DNA of 64,000 nucleotides from Flavobacterium sinopsychrotolerans. Lineage in GTDB: Bacteria > Bacteroidota > Bacteroidia > Flavobacteriales > Flavobacteriaceae. The stretch is taken from contig NZ_FODN01000003.1 in assembly GCF_900110375.1 (NCBI RefSeq), positions 1-64,000 on the forward strand, in the 5' to 3' direction. Of the stretch, positions 1-64,000 are shown in pieces; the stretch's first letter is position 1; every line of letters begins with the position of its first letter. The translations under genes were made by a program, and so were the position numbers. The notes under the pieces are model-generated. The model was not told the origin of the DNA and ran no database searches. It saw only the letters and a list, made by a program, of their open reading frames with translations.

Positions 1-30
1 TGGATATGCAAATAAAAACTGCACATTAAG

Positions 31-909
31 TTAAGCTACATTTTTGTAATTAATTTGATTATTAAATTCTTCAATAGTTGCATAATTCAAAGCAGAATGT
101 CTCCTTTTTCTATTGTACCAAATTTCAATGTATTCAAAGATTTCTAGTTTCATTTGTTCTTTAGAAATCAGTTTGTTCCCATAAATCAATTCCGTTTTCA
201 AAGATTTGAAGAAGCTTTCCGCCACAGCATTATCCCAGCAATTTCCTTTACGGCTCATACTGCGGGTTATTTTTTTATAGGAATCAAGAACATTTACAAA
301 CTTTTTACTGGCATATTGAACACCTCTGTCAGAATGAAAAATCAAACCTTCATCAATATCTCGGTTTTTAACCGCCATTTTCCAAGCTCCAAGCGTAGTT
401 TCTTCTGTACTCATTCCGTCACTCAAACTCCAACCGATAATTTTTCTGTCGTATAAATCCATAATAGTGGTCAGATATACAAACCCCTCTTTAGTTTGGA
501 TATATGTAATATCCGAAACCCAAACTTTTGAAGGCATTTTTACAATAAACTCTCTGTTTAATACATTTTCGACAACTAAATAATTATGATTTGAGTTGGT
601 TGTAACTTTGAACTTCTTGCTTAATTTGCTCCGTAAGCCAAGTTCTTTCATATATTTTGCAACTGTAATTCGTGAAACTTTATAACCTAAATACTGTAAT
701 TCCAATGTTATTCTAGGACTTCCATATCTTTGCTTGGCTGCAAAATAAATCAATGTTATCTGTTCCTTTATGGTAATTTTTAGTTGTTGTCTTGCTGTGA
801 TTGCTTGTTTTTTCCATCGGTAATAACTTCCGCTGCTCACTTGTAGAACTTTGCACATTTTTTCAATCGGGAATAGTTGTTCATTGCTTTTTATGAAACT
901 ATAAATCAT
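31..909 (-). CDS. IS3-family transposase OrfB (DDE integrase domain)
   Basis: This is the catalytic subunit of the insertion sequence, 292 residues. An HTH_21-type N-terminal part (about 45-100) precedes an rve/DDE integrase core. The three catalytic acids are visible: Asp133 in WVSDITY, Asp194 in FHSDRGVQY and Glu231 in AVAESFFKSLK. The 36 residues between the last two give the usual D-D-35-E spacing. It is probably made mainly as an OrfAB fusion by -1 frameshifting, because the frame stays open upstream of its ATG through the slippery site. The element looks intact and potentially active. Confidence 0.95.
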   Translation of the reverse strand: MIYSFIKSNEQLFPIEKMCKVLQVSSGSYYRWKKQAITARQQLKITIKEQITLIYFAAKQRYGSPRITLELQYLGYKVSRITVAKYMKELGLRSKLSKKFKVTTNSNHNYLVVENVLNREFIVKMPSKVWVSDITYIQTKEGFVYLTTIMDLYDRKIIGWSLSDGMSTEETTLGAWKMAVKNRDIDEGLIFHSDRGVQYASKKFVNVLDSYKKITRSMSRKGNCWDNAVAESFFKSLKTELIYGNKLISKEQMKLEIFEYIEIWYNRKRRHSALNYATIEEFNNQINYKNVA

Positions 910-1205
910 CGAACGCTCTTGGAAAAAATGCCGATTGCTTTTTTTAATATATCACGTTCTAACTCGGCATCTTTGAGTCTTTTCTCCAGTTCGTGGATTT
1001 TTTCTTGCTCGGGAGTGAGTTTTAAATTTCCTTTCCCAGGAAAACTTCCTTCTCCAAATTCCTCAAACTCTTTACGCCATTTATACAACTGTGGTGCTGT
1101 GACTCCCAACTCTCTGGCGAGTTCTGATACATTTGTTCTATCATAACTCAATTGAACGGCTTTTCCTTTAAAAGCTTTGTCATAAATTTTGCGGACTTGT
1201 TTCAT
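906..1205 (-). CDS. IS3-family transposase OrfA (helix-turn-helix subunit)
   Basis: This 99-residue protein carries an N-terminal HTH_Tnp_1-type helix-turn-helix (about residues 5-50, with YKWRKEFEEFGEGSF) that binds the terminal repeats. A leucine-zipper-like helix follows (about 60-90, EQEKIHELEKRLKDAELERD) and is used for multimerisation in the family. Its stop overlaps the OrfB start as ATGA (906-909). An A7 run (minus strand, 939-945) near the 3' end lies in a slippery context. A -1 slip there would join OrfA to OrfB as the full transposase. Length and layout are normal, and nothing is broken. Confidence 0.93.
   Translation of the reverse strand: MKQVRKIYDKAFKGKAVQLSYDRTNVSELARELGVTAPQLYKWRKEFEEFGEGSFPGKGNLKLTPEQEKIHELEKRLKDAELERDILKKAIGIFSKSVR
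939..945 (-). other. Candidate programmed -1 frameshift site (A7) in the IS3 transposase
   Basis: On the minus strand OrfA reads TTA AAA AAA GCA, which contains the slippery heptamer A AAA AAA. Slipping back one base continues in an open frame (SNRHFFQERS) straight into the OrfB start MIYSFIK, giving one OrfAB polypeptide. IS3-family elements are known to use this mechanism. No downstream pseudoknot was worked out. Confidence 0.7.
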
Positions 1206-1296
1206 AGGCTAAAATTAAGATTATTTCTTAACTTTCTGTGATGGCTAAGTTAGCATGTCCAAACATTAAAGAATTTTTTTTATTGAATGATAGTTG

Positions 1297-4200
1297 TTAT
1301 TTGTTATCTATATTTTTTGTTAACTCCACAATTTTATTGAATAATAATTTTTCATCGATGGGTTTAGCAATATAATCATCCATTCCTACTACTTTACATT
1401 TTCCCAAATCCACTGTAGTTACATCAGCAGTCAACGCAATGATTGGGATTTTTAAATTCATAGTGTTGCGAATGTGTTCTGTAGCTTCAAATCCATTCAT
1501 TACTGGCATTTGCAAGTCCATTAAAATAATATCATACGATTCTGTCTGCAGTTTTTCGATGGCAATTTTTCCATTGTCAGCAATATCACGTTCAAACCCG
1601 AAATCATCCAATATTGTTTTCATCAATAATTGATTGAGTGGCATGTCTTCTACAACCAGTACTTTTATGTTTTTTACGGGTGTGTCTAATCCTATTAAAT
1701 TAGTTTCTAACTCAGCATCATTTTTTGTTTTTTGAAAAGGTAAAGTAAAACTAAAAGTAGAACCTTCATTAACTTTACTTTTGACACGAATACTGCCTCC
1801 TTGCGATGTCACTAATTGCTTAACGATGGCTAGCCCTAAACCCGTTCCTCCATATAGGCTGGAAGTACCGTTAGTAGCCTGTTGAAAGTTTTCAAATATA
1901 ACATCTATGCTTTCTTCTGGAATACCAATTCCACTATCTGTAATTGCAAATTCAATAATTACTTTTTCTTCTTCCTCAAATAATAAATTGGCACTGACTA
2001 CAATTTTACCTTTCGAAGTAAATTTTACAGCATTACTTACCAGATTTAAAATAATCTGGTGTAATCGAATAGAGTCTCCTAAAAGAACTTCAGGTATTTT
2101 ATTGTCATAATTTGTAACTAATTTTAAATTCTTTTCCTGAATCTTTGTCTCAAATAGCTGAAGCATTGAAGCTATTGAAACGGCCATTTTAAAAGGTTTT
2201 TTTTCAAAAATCATTTTACCGCCGTCTACTTTTGCTAAATCAAGTATGTCATTAATCAATGCAATTAGTGTATCACCACTCAATTTAATTGCATTTAAAT
2301 ATTCTTTTTGTTTCTCAGATAATTCGGTTTTTAATATCACTCTGGTAAATCCAATAATTGCATTCATGGGAGTCCGGATTTCATGACTCATATTTGACAA
2401 AAATTGTTGTTTTGCTTTCATAGCATCTTCCGCAATTCGTGTGGCTTGTTCTGCTTTGTTTTTTGCTTCTTCCGCTATTAAAGTTGCCAATTCTGCAAAA
2501 ACTTTAGATTCTATTAATTCGGATTCAATTCTTTTCTGATCGGTCACATCTCGGGCAACAATAACAACACCCAGAATATTGCCTCTATCATCTTTATAAA
2601 CAGATCCGTTTAATAAAACATCAGTTAGTTTACCACTTTTGTGACGAAGTTTAAGTGGAGAATTGGTGATAAAACCTCTGGCAAATACTTCTTTATAAAT
2701 GGTACGAGCCTTTTCTGGTTCTGTAAAATAACCAAAGAAATCTGATCCTTTTAATTTTTCACGGGATAGCCCAGTTATATTCACAGTTGCCCGGTTCATA
2801 TCCGTAATCTTGCCTTCATTGTTTATTGTAGTTAACGGATCAAGGCTTGCTTCAATAAGGCTAAGGGAATATTTTTCTTTGAGATAATAACGAGAGCGAT
2901 CCGTTATATCTTCAATAGCAAGAAGAATCAATTGTTCGCTATTTGTTTTTTGAATAATCAAATGAGCATTAAGCAACATTATTCTTTCTCCAATTCCAGA
3001 AAAAGTATGGGTAACTTCAAAATTTTCGAAACTGCTATTTTTTGAAAATATATCATTTAGAACTTCCCGGAGTTTTGTAATATTCCATTGCTTATTGCCT
3101 AAATCGAACAACAATTTTCCTTCGGTTTCTTCTTTATCAACCATAAACTTTTTATAAAAAGATTTATTAGCTGATATCACATGAAAGTTTTTATTAAGAA
3201 TAAGCATTGGTTCATGAATGGTAGCAATAATAGCCTCTGAATATTCATGGGATTCTATTAATAAATCATGGCGCATTTGTAATTCCTGATTGGTAGAAAT
3301 AAGCTCTTCATTAGTGGCTTCAATTTCTTCTTTTGAGGTTTCAAGCTCTTCATTTAGAGTCTGAAATTCCTCATTTGAGGAAACTATCTCCTCATTTGCT
3401 GCCTGTAATTCCTCATAAATGGTTTCTTGTGTTTCAACAATAGCAATCATTTCTGTACGCGTGCTATTGAGCTCCTCAGTGAGTTTTTTTATTTTTAAGT
3501 CTTTGAGAGTCGCATTACTTTTTTGATTGGTATCATTTCCAATAAAATTTTCAACGAGTTCCTGAGGTTTAAAAACAATGAGTAGCAAGGGTTCGTCCCA
3601 CTCAATTTTAAGGGGACAAACTTCAAATGACATCAATCGTAAAACGGAGTCTATTTTTATTTCAATACCTGATTTGTATACCGTTTGTTTTGTTTCGAGT
3701 GCTTTACTAATAGCATTACGAAGTTCAAAAGCAAATTCTGGCCGTGCCATTTTCAAAATATTAAGACTGGCTTTTCCGGATGCATGTTCAAGGTAGGAGG
3801 AGACCGCACCTCTGAACTGGAGAATTTCCATATCTTTATTGACGACTGCACATGCAGGCATATAACTAGAAAGAAGTGTTGAATCAATTGCGTTTTCAAT
3901 ACTTTCCTGATTTACACTTATGCTTTTAGAGGGAGTATTTGTTTTTTTACTGGACATATTTGTACGAGTGAAACGAGGTGTTAAATCAAGTATTTTTCTC
4001 ACTCCCAAATTATTTTTTCGGGAATAAATTTTAAATTTATTGTTTACTATAGTGAAAAGCAGTGAGGATGTCCCAATACTTTCGGCTTTGCCAAGCATTA
4101 AATACCCTCCGTCATTCAATGCAAAATGCAGCGATGCAAAGACTTTTTTCTGGGCAGCAGAATCAAAATAAATAAGGAGATTACAGCAACTAACAAAATC

Positions 4201-5487
4201 CATTCGAGAAAATGGAGGATCCCGTAAAATATTGTGAGGTGCAAATATGCACATTTCACGAAGTTCTTTAATAATGCGATAATTGTCACCCTCTTTAGTA
4301 AAAAAGCGCGATAAATATTTTTTGGGAAGAGAGTCCACATCACTTTGAGAATATTCTCCATTACGAGCATTTCTGATTGCTTCTTCGCTTAGATCAGTTG
4401 CAAAAATCTGGATTGGTACTTTATTCGTTTTAGTATCCTGCAATTCGGCAATAATCATTGCAATGGAATACGCTTCCTGTCCTGTAGAACACGCAGGAAC
4501 CCATATTCTTAAGGTTTCTTCCGTAGATTTACTTTTTAAAAGTTTTGCTAAAAGATCCGTTTTTAGAAATTTGAAGGTTTCCGTTTCTCTAAAAAAACTG
4601 GTCACATTAATTAATAAGTCGGTATAAAGAATTTCAATTTCATTATTTTTTTTGAGTAAAAGCTTTACATATTCCTGTATCGTTTTTATTCCATATTGCT
4701 GCATTTTATGACTTATTCGTCTCTTAATGGTGGGCATTTTATAATGACTAAAATCGACCCCGGTTTCTTTGAGTAATAGTTCAAAAATGGTATTTATATC
4801 GTAGTTGTTATTTTCAACGGTTATTTCTGGGGTACTTTCTTTTTCTTTCTCATTATTTATGGAAATACCTTTTTTGCTGATGCGAATCAATGAGGCGGCG
4901 ATTTCTTCAGGGGGCAAAATATAATCAACCACACCTAAAGTAATGGCTGAATTTGGCATACTAGTGGCTTGAGCTGTATCGTCTTGTGCAAAGGTGATGC
5001 CTCCAGCGTCTTTAATGGCTTTAAGTCCAATCATACCATCACTGGCGTAACCGGAAAGCACTACACCAATAACATTTTCTTTATGGGTTTCGGCAAGTGA
5101 GGAAAAAAGAAGATCAATGGTTAGATTAGGAATGTTATTTTTAATGCGGGGATACAATCGAATATGACCATTAACTACCTCAATAACTTTATTGGGTGGA
5201 ATCACATACACATTATTGGGTTCCATTTTCTCCATATTATCAATTTCCTGCACTTTCATTTTAGTGATCTTAGAAAGAATTGAAGTCAGTAAACTTTTAT
5301 GGTCTGGGCTCAGGTGTTGCACATAAATATATGCCATACCGGTATCAACGGGTAATTTTTTTAATAAAAGACTAAAAGCTTCCAGTCCTCCTGCTGAGGC
5401 ACCAATCGCTACGACCGTAAAGGAGTTTGCTTTCACTTCTTCTTTTGGTATCAATTTTTTAGGTGAGGACTTTTTGGCTGATTCCAT
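1297..5487 (-). CDS. CheB-CheR-PAS hybrid histidine kinase
   Basis: This 1396-residue fusion joins several signalling modules. A CheB methylesterase (about 25-205) has GASAGG, VQHLSPDHKS and LSGYASDG carrying the Ser/His/Asp triad. A CheR methyltransferase (about 235-490) has the SAM site ACSTGQEAYS. A long coiled coil of NEE/NEEL repeats (about 660-750) follows, then two PAS domains (about 755-990). HisKA (NMSHEIRTPMNAIIGF, His near 1032), HATPase (GGTGLGLAIVKQL) and a C-terminal receiver (ILMDLQMP, Asp near 1324) complete it. The family is known as CheB/CheR-PAS kinases outside classical chemotaxis. It lies 300 bp downstream of another hybrid kinase. The signal is unknown and the protein has no membrane segment, so it is probably cytoplasmic. 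Confidence 0.93.
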   Translation of the reverse strand: MESAKKSSPKKLIPKEEVKANSFTVVAIGASAGGLEAFSLLLKKLPVDTGMAYIYVQHLSPDHKSLLTSILSKITKMKVQEIDNMEKMEPNNVYVIPPNKVIEVVNGHIRLYPRIKNNIPNLTIDLLFSSLAETHKENVIGVVLSGYASDGMIGLKAIKDAGGITFAQDDTAQATSMPNSAITLGVVDYILPPEEIAASLIRISKKGISINNEKEKESTPEITVENNNYDINTIFELLLKETGVDFSHYKMPTIKRRISHKMQQYGIKTIQEYVKLLLKKNNEIEILYTDLLINVTSFFRETETFKFLKTDLLAKLLKSKSTEETLRIWVPACSTGQEAYSIAMIIAELQDTKTNKVPIQIFATDLSEEAIRNARNGEYSQSDVDSLPKKYLSRFFTKEGDNYRIIKELREMCIFAPHNILRDPPFSRMDFVSCCNLLIYFDSAAQKKVFASLHFALNDGGYLMLGKAESIGTSSLLFTIVNNKFKIYSRKNNLGVRKILDLTPRFTRTNMSSKKTNTPSKSISVNQESIENAIDSTLLSSYMPACAVVNKDMEILQFRGAVSSYLEHASGKASLNILKMARPEFAFELRNAISKALETKQTVYKSGIEIKIDSVLRLMSFEVCPLKIEWDEPLLLIVFKPQELVENFIGNDTNQKSNATLKDLKIKKLTEELNSTRTEMIAIVETQETIYEELQAANEEIVSSNEEFQTLNEELETSKEEIEATNEELISTNQELQMRHDLLIESHEYSEAIIATIHEPMLILNKNFHVISANKSFYKKFMVDKEETEGKLLFDLGNKQWNITKLREVLNDIFSKNSSFENFEVTHTFSGIGERIMLLNAHLIIQKTNSEQLILLAIEDITDRSRYYLKEKYSLSLIEASLDPLTTINNEGKITDMNRATVNITGLSREKLKGSDFFGYFTEPEKARTIYKEVFARGFITNSPLKLRHKSGKLTDVLLNGSVYKDDRGNILGVVIVARDVTDQKRIESELIESKVFAELATLIAEEAKNKAEQATRIAEDAMKAKQQFLSNMSHEIRTPMNAIIGFTRVILKTELSEKQKEYLNAIKLSGDTLIALINDILDLAKVDGGKMIFEKKPFKMAVSIASMLQLFETKIQEKNLKLVTNYDNKIPEVLLGDSIRLHQIILNLVSNAVKFTSKGKIVVSANLLFEEEEKVIIEFAITDSGIGIPEESIDVIFENFQQATNGTSSLYGGTGLGLAIVKQLVTSQGGSIRVKSKVNEGSTFSFTLPFQKTKNDAELETNLIGLDTPVKNIKVLVVEDMPLNQLLMKTILDDFGFERDIADNGKIAIEKLQTESYDIILMDLQMPVMNGFEATEHIRNTMNLKIPIIALTADVTTVDLGKCKVVGMDDYIAKPIDEKLLFNKIVELTKNIDNK

Positions 5488-5787
5488 TTCTATTAATTAG
5501 ATGTTTTTAATTCATAGTTTTAATAATTAACTATAAATTTTGTTAAAATTAGTCCTTTAATTCATAGAAATTTTATCATTTTAAAAAAATATACAATTTG
5601 CCAAGAGTTTTGTGTTATTGTATTTTCTGTTAATCACTCCCCCATATAAAAATATGCTTTATCTTTTTTATATAAATAGGTTTATTTAATCGTTGAAACT
5701 TAAAATTAATTGTTTTAAATGTTAAGTTGCTTTGTTTTTTTAGTTTAAAATGGGAAAAATATCTTTTTAAGATATCAGAGTTATAAT
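5488..5787. other. Gene-free AT-rich spacer between two hybrid kinases
   Basis: This 300-bp spacer has many A and T runs and no convincing reading frame. It presumably holds the promoter of the CheB-CheR kinase, but no clear -33/-7 pair was picked out on the minus strand. Confidence 0.5.
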
Positions 5788-8187
5788 TTATTTTTCAGCA
5801 TTTTTAATTGTGTCAAATTCCTCCTGTAATTCGGTACAGGCTTGGAGGCAAACTTCTTCAAGTTGCTCCACTAATTCATGTATTTCTTCTGTTTTTTCTG
5901 GTGCTGTGGCTAATTCCTGAATTTTATTTGCCATGTTTTCAAAATTTGAACTGATTCCCATTATCGAAAAAGAGGGGATCATTTTATGTGCGGAAGCACC
6001 TAACAATTGCCAATTTTGCTCGGCTAAACTTTGTTTCATTGTGCTTATTAATGGAGGAGTTTGTGCTAAATATAAGGAGATCATTTCCATCATTAATATT
6101 GGATTTGATTTAGTTCTGTGATGTAAATATTCTAAATTAATGTATTTTATTTTTTCAACTTGAATATTACTAATTTTTTCTTTTTTATCAAGTTTAGATT
6201 TTTTTAATGTTCCAATAATTTTATTATATAACACTCTTTCATCAACTGGTTTAGCAATATAATCATTCATTCCAACAGCTTTACATTTATCTCCGTCAAC
6301 GGTTGTAACATCAGCGGTTAATGCAATAATAGGAATTGTTGAATGCATTGTATTTCTAATATATTTTGTAGCTTCAAACCCATTCATTTCTGGCATTTGC
6401 AAGTCCATCAGTATGATGTCATAGTCATTTTCTTGGAGTTTTTCAATAGCTATTTTCCCATTTTCAGCAATGTCTCGCTCAAATCCAAAATCATCTAAAA
6501 GTGTCTTCATTAGCAATTGATTTAGAGCAATATCTTCCACCACTAATACTTTTATATTTTTCATTTCTGAATCTATCTCTGCCAACTCATTTTCCAATTC
6601 TATATCAACATTTGTTTTTTGAAATGGTAATGTAAAACTAAATGTAGAACCTTCATGAATAATGCTATTTACACGAATAGTACCGCCTTGGGGTTCTATT
6701 AATTGTTTTACAATAGCAAGACCTAGCCCGGTACCACCATACAATCTGGAAGTTCCGCTGGTTGCCTGTTGAAAATTTTCAAATATTGTCCCTATTTTTT
6801 CCTCGGAGATTCCAATCCCTGTATCAGTTACAGCAAATTTCAGTATTACTTTATCATCATCTTCATGCAATAAATCAACACTTACCGTGATTTTTCCTTT
6901 AAATGTAAATTTAATAGCATTACTGACTAAATTTAAAATGATTTGATGCAAACGAATTGGATCTCCCACCAAAACAAAAGGGATTTTACTGTCGTATTCC
7001 GTAACTAATTTTAAGTTTTTTTCCTGAATTTTGTTTTCAAATAAATGAAGCATGGCAGAAATGGAAGATTTCATTTTGAAAGGCGTTTTTTCGAATGTCA
7101 TCTTACCCGCATCTACTTTTGCCAAATCAAGTATGTCATTAATGAGTACGATTAATGCATCACCACTTATCTTAATTGCGTTTAGATACTCTTTTTGTTT
7201 CTCTGTCAAATCTGTTCTAAGAATCACTTTTGTAAACCCGATGATTGCATTCATTGGCGTACGGATTTCGTGACTCATATTCGACAAGAATTGTTGTTTT
7301 GCTTTTACGGCATTTTCAGCTATAAGAGTGGAGTTCTCCGCAAAAATTTTTGCTTCAATCAATTCTGTTTCAATTCTTTTTTGATTAGTCACATCTCTGG
7401 CTACAATTGCTGCTCCCAGTACATGTCCTTTGTCATCTTTATATACTGATCCATTAAATAATACATGAATCAATTTACCATTTTTATGACGAAGGATTAG
7501 TGGAGAATCGGCAATAAAGCCATTTTTAAACACTTTTTGATATACTTCACGCGCCATTTGCGGTTCAGTGAAATAATCAAAAAAATCGGTTCCAATTAAT
7601 TTTGTTCGTGCTATGCCGGTTACTTTTACCGATGCATTATTCATATCGGTTATTTTCCCTTCTGGGCTAATTGCAAATAAAGGGTCATGACTTGCTTCAA
7701 TAAGACTAAGAGAATATTCAGAACGTAATTTTTGGGCTGTAAGATCAGTATTAAGTTTTTTCAGTTGTTCTGCCTGAACTAATAATTCCTGATTTTTTGT
7801 ATGTAAATCCACAAAAACAGCCACTTTTGCTTTTAATATTTCAGGCGAAAGCGGTTTAATCATATAATCAACAGCCCCAGCCTGATACCCTTTGAAAATT
7901 TGTAGAGAATTATCCATGCTGGCCGTTAAAAAAATAATCGGAACATGTTTCAGTTTGTCGATTTGGCGAATTAATTCTACGGTTTCAAATCCATCCATCA
8001 TCGGCATTTGCACATCGATTAATATGATGGCAAAATCTTGTTGGTGCAACAGAATTTTTAAGGCCTCATTTCCAGAATTTGCTTTAACACATAAATAATT
8101 TTCATTAGAAAGTATTACTTCTAAGGCAAACAAATTTTCGGGCAAATCATCGACCAATAAAATTTTAACAGGGCTATTTATTTTCAT
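5788..8187 (-). CDS. REC-PAS-HisKA-HATPase-REC-HPt hybrid histidine kinase
   Basis: This 799-residue phosphorelay protein carries all relay steps. The N-terminal receiver (1-125) has KILLVDD, LIDVQMPMMDG and YMIKPL. A PAS domain (about 150-270) begins SLSLIEASHDPL. HisKA (His near 304, SNMSHEIRTPMNAIIGF) and HATPase (about 350-525) follow. A second receiver (about 545-665, ILMDLQMPEMNG) and an HPt domain (about 700-790, phospho-His in GASAHKMIP) end it. There is no membrane segment, so it is probably soluble. An HPt at the end implies that the phosphate is handed to a separate receiver, such as the stand-alone one at 13413-13850. The kinase core is very similar to those of its two paralogues in this cluster. 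Confidence 0.94.
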   Translation of the reverse strand: MKINSPVKILLVDDLPENLFALEVILSNENYLCVKANSGNEALKILLHQQDFAIILIDVQMPMMDGFETVELIRQIDKLKHVPIIFLTASMDNSLQIFKGYQAGAVDYMIKPLSPEILKAKVAVFVDLHTKNQELLVQAEQLKKLNTDLTAQKLRSEYSLSLIEASHDPLFAISPEGKITDMNNASVKVTGIARTKLIGTDFFDYFTEPQMAREVYQKVFKNGFIADSPLILRHKNGKLIHVLFNGSVYKDDKGHVLGAAIVARDVTNQKRIETELIEAKIFAENSTLIAENAVKAKQQFLSNMSHEIRTPMNAIIGFTKVILRTDLTEKQKEYLNAIKISGDALIVLINDILDLAKVDAGKMTFEKTPFKMKSSISAMLHLFENKIQEKNLKLVTEYDSKIPFVLVGDPIRLHQIILNLVSNAIKFTFKGKITVSVDLLHEDDDKVILKFAVTDTGIGISEEKIGTIFENFQQATSGTSRLYGGTGLGLAIVKQLIEPQGGTIRVNSIIHEGSTFSFTLPFQKTNVDIELENELAEIDSEMKNIKVLVVEDIALNQLLMKTLLDDFGFERDIAENGKIAIEKLQENDYDIILMDLQMPEMNGFEATKYIRNTMHSTIPIIALTADVTTVDGDKCKAVGMNDYIAKPVDERVLYNKIIGTLKKSKLDKKEKISNIQVEKIKYINLEYLHHRTKSNPILMMEMISLYLAQTPPLISTMKQSLAEQNWQLLGASAHKMIPSFSIMGISSNFENMANKIQELATAPEKTEEIHELVEQLEEVCLQACTELQEEFDTIKNAEK

Positions 8188-8304
8188 TTTTAATTGTAAA
8201 ATAAAAGTTTGAATGTTGAGTATTAATTAACGAATATTAAACACCAACAAAAAAATGGAACTTAAATGAGATAGGGGATGTACCGCCTTTTTGATGTTAT
8301 TTTA

Positions 8305-11300
8305 TTATTTACTTAACCATACGCGCATCAATGATAACAGACGTTCTACATCAATAGGCTTAGTGATATAATCGTTGGCACCTGCATCAATACATTTTTG
8401 TTTATCGTCTTTCATAGCTTTTGCCGTAAGGGCAATTATGGGTAAGTTTCTGAATTTTATCTGAGATCGTATTCGTTTCATTGCTTCGTAACCGTCCATT
8501 TCCGGCATCATAATATCCATTAATACCAGATCAATGTCAGTATGTACTTCCAGCATATTCAATGCATTCTTACCGTCTTCTGATTTTATGACTTCCATTC
8601 CGCGTTCTTGCAATATTTTAGATAATGCAAAAACATTTCGCATGTCATCATCAACCAATAATATTTTTTTGGAATGAAATATAGCTTCTTTATCATGCAA
8701 ATTATTAATCATCATTTGTTTTGATTTTGGTAAATTGCTAATCGTTCGGTGAAGGAAGAGAGCAGTTTCATCCAGCAATCGTTCTTCGGATTTTATCCCT
8801 TTTATAATAATGCTCTCCGCATATTTGTGAAGCAGATTATTTTCCTCTTTTGTAAGTTCTTTTCCGGTATAAACAATAATGGGGGGTAGGTTGTGGGCTT
8901 TTACATCTCCCAGTTTATGGATCAGTTCAAATCCAGTCATATCAGGCAATCCAATGTCCAGAATAATACAATCAATGTGATTGTGCTCAAACAATTCTAA
9001 AGCCTCTTTCCCTGTTCCTGCTTCATAACATTTTACATCACCATTGCCAATGAGTACTTTCATTGCTTTTCTGGAATTCTCACTATCTTCAATAATCAAC
9101 AGGTTTTTTATTTTTCTATTCACAAAATTTTCAATCCTGATGAATGCTTCCTCTAGACCATCTTTAGATATCGGTTTCATAAGATATTCTACTGCACCTT
9201 CTCTGATAGGTTCCAGCGAACGGTCATTTGCCGATATAATATGCACCGGTATATGTCTTACAGAAGGATTTACTTTTAGTTCATGCAATACTTGTTTTCC
9301 CTTGATTCCTGGTAAACCCATATCGAGAATGATTGCTTGAGGTTTGTATTTTGCAGCAAGCAATAAACCATCTTCTCCAGAAGAAGCCGACAAACATTTG
9401 AATCCTTTTTTGTTGGCTTGTTTTAAAAGTATAGCAGCGAAATTGCGATCATCTTCAATAATGAGTACTATTTTGTCATCTGTGTTTATTGTATCTCTAT
9501 CGTCTTCTATGGTTGGATGATTTAGATAGTTGATATCATTTTGTGAGCGTGGTGTATACGAAATAGGTTTCACCTGAATTTCAGTTTCAGGCTCTTGTAC
9601 AGGGTGTATTTCTAGGGGGATAATGAGTGAAAAAGTAGATCCTTTGTCTAAATGACTCTTTACTTTTATTTCTCCTTCCAGTAATTTGGCAAGTTCCCGT
9701 GAAATAGAAAGTCCTAACCCCGTACCTCCATATTTTCTGGAAGTACCGCCTTCGGCCTGCTGAAAAGCTTCAAATATGGCTGTTTGTTTGTCTTCTGATA
9801 TTCCAATTCCTGTATCCCTAACAGAAATGTTCAAAGTTGTCTCTGTATTTGGGTCAATACTAATAGTTACACTTCCTTTTTCGGTAAATTTTATAGCATT
9901 GGATAAAAGATTTTTCAGTATCTGGTTCAAACGTTGTGAATCAGTGTGGATAAATTCGGGTAAACCAGCTGCCAATTTGCAAAGTATCGTTAATCCTTTT
10001 TGTTCCGCCTGATGTTTAAAATCGCGAAGAAGATTATCTGTAAAATTTTTCAGTGCTATTTTTTCAATATTTATAGCCATTTTCCCTGCTTCAATCTTGG
10101 AGAGGTCTAATACTTCATTAATTAATACCAAAAGATCATGACCACTTTTATAAATTATTTCCGCACTTTCAACTTGAACATCATCTAGGTTTTTCTTTCT
10201 GTTTTCTGATAAATCTTTGGATAGAATAAGCAAACTATTAAGCGGTGTTCTTAATTCATGCGACATGTTTGCCAGGAATTCCGATTTATACTTGCTGCTA
10301 ATCTCCAGTTGTTTAGTTTTTTGTTCAATATCATTTTTGGAAGCTTGAACTTCTTTGTTTTTTTCCTCTAATGATTGAGTCTGTTCTTCCAATTCTTCAT
10401 TGGTCATTTGCAGTTCTTCCTGTTGTTGTTTAAGATTTTGGGCTTGCTGTTCTAATTCTTCATTGAGCTGTCTAAGTTCTTCTTGTTGTATTTGAAGTTC
10501 TTCTGCTTGATTTGAAAGCTCTTTGTTCGCAAAACTTAACTCTACAGCTCGTTTTTCTTTCTCCTCATTTTGAAAGGCGAGTTCTTTGTTGGCAATGGCT
10601 AATTCTGCTGCTCTTTTCTCTTTCTCGTCATTTTGATAAGCAAGTTCTTTATTTGCAATTCCTAACTCGGCTGCTCTTTTTTCTTTCTCTTCATTTTGAA
10701 AGGCAAGCTCTTTGTTAGCAATGGCAAGTTCTGCTGCTCTTTTTTCTTTTTCTTCAGCTTGTTGGACAGTATTAACACTGATAGCAATGCTACTCATAGA
10801 AACATTGATAAATTCTTTTTCTGTTTGGTTAAAATCAGTAAGCTTGCCTATTTCTATTACACCTATCGTTTTGCCGTCAAGTAAAAAAGGAGTAATGAGC
10901 AAATTTTTTGGTTTTGCATCCAGAACTGATGAAGTAATTCGAATTTGATCTTCAGATATGTCTGTTAAAGAAATCTGTTTTTGCTCCCATGCAGCCTGAC
11001 CAATTAATCCCTCATTCAATTTAAAATTTTCTTTAGTTTCTTGAGCAGACGAAAAAGCAAATTTTCCACTAAGCATCAGTGTATTGTCTTTTTCATTAAA
11101 TAGGTAAACAGCTCCTATATTGGCATTCAGATACGTACATAAAAAACTTATGGTATTGTTTGCCAACTGTGCTATGCTTTGGTCTCCTATTAATTTTTCA
11201 TTGAGTTCTGAATTCCCTGTAAGCAACCAGTTTTTGCTGGCAGTTTCCGACTCAGAATTTTTAAGTGCTTTCAAATTTGTAGCAACAATAGTATATACAA

Positions 11301-11892
11301 CAATAAGAATCATAACAATAACCAGCAATAAAACAGCAAAAACAATATTAAACTTGCTGGCATCGTCTTGACTATCTTGAATTCTTTGAGCAAGTAAAGT
11401 GCGTTCTAATTCCTGCGACTCATCAATTATTTTTCTTATTTCATCTTGTATCTCTTTTCCTTCGCCTGAAGTAATAAATGCTCTGGCTTTTTCAAAATCA
11501 TCTTTGCGAAGGGTAATGCATGTGTTTAAATTGTCAAACCGCAGTTTAAGTTCTTTTGCAAGTTCCTCAATATTGTTTTGCTGATTGGGATTGTCTTTTG
11601 TTAATTCTTTTACTTTTTCAAGTTTCTCAATTATTTTAGTATTGGCAGTTGTAAAAGGTTTCAAAAAATCATCATCGCCCGTAATAACATAACCACGAAC
11701 GCCTGTTTCTGCATCAACGGAAGACATCAGTATTTGTTCGAATTCATATAGTACCTGATTGGAATCGTTTACCAGGGTATTTGAAGCTACAAATTTCTCA
11801 CTGTTTTTAAAAGAGAAAATTGCAACTCCTAAAAGTACTACGGCACAAGCAATAAATCCTATTACTATTTTTCTTCCTAGGGTCATTTTCAT
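8305..11892 (-). CDS. CHASE3-GAF hybrid histidine kinase with three receivers
   Basis: This is a membrane-anchored sensor of 1195 residues. A first membrane helix (about 9-28) and a second (about 185-206) bracket a periplasmic CHASE3-type four-helix domain. A GAF domain (about 235-375) follows. A long coiled coil includes four 21-residue repeats of the EEKEKRAAELAIANKEL type (DNA around 10515-10755). HisKA (ANMSHELRTPLNSLLILS, His near 545) and HATPase are followed by three receivers with acceptor Asp near 857 (ILDMGLPG), 977 (ILDIGLPD) and 1126 (LMDIMMPE). It sits 25 bp downstream of the stand-alone cheB and is probably in the same transcript. Kinases of this build are common in Bacteroidota near cheB/cheR. 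Confidence 0.93.
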   Translation of the reverse strand: MKMTLGRKIVIGFIACAVVLLGVAIFSFKNSEKFVASNTLVNDSNQVLYEFEQILMSSVDAETGVRGYVITGDDDFLKPFTTANTKIIEKLEKVKELTKDNPNQQNNIEELAKELKLRFDNLNTCITLRKDDFEKARAFITSGEGKEIQDEIRKIIDESQELERTLLAQRIQDSQDDASKFNIVFAVLLLVIVMILIVVYTIVATNLKALKNSESETASKNWLLTGNSELNEKLIGDQSIAQLANNTISFLCTYLNANIGAVYLFNEKDNTLMLSGKFAFSSAQETKENFKLNEGLIGQAAWEQKQISLTDISEDQIRITSSVLDAKPKNLLITPFLLDGKTIGVIEIGKLTDFNQTEKEFINVSMSSIAISVNTVQQAEEKEKRAAELAIANKELAFQNEEKEKRAAELGIANKELAYQNDEKEKRAAELAIANKELAFQNEEKEKRAVELSFANKELSNQAEELQIQQEELRQLNEELEQQAQNLKQQQEELQMTNEELEEQTQSLEEKNKEVQASKNDIEQKTKQLEISSKYKSEFLANMSHELRTPLNSLLILSKDLSENRKKNLDDVQVESAEIIYKSGHDLLVLINEVLDLSKIEAGKMAINIEKIALKNFTDNLLRDFKHQAEQKGLTILCKLAAGLPEFIHTDSQRLNQILKNLLSNAIKFTEKGSVTISIDPNTETTLNISVRDTGIGISEDKQTAIFEAFQQAEGGTSRKYGGTGLGLSISRELAKLLEGEIKVKSHLDKGSTFSLIIPLEIHPVQEPETEIQVKPISYTPRSQNDINYLNHPTIEDDRDTINTDDKIVLIIEDDRNFAAILLKQANKKGFKCLSASSGEDGLLLAAKYKPQAIILDMGLPGIKGKQVLHELKVNPSVRHIPVHIISANDRSLEPIREGAVEYLMKPISKDGLEEAFIRIENFVNRKIKNLLIIEDSENSRKAMKVLIGNGDVKCYEAGTGKEALELFEHNHIDCIILDIGLPDMTGFELIHKLGDVKAHNLPPIIVYTGKELTKEENNLLHKYAESIIIKGIKSEERLLDETALFLHRTISNLPKSKQMMINNLHDKEAIFHSKKILLVDDDMRNVFALSKILQERGMEVIKSEDGKNALNMLEVHTDIDLVLMDIMMPEMDGYEAMKRIRSQIKFRNLPIIALTAKAMKDDKQKCIDAGANDYITKPIDVERLLSLMRVWLSK

Positions 11893-11917
11893 TTTGTTAT
11901 TTGTAAAGTGATGCTGA

Positions 11918-12496
11918 TTATCTTTTTTGTTGATCTATTTTTATTAATAACTCGACTATATCCTCCAATGATAAAATATAATCAGGTTCAATAGCAGCAA
12001 TTGCTGACTTTGGCATGTATTCAGAGTCGGCTGTTTTTGGGTCTTGAATAATCGCCAGACCTCCACAATCCTTTATTCGTTTAATTCCTTTTGTGCCGTC
12101 ACTATTAGATCCGGTAAGTACAATCCCAATTAATTTATTTTTATAGGTTTCGGCTGCTGATTCAAACAATACATCGATTGAAGGTCTTGCAAAATTTACA
12201 CGCTCGTCTATAGTAAGGGAAAAAGTTTTATCCTTTTCAATTAGCAAATGATAATTAGGAGGAGCAATATAGATGCTGCCTTTTTCAATTGCATCTTTTT
12301 CATCCGCTTCTTTTAGATTAAGATGACTTTTTTCATTTAAAAGATTGATCCAATGGCTATCGGAATGAGCACTTAAATGCTGCACTATGATAATTGGTAT
12401 ATTGAAATGTGTCGGTAAGGATGAGGATATAATTTTCAACGCATTCATGCCTCCGGAAGAAACTCCTATTACAATTGCTTCATATTGCATTTTCAA
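11918..12496 (-). CDS. cheB: Stand-alone CheB-type protein-glutamate methylesterase domain
   Basis: This 192-residue protein consists of the CheB catalytic domain alone, without the usual N-terminal receiver. The triad motifs are present: Ser in IGVSSGGMNAL, His in VQHLSAHSDSHW and Asp in LTGSNSDGTKG. The known reaction is hydrolysis of glutamate methyl esters on chemoreceptors. No receptor gene is visible here, so the substrate may be a neighbouring sensor kinase. It overlaps the upstream cheR by 4 bp (ATGA at 12493-12496), which implies translational coupling, and is followed 25 bp later by the CHASE3 kinase. Confidence 0.92.
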   Translation of the reverse strand: MKMQYEAIVIGVSSGGMNALKIISSSLPTHFNIPIIIVQHLSAHSDSHWINLLNEKSHLNLKEADEKDAIEKGSIYIAPPNYHLLIEKDKTFSLTIDERVNFARPSIDVLFESAAETYKNKLIGIVLTGSNSDGTKGIKRIKDCGGLAIIQDPKTADSEYMPKSAIAAIEPDYILSLEDIVELLIKIDQQKR

Positions 12497-13350
12497 TATT
12501 TCTTTTTAAATATTCGTTGTTTTGCATCTAACTCAGTATATTGTTCATACAAATCTGAAAAACGTAAGCTTTCTTTAGACCCCAAACATAGAACACCACC
12601 ATTAATGAGACTATTATAAAAAAGAGTCTGGACTTTATTTTGTAAATTTTTATCAAAATAAATCAGCACATTCCGACATAATATCAAGTTTACTTCAGCA
12701 AAAACACTATCAGTCACCAGATTATGATTAGCCCAAACAATATTTTTTTTCAAGGATTGATTCATAATAACGTTATCATAATTGGAAGTATAATAACTCG
12801 AAAAAGATTCTTTTCCACCCGCCATTTGATAATTGGAAGTGTATTCTTTAATCATTTTGTTCGAAAAAATTCCATCTTTTGCCCGGTTCAAAGCCATCTG
12901 GTTAAAATCTGTAGCATAAATGGTTGTTCTGTCATACAAGCCTTCTTCCTGCAAAAGAATAGCCATAGAATAGGCTTCTTCTCCTGTAGCACAGCCTGCA
13001 TGCCATATTTTGATAAAGGGATAGGTCTTCAAAATAGGGATGACATTTTCTCGTAATGACCTATAAAAAAAAGGGTCCCGAAACATTTCAGTTACTGTTA
13101 TTGATAAATCTTGTAAGAGTTCAGAAGCAAATGTTTCATCATTTAAAACCTTGGATTGCATTTGAGAAACATCTTCGAATCCCGATACTGCCATCCTGTT
13201 CATAATCCTGCGCCTGATATGGGCTTGGGAATACTCTCTGAAATCATACCCGTATTTCCTGAAGATAGCCTCCAATAACAATGAAATTTCCAAATCTGAG
13301 GTGTCTTTATACCGCATTTTTTTAAACAATTTTGATTTTAATTTTACCAA
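12493..13350 (-). CDS. cheR: CheR-type protein-glutamate O-methyltransferase
   Basis: This 285-residue protein has the CheR all-alpha N-terminal domain (about 20-75, YSQAHIRRRIMNRMAV) and a SAM-binding methyltransferase domain (about 90-280). Motifs HAGCATGEEAYSMAILL and LILCRNVLIYFD are typical of the family. CheR transfers methyl groups from SAM to receptor glutamates. With cheB directly downstream (4-bp overlap) it forms a methylation/demethylation pair lacking any visible MCP, CheA or CheW. Start and length are normal. Confidence 0.93.
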   Translation of the reverse strand: MVKLKSKLFKKMRYKDTSDLEISLLLEAIFRKYGYDFREYSQAHIRRRIMNRMAVSGFEDVSQMQSKVLNDETFASELLQDLSITVTEMFRDPFFYRSLRENVIPILKTYPFIKIWHAGCATGEEAYSMAILLQEEGLYDRTTIYATDFNQMALNRAKDGIFSNKMIKEYTSNYQMAGGKESFSSYYTSNYDNVIMNQSLKKNIVWANHNLVTDSVFAEVNLILCRNVLIYFDKNLQNKVQTLFYNSLINGGVLCLGSKESLRFSDLYEQYTELDAKQRIFKKKY

Positions 13351-13412
13351 ATCAGGGTTGATTAATTTAAATGTATAGATTAAATTTAAACAAAACTATA
13401 CTGTTAAATGGA

Positions 13413-13850
13413 TTACATACGATCCATGTACCAATTTAGCTCTTTTTCCATTTTTTGGTATTTAAAAATAGCCGTAATTATTTTTTGTAAGCGAACAAAA
13501 GCAGTTTCACTTTTCACCACGTAATCAAATGCCTTGTGATGCATGCAGTTTATAGCTACTTCAATTTTATCTTGAGACGATAGCATTACAACTGGAATTT
13601 CTGGATTGAAAGCTTTTACTTTATCTAATGTTTCAAGACCGTTCATCGCATTTGCTACAATACCATCAAGTTGATAATCTAATATTATTACATCGGGATT
13701 ATTGGATAAATTGGCAATGCAGAGTTCTCCTGTTGAATAGGTTTCAACCGTAAAATCAGCATTTTCCATAAATTCAATTTCTAAAGATTTCAAAAACAAT
13801 GCATCATCGTCTACCAGAAATATTTTTACTTTATTATTGTTGTCATTCAT
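13413..13850 (-). CDS. Single-domain response regulator receiver
   Basis: This 145-residue protein is a receiver domain only. It has the acidic pair in FLVDDDALF, the acceptor Asp in VIILDYQLDG (about residue 58), the Ser in VVMLSSQ and the Lys in YVVKSE. It has no output domain, so it may shuttle phosphate or act by protein contact. Its ATG overlaps the last base of the upstream hybrid kinase stop codon (13850), and that kinase ends in an HPt domain, making it a natural phosphate donor. cheR follows 62 bp downstream. Confidence 0.92.
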   Translation of the reverse strand: MNDNNNKVKIFLVDDDALFLKSLEIEFMENADFTVETYSTGELCIANLSNNPDVIILDYQLDGIVANAMNGLETLDKVKAFNPEIPVVMLSSQDKIEVAINCMHHKAFDYVVKSETAFVRLQKIITAIFKYQKMEKELNWYMDRM

Positions 13851-16543
13851 TATATGGTATTTTTTATTGTGTTAAATTCTTCTTGTAATTCAATGCATGC
13901 TTGTAAACAAATCTTTTCCAATTCTAGCACCAGATCAGCTATTTCATCTGTTTTTTCTTGTGCTATTGCGGAATCCTGAATTTTTTTCGCCATGTTTTCA
14001 AAATCAGGACTCATACCCATTATTGCAAAAGATGGAATTATTTTGTGTGCTGCCGCACCTAATAACGTCCAATTTTTTTCGGCTAAACTTTGTTTGATAG
14101 TAGTAATCAAAGGAGGTGTTTGTGCTAAATATAATGATATCATTTCCATCATTAATTTAGGATTCGATTTTGTTCTTTGGTTTAAATAAACTAAGTCCGT
14201 GTGCTTTATTTTTTTCTTTGCAATCTCTTTCTCTTCTCTATTTTCATTAAGCTTAGTATTAACTTTGGTAAGTTTTGGCTTTTTTAAGATACTTACAATT
14301 TTACTGTATAATACTCTTTCATCTATAGGTTTTGCCAGGTAATCGTTCATCCCTACAGCTTTGCATTTAGCCAAATCAACAGTCGTCACATCAGCAGTTA
14401 AAGCGATGATTGGTATATTTGAATTCATTGTATTACGAATGTATTCTGTAGCTTCAAATCCATTCATTTCTGGCATTTGTAAGTCCATTAGAATGATATC
14501 GTAATCCTTATTTTTTAATTTTTCAATAGCTATTTTACCATTTTCAGCAATATCACGATCAAATCCAAAATCATCTAATAGCGTTTTCATAAGCAATTGA
14601 TTGAGAGCAATATCTTCAACTACCAATACTTTTATATTTTTTATTTCTGAATCTAATTCCATTATCTCATTTTCTAATTCTGCATCAGTATTGGTTTTTT
14701 GAAAACCTAACGTAAAACTAAAGGTAGAACCTTCATTAAGATTACTTTTCACACGAATGGTTCCACCTTGAGGCTCTATTAATTGTTTTACAATGGCGAG
14801 TCCTAATCCTGTTCCACCATACAATCTTGAAGTTCCGCTGGATGCTTGTTGAAAGTTTTCAAATATTTTCCCTATTTTTTCTTCTGGAATACCAATTCCT
14901 GTGTCCGTTATTGAAAATTGAATAATTACGTTGTCAGTATCTTCGTGCAATAAGTCTACACTTACTGTAATTTTTCCTTTTGTTGTAAATTTTACAGCAT
15001 TACTGACTAAATTTAAAATAATTTGATGTAAACGAACGGGGTCACCTATGAGAATTTTTGGAATTTTATTGTCATATTCCTGAATCAATCGTAAGTTTTT
15101 TTCTTGGATTTTTGTTTCAAATAAATGGAGCATAGCAGCTATAGAAGATTTCATTTTGAAAGGTGTTTTTTCAAATGTCATTTTGCCTGCATCTACTTTT
15201 GCTAAATCAAGAATGTCATTAATAAGTACAATTAATGCATCACCACTCATTTTAATAGCATCTAAATATTCTTTTTGTTTTGTTGTCAAGTCTGTTTTCA
15301 AAACCACTTTGGTAAATCCAATGATTGCATTCATCGGTGTACGTATTTCATGGCTCATATTGGATAAAAATTGCTGTTTTGCTTTTACCGCATTTTCAGC
15401 TATAAAAGTCGCATTTTCAGCATTTATTTTTGCTCCTTCTGCAATTTCAGTGGCTAGTTCAGCAAAAACCCGTGCCTCAATTAACTCATTAGCGATTTTT
15501 TTCTGATCTGTAATATCTCTTGCAACAACAACAACACCAATCACATTTCCTTTTTCATTTTTATAAACAGAACCGTTGAACAATACATCAGTCAGTTTCC
15601 CGTTTTTATGGCGAAGTGTAAGCGGTGAATCGGCTACAGAACCTTTTTCAAATACTTCCTGATATACTTCACGAGCTTTTTGTTGTTCTGTAAAATAATC
15701 GAAGAAATAAGTATCTTTAAGTTCTTCACGAGACATACCTGTAATAGTTACTGTTGCCTCATTCATATCGGTAATTTTTCCTTGGGTATTTATAGTAACC
15801 AAAGGATCTCGACTTGCCTCGATTAAACTTAGAGTATATTGTGAATCTAATTTTGCGGTGTTATTAAGCTCCTTAAGTTCTTTATTTACAATTTCCCGTT
15901 TTTCTTTTTCTTCTTTTTGAAAAAGAAGTTCTTTATTTGCAATTACTAATTCAGCTGCCCGTTTTTCTTTTTCTTTATTTTGAAAAAGAAGCTCTTTGTT
16001 GGCAATGATTAATTCGTCTGCGCGTTTTTCTTTTTCTTTGTTTTGAAAAAGAAGTTCTTTATTGGCAATAACTAACTCTGCTGCACGATTTTCTTTTTCT
16101 TTATTTTGAAAAACAAGCTCTTTATTGGCGATGATTAATTCGTCTGCTCGCTTTCCTTTCTCATCGTTTTGATATGCCAATTCTTTGTTAGCAATGACTA
16201 ATTCGGCTGCGCGTTTTTCTTTTTCATCGTTTTGATACGCCAGTTCTTTGTTAGCAATTTTTAAATCTAATGCCCATTTTTGCCCAGCAATTTCTCTTGA
16301 CACTATGACTACACCCAAAACATTTCCGTGATCATCTTTATAAACGGAACCGTTAAACAAGACATCTGTTAGTTTTCCTTTTCTATGGAGAAGTGTAAGG
16401 GGAGAATCAGTTATTGAACCTTTTGTAAAGGCCTCCTGATATAGTTCTTTGGCTTTTTCGGGCTCAGTAAAATAATCAAAGAAATCAGTACCAATTAATC
16501 TTTCTCGATTGACACCCGTAATATTCACGGTTGCCTCATTCAT
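13850..16543 (-). CDS. PAS hybrid histidine kinase with HPt; 5' end uncertain
   Basis: The first ATG gives 897 residues. They comprise a PAS domain missing its first strands, a coiled coil of about six or seven 21-residue repeats (KEKRAAELVIANKEL type, DNA 15890-16262), a second complete PAS, HisKA (SNMSHEIRTPMNAIIGF), HATPase, a receiver (ILMDLQMPEMNG) and a C-terminal HPt (GAAAHKIIP). The frame stays open 46 codons upstream of this ATG and encodes the missing PAS start (SLIEASLDPLITIN). No ATG, GTG or TTG occurs there, and the frame ends at the stop codon of the upstream araC-type gene. Either a non-standard start such as ATT is used, or the 5' part was deleted. The HPt may feed the receiver gene directly downstream. 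Confidence 0.88.
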   Translation of the reverse strand: MNEATVNITGVNRERLIGTDFFDYFTEPEKAKELYQEAFTKGSITDSPLTLLHRKGKLTDVLFNGSVYKDDHGNVLGVVIVSREIAGQKWALDLKIANKELAYQNDEKEKRAAELVIANKELAYQNDEKGKRADELIIANKELVFQNKEKENRAAELVIANKELLFQNKEKEKRADELIIANKELLFQNKEKEKRAAELVIANKELLFQKEEKEKREIVNKELKELNNTAKLDSQYTLSLIEASRDPLVTINTQGKITDMNEATVTITGMSREELKDTYFFDYFTEQQKAREVYQEVFEKGSVADSPLTLRHKNGKLTDVLFNGSVYKNEKGNVIGVVVVARDITDQKKIANELIEARVFAELATEIAEGAKINAENATFIAENAVKAKQQFLSNMSHEIRTPMNAIIGFTKVVLKTDLTTKQKEYLDAIKMSGDALIVLINDILDLAKVDAGKMTFEKTPFKMKSSIAAMLHLFETKIQEKNLRLIQEYDNKIPKILIGDPVRLHQIILNLVSNAVKFTTKGKITVSVDLLHEDTDNVIIQFSITDTGIGIPEEKIGKIFENFQQASSGTSRLYGGTGLGLAIVKQLIEPQGGTIRVKSNLNEGSTFSFTLGFQKTNTDAELENEIMELDSEIKNIKVLVVEDIALNQLLMKTLLDDFGFDRDIAENGKIAIEKLKNKDYDIILMDLQMPEMNGFEATEYIRNTMNSNIPIIALTADVTTVDLAKCKAVGMNDYLAKPIDERVLYSKIVSILKKPKLTKVNTKLNENREEKEIAKKKIKHTDLVYLNQRTKSNPKLMMEMISLYLAQTPPLITTIKQSLAEKNWTLLGAAAHKIIPSFAIMGMSPDFENMAKKIQDSAIAQEKTDEIADLVLELEKICLQACIELQEEFNTIKNTI
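15890..16262 (-). repeat. 63-bp coding tandem repeats (coiled coil)
   Basis: About six or seven in-frame units of 63 bp encode 21 residues each, of the type EKEKRAAELVIANKELLFQN. A unit of 21 residues is three heptads, so gain or loss of units keeps the coiled-coil register. Units differ by point changes. A four-unit array of the same kind lies at about 10515-10755 in the CHASE3 kinase. Confidence 0.8.
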
Positions 16544-16681
16544 GTCCGTAATCTTCCCAGCGGTATTTATTGTAATTAAAGGGTCAAGACTAGCTTCAAT
16601 TAGACTTCTGGCGTATTTTGATACTTGATTATTTATAATTTCTATTTTTTTATTAAAAACGTATGGGTCAATTAAATGCTC

Positions 16682-17263
16682 TTATTTTTCCTCAATTAAA
16701 TTTCCAACTTCTTCAATAGGATTGCGTCTTTTATCCTTTAATTGTTTAAAATGAGAAGGGGAGAGTCCGGTAACTTTTTTAAACTGACTTGATAAATGGG
16801 CTACACTACTGTAATTCATTTTCCAAGCGATTTCAGTTATATTCAATTCTCCATAAATAATCAATTCTTTTATGCGTTCTGTTTTATGGCTAATTATAAA
16901 TTGTTCAATGGTTGTACCTTGAACTTCTGAAAACAAGTTTGATAAATAGGTGTAGTCGTGATTTAATTTTTGACTTAAATAATCAGAAAAATTAATTTTA
17001 ATATTTTCAGTTGAATGGTGAACCATATCAATGATTACATTTTTTATTTTTTCGATTAACATGGATTTTTTATCATCCATTAATTCAAGTCCTGAATCTA
17101 AGAGAGCAGCTTTTAATTTTTGTCGTTGCTCCATAGAAATGTTTTCCATGATTTCAACTTCTCCCAAATCAACAACCATAAAGTGTAGTTTGAGCTTTTT
17201 TAATTCTTCTTTTACCGCCATTTTACAGCGATTACTTACCATGTATTTTATGTATAGTTTCAA
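16682..17263 (-). CDS. AraC-family transcriptional regulator
   Basis: This 193-residue protein has an N-terminal region of unknown role (1-90) and a C-terminal AraC-type double helix-turn-helix (about 95-180). Typical residues are FSDYLSQKLNHDYTYLSNLF in the first half and ITEIAWKMNYSSVAHLSSQF with TGLSPSHF in the second. The family start MKLYIKYMVS is encoded from a TTG codon (17261-17263). This short type is widespread in Bacteroidota beside hybrid kinases. Its stop (16682-16684) is in frame with the following kinase reading frame, see there. Targets are unknown. Confidence 0.85.
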   Translation of the reverse strand: MKLYIKYMVSNRCKMAVKEELKKLKLHFMVVDLGEVEIMENISMEQRQKLKAALLDSGLELMDDKKSMLIEKIKNVIIDMVHHSTENIKINFSDYLSQKLNHDYTYLSNLFSEVQGTTIEQFIISHKTERIKELIIYGELNITEIAWKMNYSSVAHLSSQFKKVTGLSPSHFKQLKDKRRNPIEEVGNLIEEK

Positions 17264-17583
17264 ATATATTTCTTTTACAGTTAGGACAAAAATACTTATT
17301 CGGTTTAAAGATACATTATATAATTTTACAAATTAATTATATAATTTAAAAAACAGTCCACAATACTTTGCTTTTTTAAATAAAAATGGTTATTTAAAAA
17401 AATTGAATTTGATTAAGTACGCCTGCTTTTTTGGTGAATAGTGATTTGTAAATATTTGTTTTTTAATATATTACGCTTATGTTTGTTGCTTTGATTCTAT
17501 ATTATTTTTTAATTTTTTAGGCGCTAATTTTTATGTGAAATACCAATATTGTGGTTTAGGAATCTCCTTTTCTTCAGGATATA

Positions 17584-17618
17584 TTTTGTGTTAATATGTA
17601 AATACCTACTTATCTTTG
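17584..17618 (+). promoter_or_regulatory. Orphan Bacteroidota-type promoter candidate
   Basis: TTTTG (17584-17588) and TATCTTTG (17611-17618) are separated by 22 bp and match the -33 TTG / -7 TAnnTTTG pattern of Bacteroidota. There is no plus-strand gene downstream, so it might drive a small RNA through the palindrome at 17735-17776, or it may be a chance match. Confidence 0.35.
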
Positions 17619-17734
17619 ACAGGAAATTCCCTCGAACATATCTGGTGCAGTTTATTATAATTCTAAATATGATTTTAAGATATGGGAAATTAAAGTTCTA
17701 TTATCGATAATCCGGAAGGAAATTATATTAAAAA

Positions 17735-17776
17735 AATCGTATTGTAAATAAATTTATATTTATTTACAATACGATT
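17735..17776 (-). terminator. Perfect 18-bp inverted repeat, probable terminator
   Basis: The arms 17735-17752 and 17759-17776 are exact reverse complements with a 6-nt loop. On the minus strand the hairpin is followed by a T-rich run, so it fits an intrinsic terminator for the M23/lipoprotein genes ending at 17889. The stem is unusually long and almost entirely A/T. Confidence 0.7.
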
Positions 17777-17888
17777 AACAGTAACTTTAAACCTCAATTA
17801 AAATTAAAAATGTTTTTTTATTACAAACAATTTTTAAGATTTTAATTCAATGCAAAAACTTATTTTAGATATTTTAAAATAATAAAAA

Positions 17889-18359
17889 TTAATTGAATGA
17901 GTCAACCCAATCCAATGATTTAATCGATGAAACTTTATTTTCTTCATTAAGTAAAACACGAAGTTCCTTATTGGCTACTTTCTTTGTATATAATGCTTTG
18001 TAACGAAAAACAGTTGTACCATCTGTATTGTTTTTATAAACTTCAATTAACTGAAGATCAATAAAGGTACCGTAATATTGGCGAAATCTAGTACAGGTCT
18101 TTGTCAATCTTTCCTCGGTTGTATTTTTAATTACAGATTGTGTGGCCTCACTTTCGTTAAAAGGTTTAAACTTGGAAGTGTTGCAAGTCATCAAAACTCT
18201 CTTTCCTAATTCGTAAGCTTTATTCTTTTGACTATTATCTATTTCAGATAATGCTAGTTTCACTATTTTTGCTTTTTCTGGTTCTGGAACAGTTGTGCCT
18301 TTTTTTGATTTACATCCAATGAGTAAAAGGATTGTCATGACAATAATTAATTTTTTCAT
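17889..18359 (-). CDS. Lipoprotein of unknown function
   Basis: This 156-residue protein has a clear lipoprotein signal (MKKLIIVMTILLLIGCKSKK, lipobox LIGC with Cys16). It is therefore predicted to be lipid-anchored outside the inner membrane. The mature part (about 140 residues) is charged, with two further Cys in MTCNTSKF and TKTCTRF that could form a disulfide. No family was recognised. It starts only 3 bp after the M23 peptidase stop, so the two are probably co-transcribed, and a cell-envelope role is an inference from that pairing. Confidence 0.8.
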   Translation of the reverse strand: MKKLIIVMTILLLIGCKSKKGTTVPEPEKAKIVKLALSEIDNSQKNKAYELGKRVLMTCNTSKFKPFNESEATQSVIKNTTEERLTKTCTRFRQYYGTFIDLQLIEVYKNNTDGTTVFRYKALYTKKVANKELRVLLNEENKVSSIKSLDWVDSFN

Positions 18360-18362
18360 AAT

Positions 18363-19040
18363 CTATTTTATTTTTAATAATAAGTTAGGATCCGGACAGT
18401 TTTTTAAATAATAATCTAAATCACTTTTGCTACAAACCCCAGGATAATCCCCAAACGTATTTGAAATTTCTTCTATTATTTGAAAATGCAAGTGTGGGGC
18501 ATAATCTCCGTTAACTAATGCATCTCCTAAGGTCCCAATTTGCGTTCCTTTTTCAACAATATCTCCAATTTTTATATTGCTGATACTTTCTAACGAAAGA
18601 TGCCCGTATAAAGTATAAAAACGTTGTTTTTCTATTTTGTGTTCTATAATAATGGTAGGGCCATAATCACCCACGCCGGTGTTGTAATTAAAACTGTGAA
18701 TAAATCCATCAAGTGCTGCCAAAACAGGAGTCCCTGCTTTAATCCATAAATCTAAACCAATATGAATATTGCGTTCTTCTGTTTTAGGATCATTAAAAAC
18801 AGTACTTCTTTTGTATAAATTTCTAATTTCATTATAACCTCCAAAAGCTACTTTTGCATTATTTTCGGTTAAATAGTTTTCAATGTATTTTTCAAAATGA
18901 GATGAATCAGCAATTTCTTCTTTGGCAAGGACATCGTTTGTAATTGATAAATCCAAAGGAATGTATTGACTGTAGTCAATGGATTCGTCTATTACTTTGA
19001 CATTTTGTATGTTCCTTAAAATTGTTTCTAAAACCTTCAT
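18363..19040 (-). CDS. M23-family metallopeptidase
   Basis: This 225-residue protein has a C-terminal peptidase M23 (LytM/lysostaphin-type) domain at about 90-205. The zinc ligands are visible as His and Asp in HIGLDLW and His in HLHFQI, and a further His lies in YGHLS. Enzymes of this fold cut peptide cross-links of peptidoglycan or act as activators. No signal peptide is obvious at the N-terminus (MKVLETILRNIQNV), which is odd for a wall enzyme and fits a cytoplasmic or unconventional subgroup seen in flavobacteria. The lipoprotein gene follows 3 bp downstream. Confidence 0.88.
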   Translation of the reverse strand: MKVLETILRNIQNVKVIDESIDYSQYIPLDLSITNDVLAKEEIADSSHFEKYIENYLTENNAKVAFGGYNEIRNLYKRSTVFNDPKTEERNIHIGLDLWIKAGTPVLAALDGFIHSFNYNTGVGDYGPTIIIEHKIEKQRFYTLYGHLSLESISNIKIGDIVEKGTQIGTLGDALVNGDYAPHLHFQIIEEISNTFGDYPGVCSKSDLDYYLKNCPDPNLLLKIK

Positions 19041-19081
19041 ATTCGATTATTTTTATAAAGTTTAAATTTAAAATAAAAAAA

Positions 19082-19106
19082 GCCAACATAAATAACTTAT
19101 GCTGGC
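19082..19106 (-). terminator. Intrinsic terminator after the small lipoprotein gene
   Basis: Arms 19082-19091 and 19097-19106 form a 10-bp stem with a 5-nt loop. The one non-Watson-Crick pair is a G-U wobble on the minus-strand RNA. A T7 run follows on the minus strand, just after the stop at 19139. Confidence 0.8.
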
Positions 19107-19138
19107 ATTATAACTTTTAATTAAGAAAATAGTTTCTG

Positions 19139-19405
19139 TTATTTTTTAACTTCAATTTTTGCTTCACCACCGGAAACATTTACAGTTGTTTTACTGGCTC
19201 CATCTTTGGTTGTTACATTTACACCATCAGTACTAACTTTTATAGATGTACTATCTTTTGCTTCTCCAGAAACTGCTGCAGCTTCAGTAGTTGTTGTTTC
19301 GCTTGATGTTTCAGTTGGTGTTGGCATGGGAGTTTCTTCTTTTTTCTTGCAAGAAACGATTGCAATCATTGACAATATTCCTAAAAGTAATGCTGTTTTT
19401 CTCAT
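19139..19405 (-). CDS. Small Ser/Thr-rich lipoprotein
   Basis: This 88-residue protein has a lipoprotein signal (LLLGILSMIAIVSCKKKEE, lipobox IVSC). The short mature part is rich in Thr, Ser, Glu and Lys (TETSSETTTTEAAA, DGVNVTTKDGASKTTVNVSG). It is probably flexible and exposed in the periplasm or on the outer membrane. No family was recognised. The gene stands alone between two hairpin terminators. Confidence 0.7.
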   Translation of the reverse strand: MRKTALLLGILSMIAIVSCKKKEETPMPTPTETSSETTTTEAAAVSGEAKDSTSIKVSTDGVNVTTKDGASKTTVNVSGGEAKIEVKK

Positions 19406-19500
19406 ATTTATTTTTGTTTAAGGTTATTAGCCCATTAATTGATTGACAATTTACTATTTTAAATCTTTAAAAGAGAAAAACGTTTTACTATTTTATAAAA

Positions 19501-19527
19501 AAATCCCAATCTTTACGATTGGGATTT
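19501..19527 (-). terminator. Intrinsic terminator of the E1 dehydrogenase gene
   Basis: A perfect 11-bp stem (19501-19511 with 19517-19527) with a 5-nt loop is followed on the minus strand by T7. It lies 20 bp after the stop codon at 19547. Confidence 0.9.
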
Positions 19528-19546
19528 CAATTTATAGTAATAGTTC

Positions 19547-21955
19547 TTAGTATAAATTTGGATATTTTGATGGGTTAACCTCATTCATCATTGCATAAAC
19601 TTTTTCAAAAATGTCTTCAGTTGATGGTTTAGAAAAATAATCTCCATCTGTTCCATAAGCCGGTCTGTGTGCTTTTGCAGTTAAGGTTTGCGGCTTACTG
19701 TCTAAATAGTTGTAGGCATCTTGCTGCTCAATTATTTGTTGCAAAATATAAGCCGAAGCGCCACCAGGAACATCTTCATCAATTACCAATAGACGATTTG
19801 TTTTAGCTATACTTTTTACTACATCTTGATTGATGTCAAACGGGAGCAAAGATTGTAAGTCGATAATTTCGCAATCAATCCCAACTTCAAGAAGCTCTTT
19901 TGCGGCTTGCTGTACTAATCGTAAAGTCGAACCATAAGAAACTAATGTAATATCAGTTCCTTCTTTCAAAGTTTCTATAACCCCGATTGGAGTTTTGAAT
20001 TCGCCATAATTCAACGGCATTTTTTCTTTCAATCGATAGCCATTTAAACATTCGATAACCAAAGCTGGTTCGTCACATTCTAACAAACTGTTATAAAAAC
20101 CAGCTGCTTGTGTCATATTTCTAGGAACCAAAACGTGAATTCCTCGTATGGCATTTATGATCATTCCCATAGGAGAACCAGAGTGCCAGATACCTTCTAA
20201 ACGGTGTCCACGAGTACGTATGATTAGTGGTGCTTTTTGTTTTCCAACAGTTCTGTATCGCAGCGTAGCTAAATCGTCACTCATGATTTGGATTGCATAC
20301 AATAAATAATCTAAATATTGAATTTCGGCAATAGGGCGTAAGCCTCTTAAAGCCATTCCAATCCCTTGACCTAAAATAGTTGCTTCCCGAATTCCTACAT
20401 CGGCAACGCGAAGCTCCCCGTATTTTTCCTGCATTCCTTCTAAACCTTGATTTACATCACCAATGGTTCCTGCATCTTCTCCAAAAATTAATGCTTCAGG
20501 ATATTTAGTAAAAATGGCATCAAAATTATCACGCAAAATCATTCGCCCATCAGTATCTTCTTTTGCATCTTCAGGATATACCGGTAAAACTTTTTCAACT
20601 GAAAACACATTTAAATCTGTTTCTGAAAATAAGTTGCTGCTGAAATTCTTTTGGGTTTTAGTCGTATATGATGTTATCCATTGCGAAAGTTCTTGCTTTC
20701 CATTTTCATTAAGGATTAAACGCAATACTTTACGTGCAGTAACCAGAATTTCTTTCTTTAAAGGAGATTTGATTCCGCTTAAATCAGCAATGAATTTTAA
20801 TATTGTCTCCTTATTATTACTGGATTCAGCTATTCTTTGCAATAAAGCAACCAGTTCTTTTTGCTCTTCAACGATAGGTTCTATAAAGGCATTCCAAGCT
20901 GCTTTTTTACCTTCTAAAACATCTTTTTTAGCTTGTACATCAATGGCGTCAATATCTTCTGGAGAAGCAATATTAATAGCAATCATCCATAATTTCATTT
21001 GACGAATACAATCAAAATCTCTTTCCCATGCCAATCGGTCTGCGTTTTTGTATCTTTCGTGAGAACCGGAACTAGAATGTCCTTGTGGTTGCGTCAACTC
21101 ATTTACATGAATCAAAACAGGGATATGATTTTCTCGGGCAATATCGGCCGCTTTTTCATAAGTGGCAATCAAGTCCGCATAATCCCAACCTTTTACTCTT
21201 AGAATTTCAAAACCATTGGTATCGTGTTCTCTTTGGTATCCTTTTAATATTTCGGATATATTTTCTTTAGTAGTTTGGTGTCTGGCGTGAACAGAAATTC
21301 CATATTCATCATCCCAAACACTCATTACCATAGGAACTTGTAAAACACCTGCAGCATTTATGGTTTCAAAAAACAACCCTTCGGATGTACTGGCATTCCC
21401 AATAGTTCCCCATGCAATTTCATTTCCTTCAATTGAAAAATTGGAAGCATTTGGTATTCCTGAAACTTGTCTGTATATTTTTGATGCTTGAGCAAGACCT
21501 AATAATCTTGGCATTTGTCCTGCTGTAGGAGAAATATCAGCACTTGAATTTTTTTGTTTTGTTAAATCTTTCCAAGAACCATCTTCGTTTAAACTATGTG
21601 TGGCAAAGTGACCACCCATTTGTCTTCCGGCTGACATGGGGTCTTGTTTAATATCAGTGTGACCATATAATCCGGCAAAAAATTGTTGGATTGTCAATTC
21701 TCCAATGGCCATCATAAAAGTTTGATCACGATAATATCCAGAACGAAAATCACCATTTTTGAAAGCTTTCGCCATGGCTAGTTGTGGTACTTCTTTTCCA
21801 TCACCAAAAATACCAAATTTAGCTTTTCCGGTCAATACTTCCTTACGCCCTAATAAGCTACATTCCCTGCTTATTATAGCTATCTTATAATCATTCAAAA
21901 CTTCGATTTTGAAATCTTCAAATGTCAATGCAGTACTGGTTTTTTCTTTTATCAT
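19547..21955 (-). CDS. 2-oxoacid dehydrogenase E1, fused alpha and beta subunits
   Basis: This 802-residue fusion has a thiamine-diphosphate-binding E1 alpha half (about 40-390) with RSGYYRDQTFMMAIG and the cofactor region TIGNASTSEGLFFETINAAG. The E1 beta half (about 455-795) has IFGEDAGTIGDVNQGLEGM, AEIQYLDYLLYAIQI and a transketolase C-terminal domain (LLVIDEDVPGGASAYILQQI). It decarboxylates a 2-oxoacid and passes the acyl group to an E2 lipoyl enzyme. The sequence is closest in style to branched-chain (2-oxoisovalerate) dehydrogenases of Bacteroidota, where the fusion is usual. E2 and E3 genes are not nearby. Substrate assignment is inferred. Confidence 0.9.
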   Translation of the reverse strand: MIKEKTSTALTFEDFKIEVLNDYKIAIISRECSLLGRKEVLTGKAKFGIFGDGKEVPQLAMAKAFKNGDFRSGYYRDQTFMMAIGELTIQQFFAGLYGHTDIKQDPMSAGRQMGGHFATHSLNEDGSWKDLTKQKNSSADISPTAGQMPRLLGLAQASKIYRQVSGIPNASNFSIEGNEIAWGTIGNASTSEGLFFETINAAGVLQVPMVMSVWDDEYGISVHARHQTTKENISEILKGYQREHDTNGFEILRVKGWDYADLIATYEKAADIARENHIPVLIHVNELTQPQGHSSSGSHERYKNADRLAWERDFDCIRQMKLWMIAINIASPEDIDAIDVQAKKDVLEGKKAAWNAFIEPIVEEQKELVALLQRIAESSNNKETILKFIADLSGIKSPLKKEILVTARKVLRLILNENGKQELSQWITSYTTKTQKNFSSNLFSETDLNVFSVEKVLPVYPEDAKEDTDGRMILRDNFDAIFTKYPEALIFGEDAGTIGDVNQGLEGMQEKYGELRVADVGIREATILGQGIGMALRGLRPIAEIQYLDYLLYAIQIMSDDLATLRYRTVGKQKAPLIIRTRGHRLEGIWHSGSPMGMIINAIRGIHVLVPRNMTQAAGFYNSLLECDEPALVIECLNGYRLKEKMPLNYGEFKTPIGVIETLKEGTDITLVSYGSTLRLVQQAAKELLEVGIDCEIIDLQSLLPFDINQDVVKSIAKTNRLLVIDEDVPGGASAYILQQIIEQQDAYNYLDSKPQTLTAKAHRPAYGTDGDYFSKPSTEDIFEKVYAMMNEVNPSKYPNLY

Positions 21956-22140
21956 AATTGAAAAGTATAACTTTGTGTGGCAAATTTACTTAAAAACTAG
22001 CGATTTTCATAATTGATTATAAAAATAGAATTAAATTATTTCAATTTATTCTAGTAAAAAGAACTTTATTTTTTTACTATATGTAATTTTATGTGTTATT
22101 TAATAAGAATAATACAATTAATACTCATAATTACATTAGA

Positions 22141-24969
22141 TTAAAACCATTTTCGATTAAAAAGATTGATTAATGTTTTAGGTGAGAAAGTGACTATAAA
22201 ACGAATTTTTTCATTGTAATTGTTTTGAGAAATTTCCCATCCATTATTTGAATATATCGGAAAATACAATTCAAAATAGTCAGTCACTAAGTTGAGACGA
22301 ATTCCGCTATCATATACAAATTTTTCATTTTGGCTATTATTTTTTATAAAACCTAAATCGCCATAAACCTCAATCCAATTCCAGATACTGTAACTTGCAT
22401 TTAAACTGGTGATCCATTTATTCGCAAAAGGTGTGGCAATTTTCGATTTAAAGCCTCCTTCTGCCAATATAAATTGTTGGCTGAAAAGTCCCGTGCTCTC
22501 AGACCTTCCAAAATAATTATAATCAAATAGGTAGTCTGTTGGTCTGTCTAATGCAAAGCTGAAAAAATCCGATTGCGTTTTATTGTATAAAAAACTACCC
22601 GCATAAAATCTTAGATTAATCTGACGATTATTTTCGAATAGTTTTCGATATTCGATTTCACCGGTAACTTTTCCAAATTTCCCTGAAATTTGTACATTAG
22701 AACTAAAGTTGAAATGATTGGTTACTTCTGTTTTTGTATTGATATATCTAGCATCAAAAACAGAATAATTTTGAGGGGAATTCTCAGTAACAAAAGCACT
22801 TTTTTCCTTATTCACTAGTACTTGGCGGAATAAGATTAATTGTTTTCTATTGTCTCTAAAGTTTGGCTCTCTGATTCGTAATTGTACTGCAGGATTTAAT
22901 TTAAGATAAGTAGCATCCTGCGCATAATGAAAGTAAGAGGCACTCATCGAATATCGGGCATTATAAAGGGCACTTTTTCTATAATTTTGATTTATTACAA
23001 AAGAAGCTGATCCGGATAAATTATTGGATTTAGAAGAATAGGAAGGATTAATGTCGAAAATAAAAGGTTTGTCTAAAATAGTTTTATTGTGCAATCGAAC
23101 TCCAGGAGTCAGACCATCGTATAAATTATAAGATAATGTGGGTACATACAAAATTTGGTTGTAATATGGGTCTTCTAAATCTTTCATAAACACAAACTTT
23201 ACAGGACGATTGTTTGGAAAAAAACCGCTAAGTTTTTTCCAATTATTTCTTAAATTGTATTCTGGAACTTCATTATTTAAATTTAAAATAATTTTATCCG
23301 CTTCCTTTCTCTGAAATGTAAAAGTGCTGTCACATTCTTCAATGTCCAACCATTGCTTAAATACAATTTTACCTTTTTTTGTGCCATAAACAGGAATAGG
23401 AATTGGAGCTCCTGTTCTGTTTATCACTGAAAAAGTAATGCTGTCTTTGGTTTTTGTTACACTCGAAAATTTATAATCAATAATGTCTCTTGAATTAATA
23501 ATGGTATTAAAAAACCAATTGATATCCTTAGTTGTATTTGATTTTAATAACATTTCAAAATCGGTTTTCGACACTTGGGTCAGCTGATTTTTTTTATAAA
23601 ATGCTTTAATACTGTTAGCAACAGCATCGTTCTGTAGGTAATCATCCAGAAAGCGAATGCTTAATCCTGCCCGGTATTTACTGGCGATTTGTTCATTGAA
23701 TTTGATTAAATTATTTTTTGGACTTCCTAGTTGTTGATCCAGATTTTTACGCGCCATCAACATATAGAAATAGCTATATTGATCATTGAAATCAATATTA
23801 GCTAAGTTAAAACTTTTCAATAGTTTAATTTTAGAAAGACTACCAACCATTTTAGTTTTTGGGTGATTTTTATCCATGTATTTCATCATCGCATAGACTT
23901 GAATCCCATCATAGATCCAATTGTCTTTTCTGGGATCCAGATGCAAACTCGTTTTTAAATATTCTTTTAGATAGGTTTTTAGAAACTTAATTTCAAATAG
24001 AAATTCATCAGGAAACGGACTTAAAAATGACGGAAGCTGATTCAATCCATAAAAAGGATTTCTTTCATAATCTGTTTGAGAAACAATGATTTTTTCATGA
24101 GGATATCGGCCAATTAAATCGTTTGTGAAATTTATAACTCGGTCAATTATAATTGCTTTTTGAATGTTGTCTAATTTGTTGTTTTTTAAATCAGTCAGCA
24201 CTTCAACGGAGCTATTTTTGTAACTCTCAAAACTGGATTTTGGTTCAATAATAAGACTGAAATCAGTTCTGTTATTTCCTGATAATCTGTAATGTGAAAA
24301 GTAATTATTTCCAGTTCTATTTTCGCTGTTTAAGTCGGAACTGGCTTCTAAAGTTCTGGGGATTTTAAGGTCAATTTCAAAATCAGAAACGGCATTTGCA
24401 ATATCATCCAGATTGTTATTACTGTTTTTTACAAAAAAATGATTTTCATATCGGGCAGGAGTAAGGTACCAGTTTTTGAGGTTAAAACTACCATTGTTAG
24501 TATAGCCATATTTGGTAAACTTGTCACTAGGAATTTTGGTGATATAGGAAAGATGTAAAGTTACTTTCTGATTTGGAAGTAACTGATTTTTTAATTGGAC
24601 AACAATGTAATCAGGGTTTTTTACTGTTCTTTGCCAAAATAAAAACTGCTGAGTGCCATCATTAACAATCAAATTTATTGTACTGCCACGTTCTTCATCT
24701 TTGGCTAAATGAAAACCCCTGTAAAATTCATCCGAAAATCGTTTGGCAAGAGGTGTATTTTTATTAGAAAATGCATGATTCCAGTCATTCAAAACGATAG
24801 ATGTTAACGTATCATCGGACTGATTTATGAAAATAATTTCCTGATTAATAATCAATGATTTATTTTCAGCATTAAGCTCTGCTCTAATCTTGCACTGATG
24901 TTGCGCATATTGATTTCCTGAAGTTAATAAAACAAGAAAATAAATGGTTATTTTAAGGTATGCTTTCAA
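22141..24969 (-). CDS. M1-peptidase-like protein lacking HExxH, with outer-membrane-barrel-like C-terminus
   Basis: This 942-residue protein has a signal peptide (YFLVLLTSGNQYAQ, cleavage near residue 22). The N-terminal part (about 25-490) resembles the beta-sandwich and gluzincin domains of M1 aminopeptidases. The zinc-binding HExxH is absent: the expected place reads LKTYLKEYLKTSLHLDPRK, followed by NWIYDGIQVYAMM where active members have a W-x-x-E/D-G helix. The C-terminal part (about 580-942) has alternating strands rich in Tyr, Phe and Asn and ends in Phe (NLFNRKWF), like an outer-membrane beta-barrel. It is probably a non-catalytic surface or outer-membrane protein. Function is unknown. 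Confidence 0.75.
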   Translation of the reverse strand: MKAYLKITIYFLVLLTSGNQYAQHQCKIRAELNAENKSLIINQEIIFINQSDDTLTSIVLNDWNHAFSNKNTPLAKRFSDEFYRGFHLAKDEERGSTINLIVNDGTQQFLFWQRTVKNPDYIVVQLKNQLLPNQKVTLHLSYITKIPSDKFTKYGYTNNGSFNLKNWYLTPARYENHFFVKNSNNNLDDIANAVSDFEIDLKIPRTLEASSDLNSENRTGNNYFSHYRLSGNNRTDFSLIIEPKSSFESYKNSSVEVLTDLKNNKLDNIQKAIIIDRVINFTNDLIGRYPHEKIIVSQTDYERNPFYGLNQLPSFLSPFPDEFLFEIKFLKTYLKEYLKTSLHLDPRKDNWIYDGIQVYAMMKYMDKNHPKTKMVGSLSKIKLLKSFNLANIDFNDQYSYFYMLMARKNLDQQLGSPKNNLIKFNEQIASKYRAGLSIRFLDDYLQNDAVANSIKAFYKKNQLTQVSKTDFEMLLKSNTTKDINWFFNTIINSRDIIDYKFSSVTKTKDSITFSVINRTGAPIPIPVYGTKKGKIVFKQWLDIEECDSTFTFQRKEADKIILNLNNEVPEYNLRNNWKKLSGFFPNNRPVKFVFMKDLEDPYYNQILYVPTLSYNLYDGLTPGVRLHNKTILDKPFIFDINPSYSSKSNNLSGSASFVINQNYRKSALYNARYSMSASYFHYAQDATYLKLNPAVQLRIREPNFRDNRKQLILFRQVLVNKEKSAFVTENSPQNYSVFDARYINTKTEVTNHFNFSSNVQISGKFGKVTGEIEYRKLFENNRQINLRFYAGSFLYNKTQSDFFSFALDRPTDYLFDYNYFGRSESTGLFSQQFILAEGGFKSKIATPFANKWITSLNASYSIWNWIEVYGDLGFIKNNSQNEKFVYDSGIRLNLVTDYFELYFPIYSNNGWEISQNNYNEKIRFIVTFSPKTLINLFNRKWF

Positions 24970-25051
24970 ATTTCGGTATTAATTTATTAAAAAAATAAAT
25001 ATACTTATAATTAGATATAATTGTTATAATGCCCTTAAAATTAAGCAAAAA

Positions 25052-25080
25052 AAAGAAGCTGTTTTTGAGGCAGCTTCTTT
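25052..25080 (-). terminator. Intrinsic terminator after the LOG-family gene
   Basis: Arms 25052-25061 and 25071-25080 (AAAGAAGCTG and its complement) with a 9-nt loop are flanked by A and T runs. It lies directly after the stop at 25084. Confidence 0.85.
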
Positions 25081-25083
25081 TTT

Positions 25084-25812
25084 TTAAAAATTAGGGGATA
25101 AATCGTATTTCTTATAAAAGGCATTCAGAACATCAACGACCTCATCTTCAGTGTCTACAATTTTAAATAAATTCAAATCTTCAGCACTTACTGTACGCTC
25201 TTTCTCTACTAAAACGGTTTTAATCCAATCAATTAATCCGGACCAAAAGCTAGTTCCAACAAGGATAATAGGGAATTTTGCTATTTTTTTTGTCTGAATT
25301 AAAGTCATCGCTTCAAACAATTCATCCATCGTTCCAAAACCACCCGGCATCACTACAAAACCTTGGGAATATTTGACAAACATTACTTTTCGAACAAAGA
25401 AATAATCAAAATTCAAGTTTTTATCGCTGTCAATATACGGGTTGAAATGTTGCTCAAAAGGCAGTTCAATATTCAATCCCACCGATGTTCCACCACCCAA
25501 ATGTGCACCTTTATTTCCCGCTTCCATAATTCCTGGACCACCGCCAGTAATCACACCATAACCTGCTTTACTGATTTTATAAGCAATTTTTTCTGCCAAT
25601 AAATAATAAGCATCTTCGGGTTTCGTTCTAGCTGACCCAAAAATTGTCACACACGGACCAATGCGTCCCATACTTTCATAACCGTTTACAAATTCGGCCA
25701 TAATTTTAAAAATCGCCCAACTGTCATTGGTTCTAATCTCATTCCAAGTCTTTCTTTTTAATCGGTCTTGGATAACTTTATCCTCGTCATTATCAAAATC
25801 TTCTAATCTCAT
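25084..25812 (-). CDS. LOG-family phosphoribohydrolase (TIGR00730 type)
   Basis: This 242-residue protein has a Rossmann-like fold with the family signatures GGGPGIMEAGNKGA and PGGFGTMDELFE. Homologues cleave nucleoside 5'-monophosphates, including cytokinin ribotides, at the N-glycosidic bond. Bacterial members probably serve nucleotide salvage or housecleaning. The two motifs and the length are standard, so activity is likely. It lies 119 bp downstream of uvrA on the same strand with a repeat element between, so co-transcription is possible but not obvious. Confidence 0.9.
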   Translation of the reverse strand: MRLEDFDNDEDKVIQDRLKRKTWNEIRTNDSWAIFKIMAEFVNGYESMGRIGPCVTIFGSARTKPEDAYYLLAEKIAYKISKAGYGVITGGGPGIMEAGNKGAHLGGGTSVGLNIELPFEQHFNPYIDSDKNLNFDYFFVRKVMFVKYSQGFVVMPGGFGTMDELFEAMTLIQTKKIAKFPIILVGTSFWSGLIDWIKTVLVEKERTVSAEDLNLFKIVDTEDEVVDVLNAFYKKYDLSPNF

Positions 25813-25836
25813 ATTCTCTATTTTATAATCTTATTT

Positions 25837-25920
25837 TTTTAGAGCTACTTCCAGCTATTCGTTTCAATCTTAATCGCCGAACCCCGGCTCATAAGGATTT
25901 TCACTACTATCTGGGCTAGT
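25837..25920. repeat. Dispersed intergenic repeat, copy 1
   Basis: The segment shares with 43831-43912 the blocks CAATCTT, AAGGATTTTCACT and GGGCTA in the same order and orientation, with a variable middle. The two ends could pair with each other. Elements of this style recur between genes in flavobacteria. It may be a REP-like or structured RNA element. Confidence 0.5.
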
Positions 25921-25931
25921 ACTCTTGAATA

Positions 25932-28763
25932 CTAAAGTAATTCTTTTTTCAAGAATTGCGCCGTGTAACTCTTCTTAATTTTTATAATTTCTTCAGGAGT
26001 TCCTTTGGCAATAAGCTGTCCGCCGCCTTTTCCGCCTTCAGGACCAATGTCTATAATATAATCAGCAAGTTTTATTACGTCCATATTGTGTTCGATAATC
26101 AAGATCGTATTTCCTTTGTCAACGAGTTTATTGATTACTTCCATCAATACTCTGATATCTTCAAAATGCAATCCCGTTGTGGGTTCGTCCAGAATATAAA
26201 ACGTATTTCCAGTATCTTTTTTGGATAATTCACCCGCCAGTTTGATGCGTTGTGCTTCACCTCCGGAAAGCGTCGTGCTTTGTTGACCCAAGGTAATATA
26301 ACCCAAACCAACATCCTGAATGGTTTTTACTTTTCTGTAAATCTTCGGAATCATTTCAAAAAATGGAACCGCTTCATCAACAGTCATATTCAATACATCC
26401 GAAATGGATTTCCCTTTGTATCGAATTTCCAATGTTTCTCTGTTAAAACGTTTTCCTTGACAGGTTTCGCATTCCACATAAACGTCTGGTAAAAAGTTCA
26501 TCTCAATCGTTCGTACACCAGAACCTTCGCAGGTTTCACAACGTCCGCCTTTTACATTGAAACTAAATCGGCCCGCTTTATATCCTCGAATCATACTCTC
26601 CGATGTCATCGTAAACAGATTCCTGATTTCGGTAAAAACTTCCGTATAAGTTGCCGGATTACTTCGTGGCGTTCTACCAATCGGGCTTTGATCAATATCA
26701 ATCACTTTATCGATATGTTCCAATCCTTCAATTTTTTTATAGGGCTGTGGTTTTTTAACACCGTTAAAATAATAGGCATTCAAAATAGGGTAAAGCGTCT
26801 CATTAATCAAAGTCGATTTTCCACTTCCCGAAACTCCAGTCACGCAAATCATTTTGCCCAAAGGCAATTCTATCGAAACATTTTTCAAGTTATTTCCTGT
26901 TGCTCCGGTCAGTTTCAGGAATTTTCCATTTCCTTCTCTACGTTTTTTTGGAACTTCAATTTTCATCTCCCCATTCATGTACATCGCTGTAATAGTATGA
27001 TGTTTCAGGATTTCGGCAGGTGTTCCTTTACTGATGATTTCTCCGCCATATTTCCCGGCTTTTGGACCAATATCAATTACATAATCCGCACGTTCAATCA
27101 TGTCTTTATCGTGTTCTACCACAATTACCGAGTTTCCAATATCGCGTAATTGTTCGAGAGAATGAATCAATTTATCATTGTCCCTTTGGTGTAAACCAAT
27201 GCTCGGCTCATCCAGAATATATAAAACGCCAACTAACTGAGAACCAATTTGTGTTGCCAATCGGATACGTTGTGCCTCACCACCCGAAAGTGATTTTGAG
27301 CTTCGGCTTAAAGCCAAATAATCTAAACCTACATTCATTAAAAAGTTCAATCGATCCTTAATCTCTTTGATTACTTCAGTAGCGATTCGCTTTTGTTTAT
27401 CAGATAAATGGCGGTCTAAATCATTAAACCAAGTAGTCAAATCCGAAATGTCCATATCACACAATTCGGTAATATTTTTTTCATTGATTTTAAAGAACTG
27501 CGCTTCTTTTTTCAAACGCGAACCTTCACAAACTGGACATTTTATTTCGTCCATGAATTCTTTAGCCCAACGTTTTATGCTTGTTGAACCGCTTTCGTCA
27601 TGTTGGTTTTTGATGAAATGCGAAATCCCTTCAAAATCAATTTTGTATTCTCGGGCAACACCTAAATCTTTAGAATTGATGGTAAATTTTTCTTTGCCAC
27701 CATTCAAAATCATTTCCATCGCATCCGCAGGAATTGTTGCTACGGCATCGGTCAATTTGAAGCCATATTTTTCACCAATAATTTCCAATTGCTTGAAAAT
27801 CCACGATGATTTATATTCTCCCAAAGGAGCAAAACCACCTGCTTTTATCGATAATTTTGGATTTGGAATAATCTTTTTAGTATTGATTTCGTTTACAGTT
27901 CCCAAACCGTTGCAATGGTCACAGGCACCTTTTGGAGAATTGAATGAAAACAAATTCGGTTCTGGATTTTGGTATGAAATTCCGGTAGTTGGACACATCA
28001 AATTCCTACTAAAAAAACGAACTTCATTTGAATCTTGGTCTAAAACCATCAAAACATTTTCTCCGTGATGCATTGCTGTATTGATACTTTCTGTCAAACG
28101 TTTTTCATTGTCAGCAGTATCTTCAATAACCATTCGGTCCACTACAATTTCGATATCATGTGTTTTGTAACGGTCGAGTTTCATCCCTAAAGTAATATCC
28201 AGCACATCACCGTTTACACGAACTTTAAGGAAACCTTGCTTAGCAATTTGTTGAAAAAGTTCCGCATAATGTCCTTTTCGAGCGCGAATAACTGGTGCCA
28301 AAATATTGATGCGTTTTCCAGTAAAATCCTGAATGATCAAATCCTTGATTTGTTCATCAGAATAAGAAACCATTTTTTCGCCTGTATTATAGCTATAAGC
28401 ATCAGCGCCACGAGCGTAAAGCAAACGAAGGAAATCATAAATCTCAGTAATAGTTCCCACGGTGGAACGCGGACTTTTACTGGTGGTTTTTTGTTCGATA
28501 GCAATTACAGGCGAAAGTCCGTCAATTTTATCGACATCAGGACGTTCTAAGCCACCCAAAAATTGACGCGCATAAGCAGAAAAAGTCTCTACGTAACGGC
28601 GTTGCCCTTCGGCATAAATGGTATCGAAAGCTAAGGAGGATTTTCCGGAACCCGAAAGACCGGTGATTACAACTAGTTTTTCACGTGGAATGGAAACATC
28701 TATATTTTTTAAGTTGTGAACGCGAGCGCCTTGAACTTCAATGGTATTGTCTTTGTCTAACAT
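25932..28763 (-). CDS. uvrA: Excinuclease ABC subunit UvrA
   Basis: This 943-residue protein is the damage-recognition ATPase of nucleotide excision repair. Two ABC modules are visible, each with a Walker A ([13 protein letters not shown] near 35 and [12 protein letters not shown] near 645) and a signature/Walker B ([16 protein letters not shown]...[12 protein letters not shown] and [15 protein letters not shown]...[12 protein letters not shown]). Zinc-finger Cys pairs CPVC, CDHC and CETC are present. It forms the UvrA2UvrB complex on distorted DNA. Length is full. A CAAAGTTA (28780-28787, reading TAACTTTG on the minus strand) is a possible -7 element just upstream. Confidence 0.98.
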
Positions 28764-28851
28764 AATTTTTGCAAAAAAGCAAAGTTACCATTTTGATTTA
28801 TTCTTTCGATATAACACTTTAGAAGTTTATGTTAAAAGAAGTATTAAAAAT

Positions 28852-30636
28852 TTATTCAATCGTCATGGATTTTAGTTTGGTTCTGTAAGCTTCAAGCGCA
28901 ACAGATTTAGAAATAAATCCATAATATTTTCCGTCTTTAAGAACGGGTAAGAATGCTTTTTTCGATTTTTCAAATTTATTCATGACCATTTCCATGCTAT
29001 CGTCCGGTGAAATTGTTTCAACAGGTTTCAGCATTATTTCCTTCACCAATGTATATTTAACGCGGTAATTATTGAATATTATTTCGCGAATATCATTAAA
29101 ATGAACAATGCCCAATAAGTTCTGTTCGGTATCAACTACTGCAAATATCACTTGGTTGGAATGAGAAATGAGATCAACGAGTCTTTCTAAATTTTCATTA
29201 GGAGTTACCGTAAGAAAATCTGTTTGAATAATGGTACTTGTCTCTAGTGTAGAAAGTACATTAGTGTCTTTATTACTGGTAAAGGCATGCCCTTTTTGAA
29301 CGAGATTTTTCACATCCATCGAGTGTTTTTCAAAACGCTTTGAAATGGCAAAACTGATTGATGCCACAATCATCAGCGGAATCATCAAGTTATATCCTCC
29401 TGTAATTTCAGCAATTAAGAATATCGCAGTCAAGGGAGCATGAAATAAACCGCTCAAAATACCTGCCATTCCCACCAAAGTAAAATTACTAACGGGTAAT
29501 TTAGTAAGTCCTGTGAGATTTAAAAATTTGGAAAAAAAGAAACCAACATAAGATCCGAGAAACAGGGAAGGAGCAAAATTTCCACCATTACCACCACTGC
29601 CTAAAGTAATTCCTGTCGCAAAAACTTTTATCATCATCGTGCACCCTACAAAAAGTAAAAGTGCCCAACTGTTATCCCGAAAACTGCTGAATAAAGTATT
29701 TTCTAATAATTTTCCGGGATCGTTCTCTGATAATGTTTTGATACTTTCATATCCTTCTCCAAAAAGTGTTGGAAAAATAAAAATAAGAATGGCTAAAATT
29801 GAAGAACCAAACAACGCTTTTTTATAGGGTGATAATTTAAGTCTTGCAAAAAAATGTTCTACTTTCTGAAAATTTCGGGAGTAATAAACGGAAATGAATC
29901 CGGTAAATAAACCTAAAAGAATATAAAAAGCAATATTATGATAATCAAAACTCTGTTGCTGTTTGAAGGATAATAAAATTTCCTCGTTTAATGCAATTAC
30001 AGAAACCAAAGCTCCTGTAGCAGCAGCAATCATGATGGGTGTAAAGGCTGCAATACTAACATCTACTAGCAGTACTTCGATAGCAAATAATACTCCGGCA
30101 ATAGGTGCGTTGAAAGCTGCGGCGATTCCAGCTGCAACTCCACAACCAATTAGTAAAGTTCGGTCTTTATAGCTTAATTTATATTTTTGTGCATAGTTTG
30201 AACCAAAAGCGGCTCCTGTAATTACAATCGGACTTTCTAAACCTGCAGAACCACCTAAACCAACCGTTAATGAGCTCGTTACAATTTGGGCGTACATTTG
30301 TTTTTTTGGAATAATACTCGCTTTTTTAGCAACTGCATATAAAATTTGCGAAGTCCCTTTTTGTATTGTTCCTCCTAAAACTCTTTTGATGACAAAAACG
30401 GTGAGCACAATACCAATTATAGGTAGAATACTATTAATGAAACCCAATTTTAAAATTCCGCTGACATAAGTTGCAAAAGAAAATACCCAATGCGCAAAAG
30501 TTTTCAGAACTATTACGGCAAATGCAGAGGAGATTCCAACCAAAACGGCAGATAAAAATATAAACTGTTTTGGAGTCAATATAGACTGTGCTACGGCAAT
30601 TATTACTTCTAGTTTGGCTATTACTTTTTTGAACAT
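28852..30636 (-). CDS. ClC-family chloride channel/transporter with CBS domains
   Basis: This 594-residue membrane protein has about ten or more hydrophobic segments in its first 430 residues and the ClC selectivity motifs GGSAGLESPIVITG (gating Glu in GLESP) and GSGGNGGNFAPSLFLG. A cytoplasmic tail carries two CBS domains (about 465-590, ending in FISKSVALEAYRTKL), which in this family sense nucleotides. It moves chloride or fluoride across the inner membrane. The gating Glu is kept, so either channel or exchanger activity is possible. The gene is a single unit after uvrA. Confidence 0.93.
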   Translation of the reverse strand: MFKKVIAKLEVIIAVAQSILTPKQFIFLSAVLVGISSAFAVIVLKTFAHWVFSFATYVSGILKLGFINSILPIIGIVLTVFVIKRVLGGTIQKGTSQILYAVAKKASIIPKKQMYAQIVTSSLTVGLGGSAGLESPIVITGAAFGSNYAQKYKLSYKDRTLLIGCGVAAGIAAAFNAPIAGVLFAIEVLLVDVSIAAFTPIMIAAATGALVSVIALNEEILLSFKQQQSFDYHNIAFYILLGLFTGFISVYYSRNFQKVEHFFARLKLSPYKKALFGSSILAILIFIFPTLFGEGYESIKTLSENDPGKLLENTLFSSFRDNSWALLLFVGCTMMIKVFATGITLGSGGNGGNFAPSLFLGSYVGFFFSKFLNLTGLTKLPVSNFTLVGMAGILSGLFHAPLTAIFLIAEITGGYNLMIPLMIVASISFAISKRFEKHSMDVKNLVQKGHAFTSNKDTNVLSTLETSTIIQTDFLTVTPNENLERLVDLISHSNQVIFAVVDTEQNLLGIVHFNDIREIIFNNYRVKYTLVKEIMLKPVETISPDDSMEMVMNKFEKSKKAFLPVLKDGKYYGFISKSVALEAYRTKLKSMTIE

Positions 30637-30681
30637 GATACTTTTTAAGAGGGCTACAAAACTACTATTATTTTAATCCTA

Positions 30682-31347
30682 TCACATATTTTTTAACGCT
30701 TCTTTTTTGCTTAATGGCTTTAAAGTATTGTTTTTTACAAATGCTTGAACATCTTCAGGATTTGATTTTGCATATTCCCGTAACGCCCAACCGATTGCTT
30801 TTTGAATAAAAAATTCTTTAGAATGCGAATGCTTTAAACATTCGGAAAATAATAAATCAGCACTAGTTTCTTGTTTGTACCTCAATTGAAATAAAATTGC
30901 ACTTCGGTTCAACCACATATTCTCAGACCTTGAAAATCGTGTTATCACATTTTTTGTTTCTAATGGGAATTCGCTCAGATATTCACCTAGAATATACTTC
31001 GCAATCGTATCGACACTGTCCCACCAAGAATTAGTGGTTATCAGTTTTTCAATTAGTTGAATATCATCTTTTTTATAATTCCCTTTGAGTTCTTTTCTTA
31101 AAATTTCAATGGCGCAATACTGAAATTCCCGTTCTTTTTTTGAATATAAAGCTAAAGCAATTTCTCTTGTGTTTGCTGAAACTTCTTCTTTGTTTTCTTT
31201 CCAAATTTCCTTAAAAATACGCCTTCGTTCCTCTGTTTTTATTCCAAAAAACGAAAAATTATTCTTCATGTATTTTGCCATCGCAAATGCATTCTCCTTA
31301 TTCTCCTTTTGTTTAAAAGCGTTTTCTAATACAAGTATAAAATTCAT
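30682..31347 (-). CDS. DNA alkylation repair protein, AlkD-like HEAT-repeat glycosylase
   Basis: This 221-residue all-helical protein belongs to the AlkD family, which excises positively charged alkylated bases such as 7-methylguanine. Family features are the HEAT-like helices and the conserved stretch LITTNSWWDSVDTIA, with the Trp and Asp residues near the active site, then MWLNRSAILFQL and FIQKAIGWALREYA. It sits 15 bp upstream-in-order of a gamma-glutamyltransferase gene on the same strand, with no obvious functional link. Confidence 0.9.
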   Translation of the reverse strand: MNFILVLENAFKQKENKENAFAMAKYMKNNFSFFGIKTEERRRIFKEIWKENKEEVSANTREIALALYSKKEREFQYCAIEILRKELKGNYKKDDIQLIEKLITTNSWWDSVDTIAKYILGEYLSEFPLETKNVITRFSRSENMWLNRSAILFQLRYKQETSADLLFSECLKHSHSKEFFIQKAIGWALREYAKSNPEDVQAFVKNNTLKPLSKKEALKNM

Positions 31348-31361
31348 AAATTGCTATTCTT

Positions 31362-33047
31362 TTAAAATCCAACTGCTTTATCATCTCCTCTAAAATCAGC
31401 ACCACCTTCGAGTTTTTTATTTGGTAGAACCAAAATGGCATCTACTTTTCCTATTACAGGTGTTGTTTTTTCATTGATAAGATATCCTTTAGATTTCAAG
31501 GTTTCAAAAGTCTTTGTATCGAAAGTATTAGGTTCAAAAGTGATTAAATCTGGTAACCATTGGTGGTGAAAACGAGGTGCGTTTACCGCTTCCTGCATAC
31601 TAAAACGATACTCGTAAACATTTAATATCGTTTGCATTACCGATGTAATAATGGTAGAACCGCCCGGAGAACCCACAACCATAAATAATTTTCCTTTTTT
31701 CTCCACAATTGTTGGCGTCATGGAACTCAACATTCGTTTTTGTGGCGCGATACTGTTGGCTTCATTTCCTACCAATCCAAACATATTGGGTTCACCTGGT
31801 TTGGAACTGAAATCATCCATTTCGTTGTTGAGGAAAAACCCCAGTTCATCACAATAATATTTAGAACCATAACCGTCGTTTAATGTTGTTGTAGACGAAA
31901 CTGCATTACCAAATTGATCTACAATTGAATAATGAGTCGTCTCCGTACTTTCATTATACGTTACTTTTCCTTCCTTTATATCCGATGATAAAGTGGCTTT
32001 TTCAAAACTAAAATTTGACATTCTTTGTTTCAAATAGTCCTCATCCATTAAGGCTTTCAAGGGAATTTTTACAAAATCCGGATCCCCTAGATAATAACTT
32101 CTGTCGGCATACGCTCTTCTTTCGGCTTCTACAATAACTTGAATGGCTTCGGTAGAATTATGACCCATTTTAGCCAAGTCATAAGGCGCAATCATTTTGA
32201 ATATTTCAGCTAGACATATTCCGCCACTGCTGGGCGGAGGCATAGAAATAACCTTTAAATCTTTATAATCAAAAGTAAGCGGCGTTCTCCATTTGGCTTC
32301 ATATTTGGCCAAATCTTCCAAAGCGATTATTGCTCCTTTCTCCTGAAGGTATTTGACTAATATTTTAGCTGTTTCTCCTTTGTAAAATTCATCTCTGCCA
32401 TTTTTTGAGATCTTTTTCAATGTAGCTGCCAGCGCAGGATATTTTATAACATCATTTTCTTTGAAAGCAGTTGCAAATAATGTTTTGTCGCCATTTACTT
32501 TTATGATTTTGTCTCGATAGGCAGCTAATCTATCTTCTTGTTTTTTGGTAACAATAACACCTTTTTCGGCTAATGCAATTACGGGTTTCAGAATTTCTTC
32601 AATCGGTAATGAACCCAATTTTTCGTGAACTGCAAAAACACCAGCAATCGTTCCGGGAATTCCAATAGCAAGAGGAGATTCGGTACTCTTACCTTTTATA
32701 ACATTGCCTTTTTCGTCTAGAAACATGTTTTTTGTTGCTGCTAATGGCGCTTTTTCACGGTAATCTAATGAACCAATTTCACCGTTTGATTTTCGGTACA
32801 CCATAAAACCGCCACCTCCAAGATTTCCTGCAAACGGATAGGCTACAGCTAAAGCTAATTCAGTGGCAACCATCGCATCAAAAGCATTTCCGCCTTTTCT
32901 CATTATTTCAACTCCAATTTTTGAAGCTTCTTCACGTGCCGAAACAACCATTGCTTCATTGGCAACAAGTCCAGTAGGTTGAACCATTACATTTTGGGTT
33001 TTACAACCAATAGAAAGAACACTCAATAGAATAATAATTTTTTTCAT
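31362..33047 (-). CDS. ggt: Gamma-glutamyltransferase, copy 2 (lipoprotein)
   Basis: This 561-residue enzyme transfers or hydrolyses the gamma-glutamyl group of glutathione. I chose the ATG at 33045-33047 because it gives a lipoprotein signal (IIILLSVLSIGCKTQ) like the neighbouring copy; an earlier in-frame ATG at 33122 would sit inside the other gene. The self-cleaving Thr that starts the small subunit is in STETTHYSIVD (near residue 370). The binding loop MLSSMTPTIV and GSPGGSTIITSV are present. It is a tandem duplicate of the gene at 33064-34749, separated by 16 bp, and is probably periplasmic. Confidence 0.93.
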   Translation of the reverse strand: MKKIIILLSVLSIGCKTQNVMVQPTGLVANEAMVVSAREEASKIGVEIMRKGGNAFDAMVATELALAVAYPFAGNLGGGGFMVYRKSNGEIGSLDYREKAPLAATKNMFLDEKGNVIKGKSTESPLAIGIPGTIAGVFAVHEKLGSLPIEEILKPVIALAEKGVIVTKKQEDRLAAYRDKIIKVNGDKTLFATAFKENDVIKYPALAATLKKISKNGRDEFYKGETAKILVKYLQEKGAIIALEDLAKYEAKWRTPLTFDYKDLKVISMPPPSSGGICLAEIFKMIAPYDLAKMGHNSTEAIQVIVEAERRAYADRSYYLGDPDFVKIPLKALMDEDYLKQRMSNFSFEKATLSSDIKEGKVTYNESTETTHYSIVDQFGNAVSSTTTLNDGYGSKYYCDELGFFLNNEMDDFSSKPGEPNMFGLVGNEANSIAPQKRMLSSMTPTIVEKKGKLFMVVGSPGGSTIITSVMQTILNVYEYRFSMQEAVNAPRFHHQWLPDLITFEPNTFDTKTFETLKSKGYLINEKTTPVIGKVDAILVLPNKKLEGGADFRGDDKAVGF

Positions 33048-33063
33048 TCGAAATAGTATAAAT

Positions 33064-34749
33064 TTAAAAACCAACGGCTTTGTTATCGCCTCTTTTGTCA
33101 GCGCCACCTTCCAGTTTTCCATTTGGTAATATCAAAATCGCGTCTACTTCACCAATGATTTCTTTGTTTTTTTCATTAATGATATATCCTTTTTTCTTTA
33201 AATTGGTTAATAATTTTTTATCGAATGAATTCGGTTCAAAAATAATTTCATCAGGCAACCATTGATGGTGAAAACGGGGTGCATTTACTGCTTCTTGCAT
33301 ACTCATATCAAATTCATAAACATTCAATATCGTTTGTAAAACCGAAGTGATAATGGTGGAACCTCCTGGCGTTCCTACAACCATAAAAAGTTTGTTGTCT
33401 TTTTCTACAATCGTTGGCGTCATGGAACTCAACATTCTTTTTTCCGGCGCAATGCTGTTAGCTTCACTTCCAGTAAGTCCGTATAAGTTTGGAACTCCAG
33501 GTTTGGCGCTGAAATCGTCCATTTGATTATTCAAAAAGAAACCCAATTCGTCGCAATATATTTTGGAACCATAATTATCATTCAAAGTAGTCGTTGCCGA
33601 AACTGAATTTCCTTCTGAATCTACAATGGAATAATGAGTAGTTTGGTTGCTTTCATATCCTTTAATTTTTCCATGTGCAATATCCGAAGATTTAGAAGCT
33701 TGATCGAATGAAAAATCATTCATCCTTTTTTCTAAATAAGATGGACTTAGTAATTCTTTCGTTGGAAGTTTTACAAAATCTGGATCACCTAAAAAGTAAT
33801 TCCTGTCAGCATACGCTCTTCGTTCTGCTTCTGTAATTACCTGAATTGTTTTTACGCTGTTGTGACCCATTTGCGAAAGGTTGAACGGCTCAATCATTTT
33901 CATGATTTGATTGAGACAAATTCCGCCACTGCTGGGAGGAGACATCGAAGTGATTTTTAAATTTTTATATTGAAAAGTAATTGGAGTTCGCCACTTGGCA
34001 CTGTAACTGTTTAAATCTTCTATTGTGGCATTTCCACCCTTTTTAGCAAGAAAAGCAACTAACTTTTGAGCCGTTTCCCCTTTGTAAAATTCATTTCGTC
34101 CGTTTTTAGCAATTCGTTTTAACGTTGCTGCCAAAGCGATATATTTTATGGTATCATTTTCTTTGTATGCTTTGGAAAACAAACTGTTCTTCCCATTACT
34201 TTTTATAAAAGAAGATCTGTAGTAAGCCAAACTTTTCGCTTGAAATTTAGTAACAACAACACCTCTTTCTGCTAAAGCAATTACAGGTTTAAGAATTTCA
34301 CTGATGGGTAAAGAACCATATTTTTTGTGCACTTCAAATATTCCTGCAATGGTACCCGGAATTCCGGATGCCATTGCAGTCTCTGTACTTTTTCCTACAA
34401 TTACATTTCCTTTTTTGTCCAGAAACATATCTTTAGACGCTGCCAAAGTTGCTTTTTCTCGGTAATCGATAGCTCCAGTTTCACCATTTGCTTTTCTAAA
34501 AACCATGAAGCCGCCACCACCAATATTTCCCGCCTGAGGATGTGAAACCGCCAAAGCCAGTTCCATGGCAACCATAGCATCAAAAGCATTACCGCCTTTT
34601 TTCATAATTTCAACTCCAATTTGTGACGCTTCCTCACGAGCGGAAACGACCATCGCTTTTGAAGTCACTAAACCAGTTGGTTGAATAATCTTTTCATTCA
34701 ATTTGCAACCTAAAACGATAAGTAAAAGCAGGAACATTATTTTTTTCAT
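33064..34749 (-). CDS. ggt: Gamma-glutamyltransferase, copy 1 (lipoprotein)
   Basis: This 561-residue paralogue of the next gene has the same length and layout: lipoprotein signal (MFLLLLIVLGCKLNE), large subunit, catalytic Thr in SNQTTHYSIVD, then MLSSMTPTIV and GTPGGSTIITSV. It should process to two subunits in the periplasm and degrade glutathione or transfer its glutamyl group. Its ATG overlaps the stop of the upstream acpH-type gene by 4 bp (34746-34749). Conservation of all motifs in both copies suggests both work, perhaps on different gamma-glutamyl substrates. Confidence 0.93.
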   Translation of the reverse strand: MKKIMFLLLLIVLGCKLNEKIIQPTGLVTSKAMVVSAREEASQIGVEIMKKGGNAFDAMVAMELALAVSHPQAGNIGGGGFMVFRKANGETGAIDYREKATLAASKDMFLDKKGNVIVGKSTETAMASGIPGTIAGIFEVHKKYGSLPISEILKPVIALAERGVVVTKFQAKSLAYYRSSFIKSNGKNSLFSKAYKENDTIKYIALAATLKRIAKNGRNEFYKGETAQKLVAFLAKKGGNATIEDLNSYSAKWRTPITFQYKNLKITSMSPPSSGGICLNQIMKMIEPFNLSQMGHNSVKTIQVITEAERRAYADRNYFLGDPDFVKLPTKELLSPSYLEKRMNDFSFDQASKSSDIAHGKIKGYESNQTTHYSIVDSEGNSVSATTTLNDNYGSKIYCDELGFFLNNQMDDFSAKPGVPNLYGLTGSEANSIAPEKRMLSSMTPTIVEKDNKLFMVVGTPGGSTIITSVLQTILNVYEFDMSMQEAVNAPRFHHQWLPDEIIFEPNSFDKKLLTNLKKKGYIINEKNKEIIGEVDAILILPNGKLEGGADKRGDNKAVGF

Positions 34750-35330
34750 AAAGTAGTTTTTTTACTATTCGAAAATAAGATTAATTCTTCAAAGAATTCC
34801 GTGAACTCCTTTTCAAACTCCGAATAAAATTCCGAAAGCTCATTGGTAGCAAACCGCATTTTAGATTCGTTTTTGGTGCGATGGTCCATTTGAGTCAAAA
34901 TATGCTCAATTCCTTCAACCGTTTTATAACTCACCAGCCAATTTTCTTTCAACATGATAGGCATTAGTCCTTTGGTTCGTTCTGACAGCATCTCATAATT
35001 ATAATGCAAGGATTGGTAAAATCGTTCCACAAAATCCTCTAAATTTTCATCGGAATACTTCGTCCAGTTTTTTGCCAAAAAATGGTCGTAAAAAACATCT
35101 ACAATAACACCGGCATAATGATGGTAATGCTCATGCAACCGTTTGGTACTTTGTCTAAAAACTGGATGTGCATCAGTAAAAGTATCAATGGCACGATGCA
35201 GAATAATTCCTTTTTGTATTTCTAAAGGATAATTCTCAAAATGTTTTCCACGAATTCCGTCAGCCATAAAATTACCAATTTTAATTAAGTCATTATCACC
35301 GGAAAGATAGATGTGTGCTAGAAAATTCAT
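34746..35330 (-). CDS. Acyl carrier protein phosphodiesterase (AcpH-type)
   Basis: This 194-residue protein begins MNFLAHIYLSG and contains GNFMADGIRGKHF, HRAIDTFTDAHP and VDVFYDHFLA, the conserved His/Asp metal-binding motifs of ACP phosphodiesterases (HD-like fold). The known reaction removes the 4'-phosphopantetheine group from holo-ACP. It is the first gene of a minus-strand run into the two gamma-glutamyltransferases, with a 4-bp overlap. Confidence 0.9.
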   Translation of the reverse strand: MNFLAHIYLSGDNDLIKIGNFMADGIRGKHFENYPLEIQKGIILHRAIDTFTDAHPVFRQSTKRLHEHYHHYAGVIVDVFYDHFLAKNWTKYSDENLEDFVERFYQSLHYNYEMLSERTKGLMPIMLKENWLVSYKTVEGIEHILTQMDHRTKNESKMRFATNELSEFYSEFEKEFTEFFEELILFSNSKKTTL

Positions 35331-35397
35331 TCGCCTAATTTAGGAATTTAAATGGTTAATTTTGAATTCTAAATGACTTTTATAAACTGTCAATTAT

Positions 35398-35405
35398 TAT
35401 ATTTG
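35398..35405 (+). promoter_or_regulatory. Possible -7 element upstream of glmM
   Basis: TATATTTG matches the Bacteroidota -7 consensus TAnnTTTG, 45 bp before the ATG at 35450. The corresponding -33 region (TGAC near 35374) is a poor match. Confidence 0.35.
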
Positions 35406-35449
35406 TAAGCAATTTATACTTTATAATTCAAAATTTAAAATAATAATCA

Positions 35450-36838
35450 ATGACTTTAATAAAATCAATATCGGGAATACGTGGAACAATAGGAGGTAAA
35501 GTAGGAGATAACCTGACACCTGTTGATGCGGTTAAATTTGCCGCGGCGTACGGAACTTGGTTGAAAAAATATATCGGAAAAGAAAAAATTACTGTTGTTG
35601 TAGGTCGTGACGCCCGTATTTCGGGACCCATGATTCACAATTTGGTAGTAAATACTTTAATTGGTTTAGGAATTGACGTGATTGATTTAGGTCTTTCAAC
35701 AACGCCAACGGTTGAAGTTGCTGTTCCGTTAGAAAAAGCCGAAGGTGGTATTATCCTCACTGCGTCACATAATCCAAAACAATGGAATGCCTTGAAATTA
35801 TTGAACGAGAAAGGAGAATTCCTAAATGGAGAAGAAGGATTAAAAATTCTTGAAATTGCGGAAGCGGAAGCTTTTGATTTCTCAGATGTGGATGATTTGG
35901 GAGAAATTATGATTAATGACGCTTACATGGATATTCATATTGATGAAGTATTGAATTTGCCTTTGGTAGATGTTGATGCAGTAAAAGCAGCTAAATTTAA
36001 AGTGGTTGTTGATGGCGTGAATTCTTCTGGAGGAATTATCATCCCAAGATTACTGGCATTAATGGGCGTTGAAGTAGTAGAATTATACTGCGAACCCAAC
36101 GGACATTTTCCTCACAATCCTGAACCGTTGAAAGAACATTTGACAGATATTTCAGAGTTAGTAGTTAAAGAAAAAGCTGATTTAGGAATTGTGGTAGATC
36201 CTGATGTTGATCGTTTGGCTTTCATTTGTGAAGACGGAGAAATGTTTGGAGAAGAATACACTTTGGTGGCTTGCGCCGATTATGTTTTGAGTAAAACACC
36301 AGGAAATACGGTTTCGAATATGTCTTCTTCCCGTGCCTTGCGTGATGTGACTAATGGGCATAACGGAAGCTATGAAGCCAGTGCCGTGGGTGAAGTAAAC
36401 GTAGTGGAATTGATGAAAAAGAATAATGCAGTAATAGGTGGTGAAGGAAACGGCGGAATCATTTATCCGGAATTGCATTACGGTCGGGATAGTTTGGTAG
36501 GAGTGGCGCTGTTTTTAACGCATTTGGCCAACAAAAAAATGACGGTTTCGGCTTTGCGTGCTTCGTATCCCGAATATTACATGAGTAAAAACAAAATAGA
36601 ATTGACACCACAAATTGATGTGGATGCCATTCTTGTTGCCATGACAGAGAAATACAAAAATGAAGATATTACAACCATTGACGGTGTGAAAATTGATTTT
36701 GCTGAAAATTGGGTTCATTTAAGAAAATCAAATACGGAGCCAATCATTCGTATTTATACCGAAGCGGCTTCACAAGAAAAAGCAGATGCTTTGGCACTAC
36801 GAATCATTGATGAAATAAAAGCAATAGCTGGAATTTAA
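35450..36838 (+). CDS. glmM: Phosphoglucosamine mutase / phosphohexomutase
   Basis: This 462-residue alpha-D-phosphohexomutase has the four usual regions: the phosphoserine loop LTASHNPKQWNALKL (Ser near residue 103), the metal loop DPDVDRLAF, the sugar-binding GGEGNGGIIYPELH, and the phosphate-binding RKSNTEPIIRIYTEA. Bacteroidota members are usually called GlmM, which makes glucosamine-1-phosphate for peptidoglycan and lipid A; a phosphomannomutase role cannot be excluded from sequence. It stands alone on the plus strand with its own terminator. Confidence 0.93.
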   Translation: MTLIKSISGIRGTIGGKVGDNLTPVDAVKFAAAYGTWLKKYIGKEKITVVVGRDARISGPMIHNLVVNTLIGLGIDVIDLGLSTTPTVEVAVPLEKAEGGIILTASHNPKQWNALKLLNEKGEFLNGEEGLKILEIAEAEAFDFSDVDDLGEIMINDAYMDIHIDEVLNLPLVDVDAVKAAKFKVVVDGVNSSGGIIIPRLLALMGVEVVELYCEPNGHFPHNPEPLKEHLTDISELVVKEKADLGIVVDPDVDRLAFICEDGEMFGEEYTLVACADYVLSKTPGNTVSNMSSSRALRDVTNGHNGSYEASAVGEVNVVELMKKNNAVIGGEGNGGIIYPELHYGRDSLVGVALFLTHLANKKMTVSALRASYPEYYMSKNKIELTPQIDVDAILVAMTEKYKNEDITTIDGVKIDFAENWVHLRKSNTEPIIRIYTEAASQEKADALALRIIDEIKAIAGI

Positions 36839-36860
36839 TTTTATGCTTTAATATAAAAGG

Positions 36861-36890
36861 AACCCTTTCAAAATAGAATTTGAAAGGGTT
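36861..36890 (+). terminator. Intrinsic terminator after glmM
   Basis: A perfect 12-bp stem (36861-36872 with 36879-36890) with a 6-nt loop is followed by TTATGTTTTA. It separates glmM from the convergent TonB-receptor gene and may serve both directions. Confidence 0.85.
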
Positions 36891-36920
36891 TTATGTTTTA
36901 TAATACGGTATAAATTGGAA

Positions 36921-39458
36921 TTAAAAATTCACTCGAAAACTTACATTTGGCGTTAAGCCTAGTGATTTATTATCAACTTGAACGGCATCATTTGGGTTAT
37001 TTGGATTGACTTTGTAATAGCGATTTATAACATTATTTTGATTGGTAGCATTAATTACACCGGCATTAACCGAAGCTTTGATAGATTTCAAGAGATTGAA
37101 ATTGTAATTTATGGAAGCGTCTAATCGCATGAAATCATCGAGGTTTTCACTGTTTGGAGAATCATAATTCACTAAAGTGTTATTTCCGTTTTGCTCGGTT
37201 TCATTGCCTCCAATTGGTTTTGTATACGGTTGTCCATTTCTATAAATACCACCAATCGCTATTTTTAGATTTTTAAAAATATTGTAATAGAAACCAATTG
37301 ATAAAGAATGCCTTATATCTACATTATTAGGAAAAGTGGATGGGGTAAAAGTATCAAATTCATAATTATTTGTACTAAACGTATAACTTATCCAAATGCT
37401 GTAGTGAAGGGCTGTTTTATTAGCTAAAAATTCTAAACCTTTGGCGGTGTAACTTCCATTTGCGGTAGTATACTGAAAACTGTTATAAAAACCCTGATTA
37501 GAAGCTGTAATGCCGTCAACAATTTTATAAAAACCGGTAGCCTCAATATTTAATTTGTCATTATTGAATTCTACACCAAAAGAACCTTGCTTACTCGTTG
37601 CAATTGGGATATCTTTATCGTTGACTAAAACCCAACGCCTTTTTTCGACACCTAAAAAATCATCTTCAAAATCTACTATTTGAGTAGTAGATTGATTTTT
37701 GAATTCTCCTTCTAATTTTAAAGCAAATTGATCAGATAATTTTTGTCGAATGTTTATTCTTGGCTCAACCAAAAGCTTTTCGAATTTTTGAAAATAATTC
37801 AAACGCAATCCAACTCTTAAATAAGTGTTTTTTTTATTATATTCAACCTCAGAAAATAAGGCGTGATTTAATAAAACATCTTTTATAGTACTAGAGTAAA
37901 ACGGAGCGCTAACGGTAGTTTGATTTAACATCCCCGTTTCATTGAATTGATACCCAAACAAGAAATTTAAGTTGTCATTAGTTTTGTAATGTGTATTGAG
38001 CTTAGCTCCCGTTTCGAGCACCTCATTTGCTTCGGTTAAAAGCTGATCTGTTTCCACTCTGTAATCCGCTGCGTCAATATTATATTTGGAAAAGTACGTG
38101 ATGAAGTTTGAACTTAATTTTGAATTCCATTGTGCTTTCCAGTTTCCTCCGTAACCCATGTTTTTCTGGGATAAAGTACTGGTTTTAGATTGAGTTTCAT
38201 TAGAACTTGAAAGTCCGATTTCTGAATAATCCAAAGCGTTATTGATGCCAATAATATTTGCTCTGAATTGATGTTTTTCATTCAAATCAAAAAGTAATTT
38301 AGCGGTGTAATCATAAAAATAAAAATCAGAAGTTGTATTATTCTGGTCACTATCGGCATTGATTTCGGTATCCTGAAAACTACGATCAAAGTATTTAGTG
38401 TACGTAGGAGATTTAAACAAATCAGTAATGGAGCGACGTCCCGAAATATGAAGTTCTAATTTTTTAGTTAGTGGAATTTCTAAAAACGCATCGGTGCTAA
38501 TTAAATTAATTCCTGCGCCACCGGAAAATATATTTGAAATCAGGTCTTTTGTTTGCATATTTATAGTACTGGAAACGCCATCGCTGTATTCAGCGCTTGT
38601 TCCATTTTTACCAACAATAACTTTATTGGTAAGATTAGGATTGTAAGCAGAAATCAACCCGAAAAAATGACCAGAATGATACATTTTGATATTGTCCCAT
38701 AGCACTAAATTTTGATCGTTAGTTCCGCCACGCACGTTGATGTTAGCAATACTTTCATTGGTGCTTTCCACACCGGGAAGCGCTTGAATGGATTGCAAAA
38801 TGTCAGGTTCTATTAATCCTGGAAGAATACCGAATTTTTTAGTGTTTAAAACGGTGCTTCCATCCAGGTATTTTTGTAATCCGGGCGTCAAATAAACATT
38901 TATCAGGACCTGATTTAACTCTTCGTTTTTTGTGGAAAGAACAATGTCTTTGCAATTGTTTTGTGCAGAAAACAATTCGTTAGCAGAAAATTGTCTGGAT
39001 TCAAAACCCAAATAGGAAATGGTCAGCGTTGCATTAATCGGAATATTTTGCAGGCTAAATGTACCGTTTTTATCTGTGATTGTGCTTCTTCCAATGTTGT
39101 TTACAAGTACAGAAGCGCCAACTAAACGAGATTTCTTTTCATCGGATAAAACAATTCCGCAAACCGATATTGTTTTGTTTAAAACAGAAACGGTAACATA
39201 TCGATCGTCTAAAGCTTTGAAATTTAAAAGTGTTTTCGAGTTTAGATAATCAATTGTTTCTTGTAATGTAAAAGTAGCATTCGGTTTGTCAATTTTAATT
39301 GTGGCTACATCTTCAACTGCATACGAAAACTTGATATTAAATTGTTTTTCGAGGGAAACAATAACCTCACTTAAAGGTGTTTTTTTAGTTGTATTTTGTC
39401 CGTAACAAATACTGCCAATACAAAGTAACAGAGAAATCAGCCATTTATTTAACACCAT
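36921..39458 (-). CDS. TonB-dependent receptor with STN and carboxypeptidase-like domains
   Basis: This 845-residue outer-membrane protein has a signal peptide (LISLLLCIGSICYGQN). An STN secretin/TonB short domain (about 45-95) of the kind that talks to FecR follows, then a CarboxypepD_reg-like domain (about 97-185). The TonB plug (QSIQALPGVESTNESIANIN, VRGGTNDQNLVLWDN) and a C-terminal barrel ending in NVSFRVNF complete it. It belongs to the FecA-like class that couples substrate binding to sigma-factor release. It overlaps fecR by 14 bp. The substrate is unknown; the plug is short and of the type seen in peptide/protein-handling receptors. Confidence 0.93.
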   Translation of the reverse strand: MVLNKWLISLLLCIGSICYGQNTTKKTPLSEVIVSLEKQFNIKFSYAVEDVATIKIDKPNATFTLQETIDYLNSKTLLNFKALDDRYVTVSVLNKTISVCGIVLSDEKKSRLVGASVLVNNIGRSTITDKNGTFSLQNIPINATLTISYLGFESRQFSANELFSAQNNCKDIVLSTKNEELNQVLINVYLTPGLQKYLDGSTVLNTKKFGILPGLIEPDILQSIQALPGVESTNESIANINVRGGTNDQNLVLWDNIKMYHSGHFFGLISAYNPNLTNKVIVGKNGTSAEYSDGVSSTINMQTKDLISNIFSGGAGINLISTDAFLEIPLTKKLELHISGRRSITDLFKSPTYTKYFDRSFQDTEINADSDQNNTTSDFYFYDYTAKLLFDLNEKHQFRANIIGINNALDYSEIGLSSSNETQSKTSTLSQKNMGYGGNWKAQWNSKLSSNFITYFSKYNIDAADYRVETDQLLTEANEVLETGAKLNTHYKTNDNLNFLFGYQFNETGMLNQTTVSAPFYSSTIKDVLLNHALFSEVEYNKKNTYLRVGLRLNYFQKFEKLLVEPRINIRQKLSDQFALKLEGEFKNQSTTQIVDFEDDFLGVEKRRWVLVNDKDIPIATSKQGSFGVEFNNDKLNIEATGFYKIVDGITASNQGFYNSFQYTTANGSYTAKGLEFLANKTALHYSIWISYTFSTNNYEFDTFTPSTFPNNVDIRHSLSIGFYYNIFKNLKIAIGGIYRNGQPYTKPIGGNETEQNGNNTLVNYDSPNSENLDDFMRLDASINYNFNLLKSIKASVNAGVINATNQNNVINRYYKVNPNNPNDAVQVDNKSLGLTPNVSFRVNF

Positions 39459-40359
39459 AGTTGTAAAATATAATGGTTTTGCCTTGAATCTTGTAGCTTA
39501 ATTTAAGCGGAATTGTTACTGCTTGAAGCGCTATTTCTTTATTAGTATGTGTAAAACTTCCTGTAAAGAGTTTTGAAGTATCGACACCTTCCACTTTAAT
39601 TTTAATATCGTATTGACGCTCTAATTCTGCAATAACCTGATTTAAAGGAATCTTATTAAAACTTGATTCTTGTTGCATCCACGAAGGATTTTGGGCGTTA
39701 AAATCTTCAACATTTTCGATAATCCCATTTATAACTCGGAATGTTTTTCCGGGAGGTAATTTAATGGTTTCATTGTTATACGTTACACTCACCAAACCTT
39801 CGTAACAATTTACTTCAAAATAGTTTTTGCGTTCTTTTACGTTAAATTGTGTGCCTAAAACGGTAACGACACCCGCAGTTGTGTTTACACTAAATGTTTG
39901 CCCTTTTTGCACTTTGAAAAAAGCTTCTCCTTCTAATGTTAAAGCTCTTTTGTCAGCCCATTTTTTTTCGTTAAAACTTAATTTTGAAGCGGAGTTTAAT
40001 ATCACTTCAGAATTATCAGGAAGCGTAACAGTTTTTGTTTGCGCTATTTGAGTTTCGAAAGAGGTAATGTTATTAAAAAACAAGAAATAAGCAGAGGTTA
40101 ACATTACGACTAAAATAGCAGCAACTTTATAGAATGTCTTAAAGTTTAAAGTTCTGACTTTTGTTTTCTTTTTAGAATGGTTTCGCGTCTTAAAAGCTTC
40201 CAAAGCAGCGTGTGCATCTACTTTTGGAGCTTCCAATTGTGATGCATAATGAGCAATCTTTTCAAGTGTTTGCAAATCTTCAGATTGTTTTAAATCTTCA
40301 ATTTCTTGGCTTGAAAGCTCATTATTTAACCATTTTAATATCTCTTTTTCGTTTTTCAT
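39445..40359 (-). CDS. FecR-family anti-sigma factor
   Basis: This 304-residue protein has a cytoplasmic N-terminus (1-75), one membrane helix (VAAILVVMLTSAYFLFF, about 80-100), a periplasmic FecR domain (about 115-210, TVTLPDNSEVILNSASKL) and a C-terminal STN-like DUF4974 domain (about 235-300). It holds the ECF sigma factor inactive until the TonB receptor signals. A candidate sigma-dependent promoter (40378-40406) lies just before it, so fecR and the receptor may be autoregulated separately from the sigma gene. Confidence 0.93.
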   Translation of the reverse strand: MKNEKEILKWLNNELSSQEIEDLKQSEDLQTLEKIAHYASQLEAPKVDAHAALEAFKTRNHSKKKTKVRTLNFKTFYKVAAILVVMLTSAYFLFFNNITSFETQIAQTKTVTLPDNSEVILNSASKLSFNEKKWADKRALTLEGEAFFKVQKGQTFSVNTTAGVVTVLGTQFNVKERKNYFEVNCYEGLVSVTYNNETIKLPPGKTFRVINGIIENVEDFNAQNPSWMQQESSFNKIPLNQVIAELERQYDIKIKVEGVDTSKLFTGSFTHTNKEIALQAVTIPLKLSYKIQGKTIIFYNYGVK

Positions 40360-40377
40360 TTTATATCTCTATGTTTA

Positions 40378-40406
40378 TAAGACAACTAACTTTTAAATTA
40401 CCCTAC
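40378..40406 (-). promoter_or_regulatory. Candidate ECF-sigma promoter before fecR
   Basis: On the minus strand GTAGGGTAA (40406-40398) and TAGTTGTCTTA (40388-40378) are 9 bp apart. Both blocks and the spacing recur exactly at 41105-41133. It lies 18 bp before the fecR ATG. This is the second place where the motif appears and the main evidence that it is a real regulatory site. Confidence 0.75.
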
Positions 40407-40420
40407 AGCTAAATGATTAA

Positions 40421-40936
40421 TTATAAATTTTCTATTTGGGCTTTTAAAATTTGGAGTGCTCCAGACATTCTTTTTTCTACCGTTTTTTGAGAAATATCGA
40501 GTAATTCAGCTATTTCCCGATACTTTTTTCCCTCTATTCGATTCAATAAAAATACTTCCCGTTGTGTTTCACTTAATGATGCGATTGCTTTGGTGAGTTT
40601 TTGTTTGAATTCTTCTTCTTCAAATAAATATTCGGGACTTTGATTATTGGTATCTAAGTTAGGCGCATCTTTGGCATATTTTAATACCACTTTTTGATGC
40701 TTTATGTTGTTTAGAAATAAATTATTAATGCTGGTAAACAAATACGTTTTGACTTTACTAAAGTCAATCTTGGAGCAATTCTCCCAAATTTTGGTAAACG
40801 CATCTTGAACCAAATCTAATGCAGCTTCATCATCACCACATTTGTAATACGCAAAATTATTTGCTGATTGCACGTGCTTTAAGTAAAAGTCTCTAAAGTG
40901 ATTTTCTTCGCAAAGGGTACTTTTTTCGTCGCTCAT
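40421..40936 (-). CDS. ECF-type RNA polymerase sigma factor (FecI-like)
   Basis: This 171-residue sigma-70 family protein has region 2 (about 25-90, ALDLVQDAFTKIWENCSKID) and region 4 (about 120-168, LSETQREVFLLNRIEGKKY and ELLDISQKTVEKRMSGAL). It is of the Bacteroidota ECF group paired with FecR anti-sigma factors. It should direct RNA polymerase to the GTAGGGTAA-n9-TAGTTGTCTTA sites upstream of fecR and of the divergent lipoprotein operon. That link is an inference from the shared sites. Confidence 0.93.
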   Translation of the reverse strand: MSDEKSTLCEENHFRDFYLKHVQSANNFAYYKCGDDEAALDLVQDAFTKIWENCSKIDFSKVKTYLFTSINNLFLNNIKHQKVVLKYAKDAPNLDTNNQSPEYLFEEEEFKQKLTKAIASLSETQREVFLLNRIEGKKYREIAELLDISQKTVEKRMSGALQILKAQIENL

Positions 40937-41104
40937 TGAGTATTAATTCATTTTTTGTAGGTTGTAAATGTAAATTATTTTTTCAAAAAGCAATTGTGAT
41001 AATTAGAATTGCTTTTTTATGAAAAATATTTTAAATTTTAATTATTTGATTTTTAGTATTTTACGAATTTTTTTGTAAAAATTTATATTTTTTTTAAAAT
41101 TTCC

Positions 41105-41133
41105 GTAGGGTAAAAACAAACGTAGTTGTCTTA
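41105..41133 (+). promoter_or_regulatory. Candidate ECF-sigma promoter of the lipoprotein-metalloprotease operon
   Basis: GTAGGGTAA (41105-41113), a 9-bp spacer and TAGTTGTCTTA (41123-41133) match the minus-strand site before fecR base for base in both blocks. The first gene starts 62 bp downstream at 41195. Confidence 0.75.
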
Positions 41134-41194
41134 CTAACAGAAAGGCGCTAAAAACATCGCTTGTAAATATAAAAATACATTAAATTTGAAAATT

Positions 41195-42238
41195 ATGAAA
41201 AAATTAAAAATTGTTACAGGAATTGCATTGATGGCTATCTTAGGTTTTACATCATGCCAAAGTGAAGTTGATGATGTACAAGGAGAAAATCCAAATACAA
41301 ATTCGGCTAATTCAACTACAACAACTAATCTGAAACGTACTTCGATGTACGATGGTTCATTTGATGATTTTTTGGATGGAGCATCTTGTTCTTCAATTTT
41401 GTTACCTGTTACTGCTAAAGTAAACGGAGTTCAGGTTTCTATTCTAAGTCAATTAGACTACCAACAAGTTATTTCTATTTTTGGACAGTTTAACAATGAC
41501 CAAGATACAGTTGTATTACAATTTCCTTTCAAAGTTAAATTAAGTAATTATACAGAGGTTACTGTTGCTAATCAAACTGAGTATAATGCGATTCTTAATG
41601 CATGTACATCAGCTGAAGCTTCTAGTCAAGATGCTATTTCGTCAGTAAATATCAGCTTCCCAATTACAATTTTAACGTATAATTTAAGTTTACAACAAAC
41701 AGGTAGTGTTGTCATCACATCCGAACAACAATTATATGCGTATATGTCTAATGTAAGCAGCACGGAATTATTTTCAGTAAACTATCCAATTTCAGTGACA
41801 ATTGCGGATGGAACAAAAATGACGATTTCCAGTGACGCTGAATTGCAAGCAGCCATCAGTGCATCTTTAAAAACAGAAGCAGCGATAGCAGCAGCTGTTC
41901 AAAACGGAAAAAAGTTGGAAACGATTTTAGTTAACGGAAAGTTTAAAGTGGATTCTTATATAAGTGCAGGAGTAAATTCAGCAACGAGTTATAAAGATTT
42001 TACGATTGATTTTGCAAATAATTTATCGATAACTGCTGTAAATCTAGTAAATACAACTGTAAATGGAACTTATGCGGTAAGCTCGGAATTAGATGTTTTT
42101 CTAAAACTTAATTTTTCAGGTAATGCTTCATTTACTTTATTGAATAATTCATGGAAAGTAACAAGTTTTACTGCTTCGACAATCACATTGCAAAGCTCTA
42201 CTAATGCAGCAGTAACATTAGTATTGAAACAAATATAG
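41195..42238 (+). CDS. Large secreted lipoprotein of unknown function
   Basis: This 347-residue protein starts at the ATG at 41195 (a TTG 9 bp upstream is less likely). It has a lipoprotein signal (IVTGIALMAILGFTSCQSE, lipobox FTSC), then a Ser/Thr/Asn-rich linker. The mature part is beta-rich and contains internally similar segments of the type FPFKVKLSNYTEVTVANQTEY, FPITILTYNL and YPISVTIADGTKMTISSDAEL, each giving a parent strand pair followed by a helix. It is probably surface-exposed. No enzyme motif was seen. It is the first gene of an operon with a metalloprotease and a barrel protein behind a candidate ECF promoter. Confidence 0.8.
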   Translation: MKKLKIVTGIALMAILGFTSCQSEVDDVQGENPNTNSANSTTTTNLKRTSMYDGSFDDFLDGASCSSILLPVTAKVNGVQVSILSQLDYQQVISIFGQFNNDQDTVVLQFPFKVKLSNYTEVTVANQTEYNAILNACTSAEASSQDAISSVNISFPITILTYNLSLQQTGSVVITSEQQLYAYMSNVSSTELFSVNYPISVTIADGTKMTISSDAELQAAISASLKTEAAIAAAVQNGKKLETILVNGKFKVDSYISAGVNSATSYKDFTIDFANNLSITAVNLVNTTVNGTYAVSSELDVFLKLNFSGNASFTLLNNSWKVTSFTASTITLQSSTNAAVTLVLKQI

Positions 42239-42326
42239 CTGGATTTAAGTTGGTAGTTTAGTAAGAACAGCTGCCTAAAATAGTGTAGCTGTTCTTATAT
42301 AAATGAACTTAATAATAAATATAATA

Positions 42327-43103
42327 ATGAAAAAAGTAATTTCTCTATTAATGATTGGTTTGTTCCTCTCAGTAGCATCCTGTTCAAAAGAAGATGATCC
42401 CTTAGATAATCCAGTTGCAATAAATCCTAATACGAATAAACAGCAAACGGGAAGTTCTTCGAACTATTTGCTATCTGATAAAAAGTTCAAAAGTATGGTT
42501 ATTGAAGTGGTGTATGTAGCGGGTTTTGAACCAAGCAGTACTGCTATCAATAATTTTGTAAACTTTCTGACAGCAAGAACATATAAACCAAACGGCATTA
42601 GTGTTATAAAACGTTCTATACCATCACCAGGGAATTCACCATATACTGATGCAGAGATTATAAGTATTGAAGATGCGAACAGAACAAAATATAACAATGC
42701 TGATGAAATAGCTGTTTGGGCATTTTTTACAGATGGTAAATCTTCAAAAGACACTGATACATCAGTTATTCTTGGAACGGCTTACAGAAACACTTCTTTT
42801 GTTATTTATGAACAAACGCTTCAAGCTTTAAGCGACAGTCCATTTGAACCAAGCAGAAGTTTATTGGAAACAACAGTGATTACCCATGAATTCGGACATA
42901 TTCTTGGATTGACAAATCTTGGTACAGCCTTACAAAGCAATCACGAAGATGCAGAACATCCAAAACATTGTATTGAAAAAACGTGTTTAATGTATTGGTC
43001 TTCAGAAACTGGTGGTGGTATTTCTAATATGGTTTCAGGCGGTGCAGCTCCACAATTAGATGCGCAATGTATTGCTGATCTTCGTGCCAATGGAGGGAAA
43101 TAA
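42327..43103 (+). CDS. Lipoprotein metalloprotease with HEFGHILGL zinc motif
   Basis: This 258-residue protein starts at the ATG at 42327, which directly precedes the lipoprotein signal (LLMIGLFLSVASCSKEDD, lipobox VASC); an ATG 24 bp upstream is less likely. The zinc motif HEFGHILGLTNLG has the HExxHxxG core of metzincins but Asn at the usual third-ligand place. NHEDAEHPKHC and CLMYW downstream could give the third ligand and the Met-turn, as in archaemetzincin-like enzymes. It is likely anchored on the outer membrane facing outwards or into the periplasm. It lies between two envelope proteins in one operon. Confidence 0.85.
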   Translation: MKKVISLLMIGLFLSVASCSKEDDPLDNPVAINPNTNKQQTGSSSNYLLSDKKFKSMVIEVVYVAGFEPSSTAINNFVNFLTARTYKPNGISVIKRSIPSPGNSPYTDAEIISIEDANRTKYNNADEIAVWAFFTDGKSSKDTDTSVILGTAYRNTSFVIYEQTLQALSDSPFEPSRSLLETTVITHEFGHILGLTNLGTALQSNHEDAEHPKHCIEKTCLMYWSSETGGGISNMVSGGAAPQLDAQCIADLRANGGK

Positions 43104-43136
43104 AAGTAGAATTTGAATAATAAAAAAACAAAAAAG

Positions 43137-43718
43137 ATGAAAATAAAACTGATAACAATAGCTTTATTCTTTGGTGTAATAACAACAATGAATGCACAGG
43201 ACAATACTATTCCTAAATCGAATGGAGGAATAAAAGGAGGTTATAATTTAGCAGCCGTAAGTTTTGACGGAGATGGAGAAACAGAACAACGACACGGTTT
43301 TCATATAGGAGTTTATGGCGAGTCTTTTATTAGCGAAAGCTTTTCTATTCAACCTGAATTAATGTATTCGCAACAAGGATACGAAATTACAAATAGCAGT
43401 GGGACTTTCACGCAAAAGTTAGATTACATAAACTTACCATTAATGCTTAAAGCCTATCCTTCTAAAAATTTCTTTTTGGAAGCGGGTCCACAAATTGGAT
43501 TAGCAGTTTCACACAAAGAAGAATACGATGGACTTTTTAGTAGTTCACAAGAATATGACCCTAATAATTTTGATTGGGGAATGAATTTTGGAGGAGGATT
43601 TAAAACGGATTCCGGTATCAGTTTTGGAGTGCGCTATCATTTAGGTTTAGGAGATTTATATGATGAAGGCAAAGCTCAAAACAGAGTGTTTCAATTCTCA
43701 TTAGGATTTGATTTATAA
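43137..43718 (+). CDS. Outer-membrane beta-barrel (porin-family) protein
   Basis: This 193-residue protein starts at the ATG at 43137, before the signal peptide (TIALFFGVITTMNAQDN). Alternating hydrophobic strands such as GIKGGYNLAAVSF, FHIGVYGESFI, LMYSQQGYEI and FGVRYHLGLGDLY and the terminal Phe-x-Leu pattern (FQFSLGFDL) mark an eight-strand outer-membrane barrel of the OMP_b-brl_2 type. It is the last gene of the lipoprotein-protease operon and is followed by a terminator. Partner or cargo unknown. Confidence 0.88.
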   Translation: MKIKLITIALFFGVITTMNAQDNTIPKSNGGIKGGYNLAAVSFDGDGETEQRHGFHIGVYGESFISESFSIQPELMYSQQGYEITNSSGTFTQKLDYINLPLMLKAYPSKNFFLEAGPQIGLAVSHKEEYDGLFSSSQEYDPNNFDWGMNFGGGFKTDSGISFGVRYHLGLGDLYDEGKAQNRVFQFSLGFDL

Positions 43719-43736
43719 ACCAAACAGTTCTAAAAT

Positions 43737-43778
43737 AAAAATCCTTTCAGAGTGTAAACTTTTGAAAGGATTTTTTTT
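43737..43778 (+). terminator. Intrinsic terminator of the lipoprotein-protease-barrel operon
   Basis: A perfect 13-bp stem (43737-43749 with 43763-43775) with a 13-nt loop ends in eight T (43771-43778), 18 bp after the barrel gene stop. Confidence 0.9.
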
Positions 43779-43830
43779 AAGCCAAATTTGTTTCCATTTC
43801 TGGAGCAAGTTATTGATGCTTTTTCAGAAA

Positions 43831-43912
43831 TATCGTTCCCGTTTTCCGTTGCAATCTTTTCCTTTTTAAAGAAAAAAGGAAAAGGATTTTCACTGCAACC
43901 GGGGCTAAATTT
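43831..43912. repeat. Dispersed intergenic repeat, copy 2, with inner stem
   Basis: Same family as 25837-25920: CAATCTT, AAGGATTTTCACT and GGGGCTA in the same order. Here the centre forms a long stem (CTTTTCCTTTTT with its complement) and the outer parts CCGTTGCA and TGCAACCGG can pair with one bulge. It fills most of the 324-bp gap between the barrel gene and the aminotransferase gene. Confidence 0.5.
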
Positions 43913-43991
43913 GGAAAAATGGTTTTTTTTTGGAAGTATTAGAAAATTGCATTACCGAATTTCATAACTGATCCTCCAAATAAGTTTCTAA

Positions 43992-44023
43992 TTTCAGAAA
44001 TACCAAGAAAATCAATATCTTTG
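43992..44023 (+). promoter_or_regulatory. Promoter of the class V aminotransferase gene
   Basis: TTTC (43992-43995), 20 bp, then TATCTTTG (44016-44023) match the Bacteroidota -33/-7 pattern with one mismatch in the -33. The ATG follows 20 bp later, giving a very short leader. Confidence 0.55.
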
Positions 44024-44042
44024 AACCCAAATTAGACATACA

Positions 44043-45530
44043 ATGATTACCAAAGAAGCGCCAACACAATTAGAGCAATACTTTCAACAGTTTCGCGATA
44101 ACATAATCGGAATAGATCAAGAGTTTGAATCTCCTTACGGACACAAACAAATCATTTATACAGATTGGACAGCCAGTGGTCGTTTGTATCGTCCTATTGA
44201 GGAAAAATTAATGAATCAATTTGGTCCTTTTGTGGCCAATACCCATACCGAAACTACAGTTTCCGGAACTGCCATGACTAAAGCGTATCATCAGGCGCGC
44301 CATATTATCAAACATCATGTGAATGCGAGTGCTGATGATGTTTTGATTACTGACGGAACAGGAATGACAGGCGTTGTCAATAAATTTCAACGAATATTGG
44401 GTTTAAAAGTGCCTGAAAACTTAAAAAATTTCATCACTATTCCAGCCGAAAAGAAACCAATTGTTTTTATTTCGCACATGGAACACCATTCCAATCAAAC
44501 GTCTTGGCTGGAAACTATTGCTGATGTTGAAGTTATTCCTTCAACGGAAGATGGATTGTTCAGCATTGAAAATCTAGAACTTTTATTAGAAAAATATAAG
44601 GAACGACCTTTTAAAATCGCTTCTATTACCTCGTGTTCGAATGTTACGGGAATCAGAACTCCGTATCATGACGTGGCAAAAATAATGCATCAACATAACG
44701 GACTTTGTTTCGTGGATTTTGCTTGTTCAGGACCTTACGTGAAAATCGACATGCATCCTGAAGATATTGAAAGTTATTTGGATGCCATTTTCTTTTCGCC
44801 TCATAAATTCCTTGGCGGACCTGGAACTTGTGGCGTTTTAGTATTTAATAAAAAATTATATCAAAATTTAGTTCCTGATAATCCAGGTGGCGGAACGGTA
44901 AGTTGGACGAATCCATGGGGAGAACATAAATACATCGATAATATTGAAGATAGGGAAGATGGTGGTACTCCGGGTTTTCTTCAGGTCATAAAAACCGCAT
45001 TGGCTATTCAGTTGAAAGAGCAAATGGGGATTGAAAACATCTTAAAAAGAGAGCACGAAATCGTAGATTATATTTTCTCTGAATTAGGAACTATTTCCAA
45101 TATTAAAATTCTTGCAGGACAGCATCAGGACAGGTTAGGGGTGATTTCTTTCTTTGTGGAAGATTTACATTTTAATTTAGGTGTAAAATTGCTGAATGAT
45201 AAATTCGGAATTCAAACTCGTGGCGGTTGCAGTTGTGCGGGAACTTACGGACACTTTTTATTACATGTTGACCAAGAAACTTCCCACAAATTAATTGACG
45301 AAATTACGCTTGGAGATTTAATTAGAAAACCGGGTTGGATTAGAATGTCTATTCATCCAACAACTACAAATGCTGAAATTGAATTTGTTTGTAAGGGAAT
45401 AAAAGCATTGGCCGAAAACCATAAAACTTGGGCTTTGGATTATGATTATAATTCGGCTACCAATGAGTTCATAAATAAGAATGCTCAACCTCTAGAGGAT
45501 GAATTGGTAAAAAACTGGTTCTCTTTATAG
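44043..45530 (+). CDS. Class V PLP-dependent aminotransferase / cysteine-desulfurase-like enzyme
   Basis: This 495-residue fold-type I PLP enzyme has the Schiff-base Lys in FFSPHKFLGGPGTCG (near residue 260), upstream cofactor contacts SHMEHHSNQTSW and VDFACSGPY, and a Cys-containing loop RGGCSCAGTYGHF (near 398) like that of cysteine desulfurases. The family also includes isopenicillin-N epimerase-like enzymes, so sulfur mobilisation is likely but not certain. It has its own promoter and terminator and no isc/suf genes nearby. Confidence 0.88.
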   Translation: MITKEAPTQLEQYFQQFRDNIIGIDQEFESPYGHKQIIYTDWTASGRLYRPIEEKLMNQFGPFVANTHTETTVSGTAMTKAYHQARHIIKHHVNASADDVLITDGTGMTGVVNKFQRILGLKVPENLKNFITIPAEKKPIVFISHMEHHSNQTSWLETIADVEVIPSTEDGLFSIENLELLLEKYKERPFKIASITSCSNVTGIRTPYHDVAKIMHQHNGLCFVDFACSGPYVKIDMHPEDIESYLDAIFFSPHKFLGGPGTCGVLVFNKKLYQNLVPDNPGGGTVSWTNPWGEHKYIDNIEDREDGGTPGFLQVIKTALAIQLKEQMGIENILKREHEIVDYIFSELGTISNIKILAGQHQDRLGVISFFVEDLHFNLGVKLLNDKFGIQTRGGCSCAGTYGHFLLHVDQETSHKLIDEITLGDLIRKPGWIRMSIHPTTTNAEIEFVCKGIKALAENHKTWALDYDYNSATNEFINKNAQPLEDELVKNWFSL

Positions 45531-45556
45531 AAGTTGCAGTTTTAAAACAACTAAAT

Positions 45557-45605
45557 AAAAAATGCTTATTCAAAAACAGTAACCTTTTTTGAATAAGCAT
45601 TTTTT
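45557..45605. terminator. Bidirectional terminator between convergent genes
   Basis: A perfect 20-bp stem (45557-45576 with 45586-45605) with a 9-nt loop and A/T runs on both sides. It lies between the plus-strand aminotransferase stop and the minus-strand acyltransferase stop. Confidence 0.93.
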
Positions 45606-45630
45606 TTAAACTGAAAACTGCGACTGAATA

Positions 45631-46500
45631 CTATCTTCTGTGTTTCCATCTTTTATGCGTCCAAAAATAATATTCAGGAGCTTCCAGAATTTGTTTTTCT
45701 ACTTCCTTAATGTACGCATCTGTAATTCCAAAATTAGGAACGGAGTTGGGATTGTCACTAATTGGGATTATTGTAAGTTCATAATATCCTCTTTTTACCT
45801 TTTTGACTTTTGCAAAAACAATGGTCATATCATATTTTTTTGCTAACATTTCAGGTCCTGTGTGCACTGGAACTTCAATACCCATAAAACTCTTCCAGTG
45901 AAATATTCTATCCGCTTTTGGGGATTGATCACTTGCTAATCCATATACACAATGAATATTATTTTTTTGATTGTGAGCAATCAATGGAATTGTCTTGCTA
46001 GTAGGAACTAATTCAGTGTTATATTTTGAACGAATGTCCCTAACGAGTTTGTCAAAATAGGTATTGGCTAATTTTTTATAAACGGCTACACCGCGAAAAG
46101 ATATTTTTTGATTCAATGTAATCAGCCATTCCCAACTTGCATAATGAGAGGCAATAAGCATAATGCTTTTTCCTTTTTTTTCATATTCTTGAATGACTTC
46201 CAGATTTGTTATTGTAAATCTTTTGTTCATTTCTTCCGATGAAATGGTCATGGTTTTTATCATTTCCATAAACATATCGCATAAATGATGGTATGATTTC
46301 TTTTCGATGATATGGCGTTCCTCGGCACTAAGATGAGGTAATGCCATAGCTAAATTTTCCCTTACGGTTTTTTTGCGATAGCCAATGATATAATAAACAA
46401 TTAAATAGATAAAATCAGAAAACCAATAGAAAACCCTAAATGGAAGAATGGAAATAATCCATAAAAACGGAAAGGTTAAGATAAAAACAAGAAATTGCAT
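45631..46500 (-). CDS. Lipid A biosynthesis acyltransferase (LpxL/HtrB family)
   Basis: This 289-residue inner-membrane enzyme has one N-terminal helix (FLVFILTFPFLWIISILPF). The acyltransferase motif is in LIASHYASWEW (the family H-x4-E/D variant), and further family stretches are SDQSPKADRIFHW and YYFWTHKRWKHR at the end. It adds a secondary acyl chain to lipid A. I chose the ATG at 46498-46500, since the 10 extra residues upstream are polar and atypical. It stands alone, convergent with the aminotransferase gene. Confidence 0.93.
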   Translation of the reverse strand: MQFLVFILTFPFLWIISILPFRVFYWFSDFIYLIVYYIIGYRKKTVRENLAMALPHLSAEERHIIEKKSYHHLCDMFMEMIKTMTISSEEMNKRFTITNLEVIQEYEKKGKSIMLIASHYASWEWLITLNQKISFRGVAVYKKLANTYFDKLVRDIRSKYNTELVPTSKTIPLIAHNQKNNIHCVYGLASDQSPKADRIFHWKSFMGIEVPVHTGPEMLAKKYDMTIVFAKVKKVKRGYYELTIIPISDNPNSVPNFGITDAYIKEVEKQILEAPEYYFWTHKRWKHRR

Positions 46501-46615
46501 GCCGTTATTTTTCTTGCAAATATAAGTCAAAAATGTAGAATGATATAAATTTTGGCAGCTTACTGTATCCGTATTTGAGAATGACTATCTTTACAATTCA
46601 CAATAAATATACTGT

Positions 46616-47254
46616 ATGAATACCGTTTTAATAGCAATAATTGTAGTAAATGTTTTAATTAGTTACAAAGGGTTTAATGACCTTTCTTTTTTTAGAAAAT
46701 ATGAATTCCATATTGGAAGTATTCGTTCAGGAGAACAAATTAGAATGTTATCCTCTGGTTTTCTTCATGCTGACATGACCCATTTGATTTTTAATATGTT
46801 GACACTTTGGTTTTTTGCTCCAGTAGTTATTAGTTATTTAGGTGATTTTTCCTTTATACTTGTCTATTTTGGAAGTTTGATTTTTGGAAGTTTATTGACC
46901 ATGGTTTTTCATAAAAATGATTATGGTTACAGGGCTGTAGGAGCCTCTGGAGCAGTAACAGGAGTTTTATATTCGGCAATATTGCTGCAGCCTGATATGA
47001 TGTTGGGCATCTTTTTTATTATTCCAATGCCTGCTTACATTTTTGGAATCCTTTATTTATTGTATTCTATTTATGGAATGAAGGCTAAGAATGATAATAT
47101 TGGACATACGGCTCATTTTGGAGGCGCAGTAGGAGGTTATTTGATTACTTTACTAAAAGAACCTACTTTGTTAGTAGACCATACTTTGATGGTGATATTA
47201 TTGGCTATTCCAATAGTCATTCTTTTCGTGATGGAAAAAATGGGAAAACTATAA
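46616..47254 (+). CDS. Rhomboid-family intramembrane serine protease
   Basis: This 212-residue protein has six hydrophobic segments. The catalytic Ser lies in GASGAVTG (GxSG, near residue 113) and the partner His in HTAHFGGAVGGYL (near 163). The conserved H-x4-N of helix 2 is ADMTHLIFNML. It cuts membrane proteins within the lipid bilayer. All catalytic residues are present. The SIMPL-domain gene follows 50 bp downstream on the same strand. Confidence 0.93.
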   Translation: MNTVLIAIIVVNVLISYKGFNDLSFFRKYEFHIGSIRSGEQIRMLSSGFLHADMTHLIFNMLTLWFFAPVVISYLGDFSFILVYFGSLIFGSLLTMVFHKNDYGYRAVGASGAVTGVLYSAILLQPDMMLGIFFIIPMPAYIFGILYLLYSIYGMKAKNDNIGHTAHFGGAVGGYLITLLKEPTLLVDHTLMVILLAIPIVILFVMEKMGKL

Positions 47255-47304
47255 TGGCATAACTTTTGAAAAGGAATTAGTACAAACAATTAAATTATAT
47301 AAAA

Positions 47305-47994
47305 ATGAAAAAAGCACTATTGATTCTGTCTATTCTATTTGTTTCTATGTCTTATGGACAGGAAGTGAAGCAAATTCCTCAAATAAATGTAAACGGAGAA
47401 GGTAAAGTAAAGGTTGTTCCGGATCAAGCTACTATAGCAGTAACTGTTGAGACAAAAGGGAATAATGCTAAAGATGTAAAAAAACAAAATGATGAAAAGA
47501 TTGATGCTGTTTTAAAGTTTATTAAAAAAATGAACTTGGCACCGGCAGATTATAAAACGCAACGTGTTTCATTGAATCCACAATACGATTATGAAAAAAA
47601 GAAACACAGCTATAATGCTACTCAAACCATTGAAATTCTTTTGAGAGATTTATCAAAATATGATGAACTGATGGAAGGATTGGTAAATGAAGGAATTAAT
47701 AGAATTGACAATGTTACTTTTCAATCTTCAAAATTAGCGCAATATCAATCTGAGGCTAGAAAATTAGCTATGAAAGATGCGAAACTGAAAGCGGAAGATT
47801 ATGTTTCCGTTTTAGGACAAAAAGTAGGACGCGCTATGACTATATCTGATAATTCACAAACGTATTATCCGCAACCAATGTATGCAGCAATGAAAACAAT
47901 GGAAAGGAGTGATGCAAGTGCGCCAAGAGAAACTTTAGCGGTAGGAGAAATCAATATTACTGCTAATGTAACTGTAAGTTTTATTTTAGAATAA
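47305..47994 (+). CDS. SIMPL-domain (DUF541) secreted protein
   Basis: This 229-residue protein has a signal peptide (LLILSILFVSMSYGQE) and a SIMPL/DUF541 domain (about 28-228) starting INVNGEGKVKVVPDQATIAV and ending ITANVTVSFILE. Family members are periplasmic or secreted and are linked to oxidative stress and protein assembly, but the molecular role is unclear. It is probably transcribed with the rhomboid gene and ends in a strong terminator. Confidence 0.92.
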   Translation: MKKALLILSILFVSMSYGQEVKQIPQINVNGEGKVKVVPDQATIAVTVETKGNNAKDVKKQNDEKIDAVLKFIKKMNLAPADYKTQRVSLNPQYDYEKKKHSYNATQTIEILLRDLSKYDELMEGLVNEGINRIDNVTFQSSKLAQYQSEARKLAMKDAKLKAEDYVSVLGQKVGRAMTISDNSQTYYPQPMYAAMKTMERSDASAPRETLAVGEINITANVTVSFILE

Positions 47995-48013
47995 ATAAGC
48001 TAAAAATTATATT

Positions 48014-48058
48014 CAAAAAAATTCCATCTCAGATAAAATGAGATGGAATTTTTTTTGA
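48014..48058 (+). terminator. Intrinsic terminator of the SIMPL gene
   Basis: The hairpin ATTCCATCTCA/TGAGATGGAAT with flanking A and T runs (stem about 19 bp, 7-nt loop) lies 20 bp after the stop at 47994. Confidence 0.92.
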
Positions 48059-48106
48059 ATTGACTCCAATAGTAAATGTAATAAAAGTAACAATTAGGGT
48101 AAATAA

Positions 48107-48135
48107 AAAAACTCTTCAATTGCTTGAAGAGTTTT
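48107..48135 (-). terminator. tRNA terminator left beside a tRNA remnant
   Basis: A stem of 12 bp (48108-48119 with 48124-48135) with a 4-nt loop is followed on the minus strand by T7. It lies 2 bp downstream of the tRNA 3'-end remnant at 48138-48159, which shows that a minus-strand tRNA gene once ended here. Confidence 0.85.
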
Positions 48136-48137
48136 AG

Positions 48138-48159
48138 TGGGGAGAGCAGGATTCGAACC
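48138..48159 (-). pseudogene. tRNA 3'-end remnant, candidate attachment site
   Basis: On the minus strand 48159-48138 reads GGTTCGAATCCTGC then TCTCCCCA, that is the TpsiC loop (TTCGAAT), the 3' side of the T stem, the acceptor strand and CCA of a tRNA. Upstream no D or anticodon arm follows and the T stem is unpaired. Such 3'-tRNA duplicates are the usual trace of tyrosine-recombinase integration into a tRNA gene. No second copy was seen in the window. Confidence 0.75.
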
Positions 48160-48370
48160 GTCTTGCTAAGCCTTTGATATATAACGTATTGTGTTATTTT
48201 GAAAAACAGGGTCTCGATTTTGCATCTGAACTGCAAAAAACATCTAATCTTATGATGTAAATTTAATGATTATCGAGAATATTACCAAATTATTTACTTA
48301 ATATCATACTAAATTTTGAACTAGTTTTGATTGGTTTCGAATGGATTACAGACTCTTAGCTGTTCAATTG
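48160..48370. other. Gene-free start of the accessory region
   Basis: About 210 bp between the tRNA remnant and the first small gene. No integrase gene, repeat or clear promoter was found. The full gap from the SIMPL stop (47994) is about 375 bp and holds the two terminators and the tRNA remnant. Confidence 0.5.
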
Positions 48371-48574
48371 TTATCCAACTATACATCGCACCACATGTTC
48401 GATTTTAAGCCCTGTATACTCACAAAATTCCTCTATCGCGATTAACTGATAAGGCTCTTTATTTAGATGTTTTTTTATCTTCAATAAATATAATCTTGCC
48501 TGAGCATATTCCTTTCCCATGATGCGCTGCACGTCTTTTGGATATATACATACCCTCGTGTTGCTTGGTATCAC
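48371..48574 (-). CDS. Small mobile-element-type protein, possible DNA-binding
   Basis: This 67-residue protein starts at a GTG codon (48572-48574). It contains VCIYPKDVQRIMGKEYAQAR and FCEYTGLKIEHVVRCI, which look like two helix-turn-helix-like segments. Similar short proteins are common in flavobacterial integrated elements. The frame stays open about 19 codons further upstream with plausible coding content (TLVKGIVKALKLKK) but no standard start, so the true N-terminus may be longer. Function unknown. Confidence 0.6.
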   Translation of the reverse strand: MIPSNTRVCIYPKDVQRIMGKEYAQARLYLLKIKKHLNKEPYQLIAIEEFCEYTGLKIEHVVRCIVG

Positions 48575-48722
48575 TTTTTTAAGTTTTAATGCTTTAACTA
48601 TGCCTTTGACTAGGGTTTGCCTAACCTTTGGGAGTTATTACAAATCTAAATAATTTCTGATAAATATCGCATGTTATTTTAGTCGATTTTATATGTTTTT
48701 ATTTGGTTTCTAATGTCTTGTG

Positions 48723-48754
48723 TTTGAATTGTAATTTTAATACCTGAAACTTTG
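48723..48754 (+). promoter_or_regulatory. Promoter candidate of the four-gene cassette
   Basis: TTTG (48723-48726), 20 bp, then AAACTTTG (48747-48754), one mismatch from TAnnTTTG. It lies 86 bp before the first gene of the cassette at 48841. Confidence 0.5.
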
Positions 48755-48840
48755 TTTAAATCATTCGGGATTTAGTTGCAACGATTATCGAAATGAAAGT
48801 GAAATATGAAAACGATTATTAATCAAAAAGTTAAGGAATT

Positions 48841-49599
48841 ATGGCAAGACAGAAAGGCATAATCAAATTAAAAGGTACAATCGGAGATATTACTTTTTAC
48901 AAAACGCAAGATGGTCATTTGGCAAGAGAAAAAGGCGGTATTGACGCCAATAGAATTGCCAATGATCCAGCGTTTCAAAGAACGCGTGAGAACGGATCCG
49001 AATTTGGTAGAGCAGGGAAGGCCGGTAAAATTTTAAGAACGGCATTGAGAGCTGTTTTAATAAATTCAGCTGATGGAAGAATGGTAAGTCGTTTGACGCA
49101 ACAAATGATTAAAGTTATTCAAGCTGATGCAGTAAGTGTAAGAGGATTGCGAAATGTTCTTGATGGTGAAGCGGAACTTTTAGCAGGTTTTGAATTCAAT
49201 ATTAGAGGTAAACTAGGCACCAGTTTATTTGCTCCTTTTGTTGCATCTATTGACCGTGTTACTGGTGCTATTATTGTTGATTTAGCTTCATTTATCCCAT
49301 CGAAAATGATTGCGGCACCTAGTGGTACTTCTCATTTTAAAGTCATTTCAGCTGGGGCAGAAATTGATTTTGAAGCAGAAACTTTTGTAGTTTCAAATTC
49401 AGAAAGTGATATTGTACCTTGGGATATAAACCCGTCGGATGCCATAAACCATTCCAATCCGGTTACTCCAGCAAGCACAAAACCTTTGTTTCTGGCTTTG
49501 GGTATTGAGTTTTATCAAGAGGTGAATGGGCACATGTATCCATTAAAAAATGGCTCTTACAACCCATTATCAATTGTGAAAGTAGATAGTGGCGTATAA
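48841..49599 (+). CDS. Phage-like protein of unknown function (cassette gene 1)
   Basis: This 252-residue soluble protein has no signal peptide or membrane segment. The N-terminal third is basic (KGTIGDITFYKTQDGHLARE, RTRENGSEFGRAGKAGKI). The rest is beta-rich (LLAGFEFNIRGKLGTSLF, LFLALGIEFYQEVNGHMY), as in structural or ligand-binding proteins. Similar hypothetical proteins occur in flavobacteria, but I do not recognise a named family. Its stop overlaps the next ATG (TAATG at 49597-49601). The four genes are tightly packed between a promoter and a terminator, so they form one unit. Confidence 0.75.
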   Translation: MARQKGIIKLKGTIGDITFYKTQDGHLAREKGGIDANRIANDPAFQRTRENGSEFGRAGKAGKILRTALRAVLINSADGRMVSRLTQQMIKVIQADAVSVRGLRNVLDGEAELLAGFEFNIRGKLGTSLFAPFVASIDRVTGAIIVDLASFIPSKMIAAPSGTSHFKVISAGAEIDFEAETFVVSNSESDIVPWDINPSDAINHSNPVTPASTKPLFLALGIEFYQEVNGHMYPLKNGSYNPLSIVKVDSGV

Positions 49600-49994
49600 T
49601 GGTTATCACGATAACCAGAACTTATTTCCCCGATGGAACTAATGGTAAACTCGAATGCGAGGGTAAATTCATTTGTAATACCATTGAATTACCTTGGAAG
49701 GATAACGAAACGAAGGTTTCCTGCATTCCAGAAGGGAAATATTTTATAAAAAAGCGATATAGTAAAAAATTCCAGTGGCATTTGGAGATTTTGGATGTAG
49801 AAAATAGAAGTTTGATTTTATTTCATCCTGCCAACAATGCTCAAAAAGAGTTAAATGGATGTATTGCTACAGTAACTAAAATTTCTGGACCTGGTTTAGG
49901 TTTAATGTCTCGAAAATCTTTTAAAAAGTTAAAAGATTTAGTCTATAAATCATTAGAGACCAGAGAAAGTATAGGATTGATTGTTTCATCTTAA
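49599..49994 (+). CDS. DUF5675-family protein (cassette gene 2)
   Basis: This 131-residue protein matches the DUF5675 pattern: start ITRTYFPDGTNGKLECEG, ELPWKDNETKVSCIPEGKY, ILFHPANNAQKELNGCIA. The family is found in phages and integrated elements. It has a Cys/His-containing motif often likened to L,D-transpeptidase-type folds, but no activity is established. Its place before two small membrane proteins suggests a part in a lysis-like or envelope-acting module. Confidence 0.8.
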   Translation: MVITITRTYFPDGTNGKLECEGKFICNTIELPWKDNETKVSCIPEGKYFIKKRYSKKFQWHLEILDVENRSLILFHPANNAQKELNGCIATVTKISGPGLGLMSRKSFKKLKDLVYKSLETRESIGLIVSS

Positions 49995-50004
49995 AAATCT
50001 AATT

Positions 50005-50229
50005 ATGAATATTATAAAAAGAGTGAAAACTCCAACACCAAAATTTTTCAAAGTGCTTCGAAATATTGGTTTGGCATTGGCAGCTGTCGGAGGAACTATT
50101 TTAGCTGCACCAATTGCATTGCCAGTTCTGATAACTACGGTAGGAGGTTATTTGGCTGTGGCGGGAGGTGTTCTATCTGCAGTTAGCCAATTGACGACAA
50201 CGGAGGAGAGAAGTAATGCAGGCAAGTAA
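50005..50229 (+). CDS. Small hydrophobic protein, holin-like (cassette gene 3)
   Basis: This 74-residue protein starts at the ATG at 50005. A basic N-terminus (MNIIKRVKTPTPKFFKVLRN) precedes two hydrophobic stretches (IGLALAAVGGTILAAPIALP and VLITTVGGYLAVAGGVLSAV), then a polar tail. Size and layout resemble phage holins. It overlaps the next gene by 14 bp. The function is inferred only from shape and context. Confidence 0.65.
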   Translation: MNIIKRVKTPTPKFFKVLRNIGLALAAVGGTILAAPIALPVLITTVGGYLAVAGGVLSAVSQLTTTEERSNAGK

Positions 50230-50392
50230 TCATACATTTATGGGTACCGCTGGCGGTACATTTTTAAGTGTATTACCGAATTTGCATTCGGAAGATGTTT
50301 TGAAAACGGTTGTACTAGCTTCTGTTGGTGCGTTTGTTAGTTTTACAATATCTTTGATTCTCAAATTTTTCATTAAGAAGCACAAAAAATAG
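50216..50392 (+). CDS. Small single-span membrane protein (cassette gene 4)
   Basis: This 58-residue protein starts at an ATG inside the end of the previous gene (50216-50218). It has one strong membrane helix (VVLASVGAFVSFTISLILKF) and a basic tail (FIKKHKK). With gene 3 it could form a holin/antiholin pair. A terminator with a GCAA loop follows 41 bp downstream. Confidence 0.65.
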   Translation: MQASNHTFMGTAGGTFLSVLPNLHSEDVLKTVVLASVGAFVSFTISLILKFFIKKHKK

Positions 50393-50433
50393 TCTAATTC
50401 CAGTTGTGGTGACCTTTGAATTAGATCATACTG

Positions 50434-50463
50434 AGCCCATTCCGCAAGGAATGGGCTTTTTTG
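50434..50463 (+). terminator. Intrinsic terminator of the four-gene cassette
   Basis: A perfect 10-bp stem (50434-50443 with 50448-50457) closed by a GCAA tetraloop and followed by T6. Confidence 0.93.
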
Positions 50464-50466
50464 GTT

Positions 50467-50646
50467 TTAGATTTCTTCGAAAATATTCAATGTTATCTCC
50501 AGAACAACAACTTTAGAATTGGAGTTGGAAAGCTCCTGCCATTTTGCGCTTTCATTCGCTTTAGCTCTAGTGTCAAAAACTCCAAAGCATATTCTAGAAG
50601 CTTTGCTTTTCCAATTATCGGTTTGATATAAAATAAAAAGTTTCAT
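50467..50646 (-). CDS. Small protein of unknown function
   Basis: This 59-residue reading frame starts MKLFILYQTDNWKSKASRIC, contains DTRAKANESAKWQELSNSNS and ends KVVVLEITLNIFEEI. Amino-acid use is normal and the fold could be a small alpha/beta unit. Proteins of this type, beginning with a short strand and a Trp-Lys-Ser stretch, occur in mobile elements. It lies between the cassette terminator and the DUF6943 gene on the opposite strand. No family assigned. Confidence 0.55.
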   Translation of the reverse strand: MKLFILYQTDNWKSKASRICFGVFDTRAKANESAKWQELSNSNSKVVVLEITLNIFEEI

Positions 50647-50763
50647 ATATGTATAGTTTAATTTTTAGCGGTCAGATATGTTATCGCCTTATATTTATTG
50701 GTGTTTGTTTGCAACAAACAAGTTGTTAGTGACGATTTCATTTTTAATGGCTTTAAGTTTAAA

Positions 50764-51186
50764 TTATTTACTGCAATACCGGTGTAAAATGACTCTACGT
50801 AATTCATTTATAAGATTTATGTTTTCGTGAAATTGCTTTTCTTTTTGCTCTAAAATTTTAAGAGTTGCAACATTTTTAATATGCTCATCATGTTCTTGCA
50901 TCATCAACCTCGCTTTAGTACAGAACTCGTTTCTGAAATCAGGAAGTCGTAAAAATGGAATTACAGACCCAACTAAAGATTGGTACCAAAATTTTGATTT
51001 CCATAAACTATAAGCCAACCAATACACTGTTTCAGCATCTTGTTCATTTTGAAATAATATTACAAAACTATTGGTAAAAGGTTCTTTTTGGGGTTTTCCA
51101 CTATTCATCCCTTTGTTGAGAATAAAGATTTGGTTTGCTCTGTAAACTGCATTTTTTTGGTGTGTTTTAATGATGAAATTCGGCAT
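50764..51186 (-). CDS. DUF6943-family mobile-element protein
   Basis: This 140-residue protein carries the family hallmarks IFILNKGMNSGKPQKEPFTN, FVILFQNEQDAETVYWLAYS and SVIPFLRLPDF. DUF6943 proteins are small, soluble and recurrent in integrative and conjugative elements of Bacteroidota; their function is unknown. The presence here supports that 48100-52290 derives from such an element. Confidence 0.7.
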   Translation of the reverse strand: MPNFIIKTHQKNAVYRANQIFILNKGMNSGKPQKEPFTNSFVILFQNEQDAETVYWLAYSLWKSKFWYQSLVGSVIPFLRLPDFRNEFCTKARLMMQEHDEHIKNVATLKILEQKEKQFHENINLINELRRVILHRYCSK

Positions 51187-51240
51187 GGTGGATTGGTATT
51201 AAAAATTAAAGATTAATTTTTTGAAAAGAAAAAAGAGAAA

Positions 51241-51898
51241 AAAAGAAAGCCACTAAAACAGCAGAAATGACGAACGAAAATGGAGGGCGACCCTGAAACA
51301 AATATTGGAACAGACCCTGAAACAAGTTCAGGGTAAACCGACTGAAAGTGAGGAATGGATGCTATGTTTGCTGGATTTTTTTCTTTTTCTTTTCAAGAAA
51401 TTGCACCATCGTCTTGTTGAGGTTCTTCGGGGGGCGTTATTATGGAAACGGCAATCAAACACCCCCAAGCACCGCAGTCTTGTCCTTTTCGGACGAGACG
51501 AGGAGCGCAGTGGCGGGGTTGCGGCAATCGAACAGCCACCTGAAGCCGAGAATTGCAGCTGGCGAGGAACGAAACGCAAAATGAAGGAGAAAGAGCGTGT
51601 AACGGCGGGGAAAAAATAAGAGACAGCCTTTTGCGTACCTTGATTTAGGGCAAAGTGACGCTTTTTACGGAACGGCGCCAACCCCGATGGCTGTACGAAG
51701 AGCGCCACCGCTGAAAAAATAAAGGGCGACAGACATGATACTGCTGGAATGCAGTGTAACGGAGCGTGCGGAGTGTAACGGAATGAAGCGGTATTGTGGA
51801 TGCAGTAGCCCTGCCGAACGCAGGAAGTGAACGTGTGAAGATGAGGAACGCAACAGTGCAAAAAAACAGCTGCTTATTTTCAAGCTGCTGTTTTTTTT
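51241..51898 (+). ncRNA. G+C-rich gene-free block ending in a terminator, candidate structured RNA
   Basis: About 650 bp without a credible gene but visibly richer in G and C than the flanks. It can fold into local hairpins: 51314-51334 (8 bp), 51477-51499 (9 bp, with a U-G wobble that pairs only on the plus strand), 51740-51755 and 51810-51824 (5 bp each). GTGTAACGG occurs three times (51597, 51754, 51773). The block ends at a plus-strand intrinsic terminator. The plus strand is purine-rich. It could be a large RNA, or non-coding debris from a conjugative element. Confidence 0.4.
51861..51898 (+). terminator. Intrinsic terminator at the end of the G+C-rich block
   Basis: Arms 51861-51875 and 51882-51896 pair over 15 bp with one central T-T mismatch and a 6-nt loop, then T run to 51898. 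There is no protein gene immediately upstream, so it implies a non-coding transcript. Confidence 0.75.
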
Positions 51899-52072
51899 AG
51901 TGCTGTGAAGTGTCTGCGGAACGGAGGGAAACCTAACTATTGAATTGAAATAATAAATTGCTTATTTCCAAAATGTTCTTATGAAAATGTAAGGTTGACC
52001 GACTGGAGCTGCCGAACGGAACAAAGAGAACGACCGAAAAGAGACCGATTGATTGCCCCTAATGTTTACTGA

Positions 52073-52282
52073 TTAGTTATGTGGTATCGGGAATTTACTC
52101 GCCATCGTCCACTCGAAAGTATTAATCTTATTCTTTAATTTTATTAGTTCTTCGATTATTTCTTCAAACGAAGGAGAATCGACATAAATTATTTGTTCTT
52201 GCATAGTTTTGTAATCTGCTTTCCAAGCTTCCATTACTTCGCGAATTGGAATTAGATTAATAATTTGTTGATGTTTAAGGAA
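52073..52282 (-). pseudogene. C-terminal fragment resembling an AbiEii-type nucleotidyltransferase toxin
   Basis: An open minus-strand frame of about 69 codons (REVMEAWKADYKTMQEQI, YVDSPSFEEIIEELIKLKNK) ends at the stop 52073-52075. The layout, a Trp/Tyr helix then P-S-F-E-E-I then a K-I-N helix, is like the C-terminal end of AbiEii/AbiGii nucleotidyltransferases. The 5' part is missing and the frame breaks at about 52283, exactly where the DUF892 fragment begins on the other strand. Confidence 0.4.
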
Positions 52283-52560
52283 AAAAATGCGAGGCTATGA
52301 CCGGACTTCTAAAAGAAAGCGACAGTATTCTTGAAGAAACTGATCAGGGAGCTGTAAGAGATGCAGGCATCATTGCTGCTTCGCAAAAAATAGAACACTA
52401 TGAAATTGCAACATATGGTACCTTATGTGCCTTTGCAAAAGCACTAGGCGAAAATGATGCTTCAAAATTACTGACACAAACTCTCGCTGAAGAAAAAGAG
52501 GCTGATTGGCTACTTAATGATATTGCACTAAATCTCGTTAATAATGTAGCAGCTGAATAA
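52282..52560 (+). pseudogene. Truncated YciE/DUF892 ferritin-like stress protein
   Basis: The frame carries the second half of a DUF892 (YciE/YciF) protein: [53 protein letters not shown]. The ATG at 52297 gives 87 residues, against about 165 in full-length members. Metal-type Glu/His residues of the last helices remain ([16 protein letters not shown]). The family preface KKCEA lies upstream of the ATG and then meets a stop (TAA at 52276-52278). A deletion at the island border removed the N-terminal half. Confidence 0.8.
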
Positions 52561-52754
52561 TAACAATCCTTTTTGTAGAACATTAAGCATTATTATTGAC
52601 TCTATTATTAATACTATATAGTGAAGAAGAAATCTATGATGAATGAGTATGTTATAAACCTGTTAATCATGTAATTATATCTAAATATTATATAACATTT
52701 TGCCGTTTAATCATTTGTATATTTACAATAATAAATCTTTAAAAACTAAATATT

Positions 52755-52913
52755 ATGAAAACTTCAAACGAAAAAAAAAGCAGCACTACGGGTACAAAAT
52801 CATCAGATACAAAAGCTGATACAAAAAAAGCTGACACTAAAGAAACTGCTTCAAAAAGTAGCTCTAAATCTTCTGCCGATACAAAAAAGGAAGACAAAAA
52901 TACAAAAAAATAA
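52755..52913 (+). CDS. Small Lys/Ser/Thr-rich disordered protein
   Basis: This 52-residue protein is almost entirely Lys, Ser, Thr, Asp, Ala and Glu (TKSSDTKADTKKADTKE), with no hydrophobic core, and is predicted to be disordered. An upstream AT-rich leader and the next gene 22 bp after its stop suggest an operon with the acidic protein. Together they look like stress-related hydrophilic proteins, but no family was recognised. Confidence 0.6.
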   Translation: MKTSNEKKSSTTGTKSSDTKADTKKADTKETASKSSSKSSADTKKEDKNTKK

Positions 52914-52934
52914 CCATTTAAAAACCCTAGTATT

Positions 52935-53351
52935 ATGAATATAGAAGAAAGAGAAAATAACAGTCAGTATGACCAGTTTTCTAAAGACAAAGACAATGAT
53001 TTAGGTTCTCCATTAGATAATTCAGTTACTAATGACAAAGAACAGCATATTAGTCAAAGCCTTGATACAGGTGACGATTTTGATGACGAAAACACTCTTG
53101 ATAGTGAGAATGAAATAGATGAAGAAGATCCACTTGATGAAGAAGATGAATTTGAAGAAGATGAATTTGAAGAAGATGAATTTGAAGAAGATTCTGATGA
53201 AGAAGATTCTGATGAAGAAGATTCTGATGAAGAAGATTCTGGTGATGAAGAAGATAATCTTGATGAAGAAGACGATTTTCAGGAAGATGATTTAAATGAT
53301 ACTGATGGCGATATCGATAACACCAATCCGATAAATCCACGCCAGTTTTAA
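52935..53351 (+). CDS. Highly acidic repeat protein
   Basis: This 138-residue protein is dominated by Asp and Glu. The middle has tandem five-residue repeats, three of the FEEDE type followed by four of the DEEDS type (15-bp DNA repeats at about 53146-53240). It is predicted to be disordered and could bind cations, basic proteins or water. It follows a basic Lys-rich small protein, so an electrostatic pairing is conceivable. A terminator follows directly. Confidence 0.7.
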   Translation: MNIEERENNSQYDQFSKDKDNDLGSPLDNSVTNDKEQHISQSLDTGDDFDDENTLDSENEIDEEDPLDEEDEFEEDEFEEDEFEEDSDEEDSDEEDSDEEDSGDEEDNLDEEDDFQEDDLNDTDGDIDNTNPINPRQF

Positions 53352-53362
53352 TTTAGCTTAAG

Positions 53363-53388
53363 AAACCGCTTCAATACCCAGCGGTTTT
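53363..53388 (+). terminator. Intrinsic terminator after the acidic-protein gene
   Basis: An 8-bp stem AAACCGCT/AGCGGTTT (53363-53370 with 53380-53387) followed by T-rich sequence. Confidence 0.8.
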
Positions 53389-53393
53389 TATTA

Positions 53394-53594
53394 TTATTTA
53401 AGAAATATACCCAGCAAAATTAACAAAGATAGAACAGACAAGACTATTCTATAGTAGTCAGCAGACCATACTAAAAAATACACTAGGTATTTTCCACATA
53501 AATTTTTAATACTCAAAAAAGTTAACTTAATAACCAACTCCATAAAAAAAACAAAGAAGGTGTTTTTTTTCATATAAAAATTGAGACAGAACAA
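53394..53594 (-). CDS. Possible small hydrophobic protein (doubtful)
   Basis: A minus-strand frame of 66 codons encodes a very hydrophobic C-terminus (YYRIVLSVLSLLILLGIFLK). The region is very AT-rich, so chance is likely, but the size resembles small membrane proteins. There is no recognisable family. Confidence 0.2.
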   Translation of the reverse strand: MFCLNFYMKKNTFFVFFMELVIKLTFLSIKNLCGKYLVYFLVWSADYYRIVLSVLSLLILLGIFLK

Positions 53595-53680
53595 CCTTTA
53601 AAGAGATTATTGAAGTAGGTATAAATTCACAAGTAAATTAGTATGACTGTCCGCTCAGCGGGCCAAGGTTATCTTTTTTG

Positions 53681-53764
53681 CCACAGATTAAAAAGATTTC
53701 ACAGATTTTTTGACTAGACTATTGTTTTTAGCTCCTAGTCTGTGGAAATCTTTTTAATCTGTGG
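53681..53764. repeat. Inverted repeat of the CCACAGATT type
   Basis: Arms 53681-53705 and 53739-53764 are complementary over 25 bp with a single bulged G, separated by a 33-bp loop. Similar CCACAGATT-bounded palindromes are frequent in Bacteroidota intergenic DNA, so this is probably a MITE-like or REP-like element. It lies just before the SRPBCC gene; its right arm ends 60 bp upstream of the chosen ATG. Confidence 0.7.
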
Positions 53765-53823
53765 GTGAAATAATCTTTTTCGTATTAGAAACGGATAATC
53801 ATATTAACTTAAATATAAAAATC

Positions 53824-54495
53824 ATGGAAGCAAAAACAGCAATTCATAATTCAAATACTTCAAAAAGTAAAGCAAATGTATCAACACTTGAGAGAATCGT
53901 AATGATTACAAGTGGAGCCTTTTTATTATATAAAGGGGTCTCTAAAGAACACAAAAGCATCGGTGAAATCAGTGCTGGCGGAGCAATGCTAATGCGTGGA
54001 ATTTCTGGATATTGTCCCATATATGATGCCGTAGATCATTTAAAAAATGATAAAGCCTCAAACATTAATATTCGCATAAGCAGTGTTATTAATAAACCGG
54101 TTAGCGAAGTGTATGCTTTTTGGCGCGATCTTGAAAATTTGCCAAAATTTATGACCCATCTGGAATCAGTAGAACCTATTAGTTACACGACTTCTAAATG
54201 GACGGTAAAAGGTCCTGCTGGTATTGGACAGGTATCATGGAAAGCCGAAATAGTAAATGATAAAAAGAATCGAGTTATCAGTTGGAATTCCCTACCGGAC
54301 TCTACTATCAAAAATGCCGGAAAAGTTTTTTTTAAGCCAAAAGGAAAAGCTACCGAAATTGATGTGACTATTTCTTATCATGCTCCTTTAGGAATCGCCG
54401 GAGAAAGTGCTGCAAAACTTCTAAATCCTTATTTCGAAAAACTGGTACAGGCCGATATACTGAATTTTAAATCTTATTTAGAGTCCGTTCATTAA
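53824..54495 (+). CDS. DUF2892 plus SRPBCC (polyketide-cyclase-like) protein
   Basis: This 223-residue protein has an N-terminal DUF2892-like membrane hairpin (about 20-75, LERIVMITSGAFLLYKGVSK, GGAMLMRGISGYCPIYDAV). A START/SRPBCC domain (about 80-220) follows with INKPVSEVYAFWRDLENLPKF and GIGQVSWKAEIV. Members bind hydrophobic ligands and are often stress-induced. I chose the ATG at 53824; the earlier GTG at 53761 lies within the inverted repeat arm. Confidence 0.85.
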   Translation: MEAKTAIHNSNTSKSKANVSTLERIVMITSGAFLLYKGVSKEHKSIGEISAGGAMLMRGISGYCPIYDAVDHLKNDKASNINIRISSVINKPVSEVYAFWRDLENLPKFMTHLESVEPISYTTSKWTVKGPAGIGQVSWKAEIVNDKKNRVISWNSLPDSTIKNAGKVFFKPKGKATEIDVTISYHAPLGIAGESAAKLLNPYFEKLVQADILNFKSYLESVH

Positions 54496-54766
54496 TTGTA
54501 ACGGTTAAAGATTTTTTAATCAAAAAAATGGAAATGATGTTTGTGTTTTCTTTTAAAAACCTTGTAATTAATTGATAATAAGTTAATTATGAATTATCTT
54601 TTCAGTGATGATATTTTATCGATCGTAGTTTCATTATAACAAATAACAAAGAGGATAATATCCCATATAATTTCATTGGCTCATCACTCAAAAGAAAGAC
54701 GAGACTTTTTATTTTTTAACATCATTCATAAATAATTTTTATACTAATCTTTTAAAATCAATTAAA

Positions 54767-55228
54767 ATGAAAAAAGTAATTTTTATAAGTGTGGCGTTCT
54801 GCTTTTCAATGTGTTTGTTCGCCCAAAAGGATTCAACCAAAAATAAAATGAATCATGATGATACCAACCGTCATAAAATGACCAAAGGAATAAATGGTCA
54901 AACGACCTATACATCCTTTCCCGACGGCGTAATGATGAAAAATGGAAAGTTGATGATGGTCAAACAGGGAAAACGGACCATGTTGGATCACGAAATGGCT
55001 ATGGGTAATGGAACAAAAGTAATGCCCGACGGAACGGTAATGAAAAAAGACGGTACAAAGATGATGATGAAAGAGGGGCAACACATGGATATGGCGGGCC
55101 ACACGAGAAATACTAAAACAAAAAAGATTATTTCCAGAAAAACTACCATTAAGGAAACGACTACCAATAAAAAGAAAGATATGTATTTGTTGCCAAATGA
55201 CAAAATTAAAAAGGATTCTCTCAAATAA
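54767..55228 (+). CDS. DUF6799-domain secreted protein, Met-rich
   Basis: This 153-residue protein has a signal peptide (VIFISVAFCFSMCLFAQ) and a DUF6799 region of alternating short motifs (FPDGVMMKNGKLMMVKQGKR, GNGTKVMPDGTVMKKDGTKM, MMKEGQHMDMAGHT). It is rich in Met and His, a pattern often seen in periplasmic copper-binding proteins, so metal binding is a guess. The tail is basic and Lys/Thr-rich. It lies in the stress island between the SRPBCC and glycine-zipper genes. Confidence 0.8.
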   Translation: MKKVIFISVAFCFSMCLFAQKDSTKNKMNHDDTNRHKMTKGINGQTTYTSFPDGVMMKNGKLMMVKQGKRTMLDHEMAMGNGTKVMPDGTVMKKDGTKMMMKEGQHMDMAGHTRNTKTKKIISRKTTIKETTTNKKKDMYLLPNDKIKKDSLK

Positions 55229-55275
55229 TGAATTTAGTAAAGTATTTAATAATTCTAATCTTAAATTAATAAACA

Positions 55276-55833
55276 ATGGAAACAGAAAGAAATCACAACG
55301 AGCCGGAAGAAACTAAAACTGGAAAAAGAATGCTGACAGGAATGTTTGCTGACCGCGAAAGTGCGGAAAATGCCTATAACTCCCTTCATGAAAGAGGGTA
55401 TGCCAAGGATGATATTAATTTAATAATGTCAGATGAAACCCGTAAAAAACATTTCACACAAGATGTTAAAGAAACAGAAATAGGTACAAAAGCAGCTGAA
55501 GGCGCTGGAAAAGGTTCTGCGATTGGTGGAACTGTAGGTGCCATTGTAGGTGTCGTTGCCGCATTAGGGACAAGCTTGGTCATTCCTGGTCTTGGTTTAC
55601 TGGTAGCCGGGCCTCTTGCCGCAGGTCTTGCAGGTGCAGGTGCAGGCGGAATTGCAGGCGGAGTAATCGGAGCCTTAGTGGGTTCGGGAATTCCCGAAGA
55701 ACGTGCCAAACTATATGAATCTGGCGTAAAACAAGGACGTATTGTGATGGGTGTTCATCCGAGAAATGATGACGATGCGAATCACATTGAAAAATCATGG
55801 CGAGAAAACAGAGGAGAAGAAATCTACCGTTAG
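55276..55833 (+). CDS. General stress protein with glycine-zipper segment
   Basis: This 185-residue protein has an N-terminal general-stress 17M-like domain (about 20-60, GMFADRESAENAYNSLHERG, DDINLIMSD). A long glycine-zipper hydrophobic segment (about 75-145, SAIGGTVGAIVGVVAALGT and GAGAGGIAGGVIGALVGSG) follows, then a polar tail with a YESGVKQGRIVMGVHPR motif. Such proteins are membrane-linked and induced by osmotic or heat stress. A terminator follows. Confidence 0.85.
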   Translation: METERNHNEPEETKTGKRMLTGMFADRESAENAYNSLHERGYAKDDINLIMSDETRKKHFTQDVKETEIGTKAAEGAGKGSAIGGTVGAIVGVVAALGTSLVIPGLGLLVAGPLAAGLAGAGAGGIAGGVIGALVGSGIPEERAKLYESGVKQGRIVMGVHPRNDDDANHIEKSWRENRGEEIYR

Positions 55834-55853
55834 TAAAACGGATTAAAAGAAGA

Positions 55854-55882
55854 GGTGGCATGTAAAATGTCACCCTTTTTTT
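55854..55882 (+). terminator. Intrinsic terminator after the glycine-zipper gene
   Basis: Stem GGTGGCAT/ATGTCACC (55854-55861 with 55867-55874) with one G-U pair on the plus strand, followed by C and T8. Confidence 0.85.
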
Positions 55883-56125
55883 TACCGAACAAAGAAATAA
55901 TTTACAAAGGTAAGTGTGAACTCATTAGAAATAGAATAATTTTTAATTAAAAAACAGAATGGTACATTAAATCAGCAATTCTTCCTTCAGCTGTCAGGTC
56001 GCGAAATCAAAGTGATTATTGCCAGCCTAAAAAAAGGTTATATATGGAGAGTTGTAAAGTTATGTTCCATCATATAGCGGAATTACAGTCTACGAAGCGT
56101 GATTTAAAATTTAAAAACTATATAC

Positions 56126-58828
56126 ATGGCACTTACTAAATATATAGAGAAACGAAATTTTGATGAAAGCCCTGAACCGAGAGGCGGTAATCCTGATAGT
56201 GATAAACTTCGCTTTGTTATTCAGAAGCATGATGCTTCCCATTTGCATTATGATTTCAGATTGGAAATGGAAGGCGTGCTTAAAAGTTGGGCAGTGCCTA
56301 AAGGTCCTTCCACTGACCCTGAAGTAAAGAGACTTGCTATGATGGTAGAAGACCATCCTTATGATTATAGAAACTTCGAAGGAATAATTCCGAACGGTTA
56401 TGGTGCTGGTACGGTTATCGTTTGGGATGAAGGTTTTTATGAGATTGCCGATGCAAATGGCAAGGATAAGGATACGCAGGACAAAGAATTAAGAAAAGGG
56501 ATTCATACCGGAAAATTACACATTGCATTAGACGGAAAAAAACTAAAAGGTGAATTTGCCCTTGTAAAAACGCAAGGCAGAGGAGAAAACGCCTGGCTAC
56601 TGTTTAAGGTGAAAGACAAATATGTTTCTACAGAAGATATAACCTTAAAAGACAAATCAGTTATCTCCAAAAAGACATTGGCACAGGTAGAAAAAACATC
56701 CACTAATTTCTATGGAGCAAAGCGAGTAAAAGAATCTTCAGTTAAAAGCAAAAAAGAAAATTCTCTCAACAAACGCAGTGACGTACGAGCTGCTTCGGAA
56801 AAAAATAAAAAAGATAAAGTAAAAAAAAACATACTCGATACTATTATTGCCGCAGGAAAACGTAGCAAGTTTCCCTTTAATTTGTCGCCGATGTTTGCTA
56901 CGATGGTAGATAAGCCTTTTGATAAAGAAGGTTGGCAATATGAAATAAAATGGGACGGTTACCGTGCGCTTGCGTTCTGTAGTAAAGATCAAGTAGAATT
57001 AAAATCCAGAAACGATAAATCTTTTGACAAAAAGTTTTATTCTATTCATAAAGCCCTTGAGGAATGGAACATTAATGCAGTGGTAGACGGTGAAGTGGTA
57101 GTGCTCGACGAAGATAGTAAACCAAATTATGGTGCTTTGCAAAACTGGAGAAGCGAAGCCGATGGAGTACTATATTTTTATGTTTTTGATTTGCTTTGGA
57201 TAAATGGAAAAAACTTGATGCAATTACCATTAAGTGAAAGAAGAAACATTTTGAAACAAATTATTCCTGAAAATGACAACATTCGCTTCAGCGAAAATTT
57301 TGACGTAAGCGGAATAGAATTTTTTGAAACCGCAAAGAAGATGGGGTTGGAAGGAATCATCGCAAAAAAATCAGATAGTGTTTATTCTGCGGGGAGTCGT
57401 TCAAAGGATTGGTTAAAAATTAAAGCCAATAAAAGACAGGAAATGGTCATTGGCGGTTATTCTAAAAATGAGGATTCCTCAAAATCATTTAGCTCATTAT
57501 TACTTGGCGTCTATGAAAATGGGGAGTTGATTTATACAGGCAAAGCAGGAACAGGTTTTAACGATAAGCAGCAGATAGAAATGCTCAAACAATTTAAGCC
57601 TTACATAATTAAAACACCACCCTTTAAAGAACTGCCGGACATAAACAAACCATCACGCTTTCAGCGCAATCCTCCCCAAGCAACAGCAATTTGGATGAAA
57701 CCAGAATTGGTTTGCGAAGTAAGCTTTACTGAAATGACAACTGACGGGATTATGCGGCATCCGTCTTTTCAAGCCATGCGAATTGATAAAAAAGCAAAAG
57801 ATGTTATTAGAGAGGAAGCAGTTGACACAAATGAAATAATTATGGAGGAAAAAGCAGAATTGAAAAAAATAGTAAAACCTGTTGGATCCAAAGGCCGCAA
57901 AACATTTTTAAATCCCACAGATGAAACCCAACTACGTGAAATTAATGGTCATGAAATAAAATTTACCAACCTCAATAAAATTTATTGGCCTGACGAAAAA
58001 ATCACCAAGCGTGACCTGCTCAATTATTATTATCAGGTTGCACCTTACATTTTGCCGTATTTAAAAGACAGGCCGCAATCCATGAATAGACATCCGGATG
58101 GCATTACGGGAGAGAGTTTTTATTTTAAAGATGTGACGGGAACTGCTCCCGACTGGATTGAAACTTTTGAGTATAAAAGCGAGGCTGATGAAAGGCTAAG
58201 AAATTATTTGATAGCAAAGGATGATGCGAGTTTACTGTACATGGCAAATTTAGGCTGCATTGAAATGAATCCTTGGCACAGTAAAGTGAAAACAGAAGAT
58301 TATCCCGATTGGTGCATTATCGATTTGGACCCTGCCGAAAATACATTTCAACAGGTTATAGAAGCAGCAAATGTCACCAAAGATATTTTAGAAAGCATGG
58401 GAGTTACTGCTTATCCAAAAACTAGCGGCTCAACGGGCATACATATTTACATTCCATTTGGGGCAAAATACACTTATGACCAATCAAAAGAGTTTGCACG
58501 AATCATAGCCACACTAGTGCAACGAGAAATTCCAAAATATACTAGCACAGAACGTATTGTAAAAGCAAGAAAAGGAAAAATGTACATTGATTTTTTACAA
58601 AACAGACCACAAGCCACAGTAGCGGCACCCTACTCTTTGAGACCAAAACCCGGCGCAACGGTTTCGATGCCTTTGCATTGGGATGAAGTGAAGAAAGGAT
58701 TGAAAATGAGTGATTTTACAATTTATAATGCTCTAGAAAGAATAAAAAGCGCAGGAGATATTTTTAAGCCCGTGCTTGGCAAAGGAATTAATCTGGAAAA
58801 AGTTATTAAAACATACACTAAAGAATAA
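56126..58828 (+). CDS. ligD: Multifunctional ATP-dependent DNA ligase LigD (NHEJ)
   Basis: This 900-residue protein joins the three NHEJ activities. A 3'-phosphoesterase domain (about 20-175) has HDASHLHYDFRLEMEG and FEGIIPNGYGAGTVIVWDEG. An ATP-dependent ligase domain (about 250-570) has the nucleotidyl Lys in YEIKWDGYRALAF (near residue 275), WLKIKANKRQEMVIG and the OB fold. A primase-polymerase domain (about 600-880) starts REINGHEIKFTNLNKIYWPD and carries IIDLDPAEN and KTSGSTGIHIYIPF. It fills, trims and seals broken ends brought together by Ku, encoded 1.3 kb downstream. Order phosphoesterase-ligase-polymerase is one of the known arrangements. Confidence 0.96.
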   Translation: MALTKYIEKRNFDESPEPRGGNPDSDKLRFVIQKHDASHLHYDFRLEMEGVLKSWAVPKGPSTDPEVKRLAMMVEDHPYDYRNFEGIIPNGYGAGTVIVWDEGFYEIADANGKDKDTQDKELRKGIHTGKLHIALDGKKLKGEFALVKTQGRGENAWLLFKVKDKYVSTEDITLKDKSVISKKTLAQVEKTSTNFYGAKRVKESSVKSKKENSLNKRSDVRAASEKNKKDKVKKNILDTIIAAGKRSKFPFNLSPMFATMVDKPFDKEGWQYEIKWDGYRALAFCSKDQVELKSRNDKSFDKKFYSIHKALEEWNINAVVDGEVVVLDEDSKPNYGALQNWRSEADGVLYFYVFDLLWINGKNLMQLPLSERRNILKQIIPENDNIRFSENFDVSGIEFFETAKKMGLEGIIAKKSDSVYSAGSRSKDWLKIKANKRQEMVIGGYSKNEDSSKSFSSLLLGVYENGELIYTGKAGTGFNDKQQIEMLKQFKPYIIKTPPFKELPDINKPSRFQRNPPQATAIWMKPELVCEVSFTEMTTDGIMRHPSFQAMRIDKKAKDVIREEAVDTNEIIMEEKAELKKIVKPVGSKGRKTFLNPTDETQLREINGHEIKFTNLNKIYWPDEKITKRDLLNYYYQVAPYILPYLKDRPQSMNRHPDGITGESFYFKDVTGTAPDWIETFEYKSEADERLRNYLIAKDDASLLYMANLGCIEMNPWHSKVKTEDYPDWCIIDLDPAENTFQQVIEAANVTKDILESMGVTAYPKTSGSTGIHIYIPFGAKYTYDQSKEFARIIATLVQREIPKYTSTERIVKARKGKMYIDFLQNRPQATVAAPYSLRPKPGATVSMPLHWDEVKKGLKMSDFTIYNALERIKSAGDIFKPVLGKGINLEKVIKTYTKE

Positions 58829-58978
58829 TATGGCATACAAAAGCGACGCACAAACGAAATTCTTTCACGTTAAGAAGAAGATTGGAGCGACAAAATGTGG
58901 ATACCAAAGAATTGAATGAAAAAAGTAAAGGTTTAAAGTTTCCCAAAAAAATTAAGAAGAAAATTAACTGTTTCAAGT
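58829..58978 (+). other. Spacer after ligD with possible gene remnants
   Basis: About 150 bp. Short open stretches can be read (for example VDTKELNEKSKGLKF from a GTG at 58896), but they are too short to assign. No terminator was seen, so ligD and the DUF6766 gene may be co-transcribed. Confidence 0.3.
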
Positions 58979-59647
58979 ATGGCTGACAAAACAAAATATT
59001 CGTTTCTATATAATAACAGTTTAAGCATTGCTTTTCTATTACTGGCTGTTATTACTATCATAGCGCAGATATTTACAGGTTTATGCCAATACAATGATTT
59101 TCTAAATGAATACAGTCAAGATTCTGTGGGCATTTTGCACTATTTGACAAGCGGTCATTTTATAGAAGCAACATTTGAAAATTGGGAAAGCGAATTTTTT
59201 CAAATGGCATTATTTGTTTGGTTCACCGTTTTCCTGCGTCAGAAAGGTTCTTCTGAATCAAAAGCATTGCACGGTAAGGAGGAAGTTGTCAGAGAACCAC
59301 AAAAGCATCCCGACGCTCCATGGGCTGTTCGTAAAGGAGGGATTATTCTTTCGCTTTATAAACATTCGCTCACGTTTTCGTTGTGGTTATTATTCATCAT
59401 CTCCTTCGTTCTGCATTTGTATGGCAGTAATAAGGATTTTAATCAAACGCAAATACTGGAAGGAAAAAGCACGGAAACCATGTACGTGTATTTAAGCAAC
59501 AGCAGATTTTGGTTTGAATCATTTCAGAATTGGCAGAGTGAATTTTTGTCCATATTTGCAATAATTTTTCTTTCAATTTATTTAAGGGAAGAGGGGTCAC
59601 CGCAATCAAAACCTGTGGATGCTCCGCATTCAGAAACAGGGGAGTAG
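58979..59647 (+). CDS. DUF6766-family membrane protein
   Basis: This 222-residue protein has three or four membrane helices (SIAFLLLAVITIIAQIFTGL, FFQMALFVWFTVFL, HSLTFSLWLLFIISFVLHLY, LSIFAIIFLSIYL). It repeats a motif, ENWESEFFQ in the first half and QNWQSEFLS in the second, each followed by LRQKGS/LREEGS, showing an internal duplication typical of DUF6766. Function unknown. These genes often occur in stress islands with Ku and LigD. Confidence 0.85.
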   Translation: MADKTKYSFLYNNSLSIAFLLLAVITIIAQIFTGLCQYNDFLNEYSQDSVGILHYLTSGHFIEATFENWESEFFQMALFVWFTVFLRQKGSSESKALHGKEEVVREPQKHPDAPWAVRKGGIILSLYKHSLTFSLWLLFIISFVLHLYGSNKDFNQTQILEGKSTETMYVYLSNSRFWFESFQNWQSEFLSIFAIIFLSIYLREEGSPQSKPVDAPHSETGE

Positions 59648-59732
59648 CTATTAGAAATATCAATGGCAACACAATAATAATAATATAAGTGCCAATGATT
59701 CCGAGTCAGATTAATTAAATAAAACCAATAAA

Positions 59733-60080
59733 ATGTATACCGCAAAAATAATTCGCCATCGTCACAAATATCATCACTATATCAATAAAGATTTAAAATC
59801 AGTTAAAGAAGAAACGCATTTTAAAATTGTTTTTTCCCATCCGGATGAACTGCTTGCTTTTGAAAAATGGTGTAAACAAAACAATGGAAAATATTTGTAT
59901 GATAAAGAAAATAGTTGTCAGAAAGGAAAACTTCCCGAAATAAAAATATTTAAAGAAGAAATATGTTGGTGCGATATCATGACATATTATCTGCTCCACA
60001 TCACAAACTATCAATATCATTCTTCCATTCATCCCTATAAAGGAGAAGTATACATTAGAGATATAGAATTAAAATTATAA
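59733..60080 (+). CDS. Hypothetical protein, basic, of unknown function
   Basis: This 115-residue protein is rich in His, Lys and Tyr at its start (IIRHRHKYHHYINKDLKSV) and has Cys residues in EKWCKQNNG, ENSCQKGK and EEICWCDIM that might bind metal. It is 20 bp upstream of ku on the same strand, so it may belong to the same transcript. No family was recognised. Confidence 0.7.
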   Translation: MYTAKIIRHRHKYHHYINKDLKSVKEETHFKIVFSHPDELLAFEKWCKQNNGKYLYDKENSCQKGKLPEIKIFKEEICWCDIMTYYLLHITNYQYHSSIHPYKGEVYIRDIELKL

Positions 60081-60100
60081 TCATTAAAAAATAAAATGAT

Positions 60101-60877
60101 ATGAGACCAATCTGGACAGGAACTATCAGCTTCGGGTTAATAAATATTCCCGTAAAATTATTTTCTGCAGTGCAGGAAAGTTCCATCGACCTTGACATGC
60201 TTGACAGTAAAGACCACGCTAATATAAAATTCAAGCGAGTTAATGAAAACACGGGTAAGGAAGTTGCTTACGCAGATATTGTAAAGGGATTTAAATTAGA
60301 GACTGGCTATGTGATTTTGGAAGAGGAAGATTTTGAGGCAGCCGATGCCGTTAAAACCAAAATGATTGAGATAATAAATTTCGTTGACGAGCGGGAAATT
60401 GACAGCCTGTATTATGAACAACCCTATTATCTTGAGCCTGAAAAAACAGCAATGAATGCGTATGCCTTACTGCGCGATGCTTTACAATCATCAGGCAAGG
60501 TCGGAGTTACAACATTTGTATTGCGAAATAAGGAAGGCCTAGCGATACTGAAGCCTTATAAAAATGTGATTGTGCTCAATCGCATACGTTATAGCCAGGA
60601 GATAAATGAACCTTCTGATTTAAAGTTACCGCCGCTGTCAAAAACTAAATCCAAAGAAATGGATATGGCAAATAAATTAGTTGAGCAGCTCACCGAAAAA
60701 TTTGACATTAAAAAATATAAAGATACTTACACTGATAAACTCTTAAAGCGGATAGAGGAAAAATCGAAAGGTAAAAAAATCACCGCGCCAAAAATAGAGA
60801 TAGCACATAAACAAAGTGATAATTTAATGGATATGCTAAAAGCAAGTTTAGCAGTTAAGAAAACTAAATCAGCTTAA
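60101..60877 (+). CDS. ku: Ku protein, DNA-end-binding NHEJ factor
   Basis: This 258-residue protein has the bacterial Ku core (about 1-215). The start [60 protein letters not shown], and [20 protein letters not shown] are diagnostic. It forms a homodimeric ring that threads DNA ends and recruits LigD. The basic tail (KTKSA) is short. The gene lies downstream of ligD in the same orientation, a classic pairing. Confidence 0.96.
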
Positions 60878-60881
60878 GGCC

Positions 60882-61316
60882 GTGCCAGAAGGATCAGCCA
60901 TACTATTAGTCAAAGAAATGCCTGCAAAATTTACCGGAAAAAAATATCGCCGTTAATGGTAACAGTAAAATTGACCAGAGTCTTTTACTTGAGAGAAAGG
61001 TAATTGAGTTTAAAAGTTGGGGTCAACATTTTCTCATATGCATTTATGGTCTAGAAAGAATGCAAAAGTCAAATTAAAAGCAATATCTGAAAAGCTAATC
61101 TGTGATGCACTTTTAGAACAGGACATTTTTGCAGGAGTAGGTAACATTATAAAGAATGAATACTTTATCGTGTTCGTGTGCATTCCTAATCCATTGTAAG
61201 GAAAATACCAATTGCAAAACTCAATAAACTCATTGATGAAACTTGTATTTACAGTGTTCAGTTTTTAGAATGGAAAAGAGAATACGAGTTAAAAAAGCAT
61301 TGGCTTGCGGCACCTT
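60882..61316 (+). pseudogene. Decayed Nei/Fpg-family DNA glycosylase gene
   Basis: The start GTG CCA GAA GGA keeps the family N-terminus (x-Pro-Glu-Gly) whose Pro and Glu are catalytic. Pieces LLVKEMPAKFTGKK, NGNSKIDQSLLLERKVIEF, LICDALLEQDIFAGVGNI, IPIAKLNKLIDET and VQFLEWKREYELKKHWLA are readable in different frames. At least three frameshifts or deletions separate them, and the zinc-finger end is lost. The gene cannot make a working enzyme. It lies just after ku and joins the DUF1810 remnant at about 61317. Confidence 0.8.
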
Positions 61317-61575
61317 TTGAGATTCAATAGTTCCTCGGAAATTTCAATCAGATGTTTACCCAAGATAGGATGCTGTAAATATGTAGCAGCCTCGTTCAAA
61401 TCTTTAATTCCGTAATACTGTGCCGTTTCACTGGAATTCAGGCCCTTAATTTGAGGGAAAATATACCACATCCAGTGGGTGTTCTTTTTATTATTTTTTA
61501 TTTCTGAGAGGGCCTTTAGGTATACTTGGTTTTGAGCGTCTAAAAATCGGATTAGTTCGTTGGTTATCAGTCATT
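61317..61575 (-). pseudogene. Decayed DUF1810 gene
   Basis: The minus-strand frame reads LIRFLDAQNQVYLKALSEI, then HWMWYIFPQIKGLNSSETAQ, PILGKHLIEISEELLNLK, which is the DUF1810 core. A frameshift separates the probable ATG (61573-61575) from this frame. The C-terminal half is missing: the frame runs into the reverse of the glycosylase remnant at about 61317 and stops. Function of the family is unknown. Confidence 0.75.
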
Positions 61576-61645
61576 TTTCTATTTATAGGTACTTCCGATA
61601 AATGGGATCACTAAATTAATACTTTTATTCAATATCAGTAATTTA

Positions 61646-62272
61646 TCACAACTCACGGTTAATCTGTCTAAAAGTAAGATTGATGCGGGGGAGGATATCT
61701 TTTGCTGTTTTTGGCACCTGATGCTGCCAAAAGCTTTGCGTTGTTCCTGCCATTAATAAAAGCGAACCGTGATGCAAGGGTATTTCTACCTGAGGAATCT
61801 CTTTCCTGAATTTATGTCGCAATTGGAACATACGGGTTTCGCCGAAACTTACTGATGCAATTATTGCATCCTTACCAAAATTCTGTTCGCGATCACTGTG
61901 CCATGATACAGCATCTTTGCCGTTGCGGTATAGGTTTAGTAAAACACTATTGAATTTAACTTGTGTTTCCTTTTCTACTCTTTCCCGTATCGATCGTAAG
62001 TCGGGTGTCCAGTCCGGTTTGGTGAGAACGGCACCGGGATTGTCTCTGTCTTCGTACCACGAAATCATTCTTGGGACAGTAACTGTTTTATCGTATATTT
62101 CCATAGCATATTTCTGCCATGGCGTGTTGTTAAGTAAGGTAGTGTAATAATGGTCGGATTCTTCTTTCGTGAAAAAATTGTCGTACAGCATGAGTTCCGT
62201 ATCCGGAAGGTCAAAAACCTTTTTTCCGCCAGTGCCAGATGTAAATATTTCTATGTCATTGAAGAGTGTCAT
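61646..62272 (-). CDS. alkB: AlkB-family Fe(II)/2-oxoglutarate dioxygenase
   Basis: This 208-residue protein belongs to the AlkB2/AlkB3-like group that removes alkyl groups from DNA bases. Iron ligands are His and Asp in SWHSDREQNFG and the distal His in FWQHQVPKTAK; 2-oxoglutarate contacts are in LPRINLTFR. The substrate loop VPRMISWYEDRDNPGA is present. Its start overlaps the stop of the upstream nuclease gene by 4 bp, so the two are co-translated. It acts in the cytoplasm on damaged DNA. Confidence 0.93.
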   Translation of the reverse strand: MTLFNDIEIFTSGTGGKKVFDLPDTELMLYDNFFTKEESDHYYTTLLNNTPWQKYAMEIYDKTVTVPRMISWYEDRDNPGAVLTKPDWTPDLRSIRERVEKETQVKFNSVLLNLYRNGKDAVSWHSDREQNFGKDAIIASVSFGETRMFQLRHKFRKEIPQVEIPLHHGSLLLMAGTTQSFWQHQVPKTAKDILPRINLTFRQINREL

Positions 62273-63651
62273 AATTCTTTATGCTTTTGTTTAAAAAGTA
62301 CCTTACCCGGATATTTCTCAGCATACGCAAGGATTAAATCTACAGTGTATTGGTTGCTTTTATAAGGAGTGACATAATCTTTTATCTCAGAGGGATCCGT
62401 AAATCCTATATCCGAAGCAATATATCCCATGCCATAAAAGTGACCGTTTTCAACCCAAATACAACTGCGTTCTTCTGCAGACCTGCCTTTGTCTATAATG
62501 GCAAAGCTGGGCCTGTTTTTTACTAAAAAATCAATAGCGTTTTCGACTTGTTCGTTGTGTATTTCCACTTCAGGTAAATCGTTCCGGTCTGGTTTTGGAA
62601 TGAATTCTCCGTGGTCCTCCATGCCGTAATTACAGAATCGATTATCAATGCCAAATTGTTCGGATAGGCTGCGCAATACATTGATGCCTTTGTACAAACT
62701 ATTGAAAGACTCTATGCTAGCCTGAAATTTGCCCAGTTTTCCAATTGCCAGATATCGGTAACCGCTGCGGGCTTCATACTCATACAGTCCATATTTAGGG
62801 TCAAAGCGTTTTAGTGCCCTGTTGTAGGTGGGCCACAGTTTCTTAATTTCAGTACATTCCAGCAACAGTGCCATTAATTCGGTAGCACAGACTTCAAAGG
62901 AAATACCGTGTATGTCCCTCAGAAAGTTTTGCCTTTGTGGCGTGATATTATGGCCACTGAAATGGGAAGCGACCCGTTTTTTTAAGTTGATCGCCTTTCC
63001 TACGTAAATGACTTTTCTTGTCTGATCGTAAAAATAATACACCCCTGCTTTATCCGGTAACTGCTCAAAATCAGCAGGTGGCAGGTTAGGAGGTAAACGC
63101 TGGTCTTGAGAAGTTTTTTTTATCATTTTTTCGATTACTCCTTCAACATCCCATTCCAGCAAACGAGAAAATAGGATGGCTGTGGCATCTGCATCACCAC
63201 CAGCACGATGTTGGTTTGTCAAAGGAATATCTAAGGATTGGCAAAGCCTTCCCAAGCTATATGAAGCCAGTCCCGATTTAATCTTTCTAGCGGCGCGAAC
63301 GGTACACAATTTTGGTGCAGTCCACTTGAATCCGCTTGCTTCGAGTTGGTGGCGAACAAACGAATAATCAAAGTTCACATTATGGGCAACGAAAATACGT
63401 CCGGTAAGCATTTCTAAAACTTTTTCAGAAATGGCATCAAAAATGGGTGCGTCCCGTACCATTTCATTGTTAATTCCGGTTAGCGAAAAAATGGCAAGCG
63501 GTATTTCCTTTTCTGGGTTGACGAGCGTTTCCCAACGGTCTATTATGTTAGTTCCGTTATGGATAATAATGGCAATTTCTGTAATGCGGCTGCCACTGGC
63601 ATTCCCGCCTGTGGTTTCTATATCTACTATTGCGTATTCCTGATTTTTCAT
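62269..63651 (-). CDS. DnaQ-type 3'-5' exonuclease fused to a GIY-YIG (UvrC/Cho-like) nuclease
   Basis: This 460-residue protein starts best at the ATG at 63649-63651 (MKNQEYAIVDIETTGG). The N-terminal exonuclease (about 1-175) has ExoI AIVDIETTGG, ExoII AHNVNFDYSFVRHQL and ExoIII HRAGGDADATA, all catalytic acids kept. The GIY-YIG domain (about 200-285) has AGVYYFYD and VIYVGKAINLKKRVASHF, like the UvrC N-terminal and Cho nucleases. The C-terminal part (about 285-460) is unassigned. It overlaps alkB by 4 bp. The protein resembles epsilon-UvrC fusions known from several bacteria and is likely a DNA-repair nuclease. Confidence 0.92.
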   Translation of the reverse strand: MKNQEYAIVDIETTGGNASGSRITEIAIIIHNGTNIIDRWETLVNPEKEIPLAIFSLTGINNEMVRDAPIFDAISEKVLEMLTGRIFVAHNVNFDYSFVRHQLEASGFKWTAPKLCTVRAARKIKSGLASYSLGRLCQSLDIPLTNQHRAGGDADATAILFSRLLEWDVEGVIEKMIKKTSQDQRLPPNLPPADFEQLPDKAGVYYFYDQTRKVIYVGKAINLKKRVASHFSGHNITPQRQNFLRDIHGISFEVCATELMALLLECTEIKKLWPTYNRALKRFDPKYGLYEYEARSGYRYLAIGKLGKFQASIESFNSLYKGINVLRSLSEQFGIDNRFCNYGMEDHGEFIPKPDRNDLPEVEIHNEQVENAIDFLVKNRPSFAIIDKGRSAEERSCIWVENGHFYGMGYIASDIGFTDPSEIKDYVTPYKSNQYTVDLILAYAEKYPGKVLFKQKHKEL

Positions 63652-63865
63652 GTGATTTATATAATTTATCTTCTTTTGTCTTGACACAAAAGAAGCAAAA
63701 AGTCAAGGCTGGCAAATCAAAAGCTTGAAAACTACCTTGAAGCGTCGTTCCGCGCCCCAAGCCGTTCGCCTTGCAGGCTCAACTCGTGGAGCGCTGCCAC
63801 TATGCTTCTTCGTTGTTTTCTAACACTTTTGATTTAAGGCCTGAAAACATTCTAATACCATTTTG
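63652..63865. other. Spacer before the nuclease-alkB operon
   Basis: About 210 bp with a palindrome-like stretch TTTTGTCTTGACACAAAAG near 63674-63692 that could pair. No gene and no clear promoter were recognised. It presumably carries the promoter of the nuclease-alkB pair. Confidence 0.4.
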
Positions 63866-64000
63866 TTAGTCATTGATCATCTTATTTCTTGGTAAATTAA
63901 TTTCATGCTCCTGAGGATACGGTGCTCGATGTGTCATGCTGACATCTTCCCGAATTTGTTGGTGTACTTTATATTGCCGGTCGCTGGTGTTGGAATATCT
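63866..64000 (-). CDS. Partial gene running off the window, C-terminal end
   Basis: The last 44 codons of a minus-strand gene are visible, ending at a TAA (63866-63868). The residues (VHQQIREDVSMTHRAPYPQE, INLPRNKMIND) are polar and normal in composition. No family was recognised from this stretch. Confidence 0.5.
   Translation of the reverse strand, partial: RYSNTSDRQYKVHQQIREDVSMTHRAPYPQEHEINLPRNKMIND

Follow-up and report, generated by a model that had tools for sequence, protein, structure and literature searches.

Few regulators of Bacteroidota are as common as the extracytoplasmic function (ECF) sigma factors that work with FecR partners, and to our knowledge the promoters that they read are largely unknown. 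A locus of Flavobacterium sinopsychrotolerans raises the question of whether such promoters can be recognised from DNA, since two copies of one bipartite element lie on either side of a FecI-like sigma gene. We analysed the locus within a window of 64,000 nucleotides (contig NZ_FODN01000003.1, positions 1 to 64,000). The genes, the two sites and the predicted transcription starts are as follows.

36921–39458, minus: TonB-dependent receptor (TBDT), 845 aa; Pfam CarbopepD_reg_2 and Plug, weak FecR_C at residues 25–90
39445–40359, minus: fecR, anti-sigma/sigma regulator, 304 aa; Pfam FecR (5.8e-18) and FecR_C (2.6e-10)
40370, minus: predicted transcription start (A) of the fecR–TBDT operon; conserved A 8 nt after the −10; leader of ~10 nt
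40378–40406, minus: predicted promoter site 1; −35 GTAGGGT (40406–40400), n15, −10 TGTCTTA (40384–40378); 37.4 bits with the family weight matrix
40421–40936, minus: ECF sigma gene, FecI-like, 171 aa; NCBIfam TIGR02985, Pfam Sigma70_r2 and Sigma70_r4_2
41105–41133, plus: predicted promoter site 2; −35 GTAGGGT (41105–41111), n15, −10 TGTCTTA (41127–41133); 34.3 bits with the family weight matrix
41141, plus: predicted transcription start (A) of the lipoprotein operon; conserved A 8 nt after the −10
41195–42238, plus: lipoprotein, 347 aa; lipobox FTSC, acidic residues after the Cys
42303–43103, plus: zinc protease of predicted metzincin fold, predicted lipoprotein; start probably ATG 42327 (MKKVISLL...VASC)
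43113–43718, plus: outer-membrane beta-barrel protein; Pfam OMP_b-brl_2 (2.5e-25); start probably ATG 43137

Two matching sites around a sigma gene

A pattern search found GTAGGGTAA-n9-TAGTTGTCTTA as an exact match at 40378–40406 (minus) and 41105–41133 (plus), at the positions and on the strands given in a preliminary description of this DNA, and with the sigma gene (40421–40936, minus) between them. Site 1, read from 40406 to 40378 on the minus strand, is GTAGGGTAATTTAAAAGTTAGTTGTCTTA; site 2, on the plus strand, is GTAGGGTAAAAACAAACGTAGTTGTCTTA. Twenty bases are identical, and the spacers and flanks differ. Site 1 lies inside the 61 bp gap that separates the sigma stop codon from fecR, whose start is 18 bp downstream of the site. 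Site 2 is 168 bp beyond the sigma start and points in the opposite direction, facing the lipoprotein gene 61 bp downstream. An inverted repeat, AAAAAGCAATT...AATTGCTTTTT (window positions 40983–41017), is found between the sigma start and site 2 and is partly conserved in close relatives. Elsewhere in the window (31362–34749, minus) are two adjacent, similar gamma-glutamyltransferase-like genes.

The full pattern had no match in the 3.52 Mb genome besides these two sites with up to three mismatches allowed, nor did 100 dinucleotide-shuffled versions of the window yield one at the same tolerance. About 1e-7 spaced matches of 20 bases would be expected between the two gaps by chance. Searching the whole genome with a shorter core pattern (up to one mismatch) gave one additional match, with one mismatch; it lies antisense within a purL-like reading frame, and we therefore judged it chance-like and rejected it as a promoter. 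Random occurrence in coding DNA, which the preliminary description had named as grounds for refutation, was thus examined and the motif passed. The search of genome and relatives proposed there returned only two sites in this genome, with paired sites common in relatives.

The sigma factor scored 134.2 bits against TIGR02985, the FecI-like family of Bacteroidota (cut-off 126.4), and its nearest named relatives are from Flavobacterium species, with 98% identity in Flavobacterium sp. 11. FecR has one strong hydrophobic segment by hydropathy (residues ~76–95), corresponding to a single predicted transmembrane (TM) helix, with the N-terminus placed in the cytoplasm and the FecR and FecR_C domains in the periplasm. 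The receptor is the conserved third gene of the cassette. Its residues 25–90, a possible N-terminal signalling region of the STN type, match FecR_C weakly (3.6e-4, 21.0 bits, under the gathering score of 24.4), followed by CarbopepD_reg_2 and Plug.

Conservation of the cassette and its predicted promoters

Of 150 genomes of the genus, 81 contain relatives of the sigma factor. The surroundings of matches were collected, and 236 loci were kept, each with a distinct sigma sequence and an adjacent fecR. The divergent lipoprotein is present at 212 of these, the metzincin at 82 and the barrel at 70; the core is therefore sigma–FecR–receptor plus lipoprotein, and this combination is kept across the genus and in many other genera of the family. 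The target had been described as a lipoprotein–protease–barrel operon. The lipoprotein stands as the conserved partner, whereas the protease and barrel belong mainly to one long-lived sub-lineage, which extends to Winogradskyella, Algibacter, Kordia and others.

The lipoprotein matched no Pfam or NCBIfam family. A structure model predicts beta-alpha repeats followed by a C-terminal lipocalin-like barrel, and within the family relatives were found in 234 of 301 genomes, representing 168 of 203 genera. Several genera have a form of ~600 aa and tandem copies (L178:7596-9401, L181:8204-9973 and L183:8115-9902; L numbers denote loci), and these adjoin sigma–FecR–receptor genes. A weak fold match of the barrel to potempins, which are protease inhibitors (E 5.8e-3), was not adopted, because the lipoprotein is found without the protease in most loci.

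The protease has, by prediction, a metzincin fold: the model (pLDDT 83.8) has archaemetzincin 2x7m as its best match (E 3.2e-5, TMt 0.68, TMq 0.48). In common with archaemetzincin and other metzincins it has the HExxHxxG helix, a Met-turn, a C-x4-C-x-M motif and the overall fold. Unlike them, it has Asn at the position of the usual third ligand, an inserted loop carrying invariant His214 and His222, and a predicted lipid anchor. The zinc motif HExxHxxGxxH is replaced by HExxHxxGLxN in 34 aligned protease sequences, in which Met230 is invariant, as are HEFGH, N205, H214, H222, C223 and C228. To judge from this alignment only a later His could serve as the third zinc ligand, and the family may have an unusual zinc site. 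The protease had been called secreted and metzincin-like; the fold is upheld as a prediction, but a lipobox is present, and the protein is therefore a predicted lipoprotein rather than freely secreted.

We scored both intergenic positions with a weight matrix, which was trained on sites from the same loci and is not independent of the loci that it scored. At a threshold of at least 12 bits it found a fecR-side site in 196 of 236 loci, a lipoprotein-side site in 187 and both in 179, with none at either position in reversed sequence. An untrained 13-letter consensus (score at least 11) detected sites at 173 and 172 of 197 loci, respectively, against 0 and 10 in reversed sequence. When spacers of 12–18 were allowed, a spacer of 15 was found in 168/173 and 170/172 sites (97–99%). 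The core is GTAGGGT-n15-TGT(C/T)TTA, in which GTAGGG and TGT are 90–100% fixed, with either C or T following the TGT. Conservation is lower for the AA that follows GTAGGGT and the TAGT that precedes TGTC (positions 8, 9 and 19–22, at 41–88% in the training set of the matrix). Hence the claim of 20 fixed bases is correct as an identity within the window, but across relatives only GTAGGGT-n15-TGTYTTA is near-invariant. Paired sites are found in hundreds of related marine and freshwater bacteria. Across the order, exact core matches are concentrated in Flavobacteriaceae, and in other families they are no commoner than in the reversed control.

An A is conserved 8 nt past the end of the −10 in 83% of 196 fecR-side sites and 87% of 181 lipoprotein-side sites. 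This puts GTAGGGT at −36 to −30 and gives the predicted starts at 40370 (minus) and 41141 (plus). The fecR ATG mostly follows 18–20 nt after the −10. The sites are always oriented toward the gene, and they have the features of ECF-type promoters that can be read from DNA: a bipartite −35/−10, fixed spacing and a predicted start ~8 nt after the −10.

In 231 of 236 loci the sigma gene had no site of its own upstream; such a site was found in only five. The sigma factor therefore appears to induce its regulator, the receptor and the divergent operon, but not itself, and its gene would not belong to its own regulon. At 28 of 236 loci there is no recognisable fecR-side site, mostly alongside more divergent sigma factors. 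About 29 loci have at least two tandem lipoprotein-side sites, often ~160–169 bp apart (for example L199:8071-8261, L201:8236-8395 and L217:9531-9725).

Site classes, sigma residues and alternative readings

With the −35 letters left free, many loci without GTAGGGT proved to have GTAGGA, TCAGGA or TCAGGG instead, with unchanged spacing and on both sides of the sigma gene. The −35 class agrees between the two sites in all 198 loci in which both were called. Taking the −35 class together with the C/T of the −10, 193 of 198 agree, compared with a shuffled mean of 83.5 and a maximum of 110. The −10 C/T differs between paired sites in 5 of 179 loci, and a phylogeny-corrected test of this agreement had too few independent pairs. 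As shuffling ignores relatedness, paralogs within one genome are better evidence. Paralogous cassettes have differing −35 hexamers (GTAGGG, GTAGGA and TCAGGA/TCAGGG), and genomes G310, G217, G334, G341, G352 and G365 each carry two cassettes of different −35 class, every one internally matched; in G310 these are GTAGGG/GTAGGG and TCAGGA/TCAGGA.

The site classes follow residues of the sigma factor. Residue 155 is one of four among 171 that separate GT from TC perfectly (218/218), and residue 158 is the best of 171 for base 6 (217/218). Both lie in the region-4 recognition helix, as judged by alignment with sigma-E (query 99–166 with chain 119–186 of 1or7), and we take them to be equivalent to sigma-E S172 and F175. 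These sigma-E residues are reported to contact −35 DNA (PMC6713349). The register of residues to bases does not fully match the sigma-E structure. Locus L321 splits the two traits: it combines TCAGGG with Tyr155 and His158, the outcome expected from a two-part code. The sole exception to the rule for base 6 is L329 (sigma start 7312, sigma-oriented), which has GTAGGG on the lipoprotein side with Tyr158, and in which a fecR-side site was not recognisable. The site and residue classes reflect about 3–7 independent evolutionary switches, a number with which phylogeny-corrected tests cannot reach significance, and we therefore treat the residue code as a hypothesis. The −10 C/T also tracks sigma residue 69 in 190 of 196 raw comparisons, with too few independent pairs in the phylogeny-corrected test, and may be regarded as a lead.

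On balance, we lean slightly towards the reading that Flavobacteriaceae hold parallel cell-surface signalling (CSS) cassettes whose −35 specificity has diverged (residue 155: K for GT, Y for TC; residue 158: S or H allowing G at base 6, Y for A), with both promoters switching together. With considerably greater confidence, we consider both window sites to be promoters read by the FecI-like ECF sigma factor whose gene lies between the two. This central claim of the preliminary description is supported by footprinting across 236 loci, the fixed n15, the ECF-like geometry and the covariation; that this particular sigma factor recognises the sites is what we infer from them.

Of the other readings, the one that fares best, while still improbable, is that the promoters are real but are also used by another ECF sigma factor of the genome, so that the regulon would be a shared one. 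There are 14 TIGR02985-like ECF matches in the genome, and redundancy of ECF sigma factors has been suggested in F. psychrophilum (PMC9723704). Against such cross-talk, only two sites are present in the genome, and the diverged −35 classes of paralogous cassettes elsewhere suggest insulation.

It is far less likely that the sites are operators of a separate transcription factor, with the promoters elsewhere. A shared bipartite motif before two divergent operons could be a regulator box, but the geometry is that of an ECF promoter (a −35-like block, n15, a −10 of GTC/GTT type and a conserved A at ~+1), the spacing is rigid and the orientation is always gene-ward. Site class follows the region-4 residues of the sigma factor even between paralogs of one genome, and sigma and FecR are the only regulators that are always present.

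We give still less credence to reading by the primary sigma A, or to a variant of the SM5 promoters (TAnnTTGY), a known class in F. psychrophilum (PMC9723704), although a TA-n-TTG string does occur in the −10 region of the window sites. The distance from TA to TTG is one base less than in SM5, the T of TA is only ~50% conserved, and SM5 as described in the published text has no GTAGGGT block (PMC9723704). A G at −6 would place GTAGGGT near −29 to −23, and two exact copies genome-wide are far too few for sigma A. Finally, recent local duplication or conversion, which would explain the 20 identical bases in the window without shared regulation, was rejected as extremely improbable because the flanks have diverged and lack homology, the spacers differ (independently so in paired sites at ~180 loci), and the classes change in pairs over evolution.

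Signalling model, known systems and further targets

For the preferred reading, in which the sigma factor drives transcription from both sites, we propose a pathway that would work largely like FecI/FecR cell-surface signalling. The outer-membrane receptor would sense a ligand and signal through its N-terminal domain to FecR in the inner membrane, by which the sigma factor would be released or activated; the direction of the signal and the role of FecR are inferred. Sigma–RNA polymerase would then read GTAGGGT through region 4 and TGTCTTA through region 2, and transcribe fecR and the receptor gene just after the sigma gene as well as the divergent lipoprotein–metzincin–barrel operon. With the sigma gene presumably transcribed from elsewhere, induction would raise the regulator (or brake), the receptor and the effectors, but not sigma itself.

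The locus resembles E. coli FecIRA and Pseudomonas CSS systems in its FecI-type ECF sigma factor, its FecR with one TM segment, its TBDT with a possible N-terminal signalling region and the adjacency of these genes. In E. coli the promoter that depends on the sigma factor belongs to fecA, and the co-transcribed fecIR genes are not subject to autoregulation (PMC9249621). Here, the promoter sequence differs and the promoter lies between sigma and fecR, so that FecR and the receptor would be targets, together with the divergent lipoprotein operon. The trio of sigma, anti-sigma and receptor also recalls the Bacteroides glycan loci with ECF sigma, FecR-type anti-sigma and SusC, and in B. thetaiotaomicron a TGTT −10 is reported for some ECF-type promoters (PMC12596196). 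Unlike those loci, the window locus has neither SusD nor glycan enzymes but a divergent orphan lipoprotein, whose modelled repeats and barrel and lack of a Pfam family set the locus apart from SusC/D loci; the GTAGGGT −35 is not reported in the Bacteroides literature examined. In the same genus, the SM6 promoters of F. psychrophilum are of ECF type, with a CGT −10, and drive type IX secretion genes (PMC9723704) rather than FecR/TBDT cassettes. Porphyromonas gingivalis SigP is likewise a Bacteroidota ECF sigma factor controlling envelope and secretion genes, but its proposed motif is rich in A/T and it is controlled by the two-component system PorXY (PMC4800418). A literature search for the GTAGGG motif with ECF, to which the ECF Hub motif tables were external, found nothing relevant. 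Within the literature examined, the promoter element and the split topology appear to be new, as do the pairing with an orphan lipoprotein across the family and the way in which promoter pairs and sigma residues have diverged in step.

Relatives have further predicted targets that the window's genome lacks. In other genera a third site precedes a secreted, His/Tyr-rich protein of ~150 aa next to the barrel (L172:5992-6534, L174:5439-5988, L199:10881 onward and L210:11923 onward). This protein (YYxxRAxEDAKxEQ...; CDxHCHH in congeners) has its own GTAGGGT-n15-TGTCTTA site in many genera, and in congeners it sits elsewhere, again with its own site; the genome that contains the window gave no homologue. 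A different branch of Flavobacterium has additional sites, which precede a Lipoprotein_15 protein and, next to the receptor, operons for OB-fold, DUF5777 barrel, cytochrome c and YceI proteins (L124:3129-4272, L127:2362-3507). All of these further targets are envelope or secreted proteins.

In hundreds of genomes, sequence is enough to recognise a predicted promoter, the sigma residues that match it and a conserved target operon, and the match between sigma factor and promoter thereby becomes directly testable by swaps of residues and bases. An orphan lipoprotein found across the family is also linked in this way to a defined system of surface signalling. If −35 specificity has diverged as proposed, several mutually insulated cassettes could share one cell, each with its own receptor and orphan lipoprotein operon.
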